Assembly (NCBI GenBank): GCA_016234555.1
Contig: JACRBJ010000044.1
Coordinates: 86,737-150,736, forward strand
Length of the DNA stretch: 64,000 bases
Direction: 5' to 3'
Source: Chloroflexota bacterium
GTDB lineage: Bacteria; Chloroflexota; Anaerolineae; Anaerolineales; Villigracilaceae
Under the pieces are notes generated by a model. That model made no database searches and was not told the origin of the DNA. It saw nothing but the letters and a program-made list of their open reading frames with translations. How positions within the stretch are numbered: the first letter of the stretch is position 1; each line of letters opens with the position of its first letter. A program made the translations under genes and the position numbers. Of the stretch, positions 1 to 64,000 are shown piece by piece.

Positions 1-156
1 AGCCTGGGTGCGTTCCTGTTCTATCTTTCGGATATCATTCTGGCATGGCATAAGTTCGTTGCCCCAATTCAAAACGGACGGATTTACAACATTGGAGCCT
101 ATCACCTCGGGCAAATTGCCCTGATCTCTGGGGTGATCGCGCAGTTTGGAAGCTGA
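1..156 (+). CDS. YhhN family membrane protein (lysoplasmalogenase-like), C-terminal fragment cut by window edge
   Basis: Frame 1 reads ...SLGAFLFYLSDIILAWHKFVAPIQNGRIYNIGAYHLGQIALISGVIAQFGS*, resembling the YhhN C-terminal motif; not in supplied ORF track. Confidence 0.6.
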   Translation, partial: SLGAFLFYLSDIILAWHKFVAPIQNGRIYNIGAYHLGQIALISGVIAQFGS

Positions 157-214
157 AATTTCTTTGCGCAAAGTCAGAGACTTTGCAGTCCCAAAAACTT
201 TGGAAGGAGAATTT

Positions 215-790
215 ATGACCCGCGACGAAGCGTTTGCCCTTGTGCGTGAATTTGTGAAAAACGAAGGACTTGTCCGCCACATGCTATCGGTGGAAACTGC
301 CATGCGATTCTACGCCGAAAAATTCGGTGAGGATGTGGAAACCTGGGGACTGCTCGGACTGCTCCACGACTTTGACTGGGAAATCCACCCGACGCTTGAA
401 CAACACCCGCAAGCTGGTTCCGCCATCCTGCGTGAGCGTGGCGTCAGCGAAGAGATTGTTCAGGATATCCTCAGCCATGCGGACCATACCGGCGTTCCGC
501 GGGACACGCTCCGCAGAAAAGCCATTTCCGCCTGTGACGAAATCACCGGGCTGATCACCGCCGTCGCACTGGTGCGCCCCTCCCGCTCACTGTACGATCT
601 CGAAGCCAGTTCGGTCAAAAAGAAATGGAAGGACAAGGCTTTTGCCGCCGGCACCGACCGCTCCGAAATGGAACACGCCGCGAAGGAGTTTGGCGTGGAG
701 CTATGGGAGCATGTGCAGAACGTCATCCTCGCCATGCGACGGATTGCGCCCGAACTCGACCTGGTGGGGAATATTAATCCGCCGTCGTAG
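215..790 (+). CDS. HD domain-containing protein (predicted phosphohydrolase)
   Basis: ATG at 215 preceded by AGGAGA; HD-type motif LLHDFDWE and a later HADHTG. Confidence 0.75.
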   Translation: MTRDEAFALVREFVKNEGLVRHMLSVETAMRFYAEKFGEDVETWGLLGLLHDFDWEIHPTLEQHPQAGSAILRERGVSEEIVQDILSHADHTGVPRDTLRRKAISACDEITGLITAVALVRPSRSLYDLEASSVKKKWKDKAFAAGTDRSEMEHAAKEFGVELWEHVQNVILAMRRIAPELDLVGNINPPS

Positions 791-804
791 CGGTTCTTAA
801 AGCG

Positions 805-846
805 AAAACGGGCAGCAGACGCAAAGTCCACTGCCCGTTTTGTTTT
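805..846 (+). terminator. Rho-independent terminator
   Basis: AAAACGGGCAG...CTGCCCGTTTT followed by GTTTT. Confidence 0.75.
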
Positions 847-854
847 GCCTGCCG

Positions 855-1463
855 CTAATGGAAGTTGATCACTTCCGCGGTGATCCAGATTGCTGTGGTC
901 TTGCTGGTATCAGTCACACAAAGGACATCGGGAGTCTGCGATGTGGATGGTTTGTTTCCTGTAACCCAGCCATAGCCCCAATAGCAGCCTGCCAAAACCT
1001 GCACCTCAAGTTCCTGATATCTTCCCAAAGTGAAATTGTAGGTTCCACATTCCTTCTTGTCATTTTCCTGTGTCATCCCAAAGGCAAGGGCAACATCGCC
1101 ATCGGATTTGTTGAGGAACTTAATTTTCACCGTAGTTCCCAAAGGCTTGGTTGGCGGGGGTTCGTTACAGGGGTTGGTGGTGGAAGTATCCGGCAAGGTG
1201 GCAACAGGCGCAAGGTCAAGAGTTGGAATTATGAGCGGGGCAATGGTGGAGGCCGGCGTGAGCGTCTCTGTGGGCGTGGGTGGAATGGGCGTTGCGGTGG
1301 CAGTGGGAATCGCCGCCTGAGTCTGGGTGACTGCCATCCACGCATCGGCAATGGCAGTGCCTTGCACATCCACCACCGACAGGGTGGGAGTGGCTTCAGG
1401 TCCGCAGGCGGATAAAGCTCCAATCACTAAAATGGAAATTACAGACAGAATTTTTCTTTTCAT
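855..1463 (-). CDS. Hypothetical lipoprotein with Thr/Pro-rich linker
   Basis: Signal peptide and lipobox LSACG; TPTATATPIPPTPTET linker. Confidence 0.65.
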   Translation of the reverse strand: MKRKILSVISILVIGALSACGPEATPTLSVVDVQGTAIADAWMAVTQTQAAIPTATATPIPPTPTETLTPASTIAPLIIPTLDLAPVATLPDTSTTNPCNEPPPTKPLGTTVKIKFLNKSDGDVALAFGMTQENDKKECGTYNFTLGRYQELEVQVLAGCYWGYGWVTGNKPSTSQTPDVLCVTDTSKTTAIWITAEVINFH

Positions 1464-1499
1464 ATATTTTTCTCCATTTGAAACATCGAACTGCCCGGC

Positions 1500-3080
1500 T
1501 TAGTCACCCGTGTAAACCCATATCCAAAAACGGTCCGGACCAACGATATCGACGCGTGTGTAATTTTTCTCGATAAAGGCGATCAAATCCCGCAGGGGTG
1601 TGTTTTTCCACAGGTCCGAGTCCAACGCAGCCAGGTTTTTATCCCTCGCCGCGTCGATGATCATGGGCTTCTTCCGGGTGATGTCGAGAAGCAGTTCGTT
1701 GGCGATCTCCGGGGAAACATAATTGGGAACGCCGAAGGCATAAGTATACACAAAACGGGAGGGCGATTCCCTCTCGGTGAGAAAATTATAAACGCTCTCA
1801 TTTCCCCAAATGAGGACATAATCGCCGGGCTGGGTATGGTTCAAAATATAGTCCACGTACACACCCTGTTCGACGGAGGAATGGTTCGGCGCAGGAAGCG
1901 ACTTCTGCGTCCAAACCGTTTTGACCAACGCTTTGAGCTTTGGCAGCCTGCCGAAAGTGGGTTGCCAGCCGAAGGAGAGAATCAACCCGATGGTTAGAAT
2001 CAGGCTGAGGGTCCGCCGATGGCTTTCAGCGCGGAGCAATTTCCCGCCCCAAAGCTGAATCGAGAAAATCAGGAAACCCGTCAACATCGCCAGCACGGGA
2101 AGCCAGGCGATGTAGTAGTGCATGTATCTCCTGCCCGAAAGCAGGGACAGGTAAAGCTGGATGGGGATCATGACCAGCGCAAGCAGGGCAGAGCGGCTTG
2201 CAATATCCGCGCCCATGCTGCCGCGCCGCCAAGCTTCAAAAAGATAAAGCAAGGCTCCCGCCACCCCGGCAAGGCTCAAAGCGACCAGGACAGGCATCAG
2301 GTCATATCCCTTTGTAATTCCCTCCCATGAGAATGTCTGGAGTTTTGAGTAATGATAGTTGAAGACGAAGACCTGGTCGAATAAATCGTAGAGCGCATGG
2401 TTGGCGGCGAAATAAACGGCGACGAAGAAAAAGACAACTCCAGCACCAGCCACCGCAGCGGCAATCCGCTTGAAAGTTTGGAGCCGCTCTTTTTGGAAGA
2501 GCAGGTCGGCGACGAGAATCAACCCGATGGCGAGATGCACACCGACGTTGTTGGGTCGCAGCGAGAAAGTCAGCGCCGCCATCACCCCGATCAAAAATTC
2601 GTTCCACCAGCCTTTCGAGTTCCGCGCGCGGAGGAAGAACCAAATCGCCGCGAACTGAAAGAGCAGGGAGTACTCCTCGACCGAGTTGCCGTGATCCACT
2701 ACATCGGGAAAAGCCGCCAGCCAGAGGATGGTGGTCGAAAGGGCGGTTAGCGAATCGAATGCAGTCCGCATGGCGAGGAAGCCAGCCACTGCCGCCAGAA
2801 AGAGAAAGACGACTTCGAGGAACCAGACGCCCCACACCGAGTCGGTCAGCCACAAGCCGAGGGCGTTGATGTAATACACGAGCGGACCTTTGTGATCCCA
2901 CACGTCGCGATAGGGAATGCCGCTGTCGAGGATTTGCTGTCCAACGTAGAGGTACACGCCCTGGTCTCGCGCCGGGACAGGTTCGTACAACGGGGCAACT
3001 GGCGACAGGACGACAAGGACGACCAGCAGGAGGAGGAAAAGTTGCAGGGTCAGTCCAGCCGTGTTACGAGAGAACTTCAT
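1500..3080 (-). CDS. Polytopic membrane protein, GT39/PMT-like glycosyltransferase
   Basis: Multiple TM helices; N-terminal DQGVYLYVGQQILDSGIPYRDVWDHKGPLVYYINALG typical of GT39/GT-C proteins. Confidence 0.7.
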   Translation of the reverse strand: MKFSRNTAGLTLQLFLLLLVVLVVLSPVAPLYEPVPARDQGVYLYVGQQILDSGIPYRDVWDHKGPLVYYINALGLWLTDSVWGVWFLEVVFLFLAAVAGFLAMRTAFDSLTALSTTILWLAAFPDVVDHGNSVEEYSLLFQFAAIWFFLRARNSKGWWNEFLIGVMAALTFSLRPNNVGVHLAIGLILVADLLFQKERLQTFKRIAAAVAGAGVVFFFVAVYFAANHALYDLFDQVFVFNYHYSKLQTFSWEGITKGYDLMPVLVALSLAGVAGALLYLFEAWRRGSMGADIASRSALLALVMIPIQLYLSLLSGRRYMHYYIAWLPVLAMLTGFLIFSIQLWGGKLLRAESHRRTLSLILTIGLILSFGWQPTFGRLPKLKALVKTVWTQKSLPAPNHSSVEQGVYVDYILNHTQPGDYVLIWGNESVYNFLTERESPSRFVYTYAFGVPNYVSPEIANELLLDITRKKPMIIDAARDKNLAALDSDLWKNTPLRDLIAFIEKNYTRVDIVGPDRFWIWVYTGD

Positions 3081-3177
3081 AAATCTGAACGCTCTTCTTC
3101 TTGCAAAGTTACCGCCTCTAACTCAACACAACCAAGCAATATGACAAACAAAAAACCTAGTTGCAGTACGGATATGT

Positions 3178-3789
3178 TTATTTGGTTCCATAGATTTCTC
3201 CAGGATTAAATAATGCCCCTTCGCCCTTTATGAATCCCACAGGCAGGTAAACCTGCCTTGCCACGACGTAAATTGTATTATTGTCTTCCCAGCGAACAAG
3301 AACATTTGTAGAAAAGTCGCAGTGACGGGGAACATCATTATATAGACCTAAATCCCTTTGTAAAAACGGAAAACTTTTATGCCGCACAGTTATCTCAATG
3401 TGATCAAAACCTGTAATGTGCGCAGAGGTAAATGAACAATAAACTTCAACAAACCTTGTACCGTCTGGCGATGTCGCCATCTGAACTGGAGCTTGAAGTG
3501 AGTGATAGCGATGCAACGGAATGCTCGCAAGCCCCATAAGAAGAGACATTAGGCAAGTCAAGACAATTAATATGCGTTTAATGCCAGTTAAATAACGCAG
3601 CATGAAAAAAATCGCCACACTTGAGCACAATACTAAAATTGAATACAAGAATGATGTCAGGTCATCGTACCAGGAATAGTCAGTAAGTACGCCGATCCAA
3701 AAGAAGAAAAGAACAGCAATGTTGAAGCTAAGAAAAAATTCCCATTTGCCGTTATTTTGATTTGACGGCAAGGCTTGTTTTTGCATCAT
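3178..3789 (-). CDS. Hypothetical membrane protein
   Basis: ORF with several TM segments; likely start at MMQKQALPSN rather than the upstream Met. Confidence 0.45.
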   Translation of the reverse strand: MMQKQALPSNQNNGKWEFFLSFNIAVLFFFWIGVLTDYSWYDDLTSFLYSILVLCSSVAIFFMLRYLTGIKRILIVLTCLMSLLMGLASIPLHRYHSLQAPVQMATSPDGTRFVEVYCSFTSAHITGFDHIEITVRHKSFPFLQRDLGLYNDVPRHCDFSTNVLVRWEDNNTIYVVARQVYLPVGFIKGEGALFNPGEIYGTK

Positions 3790-4241
3790 TACCTCTTCCA
3801 ATTCAACATAATCAGCCCAATGAGACAGACAAAAATCCCGGCGATGTTGACCCACGAGATTTTGTCCCTGAAGAAAAAGATCGCCACGGGGAGCAGAATC
3901 AGCGAAGCCACCACGTTGGTCAGCACGGCGGCGATGCCGAGATGCCAGCCGGCGCGGTAAACGAGCAAAAAGCCGAACTCGATGCCGACGATAGCGATGG
4001 CGAGTCCGATGCTTGCCCAGTTGAGTTGTTTGAGTTCGGCTGTGATTCCATTTTTGATGGGGAAGAAAACGAAGGTAAACAAAACCACGACGAAGGCGAC
4101 GGCATACGTCACTAGCAGGGAGACGGTGAAGTTCACGTTCGACGGCGTGCTTTTGGCGACGAAATGATAGAGCGCGCTGGAACAGATGGCGAGGGTGATG
4201 GAGAAGTAGAAGAGGAACATGGAGTTAGTTTTAAGTCGCAT
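3789..4241 (-). CDS. Small EamA/DMT-type transporter
   Basis: Four TM helices; C-terminal FFFRDKISWVNIAGIFVCLIGLIMLNWKR typical of EamA/DMT proteins. Confidence 0.65.
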   Translation of the reverse strand: MRLKTNSMFLFYFSITLAICSSALYHFVAKSTPSNVNFTVSLLVTYAVAFVVVLFTFVFFPIKNGITAELKQLNWASIGLAIAIVGIEFGFLLVYRAGWHLGIAAVLTNVVASLILLPVAIFFFRDKISWVNIAGIFVCLIGLIMLNWKR

Positions 4242-4264
4242 GGTCAAATAGTCGAATAGTTTTT

Positions 4265-4295
4265 GCTCTATCGGGGGCTAAGCCCCCGATAGAGC
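4265..4295. repeat. Perfect palindromic hairpin element
   Basis: GCTCTATCGGGGGC-TAA-GCCCCCGATAGAGC, 14-bp perfect arms. Confidence 0.7.
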
Positions 4296-4301
4296 GGGAA
4301 T

Positions 4302-5741
4302 TTAGGAATTCAACACCTTCAAAATAAACTCCGCCGTGCGCTTGCCGGAAGTGGCGTCGGTGAAAGTGACCTCGTCCTCGACGAACTTGCGGCGTTCGGC
4401 GGAGTCGATGGTTCGGTCTTTCAGGTACATATTGAGCGCGTCGCGCAACTCAGCCTCATTGCTCGCAACCCGTCCCGCTTTTGCTTCTCTAAACCTCTTA
4501 TGCGTGGGCCAGTCGCCGATCTCTTTCAGCGAGAGCGAGAACTTCCCTTTTTTGTTCCAGCCGCCGGGGACGTCGATGGTCGCCGCGATCATCGGTGTGT
4601 CGTGGACGGCGGTCTCGACCAGCATCGTCGAGTAGACCGTCACCAGCACATCGGAGTAAGCCATCATCGAGGACTTCTCGTCCATGTCTTCGCCGCCGTA
4701 GTAGCCGAGCGACCCGCCCAACGCCACAGGCTGGACGACATGCACATGCGGATACTTTTTCTCCAAATCGAACACTCGTTGGCGTTCCTCTGCAAAAATC
4801 TTCGGCTTGTCCTGGAAGTGACTGGGATGCAGGCGGATCAATAACTGCGAGGGCTCGGCAAGTGAATCTGACGAAACCAGTTTTGCCAGCGCTTCGATAT
4901 TCGGGAAGTTCGGCGCAAAGTGGACAAAACTGCTGGCGTACGAAATCAACTTGCGGTTCGGGTCGAGACCGTGCAGTTTGAAATACTCGTCGCGCGGCAT
5001 GAGCCATTGCTTGCGGAAATATCCGTCATACGAGGGGATGCCGCCGATGTTCACCTGCTCAGGTTTCCAATCCGAGCCGTAGACCAGTTCATCCTTTTGC
5101 AGTTGAGACCAGCATGTCGCCCATTGGACATCTGCGCCGGGGACGTTGTAACTCGACGAGTTGTCCCAGCCGACAATGACGGCCATGTTCGGGATTCCGC
5201 GTCGGGCGGATTCACGCAGCAGGTAGCGGTCCATGCGCCAGCCCGGAGTAGAGGCGATGACTAGGTCGGGCTGGTACTTGTCAAAGAGATCGGAATAGAA
5301 GCCGGGGGTGAAGCGGTTTTGAATCTGCACCAGCAGTTTGCGCGCCCACGAAAAATTCCGCAGGAGGAGAATCATCAACGCGGAGGGAATCCAAATCCCC
5401 AGGCGGAACTTCCAACCGTTCTCCGCCCAGACCTCCCAAATGTGACTGTCCATCGCTTCGGTGTTGATGCGGCGCGACCCACCCACGCGGCGCAGATAGA
5501 TGAGCAACGATTGCAAGCGCGGATTGACTTTTTTGGCGTAGTCGTTGGCTTGTTTCAGGCGCAAGCCTTCGAAGGTGAGACCCGGTCGCGCAAAACGCTG
5601 GGCGATTTTTTCTTTGGTTTCGTCGTCGGTGAGGACGACAACTTCGACACCCGCGTCCAACAGGGTTGGGACGACGTCGCTTTGCAGAAAATAGATGATT
5701 GCCATGCCGTGGTCGGCGGAGATGAAGATGCGTTTTGTCAT
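4302..5741 (-). CDS. Capsule/CDP-glycerol-type glycosyltransferase-like protein
   Basis: GT-B-like: ISADHGMAIIYFLQSD..., IRLHPSHF, SDVLVTVYSTMLVETAVHDTP. Confidence 0.5.
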   Translation of the reverse strand: MTKRIFISADHGMAIIYFLQSDVVPTLLDAGVEVVVLTDDETKEKIAQRFARPGLTFEGLRLKQANDYAKKVNPRLQSLLIYLRRVGGSRRINTEAMDSHIWEVWAENGWKFRLGIWIPSALMILLLRNFSWARKLLVQIQNRFTPGFYSDLFDKYQPDLVIASTPGWRMDRYLLRESARRGIPNMAVIVGWDNSSSYNVPGADVQWATCWSQLQKDELVYGSDWKPEQVNIGGIPSYDGYFRKQWLMPRDEYFKLHGLDPNRKLISYASSFVHFAPNFPNIEALAKLVSSDSLAEPSQLLIRLHPSHFQDKPKIFAEERQRVFDLEKKYPHVHVVQPVALGGSLGYYGGEDMDEKSSMMAYSDVLVTVYSTMLVETAVHDTPMIAATIDVPGGWNKKGKFSLSLKEIGDWPTHKRFREAKAGRVASNEAELRDALNMYLKDRTIDSAERRKFVEDEVTFTDATSGKRTAEFILKVLNS

Positions 5742-5789
5742 GTAGAATGGTTAGATAGTTACTTTCTTTGGATTGATCGCATCACTATT

Positions 5790-7721
5790 TTATCGTCGCC
5801 CCTTTATTTGTGCGATGTATAAGGAGGTTCCAATTTCTTTACCGAAAATTTTCAATTGTTCTTTCATTTCAGTGGAATACCCTAACTCATTCAGGCGCGG
5901 ACCTAGCATTAATGCTCCAATAAAATCCAACTTTTGCCCACGCGGCACTATCAACGGGACAATAATTGAACAGATTGAATCCGCGCCTTGAATAACGAGT
6001 TCGCCTTTTTCCAAATCTGAAAGTGTCTGTTTTTTTATAACGATCCTGGGGGGCTTTTTATCTGTTGACACAGTCTCGACGCGCCGAAGCTTTCCTTTCC
6101 CGTTTTTCATAAAAGCGGATGCGTGAGCAACTCCCATTTGCTCGACGGCCCGCGCAGCCAAAATTTTCAAGAGCACGGACGAGGTGAAGTAACCTCGCAA
6201 CTCAGGAGTGAATTCAATAAATGTCTCCTTAAAGTTCAATCTATCAGGTGGGAAACTCTTATCCGCAAGCCTTTGCAGCCATATCCACATTGGTTTATAA
6301 GTAACCACAATCAAGAATATGGAGATGGGTATGATTAGAAAAGCATCTTGATTAGTTAATCCCGACCCAATAGTTTGATCGATAAACACTAAAGTCAACA
6401 AGCATATTATCCCTGCTGTGATTATCAAGCCACCATAGGTTAGGGCGCGATTAATAAACATATCCACATCCCATAAGCGATAATGGCGCAGGGCAGCCAC
6501 CATTACAAGAATAAACGCCACCCACGCAAGAAAAAACAACCAGTCTGCCATAGATCTAATTACAACGACTGGCTGAACATAAAGGGAATAGTAATATCCC
6601 TGAAATATATTCAAGACCACTACAAACGGGATGGACACGACAAAACCGAAGGCAAGCCATTTTATTTGTTGTCGCTCAACAGAAGTAAAAGTATTGCGGT
6701 AGCGATATGCAACAACACCAATGACCAAAAATAAAGACAATGTCCCAATATGGCTAAGTACTGGATAATGCAAGTTTGTAACCCAGCCCCTAAGCGGGGA
6801 ACTAAACAGATGGAGCTTATCAATAAATTTCTTTGAAGCTCCCAAATAAACGAGCCACCTGTCCCAATTCAGTATCATGGGCGCTCCGAAAAAGAATAAC
6901 ATGAGCCGTCTCCACCCGACAACCGAAAAGAACTTACGCCAACCGTACGCAATAATACCCGCAACGATTAAATAGAGTTCAAGACGATGCTGATAGAATA
7001 TCCAATAAGGGATATGCACTGATATACCCCACATCACCGCAAGGTGTAGAACATTGCACGACAGAAAAAGAAGCAACCAAGACCAGCTTGGACGCAATCG
7101 TCCGTTCGGGAAAAGAATAAAGAGCAATATTGCTCCTGCAGAAAGGTATGAATGGGATAAAAACGGCAAAGGATCCGGAACCCGTAGCACGGAAGAATTT
7201 GCAACTGCGCCTACGACAAAAAACGCCAGCCATACATTGGATCGAAACCAAACGGCTATTAAGCCAAACAGTGCAGGAAAAGAAAAGAACATGCAAAGTA
7301 ACGCAATATCAAAATACATATGCGCGCGGGGAGATAATTCAAGAATCCTTGATGGCCAGGGAATGGAAGGATACCTTCTTCGGATCAGTGTTACCTCTCG
7401 CATCGGGAGATCGCCACTCTTCACCAACAGAGTGACAGGTGTGCCGACTTCACCTTCGGTCAACACTTCTGGATTCAACACTACATCTCCCCAGACTAAG
7501 CCTTTTTCAGACGCTTCGTCCGTGACAAACTGAACCATTAATTCACCAGTGTCTGATTTGTAATACCCATCAAGGTATTGAACATTCCCCTGCTTCAACC
7601 TGTGAATTTGTTGCGGTAAATACTGCAGATGGAGGATGCATACGAACAAGATGAAGGATAGCCCAAGGACGCGCAGGACTGTAGCCCAAATTACATTTTC
7701 GCGATAAGTAAAAGTAGACAT
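5790..7721 (-). CDS. Large membrane sensor-like protein with C-terminal GAF-like region and no kinase domain
   Basis: Multi-TM N-terminal half with a PDZ-like extracytoplasmic segment; soluble C-terminal region resembles GAF; no H-box or ATPase motifs. Confidence 0.45.
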   Translation of the reverse strand: MSTFTYRENVIWATVLRVLGLSFILFVCILHLQYLPQQIHRLKQGNVQYLDGYYKSDTGELMVQFVTDEASEKGLVWGDVVLNPEVLTEGEVGTPVTLLVKSGDLPMREVTLIRRRYPSIPWPSRILELSPRAHMYFDIALLCMFFSFPALFGLIAVWFRSNVWLAFFVVGAVANSSVLRVPDPLPFLSHSYLSAGAILLFILFPNGRLRPSWSWLLLFLSCNVLHLAVMWGISVHIPYWIFYQHRLELYLIVAGIIAYGWRKFFSVVGWRRLMLFFFGAPMILNWDRWLVYLGASKKFIDKLHLFSSPLRGWVTNLHYPVLSHIGTLSLFLVIGVVAYRYRNTFTSVERQQIKWLAFGFVVSIPFVVVLNIFQGYYYSLYVQPVVVIRSMADWLFFLAWVAFILVMVAALRHYRLWDVDMFINRALTYGGLIITAGIICLLTLVFIDQTIGSGLTNQDAFLIIPISIFLIVVTYKPMWIWLQRLADKSFPPDRLNFKETFIEFTPELRGYFTSSVLLKILAARAVEQMGVAHASAFMKNGKGKLRRVETVSTDKKPPRIVIKKQTLSDLEKGELVIQGADSICSIIVPLIVPRGQKLDFIGALMLGPRLNELGYSTEMKEQLKIFGKEIGTSLYIAQIKGRR

Positions 7722-7942
7722 TGGTTCTCTCTAAATTGAAATAACAACGAAATGTTGCCTTTATATAATGGCGGGAGCGCGAGTCACAGGATGTGAGTCT
7801 CGCTTCAGCAAGAGGTGAGAAGAATAACAGTATCAAGGGAGAATGAAAGTTATGGCTTCATAGTAGGGTTTGGCGGGTGTTACATAATCCCAGTTTCAAG
7901 TTGCTCTTTCGCAGGTTTGGTTGATTCTGCTTCGATGGGGCA

Positions 7943-7967
7943 AGCGCGGGGATGAAATCCCCGCGCT
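7943..7967. repeat. Palindromic hairpin element
   Basis: AGCGCGGGGAT-GAA-ATCCCCGCGCT, 11-bp perfect arms. Confidence 0.65.
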
Positions 7968-8044
7968 CAATGACAAAGCCCTGCGGGCTGAATGGCTCGA
8001 AGCCCCCGTATTTTAGCACGTTGGGTTTGCCCCCGTGTTTTTCG

Positions 8045-8740
8045 TTACGGCGCACAACTCACAGGGACATTGACCTGCCTGATGAGTTCGGTCGGTTCGA
8101 GGACATGCAGCCTGATCCAGTAGTCGTTGGGAGCGCCGATCTGGTAGTAATCGTTGATGACCTGCGTCCCCGCGCCTTCAAAGACCATGATGGCTTTTTC
8201 AGACGAGACGCCCGTGCTGGCTTCCCATTTCCAAGTGACGAAGGTAGGACCATCGGTGGTGATTTCGGCTTCGAGGAAAATCGTCTGCGGGAACTGGCTG
8301 CAACCGACCACGATGCGGTCTGGTTCGGCGCGCAGGGTGGCATTGGTCACACTGACGGGGGGAGCTGGCGCCACCGGCAGCTGAGTCGCCGTCCCCAGGA
8401 GTTCGGTCACACCCGCGGAGACCCAGCAATAACCGTTCGGGTTGCCGGGGTCGCGGATGTACCACCAGCTAAAAGCGTCGTTCCTGCCAACCACCCGCGC
8501 AGACTCTCCCTGCTCCAATTCGTTGACCAGTTCATAGACGGTGCCCGGCCCATATCTGCAATTGACCAGTTCACCTGTCACCCGCAAATCAAGCTGTACC
8601 GGCGTGGCGGTGAAAGTGGGCAAAGGGACGGGCGTGGCGAACAGAGTCGCGGTGGCTGTGGCGGTGGGGACCGGCGTTGTCCCGGCGCAGGCTGACAGAA
8701 AAACGGAAACAAGTCCTGTGAACAGGACGCGGCAATTCAT
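8045..8740 (-). CDS. SH3 domain-containing lipoprotein
   Basis: Lipobox LSACAG; SH3-like VNCRYGPGTVYELVNELEQGESARVVGRNDAFSWWYIRDPGNPNGYCWVS. Confidence 0.7.
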   Translation of the reverse strand: MNCRVLFTGLVSVFLSACAGTTPVPTATATATLFATPVPLPTFTATPVQLDLRVTGELVNCRYGPGTVYELVNELEQGESARVVGRNDAFSWWYIRDPGNPNGYCWVSAGVTELLGTATQLPVAPAPPVSVTNATLRAEPDRIVVGCSQFPQTIFLEAEITTDGPTFVTWKWEASTGVSSEKAIMVFEGAGTQVINDYYQIGAPNDYWIRLHVLEPTELIRQVNVPVSCAP

Positions 8741-8996
8741 TCTTCCTCCTTGGAAATTCACACCCGGCGGGTTGTCGGCTCAATCCCGTGGGCGGCAAAA
8801 TGAAAAAATCTCCTAATTCATATTACTACAACAACGAAGGCGCTTGTTTGTTACGTTTTGCAGATGGTACCTGTGGGTGATATGTCCCTGTCTCCGGGTA
8901 TAATCCGCGAACAGGAATACGGTTGTCTAAACTTCATCCAGCCTTCCTGTCCAGATTTGGGGACTTGTTCTTTGGAAATGGGATGGCGGAAGAAAC

Positions 8997-9344
8997 GTGG
9001 AGCACATGCAAAACTTTACCGATGTAAAACTTGAGATATTTGTCCCGCAGGAATATGCGCTGAAAATCCGCGACGAGCTGGCGAAGATTGGCGTCGGGCG
9101 GATCGGGAACTACGACCACTGCATGGCCATGTATCCCGTGCAGGGATCGTACCGTCCCTTGGAGGGGGCAAATCCGTTCGCGGGGACGGTGGGTGTGGTC
9201 AGCGAAGGGACGGAATACAAGATGGAAATCAATTGCAGGCGGGAATTGGTTGAGGAGGCGATCAAGGTCATCAAAAGCGTCCATCCCTATGAAGAGCCGT
9301 TGATCAATGTCATTCCGCTGGCGAATCACCTGTTTGTAAAATGA
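8997..9344 (+). CDS. NIF3-like/YqfO C-terminal-type domain protein
   Basis: KLEIFVPQEYALKIRDELAKIGVGRIGNYDHC...HPYEEPLINVIPL. Confidence 0.7.
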   Translation: MEHMQNFTDVKLEIFVPQEYALKIRDELAKIGVGRIGNYDHCMAMYPVQGSYRPLEGANPFAGTVGVVSEGTEYKMEINCRRELVEEAIKVIKSVHPYEEPLINVIPLANHLFVK

Positions 9345-10393
9345 AATCATCAACCCTTCCCTTCATTTTACAAGCCCTGCTCGCCGCGCTATTTTTCGGG
9401 GCAAGTGCACCCATTGCAAAGTTTTTGCTGGGCGACAATATCGCGCCGATCTACCTCGCAGCATTTTTGTATCTCGGCAGTGGCACAGGGACTTTTCTCG
9501 TCAGGTTGACTCAGCGGATGCGGGCAAAGCAAGCGGAAGCGGACATCAAAAGGCCAGATGTCAAATGGCTGGCGGGTGCGATCATCTCTGGCGGAATCCT
9601 TGCGCCGATCATTTTGATGGTCAGCCTGCAAAACACACCTGCATCCACGGCTTCGTTGTTGTTGAATTTTGAAGGCGTGGGGACAACATTGATTGCTCTG
9701 CTGTTTTTCAAGGAAGCCATCAGCCGCCGCGCGTGGACTGCGATTCTGGTCATCACGCTGGCAAGCATTTTCCTCTCCGCCAATTTTGAAGGCGGGTTTG
9801 GATTCTCGCTCGGTGCCCTGGGGATCATCCTTGCCTGTGTCCTTTGGGGATTGGACAATAACTTCACGCGCAACATCTCTGGCAAGGACCCGCTTGCCAT
9901 CGTGGCATGGAAGGGATTGGTTGCAGGCACATTCTCGTTCTTCCTCGCGCTGTTTCTTGGTAACGCACTTCCATCTGCTCCAACCATTCTCTACACATTA
10001 CTTTTGGGATTTATCAGCTATGGCTTGAGCACCATGCTGTTCATCCGTTCCATGCGCGGACTTGGCGCGGCGCGCACCAGCGCGTTGTATGGCACGGCTC
10101 CGCTGGCGGGCGTGCTGTTGTCAATTGTCATCTTTGGGGAGTTTCCCTCTTTCCTGTTCATCATCGCCGCGATCTTGATGATCGGCGGCGCGTTGTTGCT
10201 TATCAATGAAGAGCATTCACACACGCACGTGCATACTGCAATGATCCACGAGCATAGCCATTCACACGAAGACCCATCTCATGCACATGCCGACGTGGAT
10301 GAAGTCCACTCGCACGAGCACAAACATCCCGCTGAGGAACATGAACACGACCACATGCCCGATATTCATCACAGACATGGGCATGAGGAGTAG
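9341..10393 (+). CDS. EamA/DMT-family transporter with long His-rich C-terminal tail
   Basis: Ten-TM EamA pattern with two halves; tail EEHSHTHVHTAMIHEHSHSHEDPSHAHADVDEVHSHEHKHPAEEHEHDHMPDIHHRHGHEE. Confidence 0.8.
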   Translation: MKSSTLPFILQALLAALFFGASAPIAKFLLGDNIAPIYLAAFLYLGSGTGTFLVRLTQRMRAKQAEADIKRPDVKWLAGAIISGGILAPIILMVSLQNTPASTASLLLNFEGVGTTLIALLFFKEAISRRAWTAILVITLASIFLSANFEGGFGFSLGALGIILACVLWGLDNNFTRNISGKDPLAIVAWKGLVAGTFSFFLALFLGNALPSAPTILYTLLLGFISYGLSTMLFIRSMRGLGAARTSALYGTAPLAGVLLSIVIFGEFPSFLFIIAAILMIGGALLLINEEHSHTHVHTAMIHEHSHSHEDPSHAHADVDEVHSHEHKHPAEEHEHDHMPDIHHRHGHEE

Positions 10394-10528
10394 TCATCTA
10401 GAAACAGCAACCAACCTCACCCATTGTCAAGAAGAAATGCTGAGGCATGGAACAAAGTGATTGAACGGGATTCGCTCCCAGCGTGCAGCCAGAGTCCCGA
10501 TCAAGAGAGTCGAATAGTCTGATGGTCG

Positions 10529-10562
10529 CGTGGTCACATCGTCAAAAGACGATGTGACCACG
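10529..10562. repeat. Perfect inverted repeat upstream of pyrB
   Basis: CGTGGTCACATCGTC-AAAA-GACGATGTGACCACG, 15-bp perfect arms. Confidence 0.8.
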
Positions 10563-10571
10563 AGGCTGGAT

Positions 10572-10619
10572 GACTATCAGACTAAAAGACTATCAGACCA
10601 AGAGACTAGGAGACTAAAC
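10572..10619. repeat. Degenerate 8-bp tandem array (6 units) abutting the pyrB start codon
   Basis: GACTATCA GACTAAAA GACTATCA GACCAAGA GACTAGGA GACTAAAC then ATG. Confidence 0.85.
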
Positions 10620-11600
10620 ATGCCAACCCCATCCCTTAACCCCCACCTGCCCTTCGGCGAGAACAAGCAAGCCGACTGGTACGGCAAGGACATTATTTCC
10701 GTCAAGCAGTTCAGCCGCGATGACCTCGAGTACGTGTTCGGTGTGGCGCACGAGATGCGCGGAATGGTCGAGCGCGTCGGGACGTTCGACCTGCTGAAAG
10801 GCAAGATTTTGGCGAACCTGTTCTATGAACCGTCCACGAGGACTTCGTCGTCGTTCACGGCGGCGATGGAGCGGCTCGGCGGCTCGGTCATCCCGATCAA
10901 CGAGGTGAAGTATTCGTCGGTGTCGAAGGGCGAGAGCCTGCCCGATACCATCCGCACACTGGAATGTTACGCGGACGTGATCGTGCTGCGCCATCCCGAA
11001 ACGGGGTCGGCGGCGATTGCGGCGAAGGCGGCGCGGAAGCCCGTCATCAACGCTGGCGACGGCGTGGGCGAGCACCCGACCCAGGCGCTGCTCGACACGT
11101 TCACCATCATGGAGGAAATCGGGCGGCTCGACAATCTGACCGTGACCATGCTCGGCGATTTGAAATACGGTCGCACGGTGCATTCGCTGGCGCGCCTGCT
11201 CTCGCAGTTCAACGGCATCAAGCTGAATTACGTCTCGCCCGACATTTTGAAGATGCCGAAGGAAGTGATGGAGGAAGTGACGGCGAAGGGCGTGCCTCAG
11301 GCGGAGTTTGCTTCGCTCGAAAAGGCGCTGCCCGAAACCGACGTGCTGTACGTGACCCGTGTCCAGAAGGAGCGCTTCGAAGACCCCGCCGATTACGAAA
11401 AGGTGAAGGGCGCGTACGTGATCGACCCTGAGATTATGAAAGCCGCCAAGCAGGAAATGGCGGTGATGCATCCGCTGCCCCGCGTCGGTGAGATTTCCCC
11501 CGACTTCGACGACGATCCCCGCGCGGCGTATTTCCGTCAGATGGAATATGGTCTGTACGTGAGGATGGCTCTGCTGGCAATGGTACTGGGGAAGGCGTAA
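10620..11600 (+). CDS. pyrB: Aspartate carbamoyltransferase catalytic subunit
   Basis: [48 protein letters not shown] at suitable spacing before the 10620 ATG. Confidence 0.9.
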
Positions 11601-11611
11601 AGAAATAAACA

Positions 11612-11653
11612 GGTGGACACGTACACAGGTGATAACTTGTGTACGTGTCCACC
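11612..11653. repeat. Perfect inverted repeat downstream of pyrB
   Basis: GGTGGACACGTACACA...TGTGTACGTGTCCACC, 16-bp perfect arms, no T-run. Confidence 0.75.
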
Positions 11654-11751
11654 CGTCTTCCGACGGTAGAATGTCCCATTTCCGGAAGAGGGAAACGTTG
11701 TAAAATAGAAGCAGGTAAAGACATTCCTTCATATCGAAAAGAGGTGATCCC

Positions 11752-12018
11752 ATGAACAACCAGGAAATCGACCAACTGCTCGAAAAATTGAAAAATGAGA
11801 TCGAAGGAATCCAGCCTAATGACGAAAAGGGGCAGGCGCTTTTACGCGAACTCTCGGCGGATATCCGTGAACTGTTGGAGCGGGCTGAATCGAAACAGCC
11901 TGCGCCATCCATGATGCAGCGTTTGCAGGCATCGATAGACCATTTTGAAATCACCCACCCCGACCTGACCGCCGCACTTTCGAGTCTGTCTGCCATCCTC
12001 AGCAATGCAGGGATTTAG
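11752..12018 (+). CDS. DUF4404-like protein
   Basis: 88-aa helical protein with IDHFEITHPDLTAALSSLSAILSNAGI; SD GAGGTGATCCC upstream. Confidence 0.65.
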   Translation: MNNQEIDQLLEKLKNEIEGIQPNDEKGQALLRELSADIRELLERAESKQPAPSMMQRLQASIDHFEITHPDLTAALSSLSAILSNAGI

Positions 12019-12039
12019 CCCAATCACTTAAACGAAAAA

Positions 12040-12062
12040 CGCTGGCAGACTGCCAGCGTTTT
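12040..12062. terminator. Rho-independent terminator
   Basis: CGCTGGCA-GAC-TGCCAGCG-TTTT between convergent genes. Confidence 0.8.
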
Positions 12063-12065
12063 GAT

Positions 12066-12539
12066 TTACGGTGTTTGATGTCCGTCCATGCCCCCGCCGC
12101 CCATCCCTTCGGCATCCTTCACGGGGACGGTCAGGGTCAGGTCGGCGCGGTTTTTGAATTTCAGGGTCAGGGTGATTTCGTCACCTGATTTCAAGTCACG
12201 AGTCAGACCAATCAGCATGATGTGATAACTGCCAGGTTTTAGCTCCACGGATTTACCAGCGGGGAGTGCGATGGACTGCTGTTGAATCATCTCCATCGTG
12301 CCGTCGGCTTTCATCTGGCTCAGGTGAATTTCCACCGCCTGTGCCGCATCTGAGGATGCGCCAACCAACTCATCATCCGTGCTGGTTCCATTTTGGATGA
12401 GCATGTACGCCGCGCTGTTGCCTTCCTTCGTACCGGAACGCACCCAGAAATCTTTTGCGGCGATTTCGTTCGGCATGTTTGAACCACAGGCGGCGACAAG
12501 CAGGGTTACAAAAATCAACATCAACAAAAGTTTCTTCAT
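12066..12539 (-). CDS. PCu(A)C-type copper chaperone lipoprotein
   Basis: Lipobox LVAACGS; VRSGTKEGNSAAYMLIQNG...MEMIQQQ...LKPGSYHIMLIGL typical of PCuAC. Confidence 0.8.
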   Translation of the reverse strand: MKKLLLMLIFVTLLVAACGSNMPNEIAAKDFWVRSGTKEGNSAAYMLIQNGTSTDDELVGASSDAAQAVEIHLSQMKADGTMEMIQQQSIALPAGKSVELKPGSYHIMLIGLTRDLKSGDEITLTLKFKNRADLTLTVPVKDAEGMGGGGMDGHQTP

Positions 12540-12611
12540 AATTTTCTCCTCTTTTACTGAATGATATGTTTGGCTTGCCAGAAGCCAGTCTCCGACAAGC
12601 GGTGGATGATT

Positions 12612-13793
12612 TTACTTCGAGTGATACTTCCGCCCGCGCCATGTCACCCCCTGACCAGACAGCACCTTCCACGCGGAAGTGAGCATCATGGCGGCGAAGA
12701 CACCCGCGCCCAGCGGAGTGGTCAGCGCGTACCATGCGGAGATGTTCATGCCGCGTGCGGCTTTTGCGCGGAGGTAGAGCAACCAGCCCCACACCAGCAG
12801 GGATTGAACAATGATCGCGCCCGCCAGCCATTCTCCGCCGTTAAACAGCCAGTTGATTCCAAGCAATGTCCAAAGTGGAAGGAACAGAGCCGCTATTAGT
12901 GCCAGCGTGGCTCCGAATGCGCCGAGCAGCAGCATGGCAGGATGTCCGCTGAGACCTAGGTAAATATTCTTTGTCCAACCTTCCCACATGGAAGGCAGGT
13001 CGGTGTACATGCGGGTGCGGATGACCTTCATCCCGTCCGCGACGACGAGACGATGCCCGTTCCATTTGACCTGCTCTGAGATGGCTTTGTCTTCGACGAT
13101 CTGGTCTTTGACCTTTTCATGTCCGCCGATGTCGTTGTAGACTGCACGCCGAATCATGATGAACTGTCCGTTGGCGATGGCGTCGCGGCTGTTGGGATCG
13201 TTGACCTTGCGCGGCGAGAAGCCGACCGAAAGGGCGGTCATCACCAGCGGCATGACCACCTTTTCCCAAAACGAACCGAGGATTTGTTCGTTCATCGTGG
13301 TGAACATGTCAGCCTCGGTTTTGATGGCTTTGGCGTAGCACGCTGAGATGGCGTTCGGCGCGAGGAAGGTATCAGCGTCCACGAAACAGAGCCACTCGCC
13401 ATGCGCAGCAGCTGAGGCTTGAAACAAGGCATGGGGTTTTCCCGCCCAGCCTGCGGGTAGTTCGTTCCCACGGATTGGGAGCAGACGAGAGTCGCGGGAC
13501 GCGATTTCAATTAGTTGAGTCAGAGTTGAATCAGTCGAGCGGTCATCCAAAACAACGACTTCGATGTTCGGATAATCCTGCCCAAGCGCAGACTCAACAC
13601 AGCGGCGAATATTATTTTCTTCGTTGCGGGCGGGGATGCAGATTGAAATCAGCGGGGCGTCGGCTGGTGGAAATGCCGGCTCAACAATCACATCGAGATG
13701 ATATTGATTGTGAATCCAATAAATGATGACGATGGCGGCAAGGAAGAGCAGGGTCGAAATAATAAAGTAAGTCATAATTTTGTCGAAAGTCAA
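12612..13793 (-). CDS. Family 2 glycosyltransferase, hopanoid/carotenoid-associated (HpnB/CrtQ-like)
   Basis: ISICIPARNEENNIRRCVESALGQDYPNIEVVVLDDRSTDST...CFVDADT...VEDKAISEQVK. Confidence 0.75.
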   Translation of the reverse strand: MTFDKIMTYFIISTLLFLAAIVIIYWIHNQYHLDVIVEPAFPPADAPLISICIPARNEENNIRRCVESALGQDYPNIEVVVLDDRSTDSTLTQLIEIASRDSRLLPIRGNELPAGWAGKPHALFQASAAAHGEWLCFVDADTFLAPNAISACYAKAIKTEADMFTTMNEQILGSFWEKVVMPLVMTALSVGFSPRKVNDPNSRDAIANGQFIMIRRAVYNDIGGHEKVKDQIVEDKAISEQVKWNGHRLVVADGMKVIRTRMYTDLPSMWEGWTKNIYLGLSGHPAMLLLGAFGATLALIAALFLPLWTLLGINWLFNGGEWLAGAIIVQSLLVWGWLLYLRAKAARGMNISAWYALTTPLGAGVFAAMMLTSAWKVLSGQGVTWRGRKYHSK

Positions 13794-13826
13794 AGGTCAA
13801 AAGTCAGTCCTTCGACCTTTGACCTT
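13781..13826. repeat. Degenerate 7-bp repeats plus inverted copies between sbcC and the GT2 gene
   Basis: TGTCGAA AGTCAAA GGTCAAA AGTCAGT ... CGACCTT TGACCTT; GTCAAAGGTC/GACCTTTGAC perfect arms. Confidence 0.75.
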
Positions 13827-16412
13827 TTAGATAACTTTCACCGCACTCCCCCGCTCCGTCTTCTCGACCTCGATCCGATTCGGGAAGGCGTCCTTGAGTT
13901 CGTCGAGATGGGTGATGATGAGAATCTTCGCAAAGTCATGTTTGACCATATTGATGGCTTCGATCAGCCGCTGGCGACCCTGCGTGTCCTGTGAGCCGAA
14001 GCCTTCGTCAATGACCAGCGTTTGCAGGCGCGCACCTTTGCGCTGCGAGAGAATTTCGGAGAGCGCAAGGCGGATGGCAAAGTTCACGCGGAAGGCTTCG
14101 CCGCCCGAATACATTTCGTAGTCACGCCAACCAGAACTATCTCGAATGCGAATTTCAAGCGTCTCTTTTAGGTCTTTTCGTTTTTCATCTTTATATTTTT
14201 CTTGCGTAGTAAATTCAATGGACATGTGTCCATCGCTCAGGCGGTCAAGCAGGTCGTTGGCTTTTTGCTCAATTTGCGGCAGTGCCTGTTCGATGAGCAG
14301 GGCGGGCACGCCATCCCTGCCGAAGGCGCGCTCCAAAGTCTTGTGGTGGGCGATCCGCTGGTTGAGTTCCTCGCGCTGACCTCCGTAATCGGTTCTGCGT
14401 GCGCGCAACGTCGCAAGCACCTCCACCTTTTGACGCGCCGCGCCGACCTGATCACGGGTCTGGTTTTCATCTTCGAGCAGGGCGCGCCATTTGTTTTCGG
14501 CTTCGAGGATATTCGGAGCCAGCGTTTCGGATTCAGCCAATTTTTGGGAAGCGACTCGACAAGCCTGATCGCTCTCCCTGACCTCTTCCTCGCGTTGAGC
14601 TTTTTCTGCTTCCAGGCTTTTTATCTCACCCTCAAGGTGGTTGCTGACTTTCCTGGCAATTTTCAAGCTATTGGCTTCTTCCTCTGCCACGCGCCCACTT
14701 GACTCCGCCAGTCTCACCGCCTCATGCGCCGACGGGTCGTAGCCGAGTTTCGCAAGGTCCTTGTCGATTTTTGATAATTGCTTATGCGCATCCGCCGCAA
14801 AAGATTCCTTTTCCAGAGTCTTAGTCACTTCCGCCAGGCGCTTCTTCCCCGTCTTCTCCCATTCCTTTTCAGCGGACTTGAGACTCTCGATCCGCTCAGT
14901 CAACTGCGAAACGGCATTTGAATGTACGAGGAGTTCCTTTTCAACATTTGCCAACTCTGCGACTCGTAACTCGTAACTCGCAACTCGCTTCCCCACCTCT
15001 TCCAGTTCTTTCTTATTGGCGCGGAACTGGTCGCCTTTGTCCTTACCCTGCTTGTTCAAATCTTTCAACGTGGACTTGCGATGCGCCTCGCTCAGTTCCT
15101 GTCCGCAGAGGGGACAGGTTGCTCCTTCGGTCTGTTCGAGCGAATCGATGCGCTTCTTGATCTCGTCCATCTCTTTGCGAAGCGATTCGTTCTCAACCTT
15201 CAACGCCGCGTTTTTTTCGCGTGCTTCATTCCGCTGGCTTTCCAACTCACTGCGTTCCTTGACCTTTTCCTCCGCCTCTTTGAGCGAAGCCTGTGCCGCC
15301 TTAACTTGTTCCTCCAACTCACCCACGACTGATGACTGATTACTGATTACTGTCCATTGATTACCAAGTGCTTCAAACTCCTGCTCCAACTTTGCCTTCT
15401 CCACTTCGATTTCACGAAGCAACGGCTGACGGAGTTCACTCTGCTCGCGGAACTTCTGCGCCATCCCCTCGAAGGCTTCCAACTCCTTGCGTGACTTTTG
15501 CCACGCCTTGTAGTTTGTCTCGATTTCTTCGGCGCGATGAATCAAGTCAGCATAATTGGCGCGTTCGCCTTCTTTTTCAGCAAGGCGAGTCTCGATGTTT
15601 GCCAGCGACGTCCGCGCCCGCTCCAGCGCAGCGGACAGAGTCTCCGCCATTTTGCGCTGTTCCTGAATCAACGCCGCATTCTTGCGGATATTCTCCAGCG
15701 CGGATTCCTGCATGCCGCGAGCAGACGATAATTGCTTGAGCGTGCTTTCCAACTCTGCCAACCGTGACTTGCGGACTTCCTCCTCCGCCAGCTCGGAATC
15801 AATCTCCGCCACGCGCCCGTCGATTTCCTGCACGTCGCTTTCAATTTGTTTGCGTCGCTCGGCAGTGCGTTCCTTGTAGGTATCCCAAATCTCCAAACCG
15901 AGAATCGAACTCAACACCGCCTTGCGCTCACTGGATTTTCTCTGCGTGAACTCATCCGCCTTGCCCTGCAAAAAGAACGAGGCATTGATGAAAGTATCGT
16001 AATCCATCCGCAGGGTTTGCTCGATTCGCGTCTGCGTCTCGCGGGTCGTCTTCTCCGTCAGCGGCTTCCACTCTCCCCGTTCTGCATTCTGCATTCCGCC
16101 TTCTGCATTGATTTGAAACTCCAGCGTCGTACTTTTCCCTCGCGGCAGAGTCCGCTGTACGCGGAAGGTGTTTCCCTCGTAGGCAAAGGTCAGGGACACT
16201 TCCGCCGCTTTCACATCCAAATTCAGGTTGATGACGTCCGTGCTCTTGCCGCGCGCCTCGCCGAACAGCGCCCAGGTCATCGCGTCCAGCAGGGATGATT
16301 TACCCGCGCCGTTCTGTCCCGAAATGCAGGCAAGGTCGAAGGAGTTGAAATCCAGTTCAACGGGGTCGCGATACGAGAGAAAACCTGAAATCCGAAGGTG
16401 AAGGGGAATCAT
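13827..16412 (-). CDS. sbcC: SbcC/Rad50-type exonuclease subunit (SMC-like ATPase)
   Basis: Walker A GQNGAGKSS; zinc hook CPLC; long coiled coils; signature YSGGEAFRVNFAIRLALSE; Walker B LVIDEGFGSQD. Confidence 0.9.
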   Translation of the reverse strand: MIPLHLRISGFLSYRDPVELDFNSFDLACISGQNGAGKSSLLDAMTWALFGEARGKSTDVINLNLDVKAAEVSLTFAYEGNTFRVQRTLPRGKSTTLEFQINAEGGMQNAERGEWKPLTEKTTRETQTRIEQTLRMDYDTFINASFFLQGKADEFTQRKSSERKAVLSSILGLEIWDTYKERTAERRKQIESDVQEIDGRVAEIDSELAEEEVRKSRLAELESTLKQLSSARGMQESALENIRKNAALIQEQRKMAETLSAALERARTSLANIETRLAEKEGERANYADLIHRAEEIETNYKAWQKSRKELEAFEGMAQKFREQSELRQPLLREIEVEKAKLEQEFEALGNQWTVISNQSSVVGELEEQVKAAQASLKEAEEKVKERSELESQRNEAREKNAALKVENESLRKEMDEIKKRIDSLEQTEGATCPLCGQELSEAHRKSTLKDLNKQGKDKGDQFRANKKELEEVGKRVASYELRVAELANVEKELLVHSNAVSQLTERIESLKSAEKEWEKTGKKRLAEVTKTLEKESFAADAHKQLSKIDKDLAKLGYDPSAHEAVRLAESSGRVAEEEANSLKIARKVSNHLEGEIKSLEAEKAQREEEVRESDQACRVASQKLAESETLAPNILEAENKWRALLEDENQTRDQVGAARQKVEVLATLRARRTDYGGQREELNQRIAHHKTLERAFGRDGVPALLIEQALPQIEQKANDLLDRLSDGHMSIEFTTQEKYKDEKRKDLKETLEIRIRDSSGWRDYEMYSGGEAFRVNFAIRLALSEILSQRKGARLQTLVIDEGFGSQDTQGRQRLIEAINMVKHDFAKILIITHLDELKDAFPNRIEVEKTERGSAVKVI
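14954..14988. repeat. In-frame 7-bp array inside sbcC (5 units)
   Basis: ACTCTGC GACTCGT AACTCGT AACTCGC AACTCGC; encodes ASYELRVAE on the minus strand. Confidence 0.8.
15325..15366. repeat. In-frame 7-bp array inside sbcC (6 units)
   Basis: ACGACTG ATGACTG ATTACTG ATTACTG TCCATTG ATTACCA; encodes NQWTVISNQSSVV on the minus strand. Confidence 0.85.
16080..16107. repeat. In-frame 7-bp array inside sbcC (4 units)
   Basis: TTCTGCA TTCTGCA TTCCGCC TTCTGCA; encodes AEGGMQNAE on the minus strand. Confidence 0.85.
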
Positions 16413-16431
16413 TGAAAATAACTATCCTCAA

Positions 16432-16466
16432 TTTTGCATTCTGTATTCTTCATTCTTTATTCCGCA
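16432..16466. repeat. Intergenic 7-bp array (5 units), same unit family as 16080-16107
   Basis: TTTTGCA TTCTGTA TTCTTCA TTCTTTA TTCCGCA. Confidence 0.8.
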
Positions 16467-16487
16467 TTCGATTATAATCCACCCAAT

Positions 16488-16979
16488 ATGTATGAATCAG
16501 AGTTGCCCCGCAACCGTCTTCGCATGACCCTCATCGCGATCATCATCGCCACCATCCCCTGTTATTGCATCGGCTTCGTCGCCCTGTCGCTGGCTCCCAA
16601 CAAAAACGGGACTCCCACCCCAACCGTCACCCAGTCCACCGCCGAGACGGGCACGCCGCTTTCACCCACCGCCAGCCTCACTCCGCTGGTCGTGACAAGC
16701 ACCGTCTCCAACACCCCAACTCAAACGCCGACAACGACTCCAACCCCGACGTTCACCATCACGCTGACCCCCTTCCAGCCGAACACCAACACGCCGACCT
16801 TCACATACACGCCGACCATTACGCAAACCTTCACGCCCACCTCCACATTTACCCCCACACCGACGCCCACGGCGACGTTCACAAGCACCTTCACCCCAAC
16901 GATTACGCCAACACCCACCATCACGCCGACGCCAACCATCACCCCGTCCGCTTCGCCAACAGCTTTCGGCGGCGGATAA
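16488..16979 (+). CDS. Single-TM protein with Thr/Pro-rich repetitive extracytoplasmic domain
   Basis: N-terminal TM then TPTPTITPTPTITP-type low complexity; ATG at 16488 more likely than 16434. Confidence 0.55.
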   Translation: MYESELPRNRLRMTLIAIIIATIPCYCIGFVALSLAPNKNGTPTPTVTQSTAETGTPLSPTASLTPLVVTSTVSNTPTQTPTTTPTPTFTITLTPFQPNTNTPTFTYTPTITQTFTPTSTFTPTPTPTATFTSTFTPTITPTPTITPTPTITPSASPTAFGGG

Positions 16980-16983
16980 ACTC

Positions 16984-17016
16984 ACGGAGACTCCCGCAAA
17001 GGGGTCTCTTTTTTTC
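16984..17016 (+). terminator. Terminator-like hairpin with T-run
   Basis: GGAGACTCCCGCAAAGGGGTCTCTTTTTTT. Confidence 0.65.
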
Positions 17017-17023
17017 AAGGACC

Positions 17024-18094
17024 ATGAGCGATATTCTGCCCTTTCTGAAATCCATGATCTCCGTTGCGGGACTTTCTGGATATGAAAAACCAGTTGCGGA
17101 TTTGATCGAAAAGCAGTGGACTCCGCTGGCGGATTCGGTCAGCCGCAGCAGGCTGGGTTCGGTTCACGCGCTGAAAGCTGGTTGCGGTTCTGACGGTTTA
17201 TCCAAGCCTTCGGTTTTGATCTCCGCCCACATGGACGCCATCGGGCTGATGGTCTCGCGCATCGCCGACGGCTTCCTGCACGTCACGAACATCGGCGGGA
17301 TCGACCCGCGTGTGTTGCCTGGCACTCCCGTCACGGTTCATGCATCCAAAACGGGAGAAGAACTTTACGGGGTCATCGTCATGCCGCCCGCGAATCTCCT
17401 GCCCGAAGGGAAAGGCTCTGGCGTGGTTGGCTTGTCCCACCTTCTGATTGACACCGGACTCACCTCAGCCGAAGTCGCAAAGCGCGTTCAGGTTGGAGAC
17501 CGGGTCTCGTTTGCCACAGAACCCACCGAGATGTCGGGCGGTTTGCTCAGCGGACATTCCCTCGACAACCGAGCCTCTGTTGCCGCTCTCACTGTCTGTC
17601 TCGAAGAGTTGAAGAACAAAAATCACTCTTGGGATGTTTGGGCGGTGGCATCAATTCAAGAGGAAGTCACTGCTTTGGGAGCGATTACCTCCGCATTTCA
17701 ACTGCGTCCCACCATCGCCATCGCCCTTGACACAACCTACGGCTCAGGTCCAGGCGCAAACGGATACGACACCTTCCCACTTGGCAAGGGACTCACGCTT
17801 GGGGTTGGTCCCAACAATCATCCGTTTTTATACAAGCGGATGAAAGAGGTCGCGGGGCGGGTTGAGATTCCCATCAAGGATGAACCAATGCCCGAATACT
17901 CCCTCACCGACGCGGATTTCATGCAACTCACTGCGGAGGGAATCCCGACGGTGTTGGTCAGCATCCCGCTGCGATACATGCATACGCCAGTCGAGATGAT
18001 TGCGCTCAAGGATGTCCAGCGCGCGGGACGTCTCCTTGCTGAATTTACCGCCTCGCTCGAAGCGGATTTTATGAGCAAGATCGTTTGGGATTAA
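17024..18094 (+). CDS. M42 family metallopeptidase (copy 1)
   Basis: ISAHMDAIGLMV, LDNRASVAAL, SIQEEVTALGA, ALDTTYG, PVEMIALKDVQ; start MSDILPFLKSM. Confidence 0.85.
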   Translation: MSDILPFLKSMISVAGLSGYEKPVADLIEKQWTPLADSVSRSRLGSVHALKAGCGSDGLSKPSVLISAHMDAIGLMVSRIADGFLHVTNIGGIDPRVLPGTPVTVHASKTGEELYGVIVMPPANLLPEGKGSGVVGLSHLLIDTGLTSAEVAKRVQVGDRVSFATEPTEMSGGLLSGHSLDNRASVAALTVCLEELKNKNHSWDVWAVASIQEEVTALGAITSAFQLRPTIAIALDTTYGSGPGANGYDTFPLGKGLTLGVGPNNHPFLYKRMKEVAGRVEIPIKDEPMPEYSLTDADFMQLTAEGIPTVLVSIPLRYMHTPVEMIALKDVQRAGRLLAEFTASLEADFMSKIVWD

Positions 18095-18096
18095 AC

Positions 18097-19143
18097 ATGC
18101 TTTCAATCGGTCAACCGCAGATCAAACTGCTCGAAAAACTATGCAACGCCATGTCCGTCTCCGGGGATGAGGGCGAGGTGAGGCGCATTGTGCTTGAAGA
18201 GGTCAAGCCCCACGCCGACGAAGTCAAGGTGGACTCGCTTGGCAGTGTTCTGGTCAGGAAGAAAAGCGCAGGCAAAAAGCCGTTGCGCGTCCTGCTCGAC
18301 GCCCACATGGACGAAGTCGGTTTCATGATCGTACACGACGAAGGCGACGGCTTGTATCAATTCAAGGCTGTCGGCGGCATCGACGAGCGTCACCTGCCCG
18401 GCAAGCAGGTCATCTTCGGCAAGGATCACACCGTCGGCGTGATTGGCGCGAAACCAATTCATCTCACCACCCCATCCGAATTGGAACATGCCCTGGAGTT
18501 GGATTCCCTACGGATCGACCTCGGCGAAGGCAAGGCAAGTGTCGGCGACCGCGCCACATTCGCCACCAGGTTCAAACGTGTTGGACCCTCGATCATGTCC
18601 AAAGCCATCGATGACCGCATCGGGATTGCGATTTTGATCGAGTTGCTGAAGCACGCGCCGAAGAACATCGAGTTGTGCCTGTCGTTTAGCGTGCAGGAGG
18701 AGATTGGCTTGCGCGGCGCGAAGGTCGCGGCTCACTACTTCGAACCTGACCTCGCCATCGCGGTCGACTCCACTCCCGCGCGTGACCTGCCCCACTACGA
18801 GGGCGCGGAAAACTATACCTACAACACACGGCTGGGATTTGGTCCCGCCATTTACATGGCAAACTCGTCCACGCTGGATGATCCACGCCTTGTCCGCTTC
18901 CTCGCTGAGACGGCGGAGAAGCACAAAATCAAATACCAGTTTCGACAGCCAGGTGGCGGTGGGACAAACGCGGGCGCGATCCAGCAGGCACGGGCAGGTG
19001 TGCCCGTGGTCTCGGTCTCCGTGCCGCATCGCTACACCCATTCCCCCGTCAGCATATCTCGGGTGGAGGATTGGAAGAACACGCTGAATTTGTTGCATGT
19101 GGCGCTACAGGACGTTACCCCATCGCTGGTAAAATCAAGGTGA
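18097..19143 (+). CDS. M42 family metallopeptidase (copy 2)
   Basis: LLDAHMDEVGFMI, AIDDRIGIAILIELL, SVQEEIGLRGA, AVDSTPA, VPHRYTHSPVS. Confidence 0.88.
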   Translation: MLSIGQPQIKLLEKLCNAMSVSGDEGEVRRIVLEEVKPHADEVKVDSLGSVLVRKKSAGKKPLRVLLDAHMDEVGFMIVHDEGDGLYQFKAVGGIDERHLPGKQVIFGKDHTVGVIGAKPIHLTTPSELEHALELDSLRIDLGEGKASVGDRATFATRFKRVGPSIMSKAIDDRIGIAILIELLKHAPKNIELCLSFSVQEEIGLRGAKVAAHYFEPDLAIAVDSTPARDLPHYEGAENYTYNTRLGFGPAIYMANSSTLDDPRLVRFLAETAEKHKIKYQFRQPGGGGTNAGAIQQARAGVPVVSVSVPHRYTHSPVSISRVEDWKNTLNLLHVALQDVTPSLVKSR

Positions 19144-19553
19144 TGAAACCAATTTTCCCAGACCTGAATTTACTGCCAGAGATATTCAAAAAATATCCCG
19201 ATATTCAGGCTGTCTATTTGTTCGGCTCTGTGGCAAGCGGAAAGGCAAACTCCCAAAGCGATATTGACCTTGCCGTCGTGCCTCGCACTCCATCCCTGCG
19301 TGAAAAGAAACTTGATATTCTCGCCGACCTGACACGGCACGGCTTCAACAATGTGGACATCGTCTTTTTGGACATCCGCGATATTGTCGTCCGCTTCGAG
19401 GCAGTCCGTCAAAACCGCCTGATTTATTGCGCCCAGGATTTCGACGCGGGCTCGTTCTTTTCGCTGACCATCCGCCAGTATTTTGATTTTTTGCCTTACT
19501 TGAAAGTCCAGCGCGAAGCGTACAAACAAAGGATTCTGCAAAATGGTCATTAA
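19143..19553 (+). CDS. mntA: MntA-type minimal nucleotidyltransferase antitoxin
   Basis: GSVASGKANSQSDID matches GSx10DxD; start overlaps the upstream stop (TGATG); HEPN partner follows. Confidence 0.85.
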   Translation: MKPIFPDLNLLPEIFKKYPDIQAVYLFGSVASGKANSQSDIDLAVVPRTPSLREKKLDILADLTRHGFNNVDIVFLDIRDIVVRFEAVRQNRLIYCAQDFDAGSFFSLTIRQYFDFLPYLKVQREAYKQRILQNGH

Positions 19554-19959
19554 GTCCGAAGTCATTCGCAAACGGCTGAACAAGCTGGATGAATACCTGC
19601 AAATCCTGCACGGAATGCAAAAATATACATTGGAGGAGTTTCTATCCGACCCCGAACACTATGCCAGCGTCGAAAGATTCCTGCACATGGCAATCGAAAC
19701 CACGATAGATATTGGCGGTCATATTGTGTCGGGACTTGGGATGGGGGAAGTCAACTGGTATAGCGACATCGCGGCAATTATGGAAGAAAAAGGTTATATC
19801 ACCGTTGAACTTCGTGAAAAGTGGATTCGGATTGTGGGTTTCAGGAATGTCCTTGTCCATCAATATATCGAGGTGGATAGAAAAATCGTCTATGATGTTC
19901 TGCAAAACAAGCTGGGCGATATTGAAGAGTTGAAAGAAGTGTTTGCTTCGTTTTTATAG
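19543..19959 (+). CDS. hepT: HepT-like HEPN RNase toxin (DUF86)
   Basis: RNVLVHQY matches Rx4HxY; overlaps the nucleotidyltransferase ORF by 11 bp. Confidence 0.88.
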   Translation: MVIKSEVIRKRLNKLDEYLQILHGMQKYTLEEFLSDPEHYASVERFLHMAIETTIDIGGHIVSGLGMGEVNWYSDIAAIMEEKGYITVELREKWIRIVGFRNVLVHQYIEVDRKIVYDVLQNKLGDIEELKEVFASFL

Positions 19960-19976
19960 CGGGGATATTTTCGACA

Positions 19977-20702
19977 ATGAACGGACTCATTGCCCTGCTC
20001 GGTTCTGGTGAATATCTCCCCGTGATGGATGAAGTGGATTCATACCTGCTTGCCAACTGCGGCGCAGATGCGAAAGCACGTAAGCCGCGCGTGGTTTGCC
20101 TGCCAACCGCTGCAGGGCAGGAGGGACCAAAGAGCGTCTCCCGCTGGTCAAATATGGGTGTGGAGCATTTCACCAAACTCGGCGCGGAGGTTCAGGCGCT
20201 CCCCGTGATTGACACAAAATCAGCTAACGACCCAACTCATGCGTCCGCCGTGGAAAATGCGGATGTCATCTATTTCTCTGGCGGCAATCCTAGTTATTTG
20301 TATCGCACCATGAAAGACAGCCTCGTCTGGGAATCCGCTCAGAAGGCGTGGGCGCGCGGCGCGGTCTATGCGGGCTGTTCGGCTGGGGCGATGATCCTCG
20401 GCACTGAAATGCCCGACGTGCGCGCAGCGGGGATCCGTTCCACTGCCGCCTTTGGCATCCTGCCGATTTCATCCCTGCTGCCGCACTTCAATGCCATGCC
20501 TTTGTTTGGCAAACCATTGCTCGCCACGCTCCGCCGCCGACTGCGCGATGGCGAGATCATGCTCGGCGTGGACGAAGATACCGCCATTGTCGGCAGGCGG
20601 GACGGGGAATGGACTGTGATGGGGAAATCCAAAGCGCATGTGTTCACGCAGAACGATAGCAGAACCTACTCCGCTGGCGAGAAATTCTTTTTAGGAAAGT
20701 AG
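19977..20702 (+). CDS. Peptidase S51/cyanophycinase-like (type 1 glutamine amidotransferase-like)
   Basis: YFSGGNPSYLYRTM and nucleophile YAGCSAGAMILG. Confidence 0.8.
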   Translation: MNGLIALLGSGEYLPVMDEVDSYLLANCGADAKARKPRVVCLPTAAGQEGPKSVSRWSNMGVEHFTKLGAEVQALPVIDTKSANDPTHASAVENADVIYFSGGNPSYLYRTMKDSLVWESAQKAWARGAVYAGCSAGAMILGTEMPDVRAAGIRSTAAFGILPISSLLPHFNAMPLFGKPLLATLRRRLRDGEIMLGVDEDTAIVGRRDGEWTVMGKSKAHVFTQNDSRTYSAGEKFFLGK

Positions 20703-20705
20703 CCA

Positions 20706-21719
20706 ATGAAACAACTGCTCAAAATATTGGCTGAAGCCTTCGCGCCGTCGGGTTATGAAGACTCAGTGCGCGAGATCATCTTGAAGGAAGTCAAACCGCT
20801 CGCAGACGAAATCCGCGTGGACGCGCTGGGCAATCTCATCGTCCGCAAAAAACCGACGAAGGAGTCCAAATCCTCAAAGAGAATCATGCTCGCCGCGCAC
20901 ATGGACGAGATCGGAGTCATCGCCAGCCATGTGGACAAAAAAGGCTTCGTGCGTTTCACCAACGTCGGCACGACGCTTGGCAGATACCTGCCTGGCTCAA
21001 GGGTCCGCTTTTTGAACGGGACGATGGGGCTGATCGGCTATGATCGCCTGGAACTGATCGACAACATTATCCCGATCAACAAAATGTACATCGACGTGGG
21101 CGCAACCAGCAGGGACGATTGCCCCGTCAAGGTTGGTGACATCGCCGCCTTCGAGCGTTCCTTCATCGAGATGGGCAACCGCCTCGTTGCCAAGTCCCTC
21201 GATGACCGCGTGGGTGTGGTTGTGCTGATCGAGACCTTGCGGGTGATTAAGTCCACGCCGAACGATTTGTATTTTGTTTTTACGACTCAAGAGGAAGTTG
21301 GTTCACGCGGTGCTGGCTCTGCCACCTTTGGGGTCGACCCTGAAATTGGCATCGCCGTTGACGTCACCCCCACAGGCGACACTCCCGCTTCGATCAAGAT
21401 GGTCATGGAACTCGGCAAGGGACCCTGCGTCAAATTCCGCGACGTGGGCATGATCGCCGACCCGCGCGTGGTGGATTGGATGATTCAAACTGCCGGGAAG
21501 GCGAAAATCCCCTACCAGCGCGAAGTGTTGTTGGTCGGCACCAGCGATGCTCAGCAGATTCAAGTCTCCCGCGCAGGGGTGATGACGGGCGCATTGTCCG
21601 TTCCCAGCCGCTACACCCACTCCGCTTCCGAGATGGTGGACATCAACGACATGAAGAATTCGGTCAAGCTGCTGACTGCAATGCTGGGCAAACCAGTTTC
21701 GATCCAGGAGAAAATATGA
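20706..21719 (+). CDS. M42 family metallopeptidase (copy 3)
   Basis: AAHMDEIGVIASHV, LDDRVGVVVLIE, TTQEEVGSRGA, AVDVTPTGD, PSRYTHSASEM. Confidence 0.88.
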   Translation: MKQLLKILAEAFAPSGYEDSVREIILKEVKPLADEIRVDALGNLIVRKKPTKESKSSKRIMLAAHMDEIGVIASHVDKKGFVRFTNVGTTLGRYLPGSRVRFLNGTMGLIGYDRLELIDNIIPINKMYIDVGATSRDDCPVKVGDIAAFERSFIEMGNRLVAKSLDDRVGVVVLIETLRVIKSTPNDLYFVFTTQEEVGSRGAGSATFGVDPEIGIAVDVTPTGDTPASIKMVMELGKGPCVKFRDVGMIADPRVVDWMIQTAGKAKIPYQREVLLVGTSDAQQIQVSRAGVMTGALSVPSRYTHSASEMVDINDMKNSVKLLTAMLGKPVSIQEKI

Positions 21720-22186
21720 GCGACTACAATCGTTCCACACGCGAAGTAACGCTTGCAGGTTGTTCGGTGGAAGTAATGGACGCGCTCAACAAGCATATTG
21801 AGTCATACAACCTTGGTCGCGTTCTGGACGATGTCTTGATTTGCGTTGAGGCAAATGCCGAGAAGATCAAGAAGGGAGTGTTCAGTGGACCAGGCGCGAA
21901 ATCCGTAAAGACCGTCATTGTCCTCACCCCGCGCTGGTTGGTACAGGTTATCAAGCTGGATAACGAAGCCGCTTTTGTCCGCTCTGCGCGGTTGTCCGAT
22001 ATTGTGGTTTCTGATTATGAGAGGAACCCCTTTTATTCAAAACTCCCCGACACGGGCGTTGAGATTTCCGGCAAATTTACCGACACAAGAGAAAGTTCAT
22101 CATCATTTATCGGATTGGGAAAGGATGCCGCAGGAGAGAAGTTCAGGGGAATATTGACTCAAGCCGCGAAGAACGCGAAGAAGTAA
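21716..22186 (+). CDS. Conserved hypothetical protein
   Basis: ATG at 21716 overlaps the stop of the M42 gene (ATGAG); 156 aa. Confidence 0.6.
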   Translation: MSDYNRSTREVTLAGCSVEVMDALNKHIESYNLGRVLDDVLICVEANAEKIKKGVFSGPGAKSVKTVIVLTPRWLVQVIKLDNEAAFVRSARLSDIVVSDYERNPFYSKLPDTGVEISGKFTDTRESSSSFIGLGKDAAGEKFRGILTQAAKNAKK

Positions 22187-22202
22187 AACGCGCAAAAAAT
22201 AA

Positions 22203-22241
22203 AAGGGTCTGGCAGATGGAAAGCCAAACCCTTTCTGTTTT
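22203..22241. terminator. Terminator hairpin between convergent genes
   Basis: AAGGGTCTGGC-AGATGGAAA-GCCAAACCCTT-TCTGTTTT. Confidence 0.7.
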
Positions 22242-22254
22242 AATTCCACGTTTT

Positions 22255-22548
22255 TTATTTGTTCTTCGCGTCTTCCGACTCTTCTTCCTTCTTTGCCATA
22301 CCGGACAGAATGACCGCAATACCTGCTCCGAGGGCGAACATGCCCATCGAACCTGGGCTGGCATAATTTGTCAATCCAACCAGCAGACCAAAGAAGCCAA
22401 CCGCCAGCGCAATCTGAACCTGCCAGACGGCTTTTTTGTAGGCATCCATAGTAAAGCGTCCAACGCCAAAACCGAGGACGATAAAGCCCAGCGCGCGAAT
22501 TACGAAACCAATAACCGAAAGAACTTCTGTAAACTGACCCATTTCCAA
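22255..22548 (-). CDS. Small hypothetical membrane protein
   Basis: MEMGQFTEVLSVIGFVIRALGF..., about three TM segments. Confidence 0.5.
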   Translation of the reverse strand: MEMGQFTEVLSVIGFVIRALGFIVLGFGVGRFTMDAYKKAVWQVQIALAVGFFGLLVGLTNYASPGSMGMFALGAGIAVILSGMAKKEEESEDAKNK

Positions 22549-22567
22549 ACACTCCTTTTATTGTTTT

Positions 22568-23107
22568 TTACAACCATGCCCACAAGCCCCAGAATAGAAT
22601 CATTATAATCCCGATCCCAAACCTTGCCAGAAACGACCAGCCCCAGCCGGTCATCCATGCTTTGGTGTTGGCGAGAGCGGATTGCCTGTCCTTGACCCGT
22701 CTCCACTCGGCGAGGAACAGCCCGACGGGCGAAGCGATGATTCCCACCAGCGGGGTGAGGAAGAGGCTGACGATAATCCCCGCTGCAAACGAAATGAGAA
22801 TCGAGCTCCAGGGAATATCCTTGTCGCGCATGTGCTTGGCGATGATGATGTTGTCCACGATGTTGCCGCCAATCATCAACAGGGTGATGAAAACAAAGAG
22901 CAACCATGTAACCCAGGTCATGTTACCTGTAATCATCTGGATAATGCCATAAACCAGCGTCGCAATCCACATCACAGTCAGGCCTGGGAAGACGGGAATC
23001 AACAGCCCAAACAACCCCGTCAGCAGGGCGAGGAAGGTCAGGACTTCCAGCAGGGTCTCGAAATAAAGTTTCCAAAATTCAGGGTCTGTCATCGGTTCCT
23101 CATTCAA
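22568..23107 (-). CDS. DUF456 family membrane protein
   Basis: LLTGLFGLLIPVFPGLTVMWIATLVYGI typical of DUF456. Confidence 0.75.
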   Translation of the reverse strand: MNEEPMTDPEFWKLYFETLLEVLTFLALLTGLFGLLIPVFPGLTVMWIATLVYGIIQMITGNMTWVTWLLFVFITLLMIGGNIVDNIIIAKHMRDKDIPWSSILISFAAGIIVSLFLTPLVGIIASPVGLFLAEWRRVKDRQSALANTKAWMTGWGWSFLARFGIGIIMILFWGLWAWL

Positions 23108-23198
23108 TCTCTTGCTCCCGCTGCCGTCCTCGGCGGCGTCACTGCCGCCTTGAGCAGTGGAAACTCAAGGTCTGTCATCGATTCCTCGTTGAAAAAAT

Positions 23199-23233
23199 AC
23201 CTGACAGGTGTTTGCGAAGCGAGCCTGTCAGGT
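23199..23233. repeat. Palindromic hairpin element
   Basis: ACCTGACAGG-TGTTTGCGAAGCGAG-CCTGTCAGGT. Confidence 0.7.
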
Positions 23234-23323
23234 TGGTCGTTACCTAACTTACGCAGAAAACGTTCCGAAGGTTTCCCTGAAAACCTTGTTTGGTTGCTCA
23301 AGCCTTCGGGACGTTGCGCAACA

Positions 23324-24592
23324 TCATTTGATCACATCAATCCCACCCATCCACGGGCGCAGGACTTCGGGGACGAGGATCGAACCGTCAGCTTGCTGGT
23401 AATTTTCCATGATGGCGATCATCGTGCGCGGCATGCCCAGACCTGAACCGTTGAGGGTGTGGACGAACTTCGCCTTTCCGCCGTCAGCGGGGCGGTATTT
23501 GATGTTCGCGCGGCGCGCCTGAAAATCGGTGACGTTCGAGACCGATGAAACTTCCAGCCACTCGTCACAGCCTGGAGCCCAGAGTTCGAAATCATATGTC
23601 ATTGCCGAGCCAAAGCCGATGTCGCCTGTGCAGAGACGCTTCACGCGATAGGGAACACCCAGCAGGGCGCAGGTCTCCTCGGCATCCTTCACCATTTTCT
23701 CGTGCATGGCTTCCGACTCTTCGGGCTTGCAATACATGTACATCTCGACCTTGTCGAACTGATGTCCGCGCTTGATGCCGCGTACGTCGCGTCCCGCGCT
23801 CATCTTCTCGCGGCGGAAGCAGGGAGTGTAGGCGGTGTACATCCTCGGCAGCGACGCCTCGTCGAGGATTTCGTCCATGTGCAGTCCCGTCAACGGGACT
23901 TCGGCGGTCGGCACGAAATAGTAATCTTCCTCGTGGTCTTTGTAGAGATTGTCGGCGAACTTCGGCAATTGACCCGCGCCATAGACCACCGCGCTCTTGA
24001 CCATGAACGGCAGATACTTTTCCTCGTAGCCTTGTTTGATGTGCAGGTCGAGCATCCATGCGATGACGGCTCGCTGCAACCTCGCTCCCGCGCCTTGCAG
24101 GACGTAGAACCGCGAACCTGTCAGCTTGGTGCCGCGTTCAAAGTCGAGGATGCCGAGAGCGGGTCCCAGGTCCCAGTGAGGCTTGGGCGTGAAGTCGAAC
24201 TTGGTCGGCTCACCCACCGTCTTGATGACCACGTTCTCGCTGTCATCCACCCCGTACGGGACTCGCGGGTCGGGCAAGTTGGGGATCGAAGAAGTGAGTG
24301 CAGTCAATTCCGTTTCGACCTCCGTGACCTGCTTGTCGAACTCTGCGATCTTGTCGCCGACCACGCGCATCGCTTCGATCTTTTCCTGACGGGACGTCGC
24401 GTCCTTCATCTTGCCGATTTCCTTCGAGACGACGTTGCGCTCCGCCTTGAGCGTCTCCACCTGCGAGAGCAGGCTGCGGCGCTTCTCGTCCAGTTGCAGG
24501 ATGGCATCCACAGGAGACGGGTCCATCTGGCGGTCCTTCAAAGACTTGCGGACGACGTCTGGCGTTTCGCGAATGATATTGATGTCCAACAT
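23324..24592 (-). CDS. serS: Seryl-tRNA synthetase
   Basis: [18 protein letters not shown]; class II motifs [14 protein letters not shown]-like and [27 protein letters not shown]. Confidence 0.93.
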
Positions 24593-24611
24593 GTTGCACC
24601 TCCGTGCGCAT

Positions 24612-24915
24612 TTAATGGAATACGCCCCAGTCCATGCAGGACGAGGGGCGTCTCGTGGTACCACCTGCTTTCATCGCTCTCTCCCCTCTTCCCCAGGGAG
24701 AGGGGATGGGGTGAGGGCAATCTCAGCTTGCACTATAACGGGCGCACCCGATTCTCTTATGGCAAATGCCTCTGCGAGAACAACGTGGCCCTTCGATGCG
24801 CTTCGCGTCAGGGCGAGCGAAGGGGATTTCATCATCTGGCCGGTCGTCTCGCACCATCCGACGACTCTCTGAACAGTTGCGTGATTACTCGTCTTCGCGC
24901 TGGTTTTTATGGTGG
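24612..24915 (-). ncRNA. T-box leader of serS
   Basis: On the minus strand: AGAGAG ... TGGTGCGAG in Stem I; AGGTGGTACCACG antiterminator box; ACGCCCC...GGGGCGT competing hairpin; immediately upstream of serS. Confidence 0.85.
24677..24717. repeat. CCTCACCCC/GGGGTGAGG palindromic element in the T-box linker
   Basis: CTCTCTCCCCTCTTCCCCAGGGAGAGGGGATGGGGTGAGGG. Confidence 0.75.
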
Positions 24916-25262
24916 CGAAATTATACACCGTCAAAGGAGGGTGTCAAGAAATGCGAACTGGTGTTACCCACGTCTTTTGCACCCGCCAACTCAGAGAAGA
25001 AAACACAGTCTCAGCCGCGAATTACGCGGATACGCGCAGATTTTTAAACCAATTCGTGAAATTCGCGGCAAAATGCATTTTAGTTTCGAGTAACACGATG
25101 GACTTGTGGGTAGCTACCAGGACTAATCCATTGGCACTTTTTTTTCTGACAAATTTTGCGCTTGTTGTGACATTGCTCATATAGTGAGGAATACCACCAA
25201 TAAAGTATAATATTCCGTAATTTACTACCCTTAGTACTTGGGAAGTTACGGAGGAACCTACA

Positions 25263-26102
25263 TTGTTTCATGCATTGGTAAGTATCAAGCAGGTGCCTGA
25301 TACGACAAACATTCGTATCGACCCGGAGACGAACAACCTCATCCGGCAAGGCGTTCCCACCATCCTCAATCCGTACGACGCCCACGCGGTGGCGGCGGCA
25401 GTGGAGTGGAAGCGTAAACTCGGCGGCAAGGTCACCATCATCACCATGGGACCACCCGCGGCAACCACATCCCTGCGTGAATGCATCGAAATGGGTGCAG
25501 ATCGCGCAATTTTGATTTCGGCGCGCCAGTTCGCGGGGGCTGACACGCTTGCCACATCCTACGTGCTGGCGGAAGTTATCAAAGAAATCCACTCCAAGGA
25601 CCCGATCGATCTGGTCTTCTTCGGCAAGCAGGCGATCGATGGCGACACCGCCCAGGTGGGTCCCGGTGTAGCCGTCCGCATGGATTTGCCGGTAGTCAGT
25701 TATGCCATCAAAATCCACGAAGTAAATTTAGAACAGCGCTACGTCATCATGGAGCGCAAGACCGAAAGCCGCAATGAAATCATCAAAACCTCGCTACCTG
25801 CGGCGATGACCTGCGAAAAAGAAATCGCTGAAATCCCCTACGCCTCGCTCCCCGATCTGGTCAATGCCCTGCGCTACGAACCCGAAGTCTGGACAGCCGA
25901 AAACCCCATCGTTTTCGATGTACCTCAACTCGGTTTGAAGGGTTCACCCACCACCGTGTTCAAGACCGGCACCCCCGAAAGGCACACCGCCGGCGAAATA
26001 TTTAAAGTGGCGGAAGTTGGCATGGACACTGTTGTAAAGACCGCGCTCGATAAAATTTTGGCGGTTGAAGGCATGGCTGCCATGCTAGGAGTGAAGAAAT
26101 GA
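25263..26102 (+). CDS. fixA: Electron transfer flavoprotein beta subunit (FixA-like)
   Basis: HALVSIKQVPDT, NPYDAHAVAAAVEWK; TTG start with GGAGGA upstream. Confidence 0.88.
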   Translation: MFHALVSIKQVPDTTNIRIDPETNNLIRQGVPTILNPYDAHAVAAAVEWKRKLGGKVTIITMGPPAATTSLRECIEMGADRAILISARQFAGADTLATSYVLAEVIKEIHSKDPIDLVFFGKQAIDGDTAQVGPGVAVRMDLPVVSYAIKIHEVNLEQRYVIMERKTESRNEIIKTSLPAAMTCEKEIAEIPYASLPDLVNALRYEPEVWTAENPIVFDVPQLGLKGSPTTVFKTGTPERHTAGEIFKVAEVGMDTVVKTALDKILAVEGMAAMLGVKK

Positions 26103-27112
26103 GCAGGCGTTTTTGGGTTTACATCGAACAGGAAGATGGAAAAGTCCACCCCGTAGCGTGGGAATTACTCGGCGTGGCTCGCAAACTGGCTGATCAGGTT
26201 GGCGAAGATGCGGTTGTCGAAGGCATCCTCGTCGGGCATAACATGGACGAAGCCGCACAGGAAGCCCTGCACTACGGCGCCGAAACCGTCTATGTGTTGG
26301 ATCATCCCACCTTCAAGAATTATCTCAACAAACCGTACACTTCTGCGTTGCGATTCTTAGTGCAGAAGCACGAACCCGAAGTCTTTTTGGTTGGCGCCAC
26401 CACCCTCGGACGTGACCTGGCTGGAGCAGTTGCCACCAGCCTCAAGACCGGTCTGACGGCGGACACCACCCATCTGGCGATGGGCGAAATCAAGGAAGGC
26501 ACCAAGAAACTGCTTCTTGCCACCCGCCCCGCTTTTGGCGGCAACGTCATCGCGACCATCGTCTGCCGCAACCACAGCCCGCAGATGGCAACCGTCCGCC
26601 CGCGCGTGTTCAATCCCGCGCCGCGCCAGGCAGAGGCAAAGGGTCAGATTGTCCATGAAACCATGGAAATCACCCCCGACATGATCAACGCCGAAATCGT
26701 CGAATTCATCACCAATGAAGCGGCGTCAGTCAAGCTCGAATATGCCGATATCATCGTCTCCGGCGGACGCGGACTTGGCGGACCGAAGGGCTTCGAACTC
26801 ATCAAGCAACTGGCGGACGAACTCGGCGGCGTTGTCGGCTCGAGCCGCGCCTGCGTGGACGCGGGCTGGATCAAGTACGACCACCAGGTCGGGCAGACCG
26901 GCAAGACCGTGCGTCCCAAGCTGTACATTGCCTGCGGTATCTCCGGCGCCATTCAACACAAAGTAGGTATGCAGGAATCGGATTTCATCCTCGCGATCAA
27001 CCGCGACCCGCACGCCCCCATCTTCGATGTCGCCACGATGGGCATTGTCGGCGATTTGTACGAGGTCATCCCCGCGCTAATCAAAGAAATTCGGGCGCGC
27101 AAAGAGGCATAG
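26099..27112 (+). CDS. fixB: Electron transfer flavoprotein alpha subunit (FixB-like)
   Basis: IIVSGGRGLGGPKGFELIKQLADELGGVVGSSRACVDAGW...GQTGKTVRPKLYIACGISGAIQH. Confidence 0.92.
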   Translation: MSRRFWVYIEQEDGKVHPVAWELLGVARKLADQVGEDAVVEGILVGHNMDEAAQEALHYGAETVYVLDHPTFKNYLNKPYTSALRFLVQKHEPEVFLVGATTLGRDLAGAVATSLKTGLTADTTHLAMGEIKEGTKKLLLATRPAFGGNVIATIVCRNHSPQMATVRPRVFNPAPRQAEAKGQIVHETMEITPDMINAEIVEFITNEAASVKLEYADIIVSGGRGLGGPKGFELIKQLADELGGVVGSSRACVDAGWIKYDHQVGQTGKTVRPKLYIACGISGAIQHKVGMQESDFILAINRDPHAPIFDVATMGIVGDLYEVIPALIKEIRARKEA

Positions 27113-27113
27113 C

Positions 27114-28436
27114 ATGGACAGGAACGAAAAACTCTCATTTGATGTCATTGTGGTCGGCGCAGGCTTGTCGGGTTCTGCGGCGGCGGCGATTGCGGCGCGC
27201 GGCGGCTTGAAGGTCGCCATCGTCGAACGCGGACAGGCTGCCGGCAACAAGAACTATTTCGGTGGAGCGCTCTACACCCACTCGCTGGTCGAAATCTACC
27301 CCGACCTTTTCGACCGCAAGCCCCCGCTCGAACGCCCCGTCACCGAAACCGGCTTCTGGTTCCTCTCGAAGGATGGCATGGTCAAAGCCACCGTCCAGGG
27401 CGGCAAAGTCAACAGCAACCCCATCGACGCCTATGTCGCCCAGCGCGCCAAGTTCGACCCGTGGTGGGCGGAACAGGCTCAGAAGGAAGGCGCGTTCCTC
27501 ATCCCCAAGACCGTGGTCGTGGACTTTATCCGCCAGAACGGCAAGGTGATAGGCGTCAAGACCGACCGTCCCGATGGCGACATCTACGCACCCGTGGTCA
27601 TCATCACCGAAGGTGTCAACAACCTGCTGACCCAGAAGCTTGGTCTCATCAAGCACGACATCCAGGGTCACTCCGCCGCGCTGGCGGTCAAGCAGTTGAT
27701 TTCGCTCCCCGCTGAAACCATCAACGCCCGCTTCGGGCTGACTGATAACAACCACGGCGTTGCGATGTCGGTGATGGGCGATGTCTCGTTGGGATTACCC
27801 GGGCTTGGCTTTGTCTACACCGGAGTGGACAGCGTTTCAGTGGGCGTGGGTGTCACCCTCGATGCCATGACCGAAGCGCACATCAAGCCCTACGAATTGC
27901 TCCAGCGCTACATGAACCACCCGATGATTGCCCCGTTGATCGCGGGCGGACGCCTGATGGAATACGGCGCGCATATCATCCCCGAAGGCGGCTGGAAGGA
28001 TATGCCCCAGCTTTACACCGACGGTGTGATGGTCGCTGGGGACGCGGCTTCGATGGTCAACGCCCTGCACTGGGAAGGCACCAACATGGCGATTGTGGCT
28101 GGCAAATGCGCCGGCGAAACCGCCATTGAGGCGCACAAGGTCAGGGATTTCTCGGCGACGACTCTCTCCAGTTACCGCACGCGCCTCGAAAAGCGCTTCA
28201 TCATGACCGACCTGCACCAATATCGCAACCTGTCGCGCTTCCTGAAGACCCATCCCGATTTCATGGCGATCTACCCGACCTTCCTCAACGATGCGCTGGG
28301 AATGTTCTTCACCGGGTTCGGCAAGCCCAAGAAAGAGTTGTACAGGGACATCCTCAAGTCTCTAACCAACCGCCGCCCGTTGCTCAAAGCCGTGGGCGAT
28401 ATTGTCGCCTTCGGTAGAACCATTATCGGTATATAA
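27114..28436 (+). CDS. fixC: FAD-dependent oxidoreductase FixC (ETF-quinone oxidoreductase family)
   Basis: VIVVGAGLSGSAAAAIAARGGLKVAIVERG; GDAASMVNALHWEGTNMAI; operon context. Confidence 0.9.
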   Translation: MDRNEKLSFDVIVVGAGLSGSAAAAIAARGGLKVAIVERGQAAGNKNYFGGALYTHSLVEIYPDLFDRKPPLERPVTETGFWFLSKDGMVKATVQGGKVNSNPIDAYVAQRAKFDPWWAEQAQKEGAFLIPKTVVVDFIRQNGKVIGVKTDRPDGDIYAPVVIITEGVNNLLTQKLGLIKHDIQGHSAALAVKQLISLPAETINARFGLTDNNHGVAMSVMGDVSLGLPGLGFVYTGVDSVSVGVGVTLDAMTEAHIKPYELLQRYMNHPMIAPLIAGGRLMEYGAHIIPEGGWKDMPQLYTDGVMVAGDAASMVNALHWEGTNMAIVAGKCAGETAIEAHKVRDFSATTLSSYRTRLEKRFIMTDLHQYRNLSRFLKTHPDFMAIYPTFLNDALGMFFTGFGKPKKELYRDILKSLTNRRPLLKAVGDIVAFGRTIIGI

Positions 28437-28452
28437 ACGAAAGGTGAATCTT

Positions 28453-28767
28453 ATGTCTGAAAACACGAAAAAGTATGACCTGCCCGAAGTGTACATTGAC
28501 GACATTTTGATGTCGCTCAAGTACTTCCCCGACGAGCATGAAGCACACCTAAAAATTATCGACCCTCAAGTCTGCATGAACTGCAAGGAGAAACCCTGTG
28601 TCCAGTTCTGTCCCGTCGGCGCCTACCGCACCCAGGACGGCGGAACTGTGCAGATCGCCTTCCAGAGCTGCATCGAGTGCGGAACCTGTCGTGTAATGTG
28701 CCCACCCAAGAACGTCTTTTGGAAACTCCCGCGCGGCGGCTTCGGCGTCTCGTATAAGTTCGGCTAG
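28453..28767 (+). CDS. fixX: Ferredoxin-like protein FixX
   Basis: CMNCKEKPCVQFCP...CIECGTCRVMCPP; ATG at 28453. Confidence 0.9.
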   Translation: MSENTKKYDLPEVYIDDILMSLKYFPDEHEAHLKIIDPQVCMNCKEKPCVQFCPVGAYRTQDGGTVQIAFQSCIECGTCRVMCPPKNVFWKLPRGGFGVSYKFG

Positions 28768-28781
28768 TTCGTATTGAGTTT

Positions 28782-28817
28782 CGATCGGCTCACGGCATCC
28801 CTGCCGTGAGCCGATCG
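28782..28817. repeat. Perfect hairpin between fixX and hemerythrin
   Basis: CGATCGGCTCACGGCA-TCCC-TGCCGTGAGCCGATCG, 16-bp perfect arms, no T-run. Confidence 0.75.
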
Positions 28818-28831
28818 GACAGGAAAGTTTG

Positions 28832-29227
28832 ATGGCAACGATTAAGTGGAATCCCACACAAATGGCGACGGGGGTGGCTGAAGTCGACGAGCAGCATCAG
28901 GAATGGATACGCCGGTACAATCAATTCGATGAAGCAATTCATCAGGGAAAGGGCCTGGAAGCTGCAAAAAGCACGTTGAACTTTTTTATAGCCTACGCCG
29001 ATACTCATTTTCAGTTTGAAGAAGAGGTCATGTCCAAACGCCACAGCCCTGCCGAAAAAGCCAACAAGGACGCCCATGACCATATGCGGCTTGTACTCGA
29101 CGGATTCAAGTCATATGCGGAGAAACACGGGTATTCCATGTCTGAAATGCTGGGGTTGAAATTCCAAATGGAGAGATGGCTTATCAATCACATTTTGACG
29201 GTTGACATTAAATTGCGTGATGCGTAA
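28832..29227 (+). CDS. Bacteriohemerythrin
   Basis: DEQHQEW, HFQFEEEVM, AHDHMR, WLINHILTVD metal-ligand pattern. Confidence 0.9.
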   Translation: MATIKWNPTQMATGVAEVDEQHQEWIRRYNQFDEAIHQGKGLEAAKSTLNFFIAYADTHFQFEEEVMSKRHSPAEKANKDAHDHMRLVLDGFKSYAEKHGYSMSEMLGLKFQMERWLINHILTVDIKLRDA

Positions 29228-29246
29228 GCGATTGGACGGAATCCAT

Positions 29247-29285
29247 ACGCGCCGCGTGACCGAGAGGTACGCGGCGCGTTGTGTT
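29247..29285 (+). terminator. Terminator hairpin
   Basis: ACGCGCCGCGT-GACCGAGAGGT-ACGCGGCGCGT-TGTGTTT. Confidence 0.7.
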
Positions 29286-29294
29286 TCGGGAAAT

Positions 29295-29639
29295 TCATTT
29301 CAACGAAGGCTGGACCATGGAGGCGGGATACCAGCCACTGCCTAAGCGAATTTCACAACCATCTCCCCATGGGTCCGTCATCTCATGCCAGCGGGACCAT
29401 CTCCACTCAGCGGGCGGATTGAACTCCCGCGCTTTTTTATAGCACTCGGCTCTCTGAGCTTCCGCGTAGGCGATTTCAACTTTTATAAACGGTATCGCCA
29501 AGGCGACAAAGGTACTTGCCAAAATCAGGGCGAGCAAAATGACGACAAGCCATTTTTTGAGAAAGTCAATCATGGATTCCATGCTCTCTGTCAAATCACC
29601 TGCACGGCTGGACTTACTCGAATCTACACAAGGGTTCAT
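29295..29639 (-). CDS. Hypothetical single-TM protein
   Basis: WLVVILLALILASTFVALAIPF TM segment. Confidence 0.4.
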   Translation of the reverse strand: MNPCVDSSKSSRAGDLTESMESMIDFLKKWLVVILLALILASTFVALAIPFIKVEIAYAEAQRAECYKKAREFNPPAEWRWSRWHEMTDPWGDGCEIRLGSGWYPASMVQPSLK

Positions 29640-29663
29640 AAAACAACTTAACGCACCGCAATT

Positions 29664-29834
29664 TTATTTGTATTTACTTTCTATTTTATCTATGTACTTA
29701 TTAAGTTGTCTTTTCTTTAGTTCAAACTGGCTCGACTTTACAAAAAAAACAAATGCAAGTCCAAATACTACACACAAACCCGGCAACAACAGACTACATA
29801 TTCCTTGAACTACTTCTTGATAATCTTTTATCAT
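29664..29834 (-). CDS. Small membrane protein, 56 aa
   Basis: Read by eye: MIKDYQEVVQGICSLLLPGLCVVFGLAFVFFVKSSQFELKKRQLNKYIDKIESKYK*; SD GAAGGAGG before ATG; not in supplied ORF track. Confidence 0.6.
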   Translation of the reverse strand: MIKDYQEVVQGICSLLLPGLCVVFGLAFVFFVKSSQFELKKRQLNKYIDKIESKYK

Positions 29835-30105
29835 TTAACGCCTCCTTCAAATGAAATTAATGTTGAATTACATTCTCATCATATACAAAATAACAAAAGT
29901 GAGTTCACTTGTTGGATTTTGGATATCTATGGTAAGTGGAGGCACTTGACTGACTCTCGGTTGCGCCTCCTGTCATCACGAATGGTGTCAAGTGCATTAG
30001 CGTTTTTTCAATCATAGCAGATGACAGGCATTTCGGACTGGTCAAATAATTTCAACTTCGGATTTTCCGTCGTTTGCCCTTCATGCTTGGCAGTATAATC
30101 GCCCC

Positions 30106-31305
30106 ATGCCCATCCTTTCCAATAAACATATCCTTCTCGGTGTGACGGGTTCCATCGCGGTCTACAAAGCCGCCGACCTGGCGTCCAAGCTGGCGCAGGC
30201 GGGGGCGCTGGTGGACGTGATCTTCACCGAGGCGGGGGAAAAGTTCGTCTCGCCGCTCACCTTTCAATCGGTCACGGGACGCCGCGCCTACACCGACGCG
30301 GACCTGTGGGGTAATGAAGCCCATGTCCTGCACGTCAGTTTTGGCAAGACAGCGGATTTGCTGCTCATCGCGCCCTGCACGGCAGATACGATGGCGAAGC
30401 TCGCCAACGGCATCGCCGATAATCTGCTGACGGTCACGGCGCTGGCGGCTCAATGTCCGCTGGTGATTGCGCCCGCGATGGACGGCGGCATGTTTTCCCA
30501 CCCCGCCACGCAGAAAAATGTGGAAACGCTCAAAGGGCGCGGCGCGACAGTGATCGGTCCCGCCGAAGGACATCTCGCTTCGGGACTGGTTGGTCCCGGA
30601 CGGATGAGCGAGCCGGCTGAAATCCTTGGCTGTGTGCGGATGGTGCTTGGAAAAAATGGAAAACTCGCGGGCAGGAAGGTCGTCATCACTGCGGGCGGGA
30701 CTCAGGAAGCGCTCGACCCGGTGCGGGTCATCACCAACCATTCATCGGGCAAGCAGGGATATGCCGTCGCCCAAGCCGCCATCGATGCCGGCGCGGACGT
30801 TTGCCTGATCACTGCCCCGACGGCTCTCACCCCGCCCGTGGGCGCGCGCGTGGTCAATGTGAAGAGCGCGCAGGACATGCTCGAAGCGGTTTTGTCCGAA
30901 CCAGCCGATGCGTTGGTCATGGCGGCGGCGGCGGCAGACTTCACACCGAAAACCGTCGCCAAAGACAAGATGAAAAAGCGCGACGGCATTCCACAGATCG
31001 AACTCACAGCCGCACCCGACATCCTGAAAACAGTCGCCAGCCAACAGCGGAGTCTTTTCAAGGTGGTGGTCGGCTTCGCGGCGGAGAGTCAACATCTTCT
31101 CGAAAATGCGACCGAGAAGTTACAATCCAAGAAATTGGATTTGATCGTGGCGAACGACATCTCGTCCGCCGATGCGGGCTTTGCGGTGGATACGAACCGC
31201 GTCACCTTAATGTTTGCAGACGGAACGAGCGAGACCCTGCCGCTGATGAGCAAAACCGAAGTGGCGGAAAAAATCGTAGAACACACATCGAGACTGTTGG
31301 AGTAA
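30106..31305 (+). CDS. coaBC: Phosphopantothenoylcysteine decarboxylase/phosphopantothenate-cysteine ligase
   Basis: HILLGVTGSIAVYKAADLASKL, APAMDGGMFSHPA, VVITAGGTQEALDPVRVITNHSSGKQGYA. Confidence 0.93.
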   Translation: MPILSNKHILLGVTGSIAVYKAADLASKLAQAGALVDVIFTEAGEKFVSPLTFQSVTGRRAYTDADLWGNEAHVLHVSFGKTADLLLIAPCTADTMAKLANGIADNLLTVTALAAQCPLVIAPAMDGGMFSHPATQKNVETLKGRGATVIGPAEGHLASGLVGPGRMSEPAEILGCVRMVLGKNGKLAGRKVVITAGGTQEALDPVRVITNHSSGKQGYAVAQAAIDAGADVCLITAPTALTPPVGARVVNVKSAQDMLEAVLSEPADALVMAAAAADFTPKTVAKDKMKKRDGIPQIELTAAPDILKTVASQQRSLFKVVVGFAAESQHLLENATEKLQSKKLDLIVANDISSADAGFAVDTNRVTLMFADGTSETLPLMSKTEVAEKIVEHTSRLLE

Positions 31306-31307
31306 CC

Positions 31308-32039
31308 ATGCGCGTTTTGATCATCTCGGATATTCATGCAAATTACACTGCGCTCGAAGCCGTCCTGAAGGATGCTGGTCAGGTGGACGAGACCTGGTGC
31401 CTGGGCGACCTTGTCGGCTACGGACCCGACCCAAATGCGACGGTCGAGGAAATACGCGACATCCCCAACCTCACCTGCATCCTCGGCAATCACGACATGG
31501 CGGTCATCGGCAAGATGCCGCTCGAAGCCTTCAACGGCGAGGCGCGTCGTTCGCTTGCCTACCACGAGAAGGTCATCTCGGCGAGCAACATGAGTTTCAT
31601 GCGTTCGCTTTCGGCGAATGTCAAGGTGCGCGGGGAGGCTACGCTCGCGCATGGCAGTCCGCGCGACCCGCTGTGGGAGTACATCATCAACGGGCTGACG
31701 GCTCGCCTGAATTTCGACCACTTCGATACGCCCTGGTGTTTCGTCGGACATTCCCACGTCCAATGTATCTTTGCGCTGAACGAACAGAACGACCGTGTGA
31801 CCCTCGACCAGACCCAACCCGACCATACGATCAACCTGCACCCAAGGCTGATTCTGAATCCGGGGTCGGTTGGTCAGCCCCGGGACCGGAATCCGAAAGC
31901 CGCCTACGCCATTTACGACACCGAAGCCCGCACCTGGACTCCGCGTCGCGCGGAATACAACATCGTGGAGGTGCAGGATCGCATCCGCGCGGCTGGACTG
32001 CCGGAAAAGCATGCGGTGCGGATTGCAGAGGGCTGGTAA
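31308..32039 (+). CDS. Metallophosphoesterase family protein
   Basis: MRVLIISDIHANYTALEAVL, CLGDLVGYGPDP, CILGNHDMA, FVGHSHVQ, LNPGSVGQPRD. Confidence 0.88.
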   Translation: MRVLIISDIHANYTALEAVLKDAGQVDETWCLGDLVGYGPDPNATVEEIRDIPNLTCILGNHDMAVIGKMPLEAFNGEARRSLAYHEKVISASNMSFMRSLSANVKVRGEATLAHGSPRDPLWEYIINGLTARLNFDHFDTPWCFVGHSHVQCIFALNEQNDRVTLDQTQPDHTINLHPRLILNPGSVGQPRDRNPKAAYAIYDTEARTWTPRRAEYNIVEVQDRIRAAGLPEKHAVRIAEGW

Positions 32040-32160
32040 CGACCGGCGTGACCAGCTTGCTGGTCATGGATGGCAAGCCAAGTCCAAAATAAGTGGAACC
32101 ATTTTCCTGTGGCGTTCGTCCTTTGGGCAGAGAAATCACCAAAGGTAGAAGGAGAAAGTC

Positions 32161-33117
32161 ATGAAAAAGATATTGTCCCTGAGTCTCATACTCATCGCCA
32201 CCCTGGTCCTTGCCGCGTGCGCCGCTGCCGCACCATCGGAGGCACCTGCCCCGATGGACTTTTTGGAAGGCGGGGCTGCCGCCCCACAGGAGGAAATGTT
32301 CGCGCCAGCACCCGAAGCCGCGGACCAATCCACCACATCAAACAGCGGAGCGGGAGCTTCAGCCGCCAGCGTGGAGCGCCTTGTCATCCAAAACGCCGAC
32401 CTTGCCATCGTCGTCTCGGATGTGGAGGGGCGCATGAAAAACATCCAGGTCATGGCCCAGCAGATGGGCGGATTTGTCGTCTCATCCAATTTAGGGCAGA
32501 GTTATACGAGGGATAATATTCAAGTGCCGGTGGCGCAGATCACGATCCGCGTGCCAGCCGAGCAACTCGACAAAGCGCTGGAGCAGATCAAGAAGGACGT
32601 GATCGAGGTACAGAACGAAACGCGCTCCGGTCAGGATGTCACCGCCGAATACGTGGATTTGCAATCGCGCCTGAAGAATTACGAAGCCGCTGAGGCGCAA
32701 CTGGAGAAAATTCTCGAAACCGCCACCGAGACCGAGGATGTGGTCAACGTCTTTAACCAACTCGTGTACTACCGCGAGCAAATCGAGCTGGTCAAGGGGC
32801 AGATGAAATATTACGAGGAAGCCGCCGCACTCTCCGCAATCAGCATCCGCATCATTGCCGAAGAAACCATCCAGCCGGTTGTGATCGGCAAGTGGGAACC
32901 CAAAGGCGTGGCGCTCGAAGCCGTGCAGGATTTGATTGACTACCTCAAAGGTTTCGTGGATTTCCTCATCCGCTTTGTGATCTTCATCCTGCCGGTCCTG
33001 ATTACCATTTGTGGACCAACCTACCTGATCTTCCTGGGAGGGCGGTTTGTCTTCCGCAAAGTGCGTGGTAACAAACCAAAGGTGGAGCAGCCGCAAACTC
33101 CCCCTGATGAAAAGTAA
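32161..33117 (+). CDS. DUF4349 domain lipoprotein
   Basis: Lipobox VLAACAA; LVIQNADLAIVVSDVEGRMKNI...EYVDLQSRLKN; C-terminal TM. Confidence 0.8.
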   Translation: MKKILSLSLILIATLVLAACAAAAPSEAPAPMDFLEGGAAAPQEEMFAPAPEAADQSTTSNSGAGASAASVERLVIQNADLAIVVSDVEGRMKNIQVMAQQMGGFVVSSNLGQSYTRDNIQVPVAQITIRVPAEQLDKALEQIKKDVIEVQNETRSGQDVTAEYVDLQSRLKNYEAAEAQLEKILETATETEDVVNVFNQLVYYREQIELVKGQMKYYEEAAALSAISIRIIAEETIQPVVIGKWEPKGVALEAVQDLIDYLKGFVDFLIRFVIFILPVLITICGPTYLIFLGGRFVFRKVRGNKPKVEQPQTPPDEK

Positions 33118-33126
33118 TTGACACTC

Positions 33127-33166
33127 AGCTTGCAGGTTCAGCGTTTGAACCTGCAAGCTTTTTAAT
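33127..33166. terminator. Strong terminator
   Basis: AGCTTGCAGGTTCA-GCGTT-TGAACCTGCAAGCT-TTTTAATTT, 14-bp perfect stem. Confidence 0.9.
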
Positions 33167-33167
33167 T

Positions 33168-34073
33168 TCACCGCGCCAGCGAGAGGAAGACATCCTCCAG
33201 GGTTGGTTCGCCCCTTTCGATTTTTTCGACGCGGATTCCTTTTTCTTCCAACAAGCTTTGCAAGGACTTTTTCCCTACCCGCTGGCTGATGACCCGTAAA
33301 TGGTCCCCAGCCAACCCGACGCGTTCCACGCCGTCCATCGCGGAAAGAATCTCCAGCCCCTGCTCCAGAGGATTCGCGTACACCTCCCAAACATCCCCCG
33401 TAATAATTGACTTTTTCAACGCTGTCGGCGTGTCCATTGCCAGCAGTTTGCCGTCGCGCATCACGCCGACGCGCTCGCAGTATTCGGCTTCGTCCATGTA
33501 ATGCGTGGTGACGAGAATGGTCACGCCGTTTTCGGCAAGCTCGTAGATCAAATCCCAAAAGGCGCGGCGGGCGGTGGGATCGACACCCGAGGTGGGTTCA
33601 TCGAGGAAGAGCAGTTTCGGCTCATGAACCAGCGCGATGCCCAGCGAAAGTCTCTGCCGCCAGCCAGTGGACATGTCCCTTGTCAGCGTGGACTCATGTC
33701 CTTTAAGTCCGACCAGCTCAAGGGTATGCTGAATCCGCTCCTTGTCGGTGATTCCGTACACGCCGCCGTAGAAGGTCAAATTCTCCAACGTGGTCAGGTC
33801 ATCATAAATGGCAAACTTCTGCGACATGTATCCGACACGCGCCCGGACTTCCTCGCTCTGACTGGCGACGTCGTATCCCAAAACGGTTGCGCTCCCGTCA
33901 CTGGGTTTGAGCAAACCAAGCAACATGCGAATGGTGGTGGTCTTGCCTGAACCGTTCGGACCAAGATAACCGACCACCTCCCCTGCCTGCACTTCAAAAT
34001 TGATGTGGTCCACCGCGACGAAATCGCCAAATTTGCGGGTAAGGTTTTTGACGGAGATGACAGGATCGGTCAT
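33168..34073 (-). CDS. ABC transporter ATP-binding protein
   Basis: Walker A GPNGSGKTTT, LFLDEPTSGVDP, TTHYMDEAEYCERV. Confidence 0.9.
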   Translation of the reverse strand: MTDPVISVKNLTRKFGDFVAVDHINFEVQAGEVVGYLGPNGSGKTTTIRMLLGLLKPSDGSATVLGYDVASQSEEVRARVGYMSQKFAIYDDLTTLENLTFYGGVYGITDKERIQHTLELVGLKGHESTLTRDMSTGWRQRLSLGIALVHEPKLLFLDEPTSGVDPTARRAFWDLIYELAENGVTILVTTHYMDEAEYCERVGVMRDGKLLAMDTPTALKKSIITGDVWEVYANPLEQGLEILSAMDGVERVGLAGDHLRVISQRVGKKSLQSLLEEKGIRVEKIERGEPTLEDVFLSLAR

Positions 34074-34561
34074 GGAATTTCCTTTTTGATTGCGGCACGA
34101 ATCAGTTCAGCTTTCTGTGCACGTCCCATTTTTTCATAGGCAAGCGCCTCATGCTGCAAGGGAAGAACGGGGACTTGAAACTCATGCCAGTCGACCCAAA
34201 CGCGGGTGGAGGCAATGTCGATTGCGGGATCCCAAATTCCAGTTGGGGAACGATGACGCATGTCGCCGAGGAACTCTACCTGCAATCCATTTATCTCCGC
34301 CTGCCCATGATATGAAAGAGTGTGTTCCGATTCCCAAACATGTACGGGAGTTTTCACGAATTCAGTCAAATGTTTTTCAATAATGTAAATGGTCTGGGCA
34401 TCAGTCTGCAAATCAAGGTCATTCACGGGAATATCAACACCCTGCAAGCGCAGGCCTGCGCTCCCCGTTAAGGCCCAAGGCAAGTCGGCGGGAGGGATTT
34501 TTTCAATCAGCAAACGCAGAACTTTTGCATGTTGATCGGGAAGGTCAAGGACGGTGTTCAT
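34070..34561 (-). CDS. Nucleotidyltransferase-fold protein
   Basis: ALTGSAGLRLQGVDIPVNDLDLQTD; 4-bp overlaps with both flanking ABC genes. Confidence 0.6.
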   Translation of the reverse strand: MNTVLDLPDQHAKVLRLLIEKIPPADLPWALTGSAGLRLQGVDIPVNDLDLQTDAQTIYIIEKHLTEFVKTPVHVWESEHTLSYHGQAEINGLQVEFLGDMRHRSPTGIWDPAIDIASTRVWVDWHEFQVPVLPLQHEALAYEKMGRAQKAELIRAAIKKEIP

Positions 34562-35556
34562 TCAACTGACTCCGATAATGCAATAAAGACATCCTCCAAA
34601 GCGGGCGGGACGACTCGCAGGTCAATCAACGTGCCGCCAGCAGATTTGATCTCATCGGGCAGTCGCCCCAAAATGAGGTCGGACTTTCCCTCGCGCACGC
34701 GGACGTGCAACTTATCGCCAAACGCGGCGACATCCTCGACATCTTCGTCCTGGTGAGCCACGTGCCTGAGCGTATTAATTGGGTCGCCGCGCAACTCCAG
34801 CACGCGCCCATTCAACCGCGCCCGCAAATTGGACGGCGTATCTTCGGCAATGATTTTGCCCGTTTTCACAAATCCAACCCGATGACAACGCGAGGCTTCG
34901 TCCATGTAGGGGGTGGAGATAATAACGGAGACGCCACCCGCCCTCACCCCTTGCCCCTTATCATCCCCGAAGGGGGCTCCCTGAGGGAGAGGGGTTGGGG
35001 TGAGGGGAACAGATGCTAACTTAATTACCAACTGCCAGAAATCCTGCCGTGTGACGGGGTCCACGCCCGTGGTGGGTTCATCGAGCAACAACAGACGGGG
35101 GCGTGTGACCAAGGCGGAGGCAAGTCCCAGTTTTTGCTTCATGCCGCCGGAGAGCTGTCCCGCGCGGCGGTCTTTGAACTTTTCCAAGCCGACGAATTCA
35201 AGGATTTCCATCGAGCGCGGAAGCCATTCGGTCTGGGAAAGTCCGCGCACTTCCGCAAAGAAGCGGATATTCTCCAGCACGGTCAAATCCTCGTACATCG
35301 AAAACCGCTGGGACAGATACCCTATCTGCGAGCGGACTTGTTCGACCTGTTTCCGCACATCGTAACCGCAGACGTTGATCTCGCCTGAATCAGGCAGGAG
35401 AGCGCCGACCAGCAGGCGCATGGTGGTCGTCTTGCCTGCGCCATCCGAGCCGACCAGTCCGTAGATTTCGCCTTCCTGAACGTGCAGGGAGATGTCATCC
35501 ACGGCGTGGGTCGCGCCGAAAGATTTCGAGACGTGAGTTGCTTCGACTAAATTCAT
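34558..35556 (-). CDS. ABC transporter ATP-binding protein with in-frame repeat-derived insertion
   Basis: Walker A GSDGAGKTTT, LSGGMKQKLGLA, LLLLDEPTTGVDP, then inserted SVPLTPTPLPQGAPFGDDKGQGVRAGG before VSVIISTPYMDEA. Confidence 0.88.
   Translation of the reverse strand: MNLVEATHVSKSFGATHAVDDISLHVQEGEIYGLVGSDGAGKTTTMRLLVGALLPDSGEINVCGYDVRKQVEQVRSQIGYLSQRFSMYEDLTVLENIRFFAEVRGLSQTEWLPRSMEILEFVGLEKFKDRRAGQLSGGMKQKLGLASALVTRPRLLLLDEPTTGVDPVTRQDFWQLVIKLASVPLTPTPLPQGAPFGDDKGQGVRAGGVSVIISTPYMDEASRCHRVGFVKTGKIIAEDTPSNLRARLNGRVLELRGDPINTLRHVAHQDEDVEDVAAFGDKLHVRVREGKSDLILGRLPDEIKSAGGTLIDLRVVPPALEDVFIALSESVE
34940..35003. repeat. CCTCACCCC/GGGGTGAGG palindromic element inside an ABC ATPase CDS
   Basis: CCTCACCCCTTGCCCC...GGGAGAGGGGTTGGGGTGAGGGG. 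Confidence 0.85.
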
Positions 35557-36320
35557 GCCAGCATTTCCTTTGCGCGTTCAAGCATGACCTTCTTGAACGG
35601 CGGAAGATTTTTGAGGATTTTGAAAAACGGCACGGGGATGATTTCCTGATTGGCAATTCGCTGCGTGCGCGGGTTGATTCGACCTTCGAGCGCAAGTTCC
35701 CGTCCCGCCTGAATGTACGCCGTGTAGACCTGATCCAAACGCGGGAGTTTTTTCCGCTTCTCGGGGTCGTGTCCGTAGCCAGCCAGTTTTCCGCCGTTGC
35801 GGACGAGTTTGCCCACATGCGGCGCATCCATAAATCGCGCAAAGGCGCGGAAATACGAAAGCGCGTTGCGTGGAGTCTCATCCTCCAGATTATCACAGCA
35901 GACCAACGAAACGAATGGCTTGGAGCAAACGGCATGGTCAATGTGATGGAACAACAGTCCGCTTTGGGTGAGCATCACCTGGTTCACGTCACTGGTGGAG
36001 TAAAGTCGGTCAAGGAAGGTCTTGAGCAATCCCGACATGCCGAAGACGTAGACAGGCGTCGCGTAAATCACAACATCCGATTTCGCAATCTTGTCAAAAA
36101 TCGAAGCCACATCATCGCGGTCACGATAGGCGCACTGGAGATAATGTTCCGCTTCGTGGCATTCGCCACAGGACAGGCAGCGGTTGATCTTGTATTTGGC
36201 AAGAGTCACAATTTCACATTCCGCGCCCGCCTCGCTTGCACCTTGAAACAGCAGGTCGAGCAGGTAACAGGTATGTCCCTTGTCGCCGCGATGGGAGCCA
36301 TTGATCGCAAGTAATTTCAT
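35553..36320 (-). CDS. Flavodoxin-fold/NADPH-dependent FMN reductase family (iron-sulfur flavoprotein-like)
   Basis: MKLLAINGSHRGDKGHTCYLLDLL, CLSCGECHEAEHYLQC, YATPVYVFGMSGLLKTFLDR. Confidence 0.75.
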   Translation of the reverse strand: MKLLAINGSHRGDKGHTCYLLDLLFQGASEAGAECEIVTLAKYKINRCLSCGECHEAEHYLQCAYRDRDDVASIFDKIAKSDVVIYATPVYVFGMSGLLKTFLDRLYSTSDVNQVMLTQSGLLFHHIDHAVCSKPFVSLVCCDNLEDETPRNALSYFRAFARFMDAPHVGKLVRNGGKLAGYGHDPEKRKKLPRLDQVYTAYIQAGRELALEGRINPRTQRIANQEIIPVPFFKILKNLPPFKKVMLERAKEMLA

Positions 36321-36323
36321 TCT

Positions 36324-36737
36324 CTATACCTTCGATATTTCTTTTCTCTTGGCATTGAAGTAGGAAAACGTAAACAGTGAAAAAATAATCGCCTGCATGA
36401 CGAATGATGGGATAAGCGCGTCGAGTGGCACAAACCCGACTTTGATTCCCCAAACCTGGGTGACGATTTCTCCGACGACCACAACCAGTGTGATTGGGAG
36501 GATGTCTTTTCTTTCCAAAGGTTTGCGGTCTGCCCAAAGCAGCAGGACGGTCCAACCAAACATCAGCGGAGCGCCCATGCCCATTGCATATCGAAAATCA
36601 GCCATCGGATGAAAATCCACAGGCTGGTTCATGAACTGGAACAGGCTGGGGATTAACATCATCACGCCTGCGACAAAGTCCACAACCGCGCCAACCCAAT
36701 AACTCACTCGTAACCAGCGGACAACATTATTTTTCAT
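36324..36737 (-). CDS. Hypothetical four-TM membrane protein
   Basis: Hydrophobic 137-aa ORF in operon. Confidence 0.5.
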   Translation of the reverse strand: MKNNVVRWLRVSYWVGAVVDFVAGVMMLIPSLFQFMNQPVDFHPMADFRYAMGMGAPLMFGWTVLLLWADRKPLERKDILPITLVVVVGEIVTQVWGIKVGFVPLDALIPSFVMQAIIFSLFTFSYFNAKRKEISKV

Positions 36738-37209
36738 TATCAGTCCTCACATGATGAATGACAACCATGGCTTCGCCATTTGCCAATGCTTCCAATTGTT
36801 CGCGGCTGGGACGTTTTGGCAAGCCATGAGCCTTTTCCATAATCATCCCGATCAAGCGGGGGTGACGTTCGAGACGCACTTCCAAAAAATCAGCAAACCT
36901 CGAAGAGTCGGTGACTATCTCCGCCGTGCCTTGAATATGCTTCGCGCCTACACGCAGCTCCACCTGTGAATTCGACTGGATGTTGCGTACCCAATCCGCA
37001 TTAAGTCCGCGCGCCGCGCCGAGGTAATAATCCTCGCCGATCTTTTCATATTGAAGCGGTGTCACCCGCTTCTTCCCAGACTTTCTGCCCGTCGTCGTCA
37101 ACAGGACGATGAACCCGCCGATGATGGGTCCCAGTCCAAGGGCATAAAGTACGCGATGGATTTTTTGAATATTCTTCATCTTCGACCAGTCGAATGTGTT
37201 TGGTTTCAT
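36727..37209 (-). CDS. Nitroreductase/deazaflavin-dependent oxidoreductase (DDN-like)
   Basis: LLTTTGRKSGKKRVTPLQYEKIGEDYYLGAARGLNADWVRNIQSN. Confidence 0.8.
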   Translation of the reverse strand: MKPNTFDWSKMKNIQKIHRVLYALGLGPIIGGFIVLLTTTGRKSGKKRVTPLQYEKIGEDYYLGAARGLNADWVRNIQSNSQVELRVGAKHIQGTAEIVTDSSRFADFLEVRLERHPRLIGMIMEKAHGLPKRPSREQLEALANGEAMVVIHHVRTDNEK

Positions 37210-37230
37210 GGTGTATTTCTTTCTCTGTTT

Positions 37231-37258
37231 AGTCGAAAGTTAAAGGTCGAAGGTCACG
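37231..37258. repeat. Heptamer array, left flank of the four-helix-bundle gene
   Basis: AGTCGAA AGTTAAA GGTCGAA GGTCACG. Confidence 0.8.
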
Positions 37259-37261
37259 GAG

Positions 37262-37672
37262 CTAGGCTTCGTAGTCAGCCGCGTTGTCTGAGGCCCGTCG
37301 CGGGCGGGGGTTGGTTTCGAGATATTTGATAAACCTGGCGGTTTGGCGAGAGCAGGTTTCTGCCATTGCAAACGTCTCTTTGAATTGTTCTTCTGTGATG
37401 TAGTTTTGGTCAAGGGCAATGTAAAGTTGCGCCCTGACTTCACCAGCCGACGCGCGTGCCATGCCAAGGAAATTAATGAACTGCACGTCCGTACGGCTCT
37501 CGAATCCCTCGGCGATATTGCTCATGACAGAAATGCTCGCTCGACGGATTTGGTCACGAAGCCCAAAGTCACGATTGAACCCCGCCTGATTGGTATGAGC
37601 ATAAACCGAGTTGGTCAATTGCCTCGCCGTCTTCCATGCTTCAATCTCTTCAAACCGAGTGATGGCTGTCAT
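37262..37672 (-). CDS. Four-helix-bundle protein (23S rRNA intervening-sequence/S23 family)
   Basis: FEEIEAWKTARQLTNSVY...DFGLRDQIRRASISVMSNIAEGFE...FLGMARASAGEVRAQL. Confidence 0.88.
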   Translation of the reverse strand: MTAITRFEEIEAWKTARQLTNSVYAHTNQAGFNRDFGLRDQIRRASISVMSNIAEGFESRTDVQFINFLGMARASAGEVRAQLYIALDQNYITEEQFKETFAMAETCSRQTARFIKYLETNPRPRRASDNAADYEA

Positions 37673-37689
37673 TTTCCATTTCCTTTTTC

Positions 37690-37738
37690 TGACCTTTGAC
37701 TTTCAACTTTAGACCTTCGACTTTAGACCTTCGATCTT
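37690..37738. repeat. Heptamer array (7 units), right flank, inverted relative to 37231-37258
   Basis: TGACCTT TGACTTT CAACTTT AGACCTT CGACTTT AGACCTT CGATCTT. Confidence 0.85.
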
Positions 37739-39185
37739 ACTTAAACACCACATCCGCAGGCATTCCGATCTTCAACTTCCCATCGGGATCATTGACCTTC
37801 AACTTGATGGCATAGACCGTGCTGGAGCGACCTTCAACGGTTTGGACGTTGCGCGGTGTGAATTCTGCTTTGTTGGCAATCTGGATGACCTCGGCAGTGA
37901 AGGTCAGGTCGGGGAAGGAGTCAACCGTCAGTTCGGCTTGCTGACCGATTGAGACTTTGCCATAGCGGTTTTCAGGGACGTAGACCGTGATGGTCAGGTT
38001 ATTCAACTCGCCGAGGACAAAAGCCGTCGCGCCAGGCTGGACAAACTCACCCACTTCCACGTTGCGAGTCAGGACGACGCCATGCATCGGCGAAGGGATG
38101 GTCAGCTTGGCGATTTGGGTATCGATCAGGTCGAGATTCGCCTGAGCCTGTCCTACCGCCATTTGCGCCTGATCCGCCGCCGCCTGCGCCTGCGATAGCG
38201 CGCCTTCCGCCACTGTCACCGCAGTGGACTGTTCGCCCGTCTGGAATTTCCGCAGGTAATCAAGCGCCGCGTAATAACGTTCCTGCGCCACCGAGACTTC
38301 GGCGCGAAGCAAAAGCACATCGTCCGCCGCCTGTGTGTCGAGAAGTTCGTCGTAGGCTTTCTGGGCATCGTCCAGTTCCTTTTCCGCCGCATCGAAAAGA
38401 TTCTCGCCCGCATCTGTCAGGTTCTCGTCGCCACGGCAGCCATAAACGCGATTGGTCAACCGCTTGTTGTCCACCCGATAACCTTCGTTGGTCCCGCAGT
38501 GGGTGCTGTTGTACCTGCCGACGGGCGCGTTGGCATCGGCGGAATTTTGGGTGAGGTTGTTCACGTCCTTCGCCAGTGAATAGGCGAGACGCGCATTGAG
38601 AAGCCGCTTCTCGGCTTTGAGGAATTCCGACTTCTCAACCGATGTATTGACATTCTCCAAATTGGCGCGGGCTTCTTCCAAAGCTTTCAAAGCAATGTCA
38701 ACTTGGTCCTGCGCCGCCTGAAGTTGCTCTGTGCGGGAGAAATACCAGTCGGGCTGCTCGAAGCGATTCGGATCCTTCGAGAACCAATCCTGAGTACGGG
38801 TTTTCTTGTCCTGCGCGAGCGCGGCTTCGAGGGCGATTTGATATTGGCTCTGCGCGGTGGACAGCGCGTTCTGGGCAGTCTTCGCCCCCGCTTTGGCTGA
38901 CTCCAAACTGGCGGCGGCTACCGCCCGTTGAGCGGCGAGCAGGCTTGGGTCGAGTTGCAGTAGCGGGTCGTTCACTGAAATGGCTTGACCTTCATCTGCA
39001 AGGACTTCGGTCACCTTGCCAGCCATTTCGGGCGCAACGTTCACCTGCGTTGCCTCGATGGTGCCAGAGGCGGTCAGCGCGCCTTTTTTGTTCGAGAGGA
39101 CTTGCGTAATGATGAAGTAGATGCTGACGGCAACGAGCAGCAGGACGACAACGATTGCCTGAATTGGGGGACGTTTGTGGTTCAT
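37737..39185 (-). CDS. HlyD-family efflux periplasmic adaptor (YbhG-like)
   Basis: GTIEATQVNVAPEMAGKVTEVLADEGQAISVNDPLLQLD; LTIPSPMHGVVLTRNVEVGEFVQPG. Confidence 0.82.
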   Translation of the reverse strand: MNHKRPPIQAIVVVLLLVAVSIYFIITQVLSNKKGALTASGTIEATQVNVAPEMAGKVTEVLADEGQAISVNDPLLQLDPSLLAAQRAVAAASLESAKAGAKTAQNALSTAQSQYQIALEAALAQDKKTRTQDWFSKDPNRFEQPDWYFSRTEQLQAAQDQVDIALKALEEARANLENVNTSVEKSEFLKAEKRLLNARLAYSLAKDVNNLTQNSADANAPVGRYNSTHCGTNEGYRVDNKRLTNRVYGCRGDENLTDAGENLFDAAEKELDDAQKAYDELLDTQAADDVLLLRAEVSVAQERYYAALDYLRKFQTGEQSTAVTVAEGALSQAQAAADQAQMAVGQAQANLDLIDTQIAKLTIPSPMHGVVLTRNVEVGEFVQPGATAFVLGELNNLTITVYVPENRYGKVSIGQQAELTVDSFPDLTFTAEVIQIANKAEFTPRNVQTVEGRSSTVYAIKLKVNDPDGKLKIGMPADVVFK

Positions 39186-39205
39186 GGAAATCTCCTTTGT
39201 CTCCC

Positions 39206-39255
39206 CTCTCCTTGTAGGACGTGTGCCCGTTAGGGTAGAGGGGTTGGGGGTGAGG
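39206..39255. repeat. Degenerate CCCTCTCC/GAGGGGTTGGGGGTGAGG element between operon genes
   Basis: CTCCCCTCTCCTTGTAGGACGTGTGCCCGTTAGGGTAGAGGGGTTGGGGGTGAGG. Confidence 0.6.
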
Positions 39256-39257
39256 TT

Positions 39258-40385
39258 TTAGTCAAGCCGCTTGCGGAAACGCAGGGCAGCGGCAGTCATA
39301 ATGCCGACTGCAAAGAGGGTCATGGCGATGACATCAGTCTGAATCATCGCCAAGCTGACGTCCTTAAGCAAAAGCGAGCGGATGATGACAAGGTAATAAC
39401 GCAAAGGCATCAGGTAGGAAAGCCATCGTAGGATAGTCGGCATGGCTTCGAGTGGAAAGAAGAAGCCCGAAAGGAAAATGCTCGGCAGCAGGGTCATCCA
39501 CACGGTAAGCATGGCTTCCTGTTGGGTATTGGCGATGGTGGAAGCAAACAACCCAATCCCAAGTCCTGTGATGAGGAAAATCACCGACAGCAGGAGGATG
39601 AGCCCGAGGTCACCGCGGATGGGCATCCCAAACCACCAGTGACCGAAAGCCAGCACTTCGATGGTGTTGAAAAAGCCGAGGATGACGTACGGCATCAACT
39701 TTCCGACGATCAACTCCCACGAGCGGATGGGCGTGACGATCAACTGCTCGATGGTCCCCCGTTCACGTTCCCGCACCACCGACGAGGCGGTGAGGATGGC
39801 GGCGATGGCATACAAAATCATACCGATCACGCCTGGGATCATGAAGTAGGCGCTGACCAGGTCGGGGTTGTACCAGACGGTGGTGTGAACCTGAACTGGC
39901 GGCTGGACTTTGAGATTCATTCCAGTGCGGGCAAAGTTTTCGGTGAGAATTTCGGTGGAGTGGCTCTGGCTGATGAGTTGCGCCGCCGAAAGCGCGGTGG
40001 ACGCGCTGGTTGGATCGGAGCCATCAAGGATGAACGCCACCTGTGCGTCGCCATCGCTGAGACGCTGGGCGTAATCGGGCGGGATGATGACTGCCGCCTT
40101 CGCCTTGCCAGAGGCAATCAGTTGTTCGATTTCCGCTTCGGATTGGACATCGTAGGCAATGCGAAAATAATCGGCGGCACGGTAGGCATCCAGCAGGGCG
40201 CGGGATTCGGGACTGCGGCTTTGATCCAGCACAGCGAGCGGAACATTGCGGACGTCGTTCGTGGCAGAATATCCAAGCAGGAACAACTGCATGATCGGGA
40301 TAACAAGGATCATCGCCAGTGTGCGCACGTCGCGGAATATCTGGATGAATTCCTTGCGGATGATGGACATTAAGCGTGAATTCAT
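39258..40385 (-). CDS. ABC-2 type transporter permease (YbhR/YhhJ-like)
   Basis: RKEFIQIFRDVRTLAMILVIPIMQLFLLGYSATNDVRNVPLAVLDQSRS; VRERERGTIEQLIVTPI. Confidence 0.88.
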   Translation of the reverse strand: MNSRLMSIIRKEFIQIFRDVRTLAMILVIPIMQLFLLGYSATNDVRNVPLAVLDQSRSPESRALLDAYRAADYFRIAYDVQSEAEIEQLIASGKAKAAVIIPPDYAQRLSDGDAQVAFILDGSDPTSASTALSAAQLISQSHSTEILTENFARTGMNLKVQPPVQVHTTVWYNPDLVSAYFMIPGVIGMILYAIAAILTASSVVRERERGTIEQLIVTPIRSWELIVGKLMPYVILGFFNTIEVLAFGHWWFGMPIRGDLGLILLLSVIFLITGLGIGLFASTIANTQQEAMLTVWMTLLPSIFLSGFFFPLEAMPTILRWLSYLMPLRYYLVIIRSLLLKDVSLAMIQTDVIAMTLFAVGIMTAAALRFRKRLD

Positions 40386-40999
40386 TTGATCTCCTTCAAG
40401 ACGCCGTACAGGAAGATATCTACATAGGCGCCCATGGGATCTGAGGGTAGGAGTTTTCTCAATGGGGTATCGCCAAGTATGATGTCGGTAATCATGTAGG
40501 AAACCACCAGTCCAAAAAAGGAACGCGCCAACACTGCGGGGTTGGTAACGCGCAGTTCCTTCCGTGCCTTGACCAGTTTTTCGAAGATGGGGAGTATCTT
40601 GGGCGCGACCTCCAGTACGATCAATTTACCATGTTGACCACGAAACTCAACCAGTTCGATGAACATTAGGTTGATGTAGTCGGGCTGTTTTTTTATTTCG
40701 TTCATGCTGATGAGCGCCGCATTTCGCAAAAACTCCTCGGCGGTTTCCCCTTGCGCTTCGAGAATCAAGGGCATGATTTTCTTGTACGGATGCTTGTCCA
40801 CAACAATGGCTTCGAAGATTTCATCCTTGCTCTTAAAATGGTTGTAAATCCCACCCAAAGCCAATCCCGCATGTTCCGCAATCTCCCGCATGGATGTGGC
40901 ATGATAACCGTTCTTGATGAACAATTCCGCAGCGGCATCTTCGATGGCAAGACGGGTGGTCTCGCCTTTGGTTGGGGCGTCCTTCGCTTTTTCGGGCAT
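40382..40999 (-). CDS. TetR/AcrR family transcriptional regulator
   Basis: AIEDAAAELFIKNGYHATSMREIAEHAGLALGGIYNHFKSKDEIFEA. Confidence 0.9.
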   Translation of the reverse strand: MPEKAKDAPTKGETTRLAIEDAAAELFIKNGYHATSMREIAEHAGLALGGIYNHFKSKDEIFEAIVVDKHPYKKIMPLILEAQGETAEEFLRNAALISMNEIKKQPDYINLMFIELVEFRGQHGKLIVLEVAPKILPIFEKLVKARKELRVTNPAVLARSFFGLVVSYMITDIILGDTPLRKLLPSDPMGAYVDIFLYGVLKEIK

Positions 41000-41023
41000 G
41001 GTTTTCCTTCTTTCAAGAAAATG

Positions 41024-41037
41024 AACGAACGTTCGTT
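41024..41037. promoter_or_regulatory. Candidate TetR operator upstream of tetR
   Basis: Perfect palindrome AACGAACGTTCGTT; surrounding AAATGAACGAACGTTCGTTTTTATTT identical to the copy at 46012. Confidence 0.75.
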
Positions 41038-41101
41038 TTTATTTATTCTACAACTGACCAGGGGCTTCTGTCAAGATGGAAAAATCCCCCATTTCAGTCT
41101 A

Positions 41102-41701
41102 TCAAAGCCAGTATGCCAGGGCGGAAATTACCAGTCCGCCCGCAACGCCAGCAAGGACATCAAGAATGTAATGTTGTTTTGTGAACAGAGTCGAGACCGC
41201 GATCAAAACCGCCCAAGCGAGCATGACGCCGCCGATGACTGGTCCGCCCGCGATAAAGTTTGCCGCCACCACTGGCACGGACAAGCCAACGTGCATGCTG
41301 GGGAAATTCCCGTACGGCTTGCAGGTCTTTTGAAACAGACCGAGCATCCAGCCTGACAACCCACCCACAGTCACCTGCTCCACCCGTTCGATTTTGCTTG
41401 GGACAGCCGCATGAATCAGGCTGGAGATCACGCTGATCGAAACGAAGCTGGTCAACATCCAATGGAATTGCCGCGCATCGGACAAAATAAAAAACGGCTG
41501 GAGTACGAAAACGTAGGTCGAGAAATACACCAGCGCGAAGAGCGGCAGGTAGGGGATTTTTTGATCCAGTTCAATCCCCAGATCGATGCGGCGGCTTGGC
41601 TCCACTCGAAGGCGGTTGACGAAGAAGTAGAGGATCAGCCAGCCGAAGAGGGTCAACCCCAGGGCTGATAGTCGGAAAGAGAGAGGGAGAGCTTGGTCCA
41701 A
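41102..41701 (-). CDS. PAP2-superfamily membrane phosphatase
   Basis: NFPSMHVGLSVPV...STLFTKQHYILDVLAGVAGG. Confidence 0.8.
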   Translation of the reverse strand: MDQALPLSFRLSALGLTLFGWLILYFFVNRLRVEPSRRIDLGIELDQKIPYLPLFALVYFSTYVFVLQPFFILSDARQFHWMLTSFVSISVISSLIHAAVPSKIERVEQVTVGGLSGWMLGLFQKTCKPYGNFPSMHVGLSVPVVAANFIAGGPVIGGVMLAWAVLIAVSTLFTKQHYILDVLAGVAGGLVISALAYWL

Positions 41702-44700
41702 GTTTTACTCCGCTTGCAAAAGGCTTTTCGAGTCGCGGCGTGTCACAAACTGCCGTTTTCGCATGGTTGACAAAGAAGTGCATCCGATTGAAGAAGTTGA
41801 CCTCGCTGACTCCCGCGTCCGCATCGAGGAAGAGCAAATTCAATTGCGGGTACATTTCCTTCATCTTCTTTTCCGCGCCCTTGGCGATGATGTGATTGGC
41901 AATACAACCGAACGGTTGCAGGCACAAAACATTGTTGATACCATTCTTTGCAAAGGATGCCACTTCGCCCGCGATGAGCCAGCCTTCGCCATATTGATGG
42001 TTGAGGCTGAGGATTTCCTCCGCGTTGCGGGCAATCGTCTCGATATCGGGGTGGCGGTGGAAGCGCCGATAGTTCTTCATGATGTCATGGACTTCGTTCA
42101 GGTAACCACGTAGCACCTGCTTCCCCAGCAGGCACAACAGCCAAGTCAGATCATGCCGCTCCAGGTTGGTTTTGACGCTATGTTCAACGTGAATCAAGCT
42201 TCCAGCAAAGAACTCCAAAAACGTCGGCATGACCACTTCAACGCCCTGTTCCATCAGCCATTGGGCGGCGTTGTTGTTCGAGAACGGGTTGTACTTGACG
42301 TAAATCTCGCCGACGATTCCCGCCTTCGGATAAACCTTGTCGTCCACCTCGATGGCGTTGAAATCTGTCACGGCTCTTTCCAGCGCGGCAAGCAGAGCCT
42401 TTTTCTCGGTCGGAATTTTTCCTTCCATGTAATCCTGCAGGTAATGTTCCGCAATCCGTTGCGAGTCGCCCCTGTGAACCTCGCGGATGACTGTCGAGTA
42501 ATACATGTCCGAAATTGCATCAGTGAACATCATGCTGATGACTGCTTTGTACATGTACACCTTCGTGTTGAACTCGAAGCCTGGTTGTTCGTTGAGGGTT
42601 TGGAAATTGGTCGAGAGTGTGACCACAGGCACATCTTCAAAACCCGCCGCAACGATCGCCTTCTTCACCAGCGAGGCATAACTCGAAGCGCGGCACTGTC
42701 CGCCCGTTTGAGAGAATCCGATGGCGGTTTCCGAAAGATCATACTTTCCAGATTGAAGCGCCTTGACCAAATCCCCCACCGTGATGATTCCTGGGTAGCA
42801 AATTTCGTTGTTGGTGTATTTGAGTCCTACGTTGACCGACTCGCGGTCAGCGGGCGGAAGCCAGACGATGTCATAGCCCGCATCAATGAACGGGCGGACA
42901 AGAGGCGGCGAACAGAACATCGAAAAGTCAGGGACGATCAACGTCCGATGGCGATCTTCCTTTTGATAGACCCGCGTCCGCTTGCGGGCTTTGAACACCT
43001 TCTCCCCGCTGCCCGATTGTTTGATCGCTTCAAACGTCGAGCGCAGGCGCAGTTTTGTCGAGCCAGTGCTTTCGATCTCGTCGATGCGGATGACGGTTGG
43101 GTTTTTGCCGTACTGTCCCAAAATCGCGGCAACCTCATCGAGGATGAACGGGTCGGGTCCACAGCCGAACGAATTCAACTGCACCACCTCCACCCCGTCG
43201 GTCTGACCAGCCCACCGCGCTGCATGATAGTAGCGATTGAGATATTCCCACTGCGTCATCACGTGGCGGTTGTCCAGCGTCGCACCATCCTCCCACGGGA
43301 CAGAATCTTCGGTGATGACATCCAATCCAAAGTCGGTGATGAGGTCGGGGATTTTGTGGTTGATGAGCGGGTCAATATGATACGGACGACCCATCAGCAG
43401 GATGACTGGGCGACCGTCTTCCCGCGCATTTTCGAGGATCTCCGCCGCAGTGCTTCGCACCTGGACCTTGAACTGCTTCTGTGATTCTTCAGCCTTTTCA
43501 TACGCCCGAGCCGCCACGCTCCGCGCCACGCCAAGACTCGCGAGATATTCAACGCAGGTCTTCTTCAACAGTTTCTTGTCTTCAAAGGTGATGGGCGGCA
43601 TATCCAGCGGAATGCCGTACCGCTCCTGCGGATTAATTACGTTCCGCACCACGTCGGCATAGCCAGAAACGACGGGACAGTTGAAACTATTCGCTGAGTC
43701 GGCAAAATGCGTCTCCTCGTAGAAGACCATCGGGTAGAAGATTCTGTCCACGCCCTGCTCGACCAGGTTGATAATATGTCCGCTGACCAGTTTGGCTGGG
43801 AAACACAAATTATCCGACATGATATGCGCCGCCCCTTTTTGAAACACCGCATTGCTCGAAGCCGCCGAAAGTTGCACCTTGATTCCGCTCTCGACAAACA
43901 ACGTATTCCAAAACGGGAAATTCTCAAACTGATTCAAAACTCTGGGAATCCCAACGACCAGTTTCGGGGTCGAGTCGGGTGCGGTCTTGCGGTTGAAGAG
44001 CATATCCAACTTGAGCGCAGGCAGGTTCACACCGCGACGTTCCGACTTTCCGCCGTTGGAATAAATCTTCTCGCAGCGGTTGCCCGAATAGAAGGTGTTG
44101 CTGTTCGGAAAGATCATCTTCGTCACCGTGCAGCGGTTTTCGCAGCCGTGACAGTTGATATTCTTCTTAGTGTAATTACCTGCCACCCTGAACCTTCCGA
44201 AGACCGAGTGCGACTCTGCCTGCCCATGTTCCTGAACATAATCACGCGCGGTTAATGCCGCGCCATATGCGCCCATCAACTCCGCCATGTCGGGACAAAT
44301 CACCTCGCGCCCTAAAAGATTCTCCAACGCCTTTTGCACCGCAGGGTTGCGGAAGGTCCCACCCTGCACTACGATGTGCCCGCCGAGGTGTGAAGTGTCG
44401 GTGACTTTCAGTACCTTATGCAAGGCATTCTTGATGACCGAATAAGCCAGCCCCGCAGAGATGTCGCTGATCGAAGCGCCTTCACGCAGCGACTGCTTGA
44501 CTTTCGAGTTCATAAAGACCGTGCAGCGGGTGCCAAGGTCGCAGGGCGATTCTCCGCTGGTGGCTTCCCGCCCAAACTCGGCGGCGGAGTAGCCCATGTT
44601 CCGCGCAAAGGACTCGATGAACGAACCGCATCCCGAAGAACAGGCTTCATTGATTTTGATGTCCTGAATGAAGCCGTCCTTGACGAAGATGGCTTTCATG

Positions 44701-45992
44701 TCCTGCCCACCGATGTCCATGATGAAGGAGACATCCTTGTCGAACGCCTTTGCCGCGCGGAAGTGCGCCAGCGTCTCCACCATGCCGTCATCCAAGCCAA
44801 ATGCGGCGCGGATCAAGTCCTCGCCGTAACCTGTGACCATGCTACGGGTGACGCGCAGGGACTTGCCATGTTCGCCAAAACGCCGCTGCAATTCATCCAA
44901 TCCGTTTTGAACCGCGCCGATGGCGTCACCCTTGTTGTTGACGTAGTACTCGAACGCCACCCTGCCCTGCTCGTCGATCAATACAATCTTGGTCGTGGTT
45001 GAGCCTGAGTCAATGCCAAGGAAGAGCCCGCCATCAGTGAGGTCGGCGATGTTCACGCGCTTGATACGATGCCGCATCCGCGCCGCATCCCAAGCTTCAT
45101 ACTCCGCCTGATCCTTGAATAACGCGGGCAAGCGGTTTTGATTCGCCGTCTCGTGCGTCTGGTCGGTTCCCAATTTGTCGATCAACTCGGACAAGGTGAA
45201 GGTCTGCTTTGCGGTTGACTCGGTCAATGCCGCGCCAATTGCAGGGAGCAATTGCGCATTTTCCACGTCCAGCACGTCCTCCGCTTTGAGGCAGAGTACT
45301 TTCATGAAAGCCCGCTTCAACGAGGGCAGGAAGGTCAACGGTCCGCCGCAGAACAAAACGGACGGTTTGGGAGTGTATCCGCGCGAAAGAGTTGCCAGAG
45401 TCTGCAAGACCACCGCATGGAAAACCGAGGCGGCGATATCGGCGCGGGAGATGTCGCGGCTCAACAGGTTTTGCAGGTCGGTCTTGGCGAACACGCCGCA
45501 GCGCGAAGCCATCGGGTAGATCATCGTGGATTTCCCCGCCAGCGCATCTAACTCAGTAAGGGGCACATTCAACAACCCAGACATTTCATCGATGAACGCG
45601 CCCGTGCCGCCCGCGCAGGAGCCGTTCATGCGGATGTCGGGCATGCCTTTGTCTTTGAAGAAGATCATCTTGGCATCTTCGCCGCCGATGTCGATCAATG
45701 TTTTTACCTGGGGATAGAGTTGCCGCACGACCTCCGCTGATGAGATTACTTCCTGAAGAAATGGAAGGCTGAACCTCTCGCAGAGTCCCATTCCTGCCGA
45801 ACCAGTAATGAGAACATCGACCTGCCCGTTGCCAAGTTTTTCCTTTGCTTCGGCAAGGGTTTCCTGTAGGGTTTGGACAGTTTCGGCATTATGGCGGCGA
45901 TATGAAGAGAAAAGCAGTTTCCCCTCCCCGTTCAAGATCACCGCTTTGGCGGTTGTGGAACCGATGTCAATTCCCAGTTTACGATTGAGCAT
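41571..45992 (-). CDS. Giant acyl-CoA dehydratase activase (2-hydroxyglutaryl-CoA dehydratase activator family; two BadF/BadG-type ATPase domains, DUF2229 and HgdB-like regions)
   Basis: LGIDIGSTTAKAVILN and LFLGIDSGSTTTKIVLID; NCHGCENRC; VGIPRVLNQFENFPFWNTLF; start MLNRKLGID at 45992. Confidence 0.88.
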   Translation of the reverse strand: MLNRKLGIDIGSTTAKAVILNGEGKLLFSSYRRHNAETVQTLQETLAEAKEKLGNGQVDVLITGSAGMGLCERFSLPFLQEVISSAEVVRQLYPQVKTLIDIGGEDAKMIFFKDKGMPDIRMNGSCAGGTGAFIDEMSGLLNVPLTELDALAGKSTMIYPMASRCGVFAKTDLQNLLSRDISRADIAASVFHAVVLQTLATLSRGYTPKPSVLFCGGPLTFLPSLKRAFMKVLCLKAEDVLDVENAQLLPAIGAALTESTAKQTFTLSELIDKLGTDQTHETANQNRLPALFKDQAEYEAWDAARMRHRIKRVNIADLTDGGLFLGIDSGSTTTKIVLIDEQGRVAFEYYVNNKGDAIGAVQNGLDELQRRFGEHGKSLRVTRSMVTGYGEDLIRAAFGLDDGMVETLAHFRAAKAFDKDVSFIMDIGGQDMKAIFVKDGFIQDIKINEACSSGCGSFIESFARNMGYSAAEFGREATSGESPCDLGTRCTVFMNSKVKQSLREGASISDISAGLAYSVIKNALHKVLKVTDTSHLGGHIVVQGGTFRNPAVQKALENLLGREVICPDMAELMGAYGAALTARDYVQEHGQAESHSVFGRFRVAGNYTKKNINCHGCENRCTVTKMIFPNSNTFYSGNRCEKIYSNGGKSERRGVNLPALKLDMLFNRKTAPDSTPKLVVGIPRVLNQFENFPFWNTLFVESGIKVQLSAASSNAVFQKGAAHIMSDNLCFPAKLVSGHIINLVEQGVDRIFYPMVFYEETHFADSANSFNCPVVSGYADVVRNVINPQERYGIPLDMPPITFEDKKLLKKTCVEYLASLGVARSVAARAYEKAEESQKQFKVQVRSTAAEILENAREDGRPVILLMGRPYHIDPLINHKIPDLITDFGLDVITEDSVPWEDGATLDNRHVMTQWEYLNRYYHAARWAGQTDGVEVVQLNSFGCGPDPFILDEVAAILGQYGKNPTVIRIDEIESTGSTKLRLRSTFEAIKQSGSGEKVFKARKRTRVYQKEDRHRTLIVPDFSMFCSPPLVRPFIDAGYDIVWLPPADRESVNVGLKYTNNEICYPGIITVGDLVKALQSGKYDLSETAIGFSQTGGQCRASSYASLVKKAIVAAGFEDVPVVTLSTNFQTLNEQPGFEFNTKVYMYKAVISMMFTDAISDMYYSTVIREVHRGDSQRIAEHYLQDYMEGKIPTEKKALLAALERAVTDFNAIEVDDKVYPKAGIVGEIYVKYNPFSNNNAAQWLMEQGVEVVMPTFLEFFAGSLIHVEHSVKTNLERHDLTWLLCLLGKQVLRGYLNEVHDIMKNYRRFHRHPDIETIARNAEEILSLNHQYGEGWLIAGEVASFAKNGINNVLCLQPFGCIANHIIAKGAEKKMKEMYPQLNLLFLDADAGVSEVNFFNRMHFFVNHAKTAVCDTPRLEKPFASGVKLGPSSPSLFPTISPGVDPLRLADPLLLRQPPSSGAKPPHRSGD

Positions 45993-46014
45993 AATTTCAC
46001 TCCTACAATAAATG

Positions 46015-46028
46015 AACGAACGTTCGTT
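46015..46028. promoter_or_regulatory. Candidate TetR operator upstream of activase
   Basis: AACGAACGTTCGTT palindrome, same 26-nt context as 41024. Confidence 0.75.
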
Positions 46029-46105
46029 TTTATTTTTACACAAAACTGACTTCGTGTCAATATGTCAAAAATCAGTTATTAAAATTCATCAGTTACAATC
46101 AACCC

Positions 46106-47371
46106 ATGCTCCCCCTCACCCCCCTTGAAAAAGACATCCGCAAAAACCTGAAATATAACGTCACCGTCGGCCTCCTTGACGGCAGCCTGTTCGGCGTGGC
46201 TTTGGGCTTTGCCTCGTTTAGCGCCGTGCTTCCACTCTTCGTCGCCTCGATGACCGACTCTGCCACGTTGATTGGCCTGGTACCAGCCATCCACTCGACG
46301 GGATGGCTGCTTCCGCAACTGTTCACCGCAAGCCACGTCTCGCGGCTGCGGAAATACAAACGCACCGTTCTGATGATGACCATCCACGAACGAGCGCCGT
46401 TTCTAGGATTTGCCATCGTCGCCTTGTTGCTGCCGTTCATCGGAATAAACACCGGACTCATCCTAACGTTTTGCCTGCTGATCTGGCAGGGACTCGGCGG
46501 CGGATTCACTGCCAACGCCTGGACTTCGATGGTCTCGAAGATCATCCTGCCCGAATCACGCGGGACTTTCTTCGGGGTGCAGGGCGGGCTGGCGAATCTC
46601 TTCATCAGCATGTCTGCCATCGGGGCGGGATACCTGCTCGATTACTTCGACGCCCCATGGGACTTTGCGATCTGCTTCCTGCTCGCGGTGGTTTTCTTCA
46701 CTCTCTCGTGGTTTGCCCTTGCCATGACGCGCGAACCGGAAGACGTTGACAAGGTCATCCCCGATGAGAAGTCAAACTTTTGGAATGATGCGGCAAAGGT
46801 ATTGAGCCGCGATAGGAACTTCAACTGGTTTCTGGTGGTGCGCGTCCTATCGCAATTCGCCACGATGGGATTCTCGTTCTACATCATCTACGCCCTGCGT
46901 GACTTTGGCATGACCGAGGTTGTGTCGGGCTATCTCATCGCCGCTTTGACCATCTCGCAGACGGTCGCCAACATGGGCATGGGTTGGATTGGCGACAAGG
47001 TCGGGCATCGCATGATGCTCATCATCGGGGCGGTTGCCGCCTTCCTCAGCGCCGTGCTGGCATGGAGCGCAACGTCGCTCGCGTGGTTCTATCCCATCTT
47101 CGTTTTGACGGGCATCGCCAACGTCGCCATCTGGACGAACAGCATGTCCATGACCGTGGACTTCGGCAGCGAAGCGGAACGTCCCATCTACATTGGTCTC
47201 TCGCAGACACTCACCGCCCCCGCCACCATCATTGCCCCGCTCATCGGCGGCTGGATCGTGGATGCGGCTGGCTTCACCCCGACATTCACAATCTCGCTCA
47301 TCCTTGCATTGGGGATGCTCGGCATTCTATTGTTTTTGGTAAAAGACCCGCGCAAGCGCGCAACGACATAA
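46106..47371 (+). CDS. MFS transporter
   Basis: Twelve-TM pattern; GMGWIGDKVGHRMMLIIG. Confidence 0.8.
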   Translation: MLPLTPLEKDIRKNLKYNVTVGLLDGSLFGVALGFASFSAVLPLFVASMTDSATLIGLVPAIHSTGWLLPQLFTASHVSRLRKYKRTVLMMTIHERAPFLGFAIVALLLPFIGINTGLILTFCLLIWQGLGGGFTANAWTSMVSKIILPESRGTFFGVQGGLANLFISMSAIGAGYLLDYFDAPWDFAICFLLAVVFFTLSWFALAMTREPEDVDKVIPDEKSNFWNDAAKVLSRDRNFNWFLVVRVLSQFATMGFSFYIIYALRDFGMTEVVSGYLIAALTISQTVANMGMGWIGDKVGHRMMLIIGAVAAFLSAVLAWSATSLAWFYPIFVLTGIANVAIWTNSMSMTVDFGSEAERPIYIGLSQTLTAPATIIAPLIGGWIVDAAGFTPTFTISLILALGMLGILLFLVKDPRKRATT

Positions 47372-47396
47372 ATCGTTACTACAACAAGGAGTTCTC

Positions 47397-48587
47397 ATGT
47401 CCCTCATTCAGGAAAAAGTAAATCAGGCAATCGAAATTCTCAAAGAGCAAAGCACCGATATGTGGCTGACCTTTGTCCGCGAGACTTCCGGCGTGCGCGA
47501 CCCCGCGCTGGATTTCCTCATCGGCGCGGGCGACCTGACCTGGCAATCGGCGCTCATCCTCACGAGAAAGGGCGAGCGGATTGCCATTGTGGGAAATCTT
47601 GAAAAAGAGACCATCTTGCGGCTGGATGTCTTCAACGAGATTTTGGGATACGACACCGCCGTCAGCGGCTTGCTGAAAGAGACCATCACCCGCCTCAACC
47701 CCGCGCGGATAGCTGTCAACACATCCCGAAACAACGTCCACGCGGACGGCTTGACCTATTCAATGTACGCGTTCCTCAAGGAATATCTTTCCGCCACGCC
47801 CTACGCCGATAGACTCGTCAGCGCCGAACCCGTCATCTCCGCCCTGCGCGGACGAAAGACTCCCGCCGAGCAGGAACGAGTCCGCAAGGCGGTGCAGATC
47901 ACAGACGAGATATTCAGGAAGACTTTTGCCCAAATCAAGGTGGGCATGACCGAGATCGAAGTCGGCGAGATGATGCACAGTCTGGCGCGTGAACATGGCG
48001 TGGAGCTGGCTTGGGTTCCCGAAAGCTGTCCCGCCGTCAACAGCGGACCCAACTCACCCGTCGGGCACAGCGGTCCGACAGCGATCAAACTCGAGCGGGG
48101 ACACATCCTCCACTTCGACTTCGGCGTGAAGTTCGAGGATTATTGTTCCGACATCCAGCGCGTGTGCTACATCCTGCGCGAAGGCGAGACCCAGGCCCCA
48201 GCCGAAGTCCAGCGCGGATTCGATGTCATCCGCACGGCGGTGGAAAAATCGCGCGAGGCGATGAAGCCGGGCGTGATGGGCAACTCGATTGACATCATCT
48301 CGCGGGAGGTCGTCACCGATGCGGGCTACCCCGAATTCCCCTATGCGCTCGGTCACCAGTTGGGACGGGTCGCCCACGACGGCGGCGCGCTGCTCGGTCC
48401 GCTGTGGGAGAAGTATGGGGACTCGCCGAAGCAAAAACTGGAAGCCGGGCAAATCTTCACCATTGAGCCGGGGCTTGCGGTGACAGGTTATGGCTATCTC
48501 GGGCTGGAAGAGGATGTGGTTATCACCGAAAACGGCGCGGAGTATCTGGACGAGCCGCAAAGGGAAATCATCCTGCTGAAGGGGTAA
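47397..48587 (+). CDS. M24 family Xaa-Pro peptidase
   Basis: GHILHFDFGVKFEDYCSDIQR; ALGHQLGRVAHDGG; FTIEPGL; GLEEDVVITENG. Confidence 0.87.
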   Translation: MSLIQEKVNQAIEILKEQSTDMWLTFVRETSGVRDPALDFLIGAGDLTWQSALILTRKGERIAIVGNLEKETILRLDVFNEILGYDTAVSGLLKETITRLNPARIAVNTSRNNVHADGLTYSMYAFLKEYLSATPYADRLVSAEPVISALRGRKTPAEQERVRKAVQITDEIFRKTFAQIKVGMTEIEVGEMMHSLAREHGVELAWVPESCPAVNSGPNSPVGHSGPTAIKLERGHILHFDFGVKFEDYCSDIQRVCYILREGETQAPAEVQRGFDVIRTAVEKSREAMKPGVMGNSIDIISREVVTDAGYPEFPYALGHQLGRVAHDGGALLGPLWEKYGDSPKQKLEAGQIFTIEPGLAVTGYGYLGLEEDVVITENGAEYLDEPQREIILLKG

Positions 48588-48602
48588 GGGAATGAAAATG
48601 CA

Positions 48603-48637
48603 AACGGCGTCATCCTTTTGGATGGCGCCGTTATTTT
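48603..48637. terminator. Terminator hairpin downstream of the M24 peptidase gene
   Basis: AACGGCGTCATCC-TTTT-GGATGGCGCCGTT-ATTTT. Confidence 0.8.
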
Positions 48638-48638
48638 G

Positions 48639-48711
48639 TGGGCCCGGCAGGATTCGAACCTGCGACCAAGCGATTATGAGTCGCCTGCGCTAACCACTGC
48701 GCCACGGGCCC
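48639..48711 (-). tRNA. tRNA with CAU anticodon (tRNA-Ile2 likely; Met possible)
   Basis: GGGCCCGTGGCGCAGTGGTTAGCGCAGGCGACTCATAATCGCTTGGTCGCAGGTTCGAATCCTGCCGGGCCCA; anticodon arm close to E. coli ileX. Confidence 0.9.
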
Positions 48712-48792
48712 CTATAAAAATGTCGGGTGTCTCAGTGTCGGGTGTCACGTACATTGACACCGGAGAACGTGACACTGAAACACCGAAGAGAG

Positions 48793-48864
48793 AGCGGGAG
48801 ACGGGATTCGAACCCGCGAATATCAGCTTGGAAGGCTGATGCCTTACCACTTGGCGACTCCCGC
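48793..48864 (-). tRNA. tRNA-Gly (UCC)
   Basis: GCGGGAGTCGCCAAGTGGTAAGGCATCAGCCTTCCAAGCTGATATTCGCGGGTTCGAATCCCGTCTCCCGCT. Confidence 0.92.
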
Positions 48865-48977
48865 ACGAAACCGTACTGCGAGCCGTATTATATGGGCGTT
48901 TTACTTTTTGAGCAAGTGATTTTTCGGGCTTTATAACGGATATTTCCCTGACCCGGAAGGGTTGTTATTTTTCCTGC

Positions 48978-49853
48978 TCACGGGGCAAGAATCGCTCCAG
49001 CCGCCTTTGGGTCAAACCCGTCGGGGAACTTTGTGCTTTGGGTATAGACTGCCTCGGTCAGCTTTGCCCATCGCAGGTTGGCTCCGCTCAGGTCGGCGCC
49101 GATTAGTTTGGCTTCGCTCAGGTCCGCCTTGGTCAGGTTGGTGTTTGTCAGGTTGGCTTCGGTGAAATCCGCCTTGTTGAATTTTGCTTCGCTCAGATCG
49201 GTCTCGCTCAGGTCGGCGCTGACCAGTTTGGCGCGGCTCAAATCGGCGCGGGTTAAATTGGCTTTGCTCAAATTTCCCCAGCGCAGGTCGGCATCGCTCA
49301 CTTTGGCATCGCTCAGGTTGGCGCTGCCCAGAAACGAGCCAATCAGGTTGGAGCCGCGCAGGTCAGACTGGCTCAGGTCGGCGTGGGTCAGCTTGGCGCT
49401 GCTGAGGTCGGCTTTGTTCAGGTTGACGTTGACCAGCTTGGCGCGGCTCAGGTCGGCTTTGCTCAGGTCGGCGGCGCGGAGATCGGCGCCGTGGAGGTCA
49501 GCTTCGCTCAATTTGGCGCCAACCAGCCGCGCATCGATCAGGTCGGTGTCGATTAGGTCGGCGCCGATCAGGTTGGCGTGGTTCAGTTCGGCTCGGTTCA
49601 GGCTGGCTTTGGTCAGGTTGGCTCGGCGCAGGTCGGCTCCGCGCAGCCGCGCGCGGCTCAAATCGGCTTTGCTCAGGTCGGCGTCGATCAGGTCGGAATC
49701 AACCAGGTTGGCATCCCTCAGGTTGGCGCCGCCCAGCCTCGCGTCGATCAGGTCGGCGCCGGCAAGGTCGGCGCCGCTCAAGTCGAGGTTCTCCAGCAAA
49801 AGCGGTTTGGGCTGACTCAAAAGTTGAACAAGCTCGGTCTTCGAGAATTGCAT
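48978..49853 (-). CDS. Pentapeptide repeat protein
   Basis: About 50 tandem A(D/N/K)LXX units such as LSGADLAGADLIDARLGGANLRDANL. Confidence 0.92.
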   Translation of the reverse strand: MQFSKTELVQLLSQPKPLLLENLDLSGADLAGADLIDARLGGANLRDANLVDSDLIDADLSKADLSRARLRGADLRRANLTKASLNRAELNHANLIGADLIDTDLIDARLVGAKLSEADLHGADLRAADLSKADLSRAKLVNVNLNKADLSSAKLTHADLSQSDLRGSNLIGSFLGSANLSDAKVSDADLRWGNLSKANLTRADLSRAKLVSADLSETDLSEAKFNKADFTEANLTNTNLTKADLSEAKLIGADLSGANLRWAKLTEAVYTQSTKFPDGFDPKAAGAILAP

Positions 49854-50076
49854 TTTTGCTCTCCTGGCGCAATGTTAATGGGGGAACATTACTTCCAACA
49901 TTCCAAGATAATTGCAGCAACCCTGTAATTAATCCCTTCTCCAATCCGTCAAATTATGTGATAATACCACCGTCGCATGTATCTTCGTGAACGTGACGAC
50001 GCATCCCAATTTTCAGAACGCGGAGCGCAACGATGGGGGAAGCGCCCAGGCGGACTCTACCTTACCGGAGGGTACC

Positions 50077-50961
50077 ATGTCAACAGTTACACCCGTCTCA
50101 ACCAGCACGTCACAGCGCAAAAAGGTGACGACGCTGACGTTCCGTCAAAAGAAGGAACGCGGCGAACCGATCACCATGCTCACAGCCTATGACTATCCCA
50201 CCGCAGTGGCGATAGACAAGGCTGGAGTTGATTCCATCCTCGTCGGCGATTCGCTGGCGATGGTGGTTCTGGGCTACGAAAACACCCTGTCCGTCACCAT
50301 GGACGAGATGCTGCACCACGCGCGGGCGGTTGCTCGCGGCGCGAAGAGCGCCCTGCTCGTCGGCGACATGCCGTTCATGTCGTATCAGGTCACAGCGGAG
50401 GAGGCGCTGCGCAACGCGGGTCGCTTCCTGCAAGAGGCTGGCATGGACGCGGTCAAACTCGAAGGCGGACGAGATCGGGCGGAAGCAGTCCGCAGAATTA
50501 CAGGCGCGGGAATCCCCGTCATGGGACATCTCGGACTGACGCCGCAATCCATCCACCAGCTTGGCGGATTCCGCGCCCAGGGCAAAACCGCTTCGGCGGC
50601 GAAGATTCTGCTTGAAGATGCGAAAATCCTCGAAGAAGCGGGGGCGTTCAGCCTCGTGCTTGAGTCTGTCCCTGCGCGGCTGGCTGAGTTTATCTCGAAG
50701 GAGATTTCCATCCCGACGATTGGCATCGGCGCGGGCGCGGGCTGTGACGGTCAGGTGCTGGTTACCCATGACCTGCTCGGTCTCTTCGACCGCTTCACGC
50801 CGAAGTTCGTCAGGAAGTACGCAAACTTCCACGCGGAGATGAACAAGGCGTTCACGCAATACATCGACGACGTGGAGACCAAACGCTTCCCCGCCGCTGA
50901 ACACACGGTTGAAATGACCGATGATGAGTGGCATGAGTTTTTGAAAATTACCAATCCCTAA
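50077..50961 (+). CDS. panB: 3-methyl-2-oxobutanoate hydroxymethyltransferase
   Basis: ITMLTAYDYPTAVAIDKAGVDSILVGDSLAMVVLGYENTLSVTMDEMLHHARAVARG; GHLGLTPQSIHQLGGFRAQGK. Confidence 0.93.
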   Translation: MSTVTPVSTSTSQRKKVTTLTFRQKKERGEPITMLTAYDYPTAVAIDKAGVDSILVGDSLAMVVLGYENTLSVTMDEMLHHARAVARGAKSALLVGDMPFMSYQVTAEEALRNAGRFLQEAGMDAVKLEGGRDRAEAVRRITGAGIPVMGHLGLTPQSIHQLGGFRAQGKTASAAKILLEDAKILEEAGAFSLVLESVPARLAEFISKEISIPTIGIGAGAGCDGQVLVTHDLLGLFDRFTPKFVRKYANFHAEMNKAFTQYIDDVETKRFPAAEHTVEMTDDEWHEFLKITNP

Positions 50962-50992
50962 TTACCAATTACAGAAATTAGTAGTTGGTAAT
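50946..50992. repeat. Heptamer array AATTACC with inverted copy, overlapping the panB stop
   Basis: AATTACC AATCCCT AATTACC AATTACA ... GGTAATT. Confidence 0.75.
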
Positions 50993-51010
50993 TGACCAAA
51001 GGATATTGAA

Positions 51011-51907
51011 ATGAACGAGTCAATCTTATTAGTTGGCACGGGCGCGCTGGCAACCCTCTTCGCAGCAAGACTGAGCGCGGCGGGACATTCGGTCTCGATG
51101 CTTGGCACGTGGAAGCAGGGACTTCAAGCCTTGCGCGAAAACGGAGCGCGAATTCAGGAGGCGGACGGAAGCGAACAGGCGTATTCAGTCTACGCGACGG
51201 ATGATCCGCTCGAAGTGCGCGGCGCGAAGTTTGCGATTGTGCTGGTCAAGTCGTGGCAGACGGAGCGCGCGGCGCGTCAACTCAAACTGTCACTTGCAGA
51301 CGATGGACATGCGCTCACCCTTCAAAACGGACTCGGCAACCGCGAAACGCTGACGCGCGACCTCGGGGCTGGTCGGGTTTCATTGGGCGTGACCACCACT
51401 GGAGCCACGCTGCTTGCTCCAGGCTTGGTGCGGACAGGCGGGGACGGGATCATCTCCATTGAGGGAAATCAGGCTCTCGCTCCGCTTGAGGCGGCTCTGC
51501 GTTCATCCAATTTCAATTTGCAAATCGTAGACGATGCCCAATCGCTGATCTGGGGCAAGCTGGTCATCAACGCCGCCATCAACCCGTTGACCGCCCTGTT
51601 GCAAGTCCCGAACGGTGAACTGCTGGCACGTCCAGCCACGCGGAGGATGATGGCATCACTGGCAAGCGAGACAGCAGAAGTCGCCGCCGCCGAGCGCGTG
51701 CATTTGCCGTTCAGCAATCCCGTCAGCGCCGCGGAGGATGTGGCGCGCAAGACCGCCAAAAATATCTCGTCCATGTTCCAGGATGTACGCCGTGGCGCGC
51801 CGACTGAAATCGACGCCATCTGTGGCGCGGTCACAAAACGCGCCGAGATGCACGGAATCAAAACGCCGTACAATCGCGCGTGCTGGCAATTGGTCAGAGC
51901 GCTGTAA
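51011..51907 (+). CDS. panE: 2-dehydropantoate 2-reductase
   Basis: ILLVGTGALATLFAARLSAAGHSVSMLGTW; LVKSWQTERAA; LIWGKLVINAAINPLTALL. Confidence 0.9.
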   Translation: MNESILLVGTGALATLFAARLSAAGHSVSMLGTWKQGLQALRENGARIQEADGSEQAYSVYATDDPLEVRGAKFAIVLVKSWQTERAARQLKLSLADDGHALTLQNGLGNRETLTRDLGAGRVSLGVTTTGATLLAPGLVRTGGDGIISIEGNQALAPLEAALRSSNFNLQIVDDAQSLIWGKLVINAAINPLTALLQVPNGELLARPATRRMMASLASETAEVAAAERVHLPFSNPVSAAEDVARKTAKNISSMFQDVRRGAPTEIDAICGAVTKRAEMHGIKTPYNRACWQLVRAL

Positions 51908-51941
51908 TACTGCCAGTAAAGCCACAGTCAAAAATAAAAAA

Positions 51942-51990
51942 TCCGTGGCATATCGACGAAGCATTGCGGCCTTCGTCGATATGCCACGGA
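51942..51990. repeat. 20-bp perfect hairpin downstream of panE
   Basis: TCCGTGGCATATCGACGAAG-CATTGCGGC-CTTCGTCGATATGCCACGGA. Confidence 0.85.
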
Positions 51991-52142
51991 AATTGTTACC
52001 CCCTGCTAAAAATATAAAAGAAGTATGAGAGAAAAATTTAAAGCGCTAGTGATGCCAAATGTTTGGTATAAAAGAGACAGCTTCCATTATCAACAGATAA
52101 ATTTATTGATGGAAATTTTGTGAGAGATAACCAGGAGATTTA

Positions 52143-55100
52143 ATGACCCAACGCAAATATACGAACCGTCGCTATCTCGATGCCCTCGAAAAGAAAGTCC
52201 TTGTCTTCGATGGCGCGATGGGAACAAGCCTGCAAACCCAGAACCTGACCGCTGAGCATTTCGGCGGCGAACAATACAACGGATGTAACGACTACCTCGT
52301 CATCTCGTATCCACAAGCTGTGGAAAAAGTCCATCGCTCCTTCCTCGATGTCGGCGTGGACGTACTCGAAACAGACACCTTCCGCTCCAACCGCTTGACG
52401 ATGGCGGAATATAAATTGCAGGATCGCATCATCGAGATCAATGTTGCGGCGGCAAAACTTGCGCGTCGTTTAGCAGATGAATACGGCGTAGGGGCGGACG
52501 GCCGTCCGCCCCAACCAAGATTCGTCGCTGGTTCCATTGGACCTTCGGGCAAACTCCCGTCCACCAACGACCCCGAACTTTCGAATGTCAAATACGACGA
52601 GTTGATCGACATCTTCCGCGAGCAGGCCGTCGGCCTGATTCAAGGCGGCGTCGATCTGCTTCTGATCGAAACCTCGCAGGACATTCTCGAAGTCAAAGCC
52701 GCCATCACGGGCATTCACAAAGCCTTCGACGAGACCCAGCAATATTTGCCGATCCAGGCTCAGGTCACATTGGATACGACAGGTCGTATGCTGCTCGGCA
52801 CCGATATCAACGCATCCCTTACCATCCTCGAAGGCATGGGAATCGACGTTATCGGCCTCAATTGTTCCACTGGTCCCGAGCACATGCGCGAGCCCATTCG
52901 CTTCCTCGGCGAAAATTCCACGCTGCCCGTTTCATGTATCCCCAATGCGGGACTCCCGCTCAACGTCGATGGGCAGGCCGTCTATCCGCTCGAACCTGAA
53001 CCGTTCGCAAATGACATGGCTGAGTTTGTGACGAAGCACAACATCTCGGTCGTTGGCGGATGTTGTGGCACAACTCCCGCTCACCTCAAGCTGCTTGTTG
53101 AAAAGCTGAATCATCATCCTGCTCCGAGTCGTCCATCGTCCACCGTCGGTCGTCTATCGTCCGCCATGTCGGCGATTGCCATGCGACAGGAACCCGCCCC
53201 AACTTTGCTTGGCGAAAGATGCAATGCGCAGGGATCGCGCAAGTTCAAACGCCTGCTGCTTGAAGAAGATTACGATGGCATCCTCGACGTTGCGCGTGAC
53301 CAGGTCGCAGGCGGCGCGCACGCCCTCGACATCTCGGTTGCTGTCACCGAACGCGCGGACGAAGGCGAGCAGATGCGCAAAGTCATCAAAAAACTGCAAA
53401 TGGGTGTGGATGTTCCCCTTGTCATTGACACCACCGAGCCTGATGTGTTGGAGATCGCTTTGCAGACCGCGCCTGGACGTTGTCTCATAAACTCCACGCA
53501 TCTTGAATCTGGTCGGGCAAAAGCCGACAAGATTTTTGGACTTGCAAAGAAATACAACGCCGCTGTGATTTGTCTCACCATCGATGAGAACGGCATGGCA
53601 AAGACTGCACAGGCAAAATATGAAGTGGCAAAACGTATTTACGACATCGCCGTCAATGACCACGGACTCAAGCCCGAAGATTTGGTCTTCGATGACCTGA
53701 CTTTTACCCTCGCCACTGGCGACGCGGAATTCGTTGACTCAGCCAAGGAGACCATCGAAGGCATTCGTCTCATCAAACAGAATCTGCCTGGCGTGATGAC
53801 TTCGCTTGGCGTGAGCAATTTGTCGTTCGGTCTCGCACCGCAAGCACGCCCGCCTTTAAATTCCGTCATGCTCTATTACTGCGTACAGGCAGGCTTGGAC
53901 ATGGCAATCGTCAACGCCGCGCATGTCCAACCTTATGCTGAAATAGACACCGAAGAACGTAACTTATGTGAAGACCTGATCTTCAATCGTCGTGAAGATG
54001 CTTTGCAGCGCTTCATTCAACACTTTGAGACAGTCACGGTTTCAACTGAATCCACGGTCGTTGACCCCACTGAAGGCATGACTCCCGAACAAAGGTTGCA
54101 CTGGAAGATTTTGCATCGTCACAAAGAAGGCGTTGAAGCGGATATTGACGAGATCATCAATCGCGAGACTCCTAACACCAAACATGAAGTAGCAGTCCAC
54201 ACTCTCAACACCGTCCTGCTCCCTGCCATGAAGGAAGTCGGTGACAAGTTCGGGGCGGGCGAGTTGATCCTGCCGTTCGTGCTGCAATCGGCTGAGACGA
54301 TGAAAAAGACCGTCTCTCACCTTGAAAATTATCTCGAAAAAGTGGAAGGCGTCACCAAAGGTACGGTTGTCATCGCCACCGTCTACGGCGACGTGCATGA
54401 CATCGGCAAGAACCTTGTCAAGACCATTCTCGCCAACAACGGCTACACCGTTATTGACCTCGGCAAGCAGGTCCCAGCCGAGACGATCATTACCAAAGCT
54501 GTGGAAGCGAACGCCACTGCGATTGGTTTGTCGGCTTTGCTGGTATCCACCTCCAAGCAAATGCCACTCATCGTCAACGAAATGCAGCGCCGCGGACATA
54601 AGATTCCCATCCTCATCGGCGGAGCAGCCATCAACCGCCGCTTCGGTCGCCGCATCCTCTTCACGGAAGGTGGCGAAGCCTACGAGCCAGGCGTTTTCTA
54701 TTGCAAGGACGCCTTCGAAGGTCTTGACACAATGGACTCGTTGATCGACCCCAAGCGCAAGCCTGCCATGCTCGAACAACTCCACAAAGACGCGGACATG
54801 GAAATGGGACGCGCAGCAAAAGAAGCTGAACGTTCAACGCCAAACGTTCAACGTTCAAATATCGTGCCAGCACCGATTCAGCTTCCTGCCAGACTCGGTC
54901 AGCGCATTGTCAAAGATATGCCGCTCGAAATGGTGCTCAAGCATCTCAACATCAACGAGTTGTATCGCCTCTCCTGGGGCGCCAAGAATACACATGGCAA
55001 GGAATGGGAAAAACTCAAGGCGGAGTTTGATGCCCGCCTTGCGAAGATGACCAAGGAAGCGCTCAAAGACGGCTGGCTCAAACCCCAGGCTGTTTACGGC

Positions 55101-55679
55101 TACTTCCCCTGCCAAGCCGATGGCGATGAGTTGGTTGTTTACGACCCCACCACCCTCGCTGACTCGCCCGCTGGATCGCTCAAATCGCTGACTCGTTTGA
55201 CCTGCCCGCGCCAGCCTTATGACGACCACCTTGCGCTGTCAGATTATTTCGCATCTGTTGAGTCTGGTCAAATGGACGTGGTTGCTTTTCAAGTTGTCAC
55301 GGTCGGACTCGAAGCCACAGAAAAATTTGAAAAAATGCAGGCCGCCAACGACTACACCGAAGCCTACTTCCTGCACGGACTCGCCGTCCAGACCGCCGAG
55401 GCAACTGCGAATTATCTCCACGAGCACATCCGCCGCGAGTTGGGACTTGCCGAAAATCAAGGCAAACGCTACTCGTGGGGCTATCCCGCCATCCCTGATT
55501 TGGATGACCATTTCAAAGTCTTCAAGCTGCTCCCCGCCGTGGAAACAGAACTCGGCATGAGTCTCTCCACATCGGGACAACTCATCCCCGAACAATCCAC
55601 AGCCGCGATCATCGTCCACCATGCGAAGGCAAAATATTATTCGGTAGGCGAGTCGCGGGTTGAACAGTTGATGAGATAG
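52143..55679 (+). CDS. metH: Cobalamin-dependent methionine synthase
   Basis: VLVFDGAMGTSLQTQNL; GGCCGTTPAHLK; ATVYGDVHDIGKNLV (DxHxxG); activation-domain-like C-terminus. Confidence 0.93.
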   Translation: MTQRKYTNRRYLDALEKKVLVFDGAMGTSLQTQNLTAEHFGGEQYNGCNDYLVISYPQAVEKVHRSFLDVGVDVLETDTFRSNRLTMAEYKLQDRIIEINVAAAKLARRLADEYGVGADGRPPQPRFVAGSIGPSGKLPSTNDPELSNVKYDELIDIFREQAVGLIQGGVDLLLIETSQDILEVKAAITGIHKAFDETQQYLPIQAQVTLDTTGRMLLGTDINASLTILEGMGIDVIGLNCSTGPEHMREPIRFLGENSTLPVSCIPNAGLPLNVDGQAVYPLEPEPFANDMAEFVTKHNISVVGGCCGTTPAHLKLLVEKLNHHPAPSRPSSTVGRLSSAMSAIAMRQEPAPTLLGERCNAQGSRKFKRLLLEEDYDGILDVARDQVAGGAHALDISVAVTERADEGEQMRKVIKKLQMGVDVPLVIDTTEPDVLEIALQTAPGRCLINSTHLESGRAKADKIFGLAKKYNAAVICLTIDENGMAKTAQAKYEVAKRIYDIAVNDHGLKPEDLVFDDLTFTLATGDAEFVDSAKETIEGIRLIKQNLPGVMTSLGVSNLSFGLAPQARPPLNSVMLYYCVQAGLDMAIVNAAHVQPYAEIDTEERNLCEDLIFNRREDALQRFIQHFETVTVSTESTVVDPTEGMTPEQRLHWKILHRHKEGVEADIDEIINRETPNTKHEVAVHTLNTVLLPAMKEVGDKFGAGELILPFVLQSAETMKKTVSHLENYLEKVEGVTKGTVVIATVYGDVHDIGKNLVKTILANNGYTVIDLGKQVPAETIITKAVEANATAIGLSALLVSTSKQMPLIVNEMQRRGHKIPILIGGAAINRRFGRRILFTEGGEAYEPGVFYCKDAFEGLDTMDSLIDPKRKPAMLEQLHKDADMEMGRAAKEAERSTPNVQRSNIVPAPIQLPARLGQRIVKDMPLEMVLKHLNINELYRLSWGAKNTHGKEWEKLKAEFDARLAKMTKEALKDGWLKPQAVYGYFPCQADGDELVVYDPTTLADSPAGSLKSLTRLTCPRQPYDDHLALSDYFASVESGQMDVVAFQVVTVGLEATEKFEKMQAANDYTEAYFLHGLAVQTAEATANYLHEHIRRELGLAENQGKRYSWGYPAIPDLDDHFKVFKLLPAVETELGMSLSTSGQLIPEQSTAAIIVHHAKAKYYSVGESRVEQLMR
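52491..52512. repeat. 22-bp perfect palindrome inside metH
   Basis: GGGGCGGACGGCCGTCCGCCCC encoding GADGRPPQ. Confidence 0.9.
53128..53162. repeat. In-frame 7-bp array inside metH (5 units)
   Basis: GTCGTCC ATCGTCC ACCGTCG GTCGTCT ATCGTCC encoding SRPSSTVGRLSS. Confidence 0.85.
54828..54862. repeat. In-frame 7-bp array inside metH (5 units)
   Basis: GAACGTT CAACGCC AAACGTT CAACGTT CAAATAT encoding ERSTPNVQRSNI. Confidence 0.82.
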
Positions 55680-55725
55680 CGGATTGGGCAGTGACTCAAA
55701 CCGAAATCAACGCCATCACTAACAT

Positions 55726-55791
55726 GCCGAGATTCACGGGATCAAGACACCGTATAAAAGCGCCTGCTGGCAATTGGTGAGAGTGCTGTAA
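55726..55791 (+). pseudogene. Decayed duplicate of the panE 3' end
   Basis: Reads AEIHGIKTPYKSACWQLVRVL*, compared with panE AEMHGIKTPYNRACWQLVRAL*. Confidence 0.85.
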
Positions 55792-55820
55792 TACTGAAAA
55801 ATTACCGTCCAAAAATAGAA

Positions 55821-55868
55821 ATCCGTGTTATACCTGCGAAGCATTGTGGGCATAACACGGATTTTTTT
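55821..55868 (+). terminator. Terminator downstream of metH
   Basis: ATCCGTGTTAT...ATAACACGGAT then TTTTTTT. Confidence 0.85.
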
Positions 55869-55940
55869 ATCCTTACGTGGATAAAACCTCGTGTAAAATT
55901 TCTGCTAAAGATGCTCAAGAACTGGGAGTTGAAATAACAA

Positions 55941-57101
55941 ATGAAAATACACCATACACACACTCTTCTGAAACTACTTTTGTTGACAATCATTGCCGCT
56001 TCCCCAAGTTGCAGACCTGTTTCTGCTGTCCCTTCCCCAACCTCAACTCCCGCGCCATCCCAAACGTCAACAGCAAATCCAATAATCACGCCAGAAAAAG
56101 TTCAGCCATATGGAACAATAGTTATGTCGAACGCCTACGGCATTTACTCTTTCGACGTACAAACAAGAGAACAAACCACGATATTTACCAAAAGCTATCA
56201 CAGGTTTGATGGGGAAAGCGTAAGCTACGGAAATGGCTATATATATTTCATCGGCTCAACTACGCCAGAATCAAATAAAGATTCTTACCCTGATTTTTCA
56301 TTGGACATATTTCAGGTAGGAATAGATGGAAGCGGACTTAAGCAACTGACAAATACTGGTCATATAAAGCATAGTTTGAGTGTTTCCCCCAATGGAAGAT
56401 ACATGCTGTATACATCCAACCAAAATGCTCAATATCAACTGTTTGCTTTAGACACTCTTACTTACGAAACAAATATAATTACAACAAGCGTTAGCCAAAC
56501 AAGAGCGCATGGTTTCTTTTTTGCCACATGGTCATCAGATAGTAATCAGGTGGCATTTTTTGAAGCCCAGCAGGGACGGGGATATTTACAATTGTATTTG
56601 TACAACTTTGAAGCCGATAGATTAAGTACTGTGTTGCCTGAAGGCACGCTTCCTTGGTCCAGCTTGGCATGGTCTGTGGACGACAAAAAAATTCTTTTTC
56701 CTATTCACGGCGAGAAAGGAAAAGGAATCTATTCTTTTGATCTTCAATCAAACTCGGTCAGCCTGGTAGCGTTGACCAATGGGCTTCCTCGATATTTTGT
56801 CCAATCTCCTGATCGGGCATCGATTCTTTTTGAAATAGAGGATTCGAATGGTCAAATGAAATTATGCTTACTCAATGCTTCCACTCAAGACATAATTACT
56901 ATTCAGGAAGATAGTATATTTCCACATTCCACATACCGAGCGGCATGGTCACCTGATAGTCAAGATGTTGTATACACGATCCTCTCAGAACACAATGACT
57001 GGCAATTGAAAATTAAGAATCTCGAAACTAATGAAGACATAGTAATTCCTTTTCCGCCAAACACCGGATTCAGCAGTCATTTTCTTTGGATATATCCGTA
57101 A
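55941..57101 (+). CDS. TolB/WD40-like beta-propeller lipoprotein
   Basis: Signal peptide with SPSCRP lipobox-like site; repeated LSVSPNGRYMLYTS, WSSDSNQVAFFE, WSPDSQDVVYTI blades. Confidence 0.75.
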   Translation: MKIHHTHTLLKLLLLTIIAASPSCRPVSAVPSPTSTPAPSQTSTANPIITPEKVQPYGTIVMSNAYGIYSFDVQTREQTTIFTKSYHRFDGESVSYGNGYIYFIGSTTPESNKDSYPDFSLDIFQVGIDGSGLKQLTNTGHIKHSLSVSPNGRYMLYTSNQNAQYQLFALDTLTYETNIITTSVSQTRAHGFFFATWSSDSNQVAFFEAQQGRGYLQLYLYNFEADRLSTVLPEGTLPWSSLAWSVDDKKILFPIHGEKGKGIYSFDLQSNSVSLVALTNGLPRYFVQSPDRASILFEIEDSNGQMKLCLLNASTQDIITIQEDSIFPHSTYRAAWSPDSQDVVYTILSEHNDWQLKIKNLETNEDIVIPFPPNTGFSSHFLWIYP

Positions 57102-57176
57102 TCTAGCAATAAATTGAATCCTGTTTTCACTTTCTCCTCACCAATGTAATCTTTCTGCGCTACAATCGCATTATCT

Positions 57177-58796
57177 ATGAACCCATTTACTGAATCAATG
57201 TTCATTTTATTTGCCATCCTGACCCTCGGCGCGTGGGTCGGTCAGTGGTCGTGGCGCGGAATTTCGTTGGGGACGGCGGGCGTACTTTTTGCCGCGCTGG
57301 TCTTCGGTCATTTCGGGATGAGCGTGCCGAAGGAAGTAATGGACTTCGGCTTGCTTCTCTTCGTGTACGCCGTCGGGTTGACGGCGGGACCGAGTTTCTT
57401 CCGCACCTTCCGTCGGCGTGGGATGCAGTTCGTCGTCCTCGCGCTGGTCATCGTCGGCAGTGGGGCAGTCCTCACGGCGTTGATCGCCTTCCTGCTCAAG
57501 CTATCTCCCGCCCTCGCGGCTGGACTTTACACCGGCGCGCTGACCTGCACTCCCGCGCTGGCAGGCGTGTTGGATGCCCTGCATCGCGTCTCCCCCGACG
57601 CCGCGCCGCTGGCTTCGGTTGGCTACGGCGTCGCTTACCCGTTCAGCATGATTAGCATGGTGTTGTTGATCCAGTTTTTGCCGAGCCTGCTCAAACGTCC
57701 CGTGAAGGTCGAAGAGAAAAAATGGCTGGAGGAAAAAGCCATTGAAACGCCAGGCTTGGTGGCGCATCAATTCCGGGTGACAAACCCCAACTGCGAGGGG
57801 CGCACCGTGGCAGAGGTCAATCCGCGACGGCTGGCACAGGTCAACCTTTCGCGCATCAAACATGGCGAGCGCGTTTTCGCCGCGACCCCCGAATCCATTT
57901 TGCATCTCGGTGATGTGGTCATGGCTGTCGGCGCGGCGGAGGAACTCGACAAGATGACTCTCCTGCTTGGCGAGCGCACCGACGAGCGCATGGATGTCAA
58001 CGCCGAGGTGTTGAGCCTGGACATGGAAATGATGGATGAGTCGCTGACTGGCAAAACGCTGGCGAGCATGAAAGTGTGGGAGCAATACACGGTGGTCATC
58101 ACGCGCATCCGCCGCCAGGGATTGGAGATCGCGCCGCATGGCAACGTGACTCTCGAAATGGGCGACGGCATCCGCGTGGTCGGCGAGAAATCGGCTGTGA
58201 GGGCATTTGCAAAAGTAGCACAGGGCACGCCGCGCCGCGTATCCGAAACCAGCATGACGGCGTATCTCGTCGGCTTGTTGATCGGCGTGGGCGTGGGATT
58301 GATTCCCGTGCCGCTCGGCGAGGGTGTGACGGTGAAACTGGGCATGGCGGGCGGAGTTTTTCTGACCTCGCTGCTGATCGGTCACTTCGGGCGGATCGGA
58401 CCCTTTCGGCTTTATGTTCCCCCCGCCGCGAAAAACCTGACCCGTGAACTTGGCTTGATGCTCTTTCTCGCGGGAGCAGGCACAAACGCGGGGGCGCATT
58501 TGGTGGAAGTTCTGCAAGATCAGGGCTGGATTCTGTTGCTGGCGGGCGCGGCGATCACCCTGCTTTCCGCGCTGGCTGGACTGGTTGTCATGGTCAAAGT
58601 CTACAAGTTGAATTTGCTCTCGGCGATGGGTTCGCTCACCGCCGCCATGACCAATCCGCCTGCGCTGGCATCCGCCAACAACCAGACCGAAACCGACCTG
58701 CCGTCGATTGCCTACGCCAGCACATATCCTGTGGCACTGATATTTAAAATTCTTCTTGCTCAAGCACTGGTTGAGATTTTGGGCAGGTTGTTGTAA
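57177..58796 (+). CDS. AspT/YidE-YbjL family transporter with TrkA-C domains
   Basis: Two membrane halves flanking RCK_C-like TVAEVNPRRLAQVNLSRIKHGER... and GKTLASMKVWEQYTVVITRIRRQG. Confidence 0.82.
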   Translation: MNPFTESMFILFAILTLGAWVGQWSWRGISLGTAGVLFAALVFGHFGMSVPKEVMDFGLLLFVYAVGLTAGPSFFRTFRRRGMQFVVLALVIVGSGAVLTALIAFLLKLSPALAAGLYTGALTCTPALAGVLDALHRVSPDAAPLASVGYGVAYPFSMISMVLLIQFLPSLLKRPVKVEEKKWLEEKAIETPGLVAHQFRVTNPNCEGRTVAEVNPRRLAQVNLSRIKHGERVFAATPESILHLGDVVMAVGAAEELDKMTLLLGERTDERMDVNAEVLSLDMEMMDESLTGKTLASMKVWEQYTVVITRIRRQGLEIAPHGNVTLEMGDGIRVVGEKSAVRAFAKVAQGTPRRVSETSMTAYLVGLLIGVGVGLIPVPLGEGVTVKLGMAGGVFLTSLLIGHFGRIGPFRLYVPPAAKNLTRELGLMLFLAGAGTNAGAHLVEVLQDQGWILLLAGAAITLLSALAGLVVMVKVYKLNLLSAMGSLTAAMTNPPALASANNQTETDLPSIAYASTYPVALIFKILLAQALVEILGRLL

Positions 58797-58812
58797 ATAG
58801 CAGAGGTGGAAA

Positions 58813-59400
58813 ATGGCTCAACTAAAAGATAAAGTGATTCTGATTACCGGCGCGGGCAAGGGGGCGGGGCGTGCGCTGGCGCTGGCGTTTGCAGAGCGCG
58901 GCGCAATTGTTGCGGCAAATGACATCTCCCCCATCAACGTGGATCAAGTCGTTGCAGAAATCGTCGCTCGCGGCGGGACAGCCAAAGCCTACATCGAGGA
59001 TGTCGCCAAGAAGGTCGGCGCGCAGGCTCTGGTCAACTACGTGGAGGAGGATTTCGGCGGCATCGACATCCTCGTCAACCACGCGGCGGTGGAACCGCAT
59101 ACGTCCCTGCTGGAGATGGACGAGTGGGACTGGCATCGCACGCTGGACGTCAACCTGACGGGCGCGTTCCTGATGATTCAATCCACGGCGCGGGTGATGC
59201 GCGGGAAAGGCAAAGGGGAGATTCTCTCCATCGTAACAGAATCAGCTTCGGGCGCGGCATATCGTTCGAGCATGGCGGGGCTGAGGGCGTTGTCCCAGTC
59301 CGCAAAGTCGGAATTGAATCCGCATGGGATTCGAGTCCACATCATCGAAAATTCAATGGACGTGGTCGAAGTCGTGATGTTTGCACTGGAGGCAGAATGA
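58813..59400 (+). CDS. Short-chain dehydrogenase-like protein, atypical active site
   Basis: VILITGAGKGAGRALALAFAERGA; DILVNHAAVEP; YRSSMAG where YxxxK is expected. Confidence 0.75.
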   Translation: MAQLKDKVILITGAGKGAGRALALAFAERGAIVAANDISPINVDQVVAEIVARGGTAKAYIEDVAKKVGAQALVNYVEEDFGGIDILVNHAAVEPHTSLLEMDEWDWHRTLDVNLTGAFLMIQSTARVMRGKGKGEILSIVTESASGAAYRSSMAGLRALSQSAKSELNPHGIRVHIIENSMDVVEVVMFALEAE

Positions 59401-59867
59401 AGGAATTGATCGATTACCGCGAGAAGCTGGTCAAACGTTTCCGCGAAGTTGCGTTGGAGTTCCGCGCCGCCTGCGAAGCGGTGGGCGACCCGTCTTCAAA
59501 AGTCGAAGGAGAATGGACGCTGCATCAGATTGCCTCCCACACCCGCGATGTACAAAAATTGGTTTACAATGCGCGCATCGAGCAGACCTTGCTGGTGGAT
59601 GATCCCCTGTTCGATGGTTTCGATGCCGACGAATGGATGGCGGCTCATTACAATCCGCGGGAACCGCTGGCGGGGATTTTGAACGAGCTGACGCAAAACG
59701 TGGATGAGTTGTGCGTCGTCTTGAGCGGCGTGACACGGGAAGCCTGGTCGCGCGAAAGCCGTCACCCGGAACTTGGCGGCGGGCTGACCCTGCAATTTTG
59801 GGTGGAGCGCAGCCTGGGTCATATCAAGGAGCACCTGACAGCCGTAAAACGGTTGAATGTCAAATAA
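59397..59867 (+). CDS. DinB-like domain protein
   Basis: GEWTLHQIASHTRDVQKLVYNARI...LGHIKEHLTAVKRL; ATGA overlap with SDR gene. Confidence 0.65.
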   Translation: MKELIDYREKLVKRFREVALEFRAACEAVGDPSSKVEGEWTLHQIASHTRDVQKLVYNARIEQTLLVDDPLFDGFDADEWMAAHYNPREPLAGILNELTQNVDELCVVLSGVTREAWSRESRHPELGGGLTLQFWVERSLGHIKEHLTAVKRLNVK

Positions 59868-59906
59868 ACCTGCCTTTTCTTATCAGTTTAGAGGTAAAAT
59901 TAGCCC

Positions 59907-60566
59907 ATGAAAAAGCAACGAATTATTCTAGTGGACGATCACGAATTGGTGCGCATCGGCTTGAAATCCCTGCTGGAGCGCCACCCGCAGTTCGACGTGG
60001 TGGGCGAGGCAGGCTCGGCGCGTGAGGCGCTGGAGCAGGTGGAATCGCTAAAGCCAGACGTGGTGGTAATGGATATTCGCCTGCCTGGCACGTCGGGCAT
60101 CGATGCCTGCGAGCAAATCGTAAACCAACACCCCGAGACCAAAGTGCTCATGCTCACCTCGTATGCGGAGGATGAAATGTTGTTCTCCGCCATCCGCGCG
60201 GGCGCTTCGGGTTATGTGCTCAAACAAATCGGAAGCGAAGACCTGATCAAGGCGATTGAGTCGGTCGGACGCGGCGAAGCCTTGCTCGATCCCGCCGTCA
60301 CCCAACGAGTCTTCCAGGAAGTACGGCGCGCTGTCAAGGAGGAGGAGGCTTCGGCTTTCTCGCATTTGAGCCAGCAGGAAAAGCATGTGTTGCTGCTTGT
60401 CTCCGAAGGCAAGACCAACCGCGAGATCGCCAAGAACCTGTTCCTCGGCGAAGGCACGGTGCGGAATTATGTTTCGAGCATCCTCTCAAAGTTGAGCGTC
60501 AATAACCGCGCCGAAGCCGCCGCCTACGCCGTCCAGCACAGCCTGCGGGAATATATTTCCCTTTAG
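59907..60566 (+). CDS. NarL/LuxR-family response regulator
   Basis: [67 protein letters not shown]. Confidence 0.93.
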
Positions 60567-60594
60567 CGGATTCAGACTCTGGAAGTTTATTCGA

Positions 60595-60632
60595 CGGAGA
60601 CATGAAAGACGTGTCTCCGTTTTGTTTTTTTC
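60595..60632 (+). terminator. Rho-independent terminator
   Basis: ACGGAGACA-TGAAAGACG-TGTCTCCGT-TTTGTTTTTT. Confidence 0.85.
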
Positions 60633-60670
60633 CCCGACTTTGATCTGGTCACCGGCTTATAATTGGTCCC

Positions 60671-61345
60671 ATGCTTGAACTTTCCCTCCTCTTCCTCGGC
60701 AAAGCCGATGACCCCGATTGCGCCCGCGCGCTGGAATATTGTCAAAAGCATTTTTCCCATGTGACGTTTTGTCTCGGCAAATGGGGCGACCCGCTGCCAG
60801 AAGACATCCGCAAGTGGAGCGGGGATTACATCATTTCCTATCTTTCGCGCTGGGTGGTGCCGCAGGAATTACTGGATCGCGCCAAAATCGCGGCCATCAA
60901 TTTTCATCCCGCCTCGCCTGAATATCCCGGCATTGGCTGCAACAACTTTGCCCTGTATGAGGACGCCAAGGAATACGGCGTGACCTGTCACCAGATGGCA
61001 GGCAAGGTGGACACTGGCGGGATCATCAAGGTCAGGCGCTTCCCCATTTATCCCGAAGATGGCGTGGATGAATTACTGGCACGCACCTACGAAAACCAAT
61101 TGGCGCTGTTCTTCGAGATTGCCCAGATCATGGCGGAGGGCAAACCGCTCCCCGTTTCGGCTGAGACCTGGACCCGTCCGCCGTTTTCGCGCAAACAATT
61201 CAACGAGTTGTTCAAAATCACCACCGATATGAGTGAAGATGAAGTGAAACGCCACATACGAGCTGTCAGTTATAAACAGTGGCAGCCGTATATCGAGTTG
61301 GGCGGGTTCAGGTTCGAGTACAAACCCAAAAAAAAGGGCAGCTAA
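60671..61345 (+). CDS. Formyltransferase-fold protein
   Basis: DYIISYLSRWVVPQELLDRAKIAAINFHPASPEYPGIGCNNFALYEDAKEYGVTCHQMAGKVDTGGII. Confidence 0.85.
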   Translation: MLELSLLFLGKADDPDCARALEYCQKHFSHVTFCLGKWGDPLPEDIRKWSGDYIISYLSRWVVPQELLDRAKIAAINFHPASPEYPGIGCNNFALYEDAKEYGVTCHQMAGKVDTGGIIKVRRFPIYPEDGVDELLARTYENQLALFFEIAQIMAEGKPLPVSAETWTRPPFSRKQFNELFKITTDMSEDEVKRHIRAVSYKQWQPYIELGGFRFEYKPKKKGS

Positions 61346-61454
61346 CACATCCGAATCGGCTTTCATTCTTTTGGCAGCAGGAATATCATATATGTGAAGG
61401 ATTACGCAATCTGTCAGGCGCGGTTCTTCTCGACGAGTCCTTGCGGAGAAAATC

Positions 61455-62372
61455 ATGGTCGACATCCAAAAAATCCAGACATTTCTGTACGCGGCTGAAA
61501 CATCGAGTCTCTCCGAAGCGGCAAAACAACTGCACCTTACCCAGCCGGCGGTCAGTCACCAGATCAAATTGCTCGAACGGGAACTGGGCGTCAAACTTTT
61601 TACCCGTAACAACACCGGACTTAAAATAACCGAGGCCGGCGAGCTATTATTGCCCTGGGCACGCCGCCTGTTGCACGACATGAGTGACTTGAAGGACATG
61701 ATGTTGTCCACGCAGGAGGTATTTGCCGGGGAATTGCGGATCATGTGCAGCACATCCGTCGGGAAGTATATCCTGCCGCAATTGACCGCCCGTTTCTGCC
61801 TGCGCTATCCCAAAGTCAAAGCCCGCATTCTGGCATGTGGAGCCGAAAAAAACGCCCTGCGGCTCCTGGAGGGAGATGCTCATCTTGGAGTTATCAGCAG
61901 GGAGACAAGCGACAAGGGGGTGGAATCCCAGGAGTTTTTCCGCGACACAATCCACCTGGTTGTCCCGTCAAATCACCGCTGGGCGGAAAGGTCGTCCATC
62001 GAACCGTCGGAACTTGTCCACGAGCCGATGCTTCTCAGGGAGGAGACCTCAGGCACACGTTGGGTGATGCTGACAGAGCTTTCAAAGTTCGACATCAGTC
62101 TGGAAGACTTGAACGTATTTCTGGAGATAGGAGGCGCCGAGGGAATTATGGAAGCCATATCACACGGGTATGGCGTTTCCTTCGTCTCTGAATTGGCAAG
62201 CAAACATCTGCGGGAATTGGGACGGGCTGTAAGTGTGCCTGTGAATGGGCTTAATATACGGCGCACCATCTATATGGCGCGCAAACGGATCAGCGACCCC
62301 CATCGCCCACGGGATGTTTTTTGGAGTTTCATCCATGCACCGGAGAACTCGGACCTGTTGAGCAGGCAATGA
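61455..62372 (+). CDS. LysR-family transcriptional regulator
   Basis: IQTFLYAAETSSLSEAAKQLHLTQPAVSHQIKLLERELGVKLFTRNNTGLKITEAG. Confidence 0.92.
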   Translation: MVDIQKIQTFLYAAETSSLSEAAKQLHLTQPAVSHQIKLLERELGVKLFTRNNTGLKITEAGELLLPWARRLLHDMSDLKDMMLSTQEVFAGELRIMCSTSVGKYILPQLTARFCLRYPKVKARILACGAEKNALRLLEGDAHLGVISRETSDKGVESQEFFRDTIHLVVPSNHRWAERSSIEPSELVHEPMLLREETSGTRWVMLTELSKFDISLEDLNVFLEIGGAEGIMEAISHGYGVSFVSELASKHLRELGRAVSVPVNGLNIRRTIYMARKRISDPHRPRDVFWSFIHAPENSDLLSRQ

Positions 62373-62399
62373 TGCGGAAACACCGCCGTTGAAGGCAGG

Positions 62400-62690
62400 C
62401 TAAGTCTCCTGCGGGGAATCTGTCATCAGGCAGCTGGTCATGAAGAAGCCGATGATCAGACTGCAAACAAAGCATCCGCCCCAAAAGAACGACGTGCCGC
62501 CGAGGGTGATTGCATTGGATAAAGCCAACGTGGGGATCAGCACCATTACGAACAACATGGTCCAGCCGATTGACTTTGCGGCGGCGGGATGCTTCTCAAA
62601 AAGATATTTGCAGACGGAGTACCGCCTGTTTCTTACGGCAAAGCCAAGCAGCGCTCCAGCAAATGCGCCAAAGAATAAAGTGACGGACAT
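62400..62690 (-). CDS. Small hypothetical membrane protein
   Basis: 96-aa ORF with two to three TM segments. Confidence 0.45.
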   Translation of the reverse strand: MSVTLFFGAFAGALLGFAVRNRRYSVCKYLFEKHPAAAKSIGWTMLFVMVLIPTLALSNAITLGGTSFFWGGCFVCSLIIGFFMTSCLMTDSPQET

Positions 62691-62846
62691 GGCAGTCTCC
62701 CTTCCAAATTGATCTCAAATTCCAAAATAGTTTCGCTTGCTGCGAAGCTCAATTTTATATTACCCTCCTGGCATGGTGATTACAAGTAAAAAGTGTCACC
62801 CGGTCCAATCCAGTAATTTATGGCGCGCCATAGAAATGATTGATAC

Positions 62847-62871
62847 CAAAAAGGCCCCCGAATGGGAGCCT
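62847..62871 (-). terminator. Terminator of the AP endonuclease-like gene
   Basis: Minus strand GGCTCCC-ATT-CGGGGGCC-TTTTT. Confidence 0.7.
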
Positions 62872-62898
62872 AAGGTTGATATAAACCTTTGCCGGGTG

Positions 62899-63756
62899 TT
62901 ATTTTTCCTTTTGCCCGCTGGCTTTCATCCAGGTCTTCTTCATCGTCAGCGCATCCTCCTCCATGACGGGGCTTTCGCACAGGATGCGCCCGCCGCAGCC
63001 GAATCTGCTCAGGGCTTTGAACAGGGCTTTCAAATCCAAATCGGCATCGACAAGTTTAAGGTGATTCTTCTCCCCTTTGGGTCCGTACTCGATACCGGAA
63101 AGATGGATGTGCAAGCGCTCGAGGGCTTTCCCGCCCAGTTCGCGTGCGTAGACTTCCAGCAGGCGCGACCATTCGTCGTAGGTGTTCATCGTGCCGTCGC
63201 CAGGGCGGGCATGCAGGTGGGCAAAGTCGAGGCAGGGCTGGACCATGTCCATGGCCTTGCTCATCGCGACGGCATCCTCGAACGAGCCAAGCATCGCGGA
63301 CTTCCCCATCGTCTCCGGGCGGAGAGTCACCATATCGCCATTCTTTTTCAATTCGTCCACGCAGCCCTGCAAACGCGGAATGGCGACCTTCAACACCTCA
63401 AGCGGATCGTTCGCAAAATACGAGCCGGGGTGGAAGATAATGTCCGTCGCTCCTGCAAGAAATCCGTAGTGCGCCGCATCCATCAGGCGCTTGCGGGATT
63501 TGCCCCACTCCTCCCCGGTTGCGTTCAGGTTGATGAAATAGGGCGCATGGACGCTCAACGCCACGCCCTGCTCCTCACCCGTGGATTTGATCAGGGCGCA
63601 GGTTGCCTCGGTCACGCGCACCGACTGCACCCAGCCCAGTTCCATCGCATCCAACCCAATGGATTTGCTGAATTCGATTGCGCCAACAGATCCGCCCGGC
63701 TTTTTGGGTGTGCCTGTGGGAGAGCCGACCGTGCCAAATCTAAATGATAAAGTCAT
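62899..63756 (-). CDS. AP endonuclease family 2-like TIM barrel protein (Nfo-like)
   Basis: LSVHAPYFINLNATGEEWGKSRKRLMDAAHYGFLAGATDIIFHPGSY; LCLDFAHLHARPG-like; RILCESPVMEEDALTMKK. Confidence 0.78.
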   Translation of the reverse strand: MTLSFRFGTVGSPTGTPKKPGGSVGAIEFSKSIGLDAMELGWVQSVRVTEATCALIKSTGEEQGVALSVHAPYFINLNATGEEWGKSRKRLMDAAHYGFLAGATDIIFHPGSYFANDPLEVLKVAIPRLQGCVDELKKNGDMVTLRPETMGKSAMLGSFEDAVAMSKAMDMVQPCLDFAHLHARPGDGTMNTYDEWSRLLEVYARELGGKALERLHIHLSGIEYGPKGEKNHLKLVDADLDLKALFKALSRFGCGGRILCESPVMEEDALTMKKTWMKASGQKEK

Positions 63757-63884
63757 AGGTACTCCAGGGATTTAAAGTTTGCAGGAAAAACCCAGATCAT
63801 GGAATGTAAAGTCAGTTTATCATGAATGGCGGGCTCAACGGTATTGTGATGGGAATCGCATAATAGATCTCTTGCAAAAGTAGG

Positions 63885-64000
63885 CTAGTAAGCAGTTTTG
63901 AGCTCCATGTTACAGATGGCAGCGATCAGGTTAAAACGTAACCCAAAACGTTTGCGACGATTTCGATAACGTTCGCTCAAAATGCGAAAGATTTTCAAGC
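63885..64000 (-). mobile_element. IS5-like transposase C-terminus, cut by window edge
   Basis: Minus strand reads LKIFRILSERYRNRRKRFGLRFNLIAAICNMELKTAY*; beyond the stop lies AGATCTCTTGCAAAAG resembling an IS5-type end. Confidence 0.82.

Follow-up and report, generated by a model that had tools for sequence, protein, structure and literature searches.

An IVS-like four-helix-bundle gene cassette with inverted heptamer-array ends, probably once mobile, in an exporter operon

Proteins of the S23/IVP family are annotated so far only as "four helix bundle protein". In the window, which means the whole analysed stretch of DNA of 64,000 nucleotides, a gene of this family (FHB) is located in a protein-coding operon between two complementary arrays of short tandem repeats. 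This raises the question whether the gene and its arrays form one element and to which class such an element belongs. A sequence-only reading had proposed an IVS-like mobile cassette or a repeat-associated protein, with the gene sitting on top of an RNA stem. The cassette part is well supported by comparison, namely by the complementary flanks of PF05635 genes and by empty and occupied sites; the RNA-stem part was not supported.

The gene, its arrays and its neighbours

The following features are relevant for the locus:

37262..37672, minus strand: four-helix-bundle (FHB; S23/IVP) gene, 136 aa (PF05635, E 1.9e-32; TIGR02436, E 5.4e-31; four helices in the AF2 model; Foldseek)
37690..37736, minus strand: 5' arm (gene sense), about seven tandem RGTCNAA-type heptamers, reaching up to the hlyD stop codon
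37231..37256, plus strand: 3' arm (gene sense), about 3.5 RGTCNAA-type heptamers, inverted relative to the 5' arm
37737..39185, minus strand: HlyD-like membrane fusion protein, upstream host gene and marker of the insertion site (PF16576, PF13437)
36727..37209, minus strand: F420H2-dependent quinone reductase, DDN-like, downstream host gene (PF04075, E 4.5e-17)
13781..13831, no strand assigned: geneless RGTCNAA hairpin, candidate non-autonomous derivative (motif search of the window)

The profile search identified the ORF as PF05635 23S_rRNA_IVP and TIGR02436 four helix bundle protein, in agreement with the proposed 23S-IVS-type protein. The left array reads AGTCGAAAGTTAAAGGTCGAAGGTCA and the right array TGACCTTTGACTTTCAACTTTAGACCTTCGACTTTAGACCTTCGATC; an inverted-repeat search recovered 25 nt complementary at 84 %, with 433 nt between them, and the coordinates and complementarity given earlier were right. 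The right array indeed adjoins the hlyD stop codon (37737-37739), while the 3' arm ends 21 nt ahead of the ddn start codon, and the domain matches on both sides bear out the location between hlyD and a DDN-like gene. The cassette sits immediately after the hlyD stop codon, within an exporter operon, and the FHB is probably read from the operon transcript.

Three tandem RGTCNAA units (up to two mismatches) occurred in none of five first-order Markov simulations of the window, and genome-wide the unit (up to one mismatch) has 148 matches compared with 5 for the reversed control pattern; therefore the arrays are not due to chance. Most of the other copies in the genome are geneless, either hairpins or single arms, and the geneless hairpins are mostly intergenic with the plus arm ahead of the minus arm. 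The window arrays are members of this dispersed hairpin family. The genome assembly comprises 101 contigs with an estimated contamination of 7.7 %; the cross-phylum result given below is independent of this.

Arrays enter also coding sequence. An SbcC/SMC-like gene of 861 aa (13827-16412, minus strand) carries three heptamer arrays in frame, each of a different unit; they encode the peptide runs NAEGGMQNAER, NQWTVISNQSSVV and RVASYELRVAEL. More short arrays of the window, mostly single arms, are located at 10572-10618, 16436-16469, 50946-50990, 53129-53162 and 54829-54858, with the units GACTANNA, ATTCTGC, AATTACC, TCGTCCA and AACGTTC.

AF2 models the FHB protein with confidence as a four-helix bundle (pLDDT 94.6). 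The best Foldseek match is 2GSC, followed by 2RLD and then by Avd of diversity-generating retroelements (4DWL; TM 0.69 by query and 0.85 by target, 13 % identity). For a Xanthomonas S23-family protein a pentamer is reported in work cited by PMC4990558. In the profile search the ORF matched PF05635 only and no Y1 domain (PF01797), no known catalytic motif was recognised in the FHB, and the window genome (G000) gave no RVT_1 match.

Inverted arrays around PF05635 genes

A motif search found no RGTCNAA arrays at the other seven PF05635 matches of the genome. As a refutation of the pattern this was dropped, because each locus uses a different unit. When the flanks were read, each of these loci displayed a short repeat of its own, and the complete FHB genes have the same unit on both flanks; examples are GAATGCA (carA-carB), GTTCCATGTGCCAGG, TTAGGAATTAGG, GTTTGATN and the 9-mer TGAGGCTTA. 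Two fragment-like matches at contig ends (L005 and L008) retain one clear array each.

For each locus the downstream flank was reverse-complemented and compared with the upstream one, and the best local match served as the score. Among the Anaerolineales 57 of 74 FHB loci exceeded the 99th percentile of control placements, in comparison to 4 % when flanks of different loci were paired. The same threshold was passed by 65 of 75 further loci, nearly all of them from more than 20 other phyla. Complementary flanks were present at 91 % of 149 PF05635 genes versus 7 % of the neighbouring genes used as control (P=5e-40). Of seven low-scoring loci that were read individually, most have an array on at least one side, and L154 has none. 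Arrays are the rule for other FHB genes, a point that the sequence-only reading had proposed to check, with a small minority lacking a clear arm pair; neither FHBs free of arrays nor a gene always present without repeats was found as a rule.

The repeat unit varies between loci and is common to both arms within a locus. For 136 loci the best array period was 7 or 14 in 92, 8 or 16 in 27, and 9 in 5 cases. The 5' arm is G-rich in the coding sense at 86 % of the loci, and the upstream gene is co-directional with the FHB at 125 of 140 (70/75 and 55/65). The cassette pattern reaches well beyond the window and is general to PF05635 genes.

In the plasmid and phage collections searched only distant plasmid relatives of the FHB and no phage match were found. 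Nostoc sp. PCC 7120 carries the same FHB protein on the plasmids pCC7120gamma (L330) and pCC7120alpha (L331), beside ISL3-type transposase sequences; at the former an inverted 85-nt copy of the right end lies beyond the transposase on its far side. These cassettes were possibly captured by an IS. As proof of autonomous movement the duplicates are confounded, since the shared segment runs from the FHB start codon to past the right arm and stands beside ISL3-type transposases.

Sites, arms and array load

A look at orthologous operons, also proposed in the sequence-only reading, yielded both empty and occupied sites at hlyD-ddn and carA-carB. Behind the hlyD ortholog an FHB is present in the window genome, G006, G007, G011 and G016, broken by a frameshift in at least the last, and missing elsewhere. 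In G012 hlyD and ddn meet directly at a short junction, an empty site; G031 and G027 have a geneless hairpin, and G015, G001 and G005 arrays of other units. The carA-carB cassette is present in the window genome, G018 and G011; G004 and G025 have an empty junction, G029 has a geneless 9-mer hairpin there and G010 an unrelated palindrome. Comparison thus shows that orthologous sites can be empty, with gain and loss sometimes indistinguishable.

At the carA-carB locus (L006/L238) the 5' array encodes the C-terminal residues and the stop codon of carA. A REP-like palindromic element (GGTGGTCGAGTAG...GTATCGAGACCAC), different from the cassette, recurs at identical junctions in several genomes, behind hlyD in L110, L111, L114, L115 and L120 and before carB in L243 and L241. 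Downstream of hlyD in G005 (L118) there are two long adjacent FHB-less arrays of GAATGGT and AACCTGC type with more than 15 units in total.

Arms were compared between FHB pairs without detectable homology in the flanks beyond the cassette. Their similarity rises with protein similarity, the mean score being 10.9-11.6 below 0.5, 14.2 at 0.5-0.6, 18.1 at 0.6-0.7 and 21.3 at 0.7-0.85, and within Anaerolineales 0 of 2000 permutations reached the observed association. Between L082 and L067/L060, which occupy different sites, DNA homology spans arm, gene and arm and ends there; between L006 and L107 it spans the 5' arm and the gene. At orthologous loci an arm resembles its partner in the same genome more closely than it does the arms of the ortholog (60 versus 25 pairs, P=1.3e-5), and the hlyD cassette of G006 has changed GTC to GTT in both arms. 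Because relatives at unrelated sites keep the unit and the homologous segment includes the arms, the arms arrive with the gene. The comparison shows that they belong to the element, move together with the gene and change jointly within a locus. The coupling between unit and lineage is not in itself proof of recognition, since descent of whole cassettes from a common ancestor can produce it too. Among the loci compared no transposition event could be traced to the exact nucleotide, nor was a target-site duplication seen. Purifying selection on the FHB family is strong (median dN/dS of 0.066 over 29 pairs, many of which are close to saturation at synonymous sites).

A rather unlikely alternative is that the heptamer arrays form a repeat family of their own, arising from slippage or another element, and that FHB genes merely land, harmlessly, in hairpin loops or intergenic arrays. 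Geneless hairpins are common. RGTCNAA hairpins, with 15 exact matches of the unit, are still found in G008, a genome with no detected FHB, and they also persist where the FHBs have units of another type. The arrays of other units at FHB-less hlyD sites fit this explanation as well. Against it speak the arms that are kept by relatives at unrelated sites within the homologous segment, and the genome load of arrays. This load was determined for 24 Anaerolineales genomes, on samples of 55-100 kb per genome and with FHB neighbourhoods excluded. The density of period-7/8 arrays correlates with FHB gene number (rho 0.78; P=6e-6, an optimistic value because the stretches were chosen by contig number, not randomly, and the genomes are related), but control lags do not (-0.02). 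The correlation is 0.67 within the genus (n=15) and 0.94 in other genera (n=9), and weaker with Y1 transposases (0.43) and reverse transcriptases (0.36). As a correlation, the load of 7/8-mer arrays follows FHB number; a shared cause may underlie both. Y1/RAYT as a hidden cause of the arrays was rejected, for Y1 matches reach their highest number (13) in G008, where arrays are few and no FHB was detected, and reverse transcriptase as a needed partner was rejected too, since several FHB-rich genomes, the window genome included, lack an RVT_1 match.

Improbable is the explanation that the arms form an RNA stem at which RNase III, or an enzyme like it, cuts the FHB segment out of the operon mRNA, the arms being kept for that purpose. 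The architecture is that of the RNase III-excised 23S IVS (PMC4990558), the arms are complementary and inverted, and the cassettes lie in sense within operons. Yet the arm mismatches on the transcribed strand comprise 193 of G-U type versus 210 of A-C type (P=0.43). The wobble test for RNA-stem selection is negative, the gene on top of an RNA stem finds no backing in it, and no Rfam family matched in 37100-37900. As there is no G-U excess, arm complementarity may be a property of the DNA. A coincidence of two ordinary intergenic repeats is hardly credible: RGTCNAA repeats are common in the genus, but the same layout with other units surrounds PF05635 genes across phyla and the own-genome FHB copies, each with its own unit, which already contradicts it.

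Proposed mechanism and known systems

From the sequence comparisons the best reading is an IVS-like mobile cassette that ends in heptamer arrays, has geneless derivatives and resembles RAYT/REPIN. The locus is probably a self-contained, once-mobile cassette of the IVS class (array, FHB gene, inverted array), whose FHB is proposed to recognise its own arms and to spread arrays and cassettes. The FHB, with the pentameric ring of its family and an Avd-like fold, would recognise the repeat of its own inverted arms and help to copy or insert arrays and cassettes at other sites. Geneless hairpins and single arrays would be left as non-autonomous derivatives, as for RAYT transposases with their REPINs. 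Cutting and copying would fall to host enzymes or unknown chemistry, because the FHB has no recognisable catalytic site. This lack and the RGTCNAA hairpins of G008 count against a simple form of the mechanism. That the FHB acts on the arms is inferred from the unit-lineage coupling, the array load and the Avd-like fold; if so, this would be a mobile element without recognisable recombinase.

The FHB gene, known mainly from rRNA insertions, looks like the core of a widespread mobile element. In a broader and more tentative version, for which the balance is not quite even, S23/IVP proteins may serve specifically as the machinery of a near-universal but so far unrecognised class of bacterial mobile elements with inverted lineage-specific heptamer-array ends, would generate the heptamer arrays of genomes, and would have in the 23S IVS one special landing site. 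The origin and purpose of the 23S IVS, the function of S23/IVP proteins and the source of bacterial heptamer arrays are joined by the comparative findings in one testable system, and the place to look is the protein's own flanking repeat. No general description of an FHB and heptamer-array cassette was found in the open-licence literature, where earlier work may be missed, and the class is apparently undescribed so far.

The cyanobacterial STRR are a family of heptamer repeats. Another one are the TAACTGA repeats of Beggiatoaceae, whose description does not mention IVS or S23 proteins (PMC4679880). Both resemble the window arrays in that they are short, intergenic, built of degenerate heptamers and numerous in a genome, but the TAACTGA repeats form direct sets, mostly upstream of start codons. 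Avd (4DWL, 8UB7) has the four-helix fold in common with the FHB. However, at the low identity given above, with no reverse transcriptase in the genome and no DGR parts seen, the FHB is not a member. RAYT/REPIN systems likewise have a gene between inverted short-repeat copies, and geneless inverted pairs are dispersed in the window genome; but the window element lacks the Y1 transposase domain and is not a member, and it has tandem heptamers, with FHB units varying by locus, instead of the single palindromes of REP.

The 23S rRNA IVS of Coxiella and Leptospira carry an S23p ORF, and such an IVS has the S23 protein and complementary ends and is excised by RNase III (PMC4990558). The Coxiella IVS combines S23p and a terminal stem with three tandem heptamers, GACAGAT, ahead of the S23p start codon (PMC4990558). 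The window ORF belongs to the same S23/IVP family and is enclosed by complementary ends able to form a stem. Unlike the 23S IVS, it has longer heptamer arms and geneless relatives dispersed in the genome, and because it is sited between the protein genes hlyD and ddn and not within a 23S rRNA gene, it is IVS-like and not a 23S IVS. The cassette probably belongs with the 23S rRNA IVS in one class, which is found between protein genes in very many phyla.
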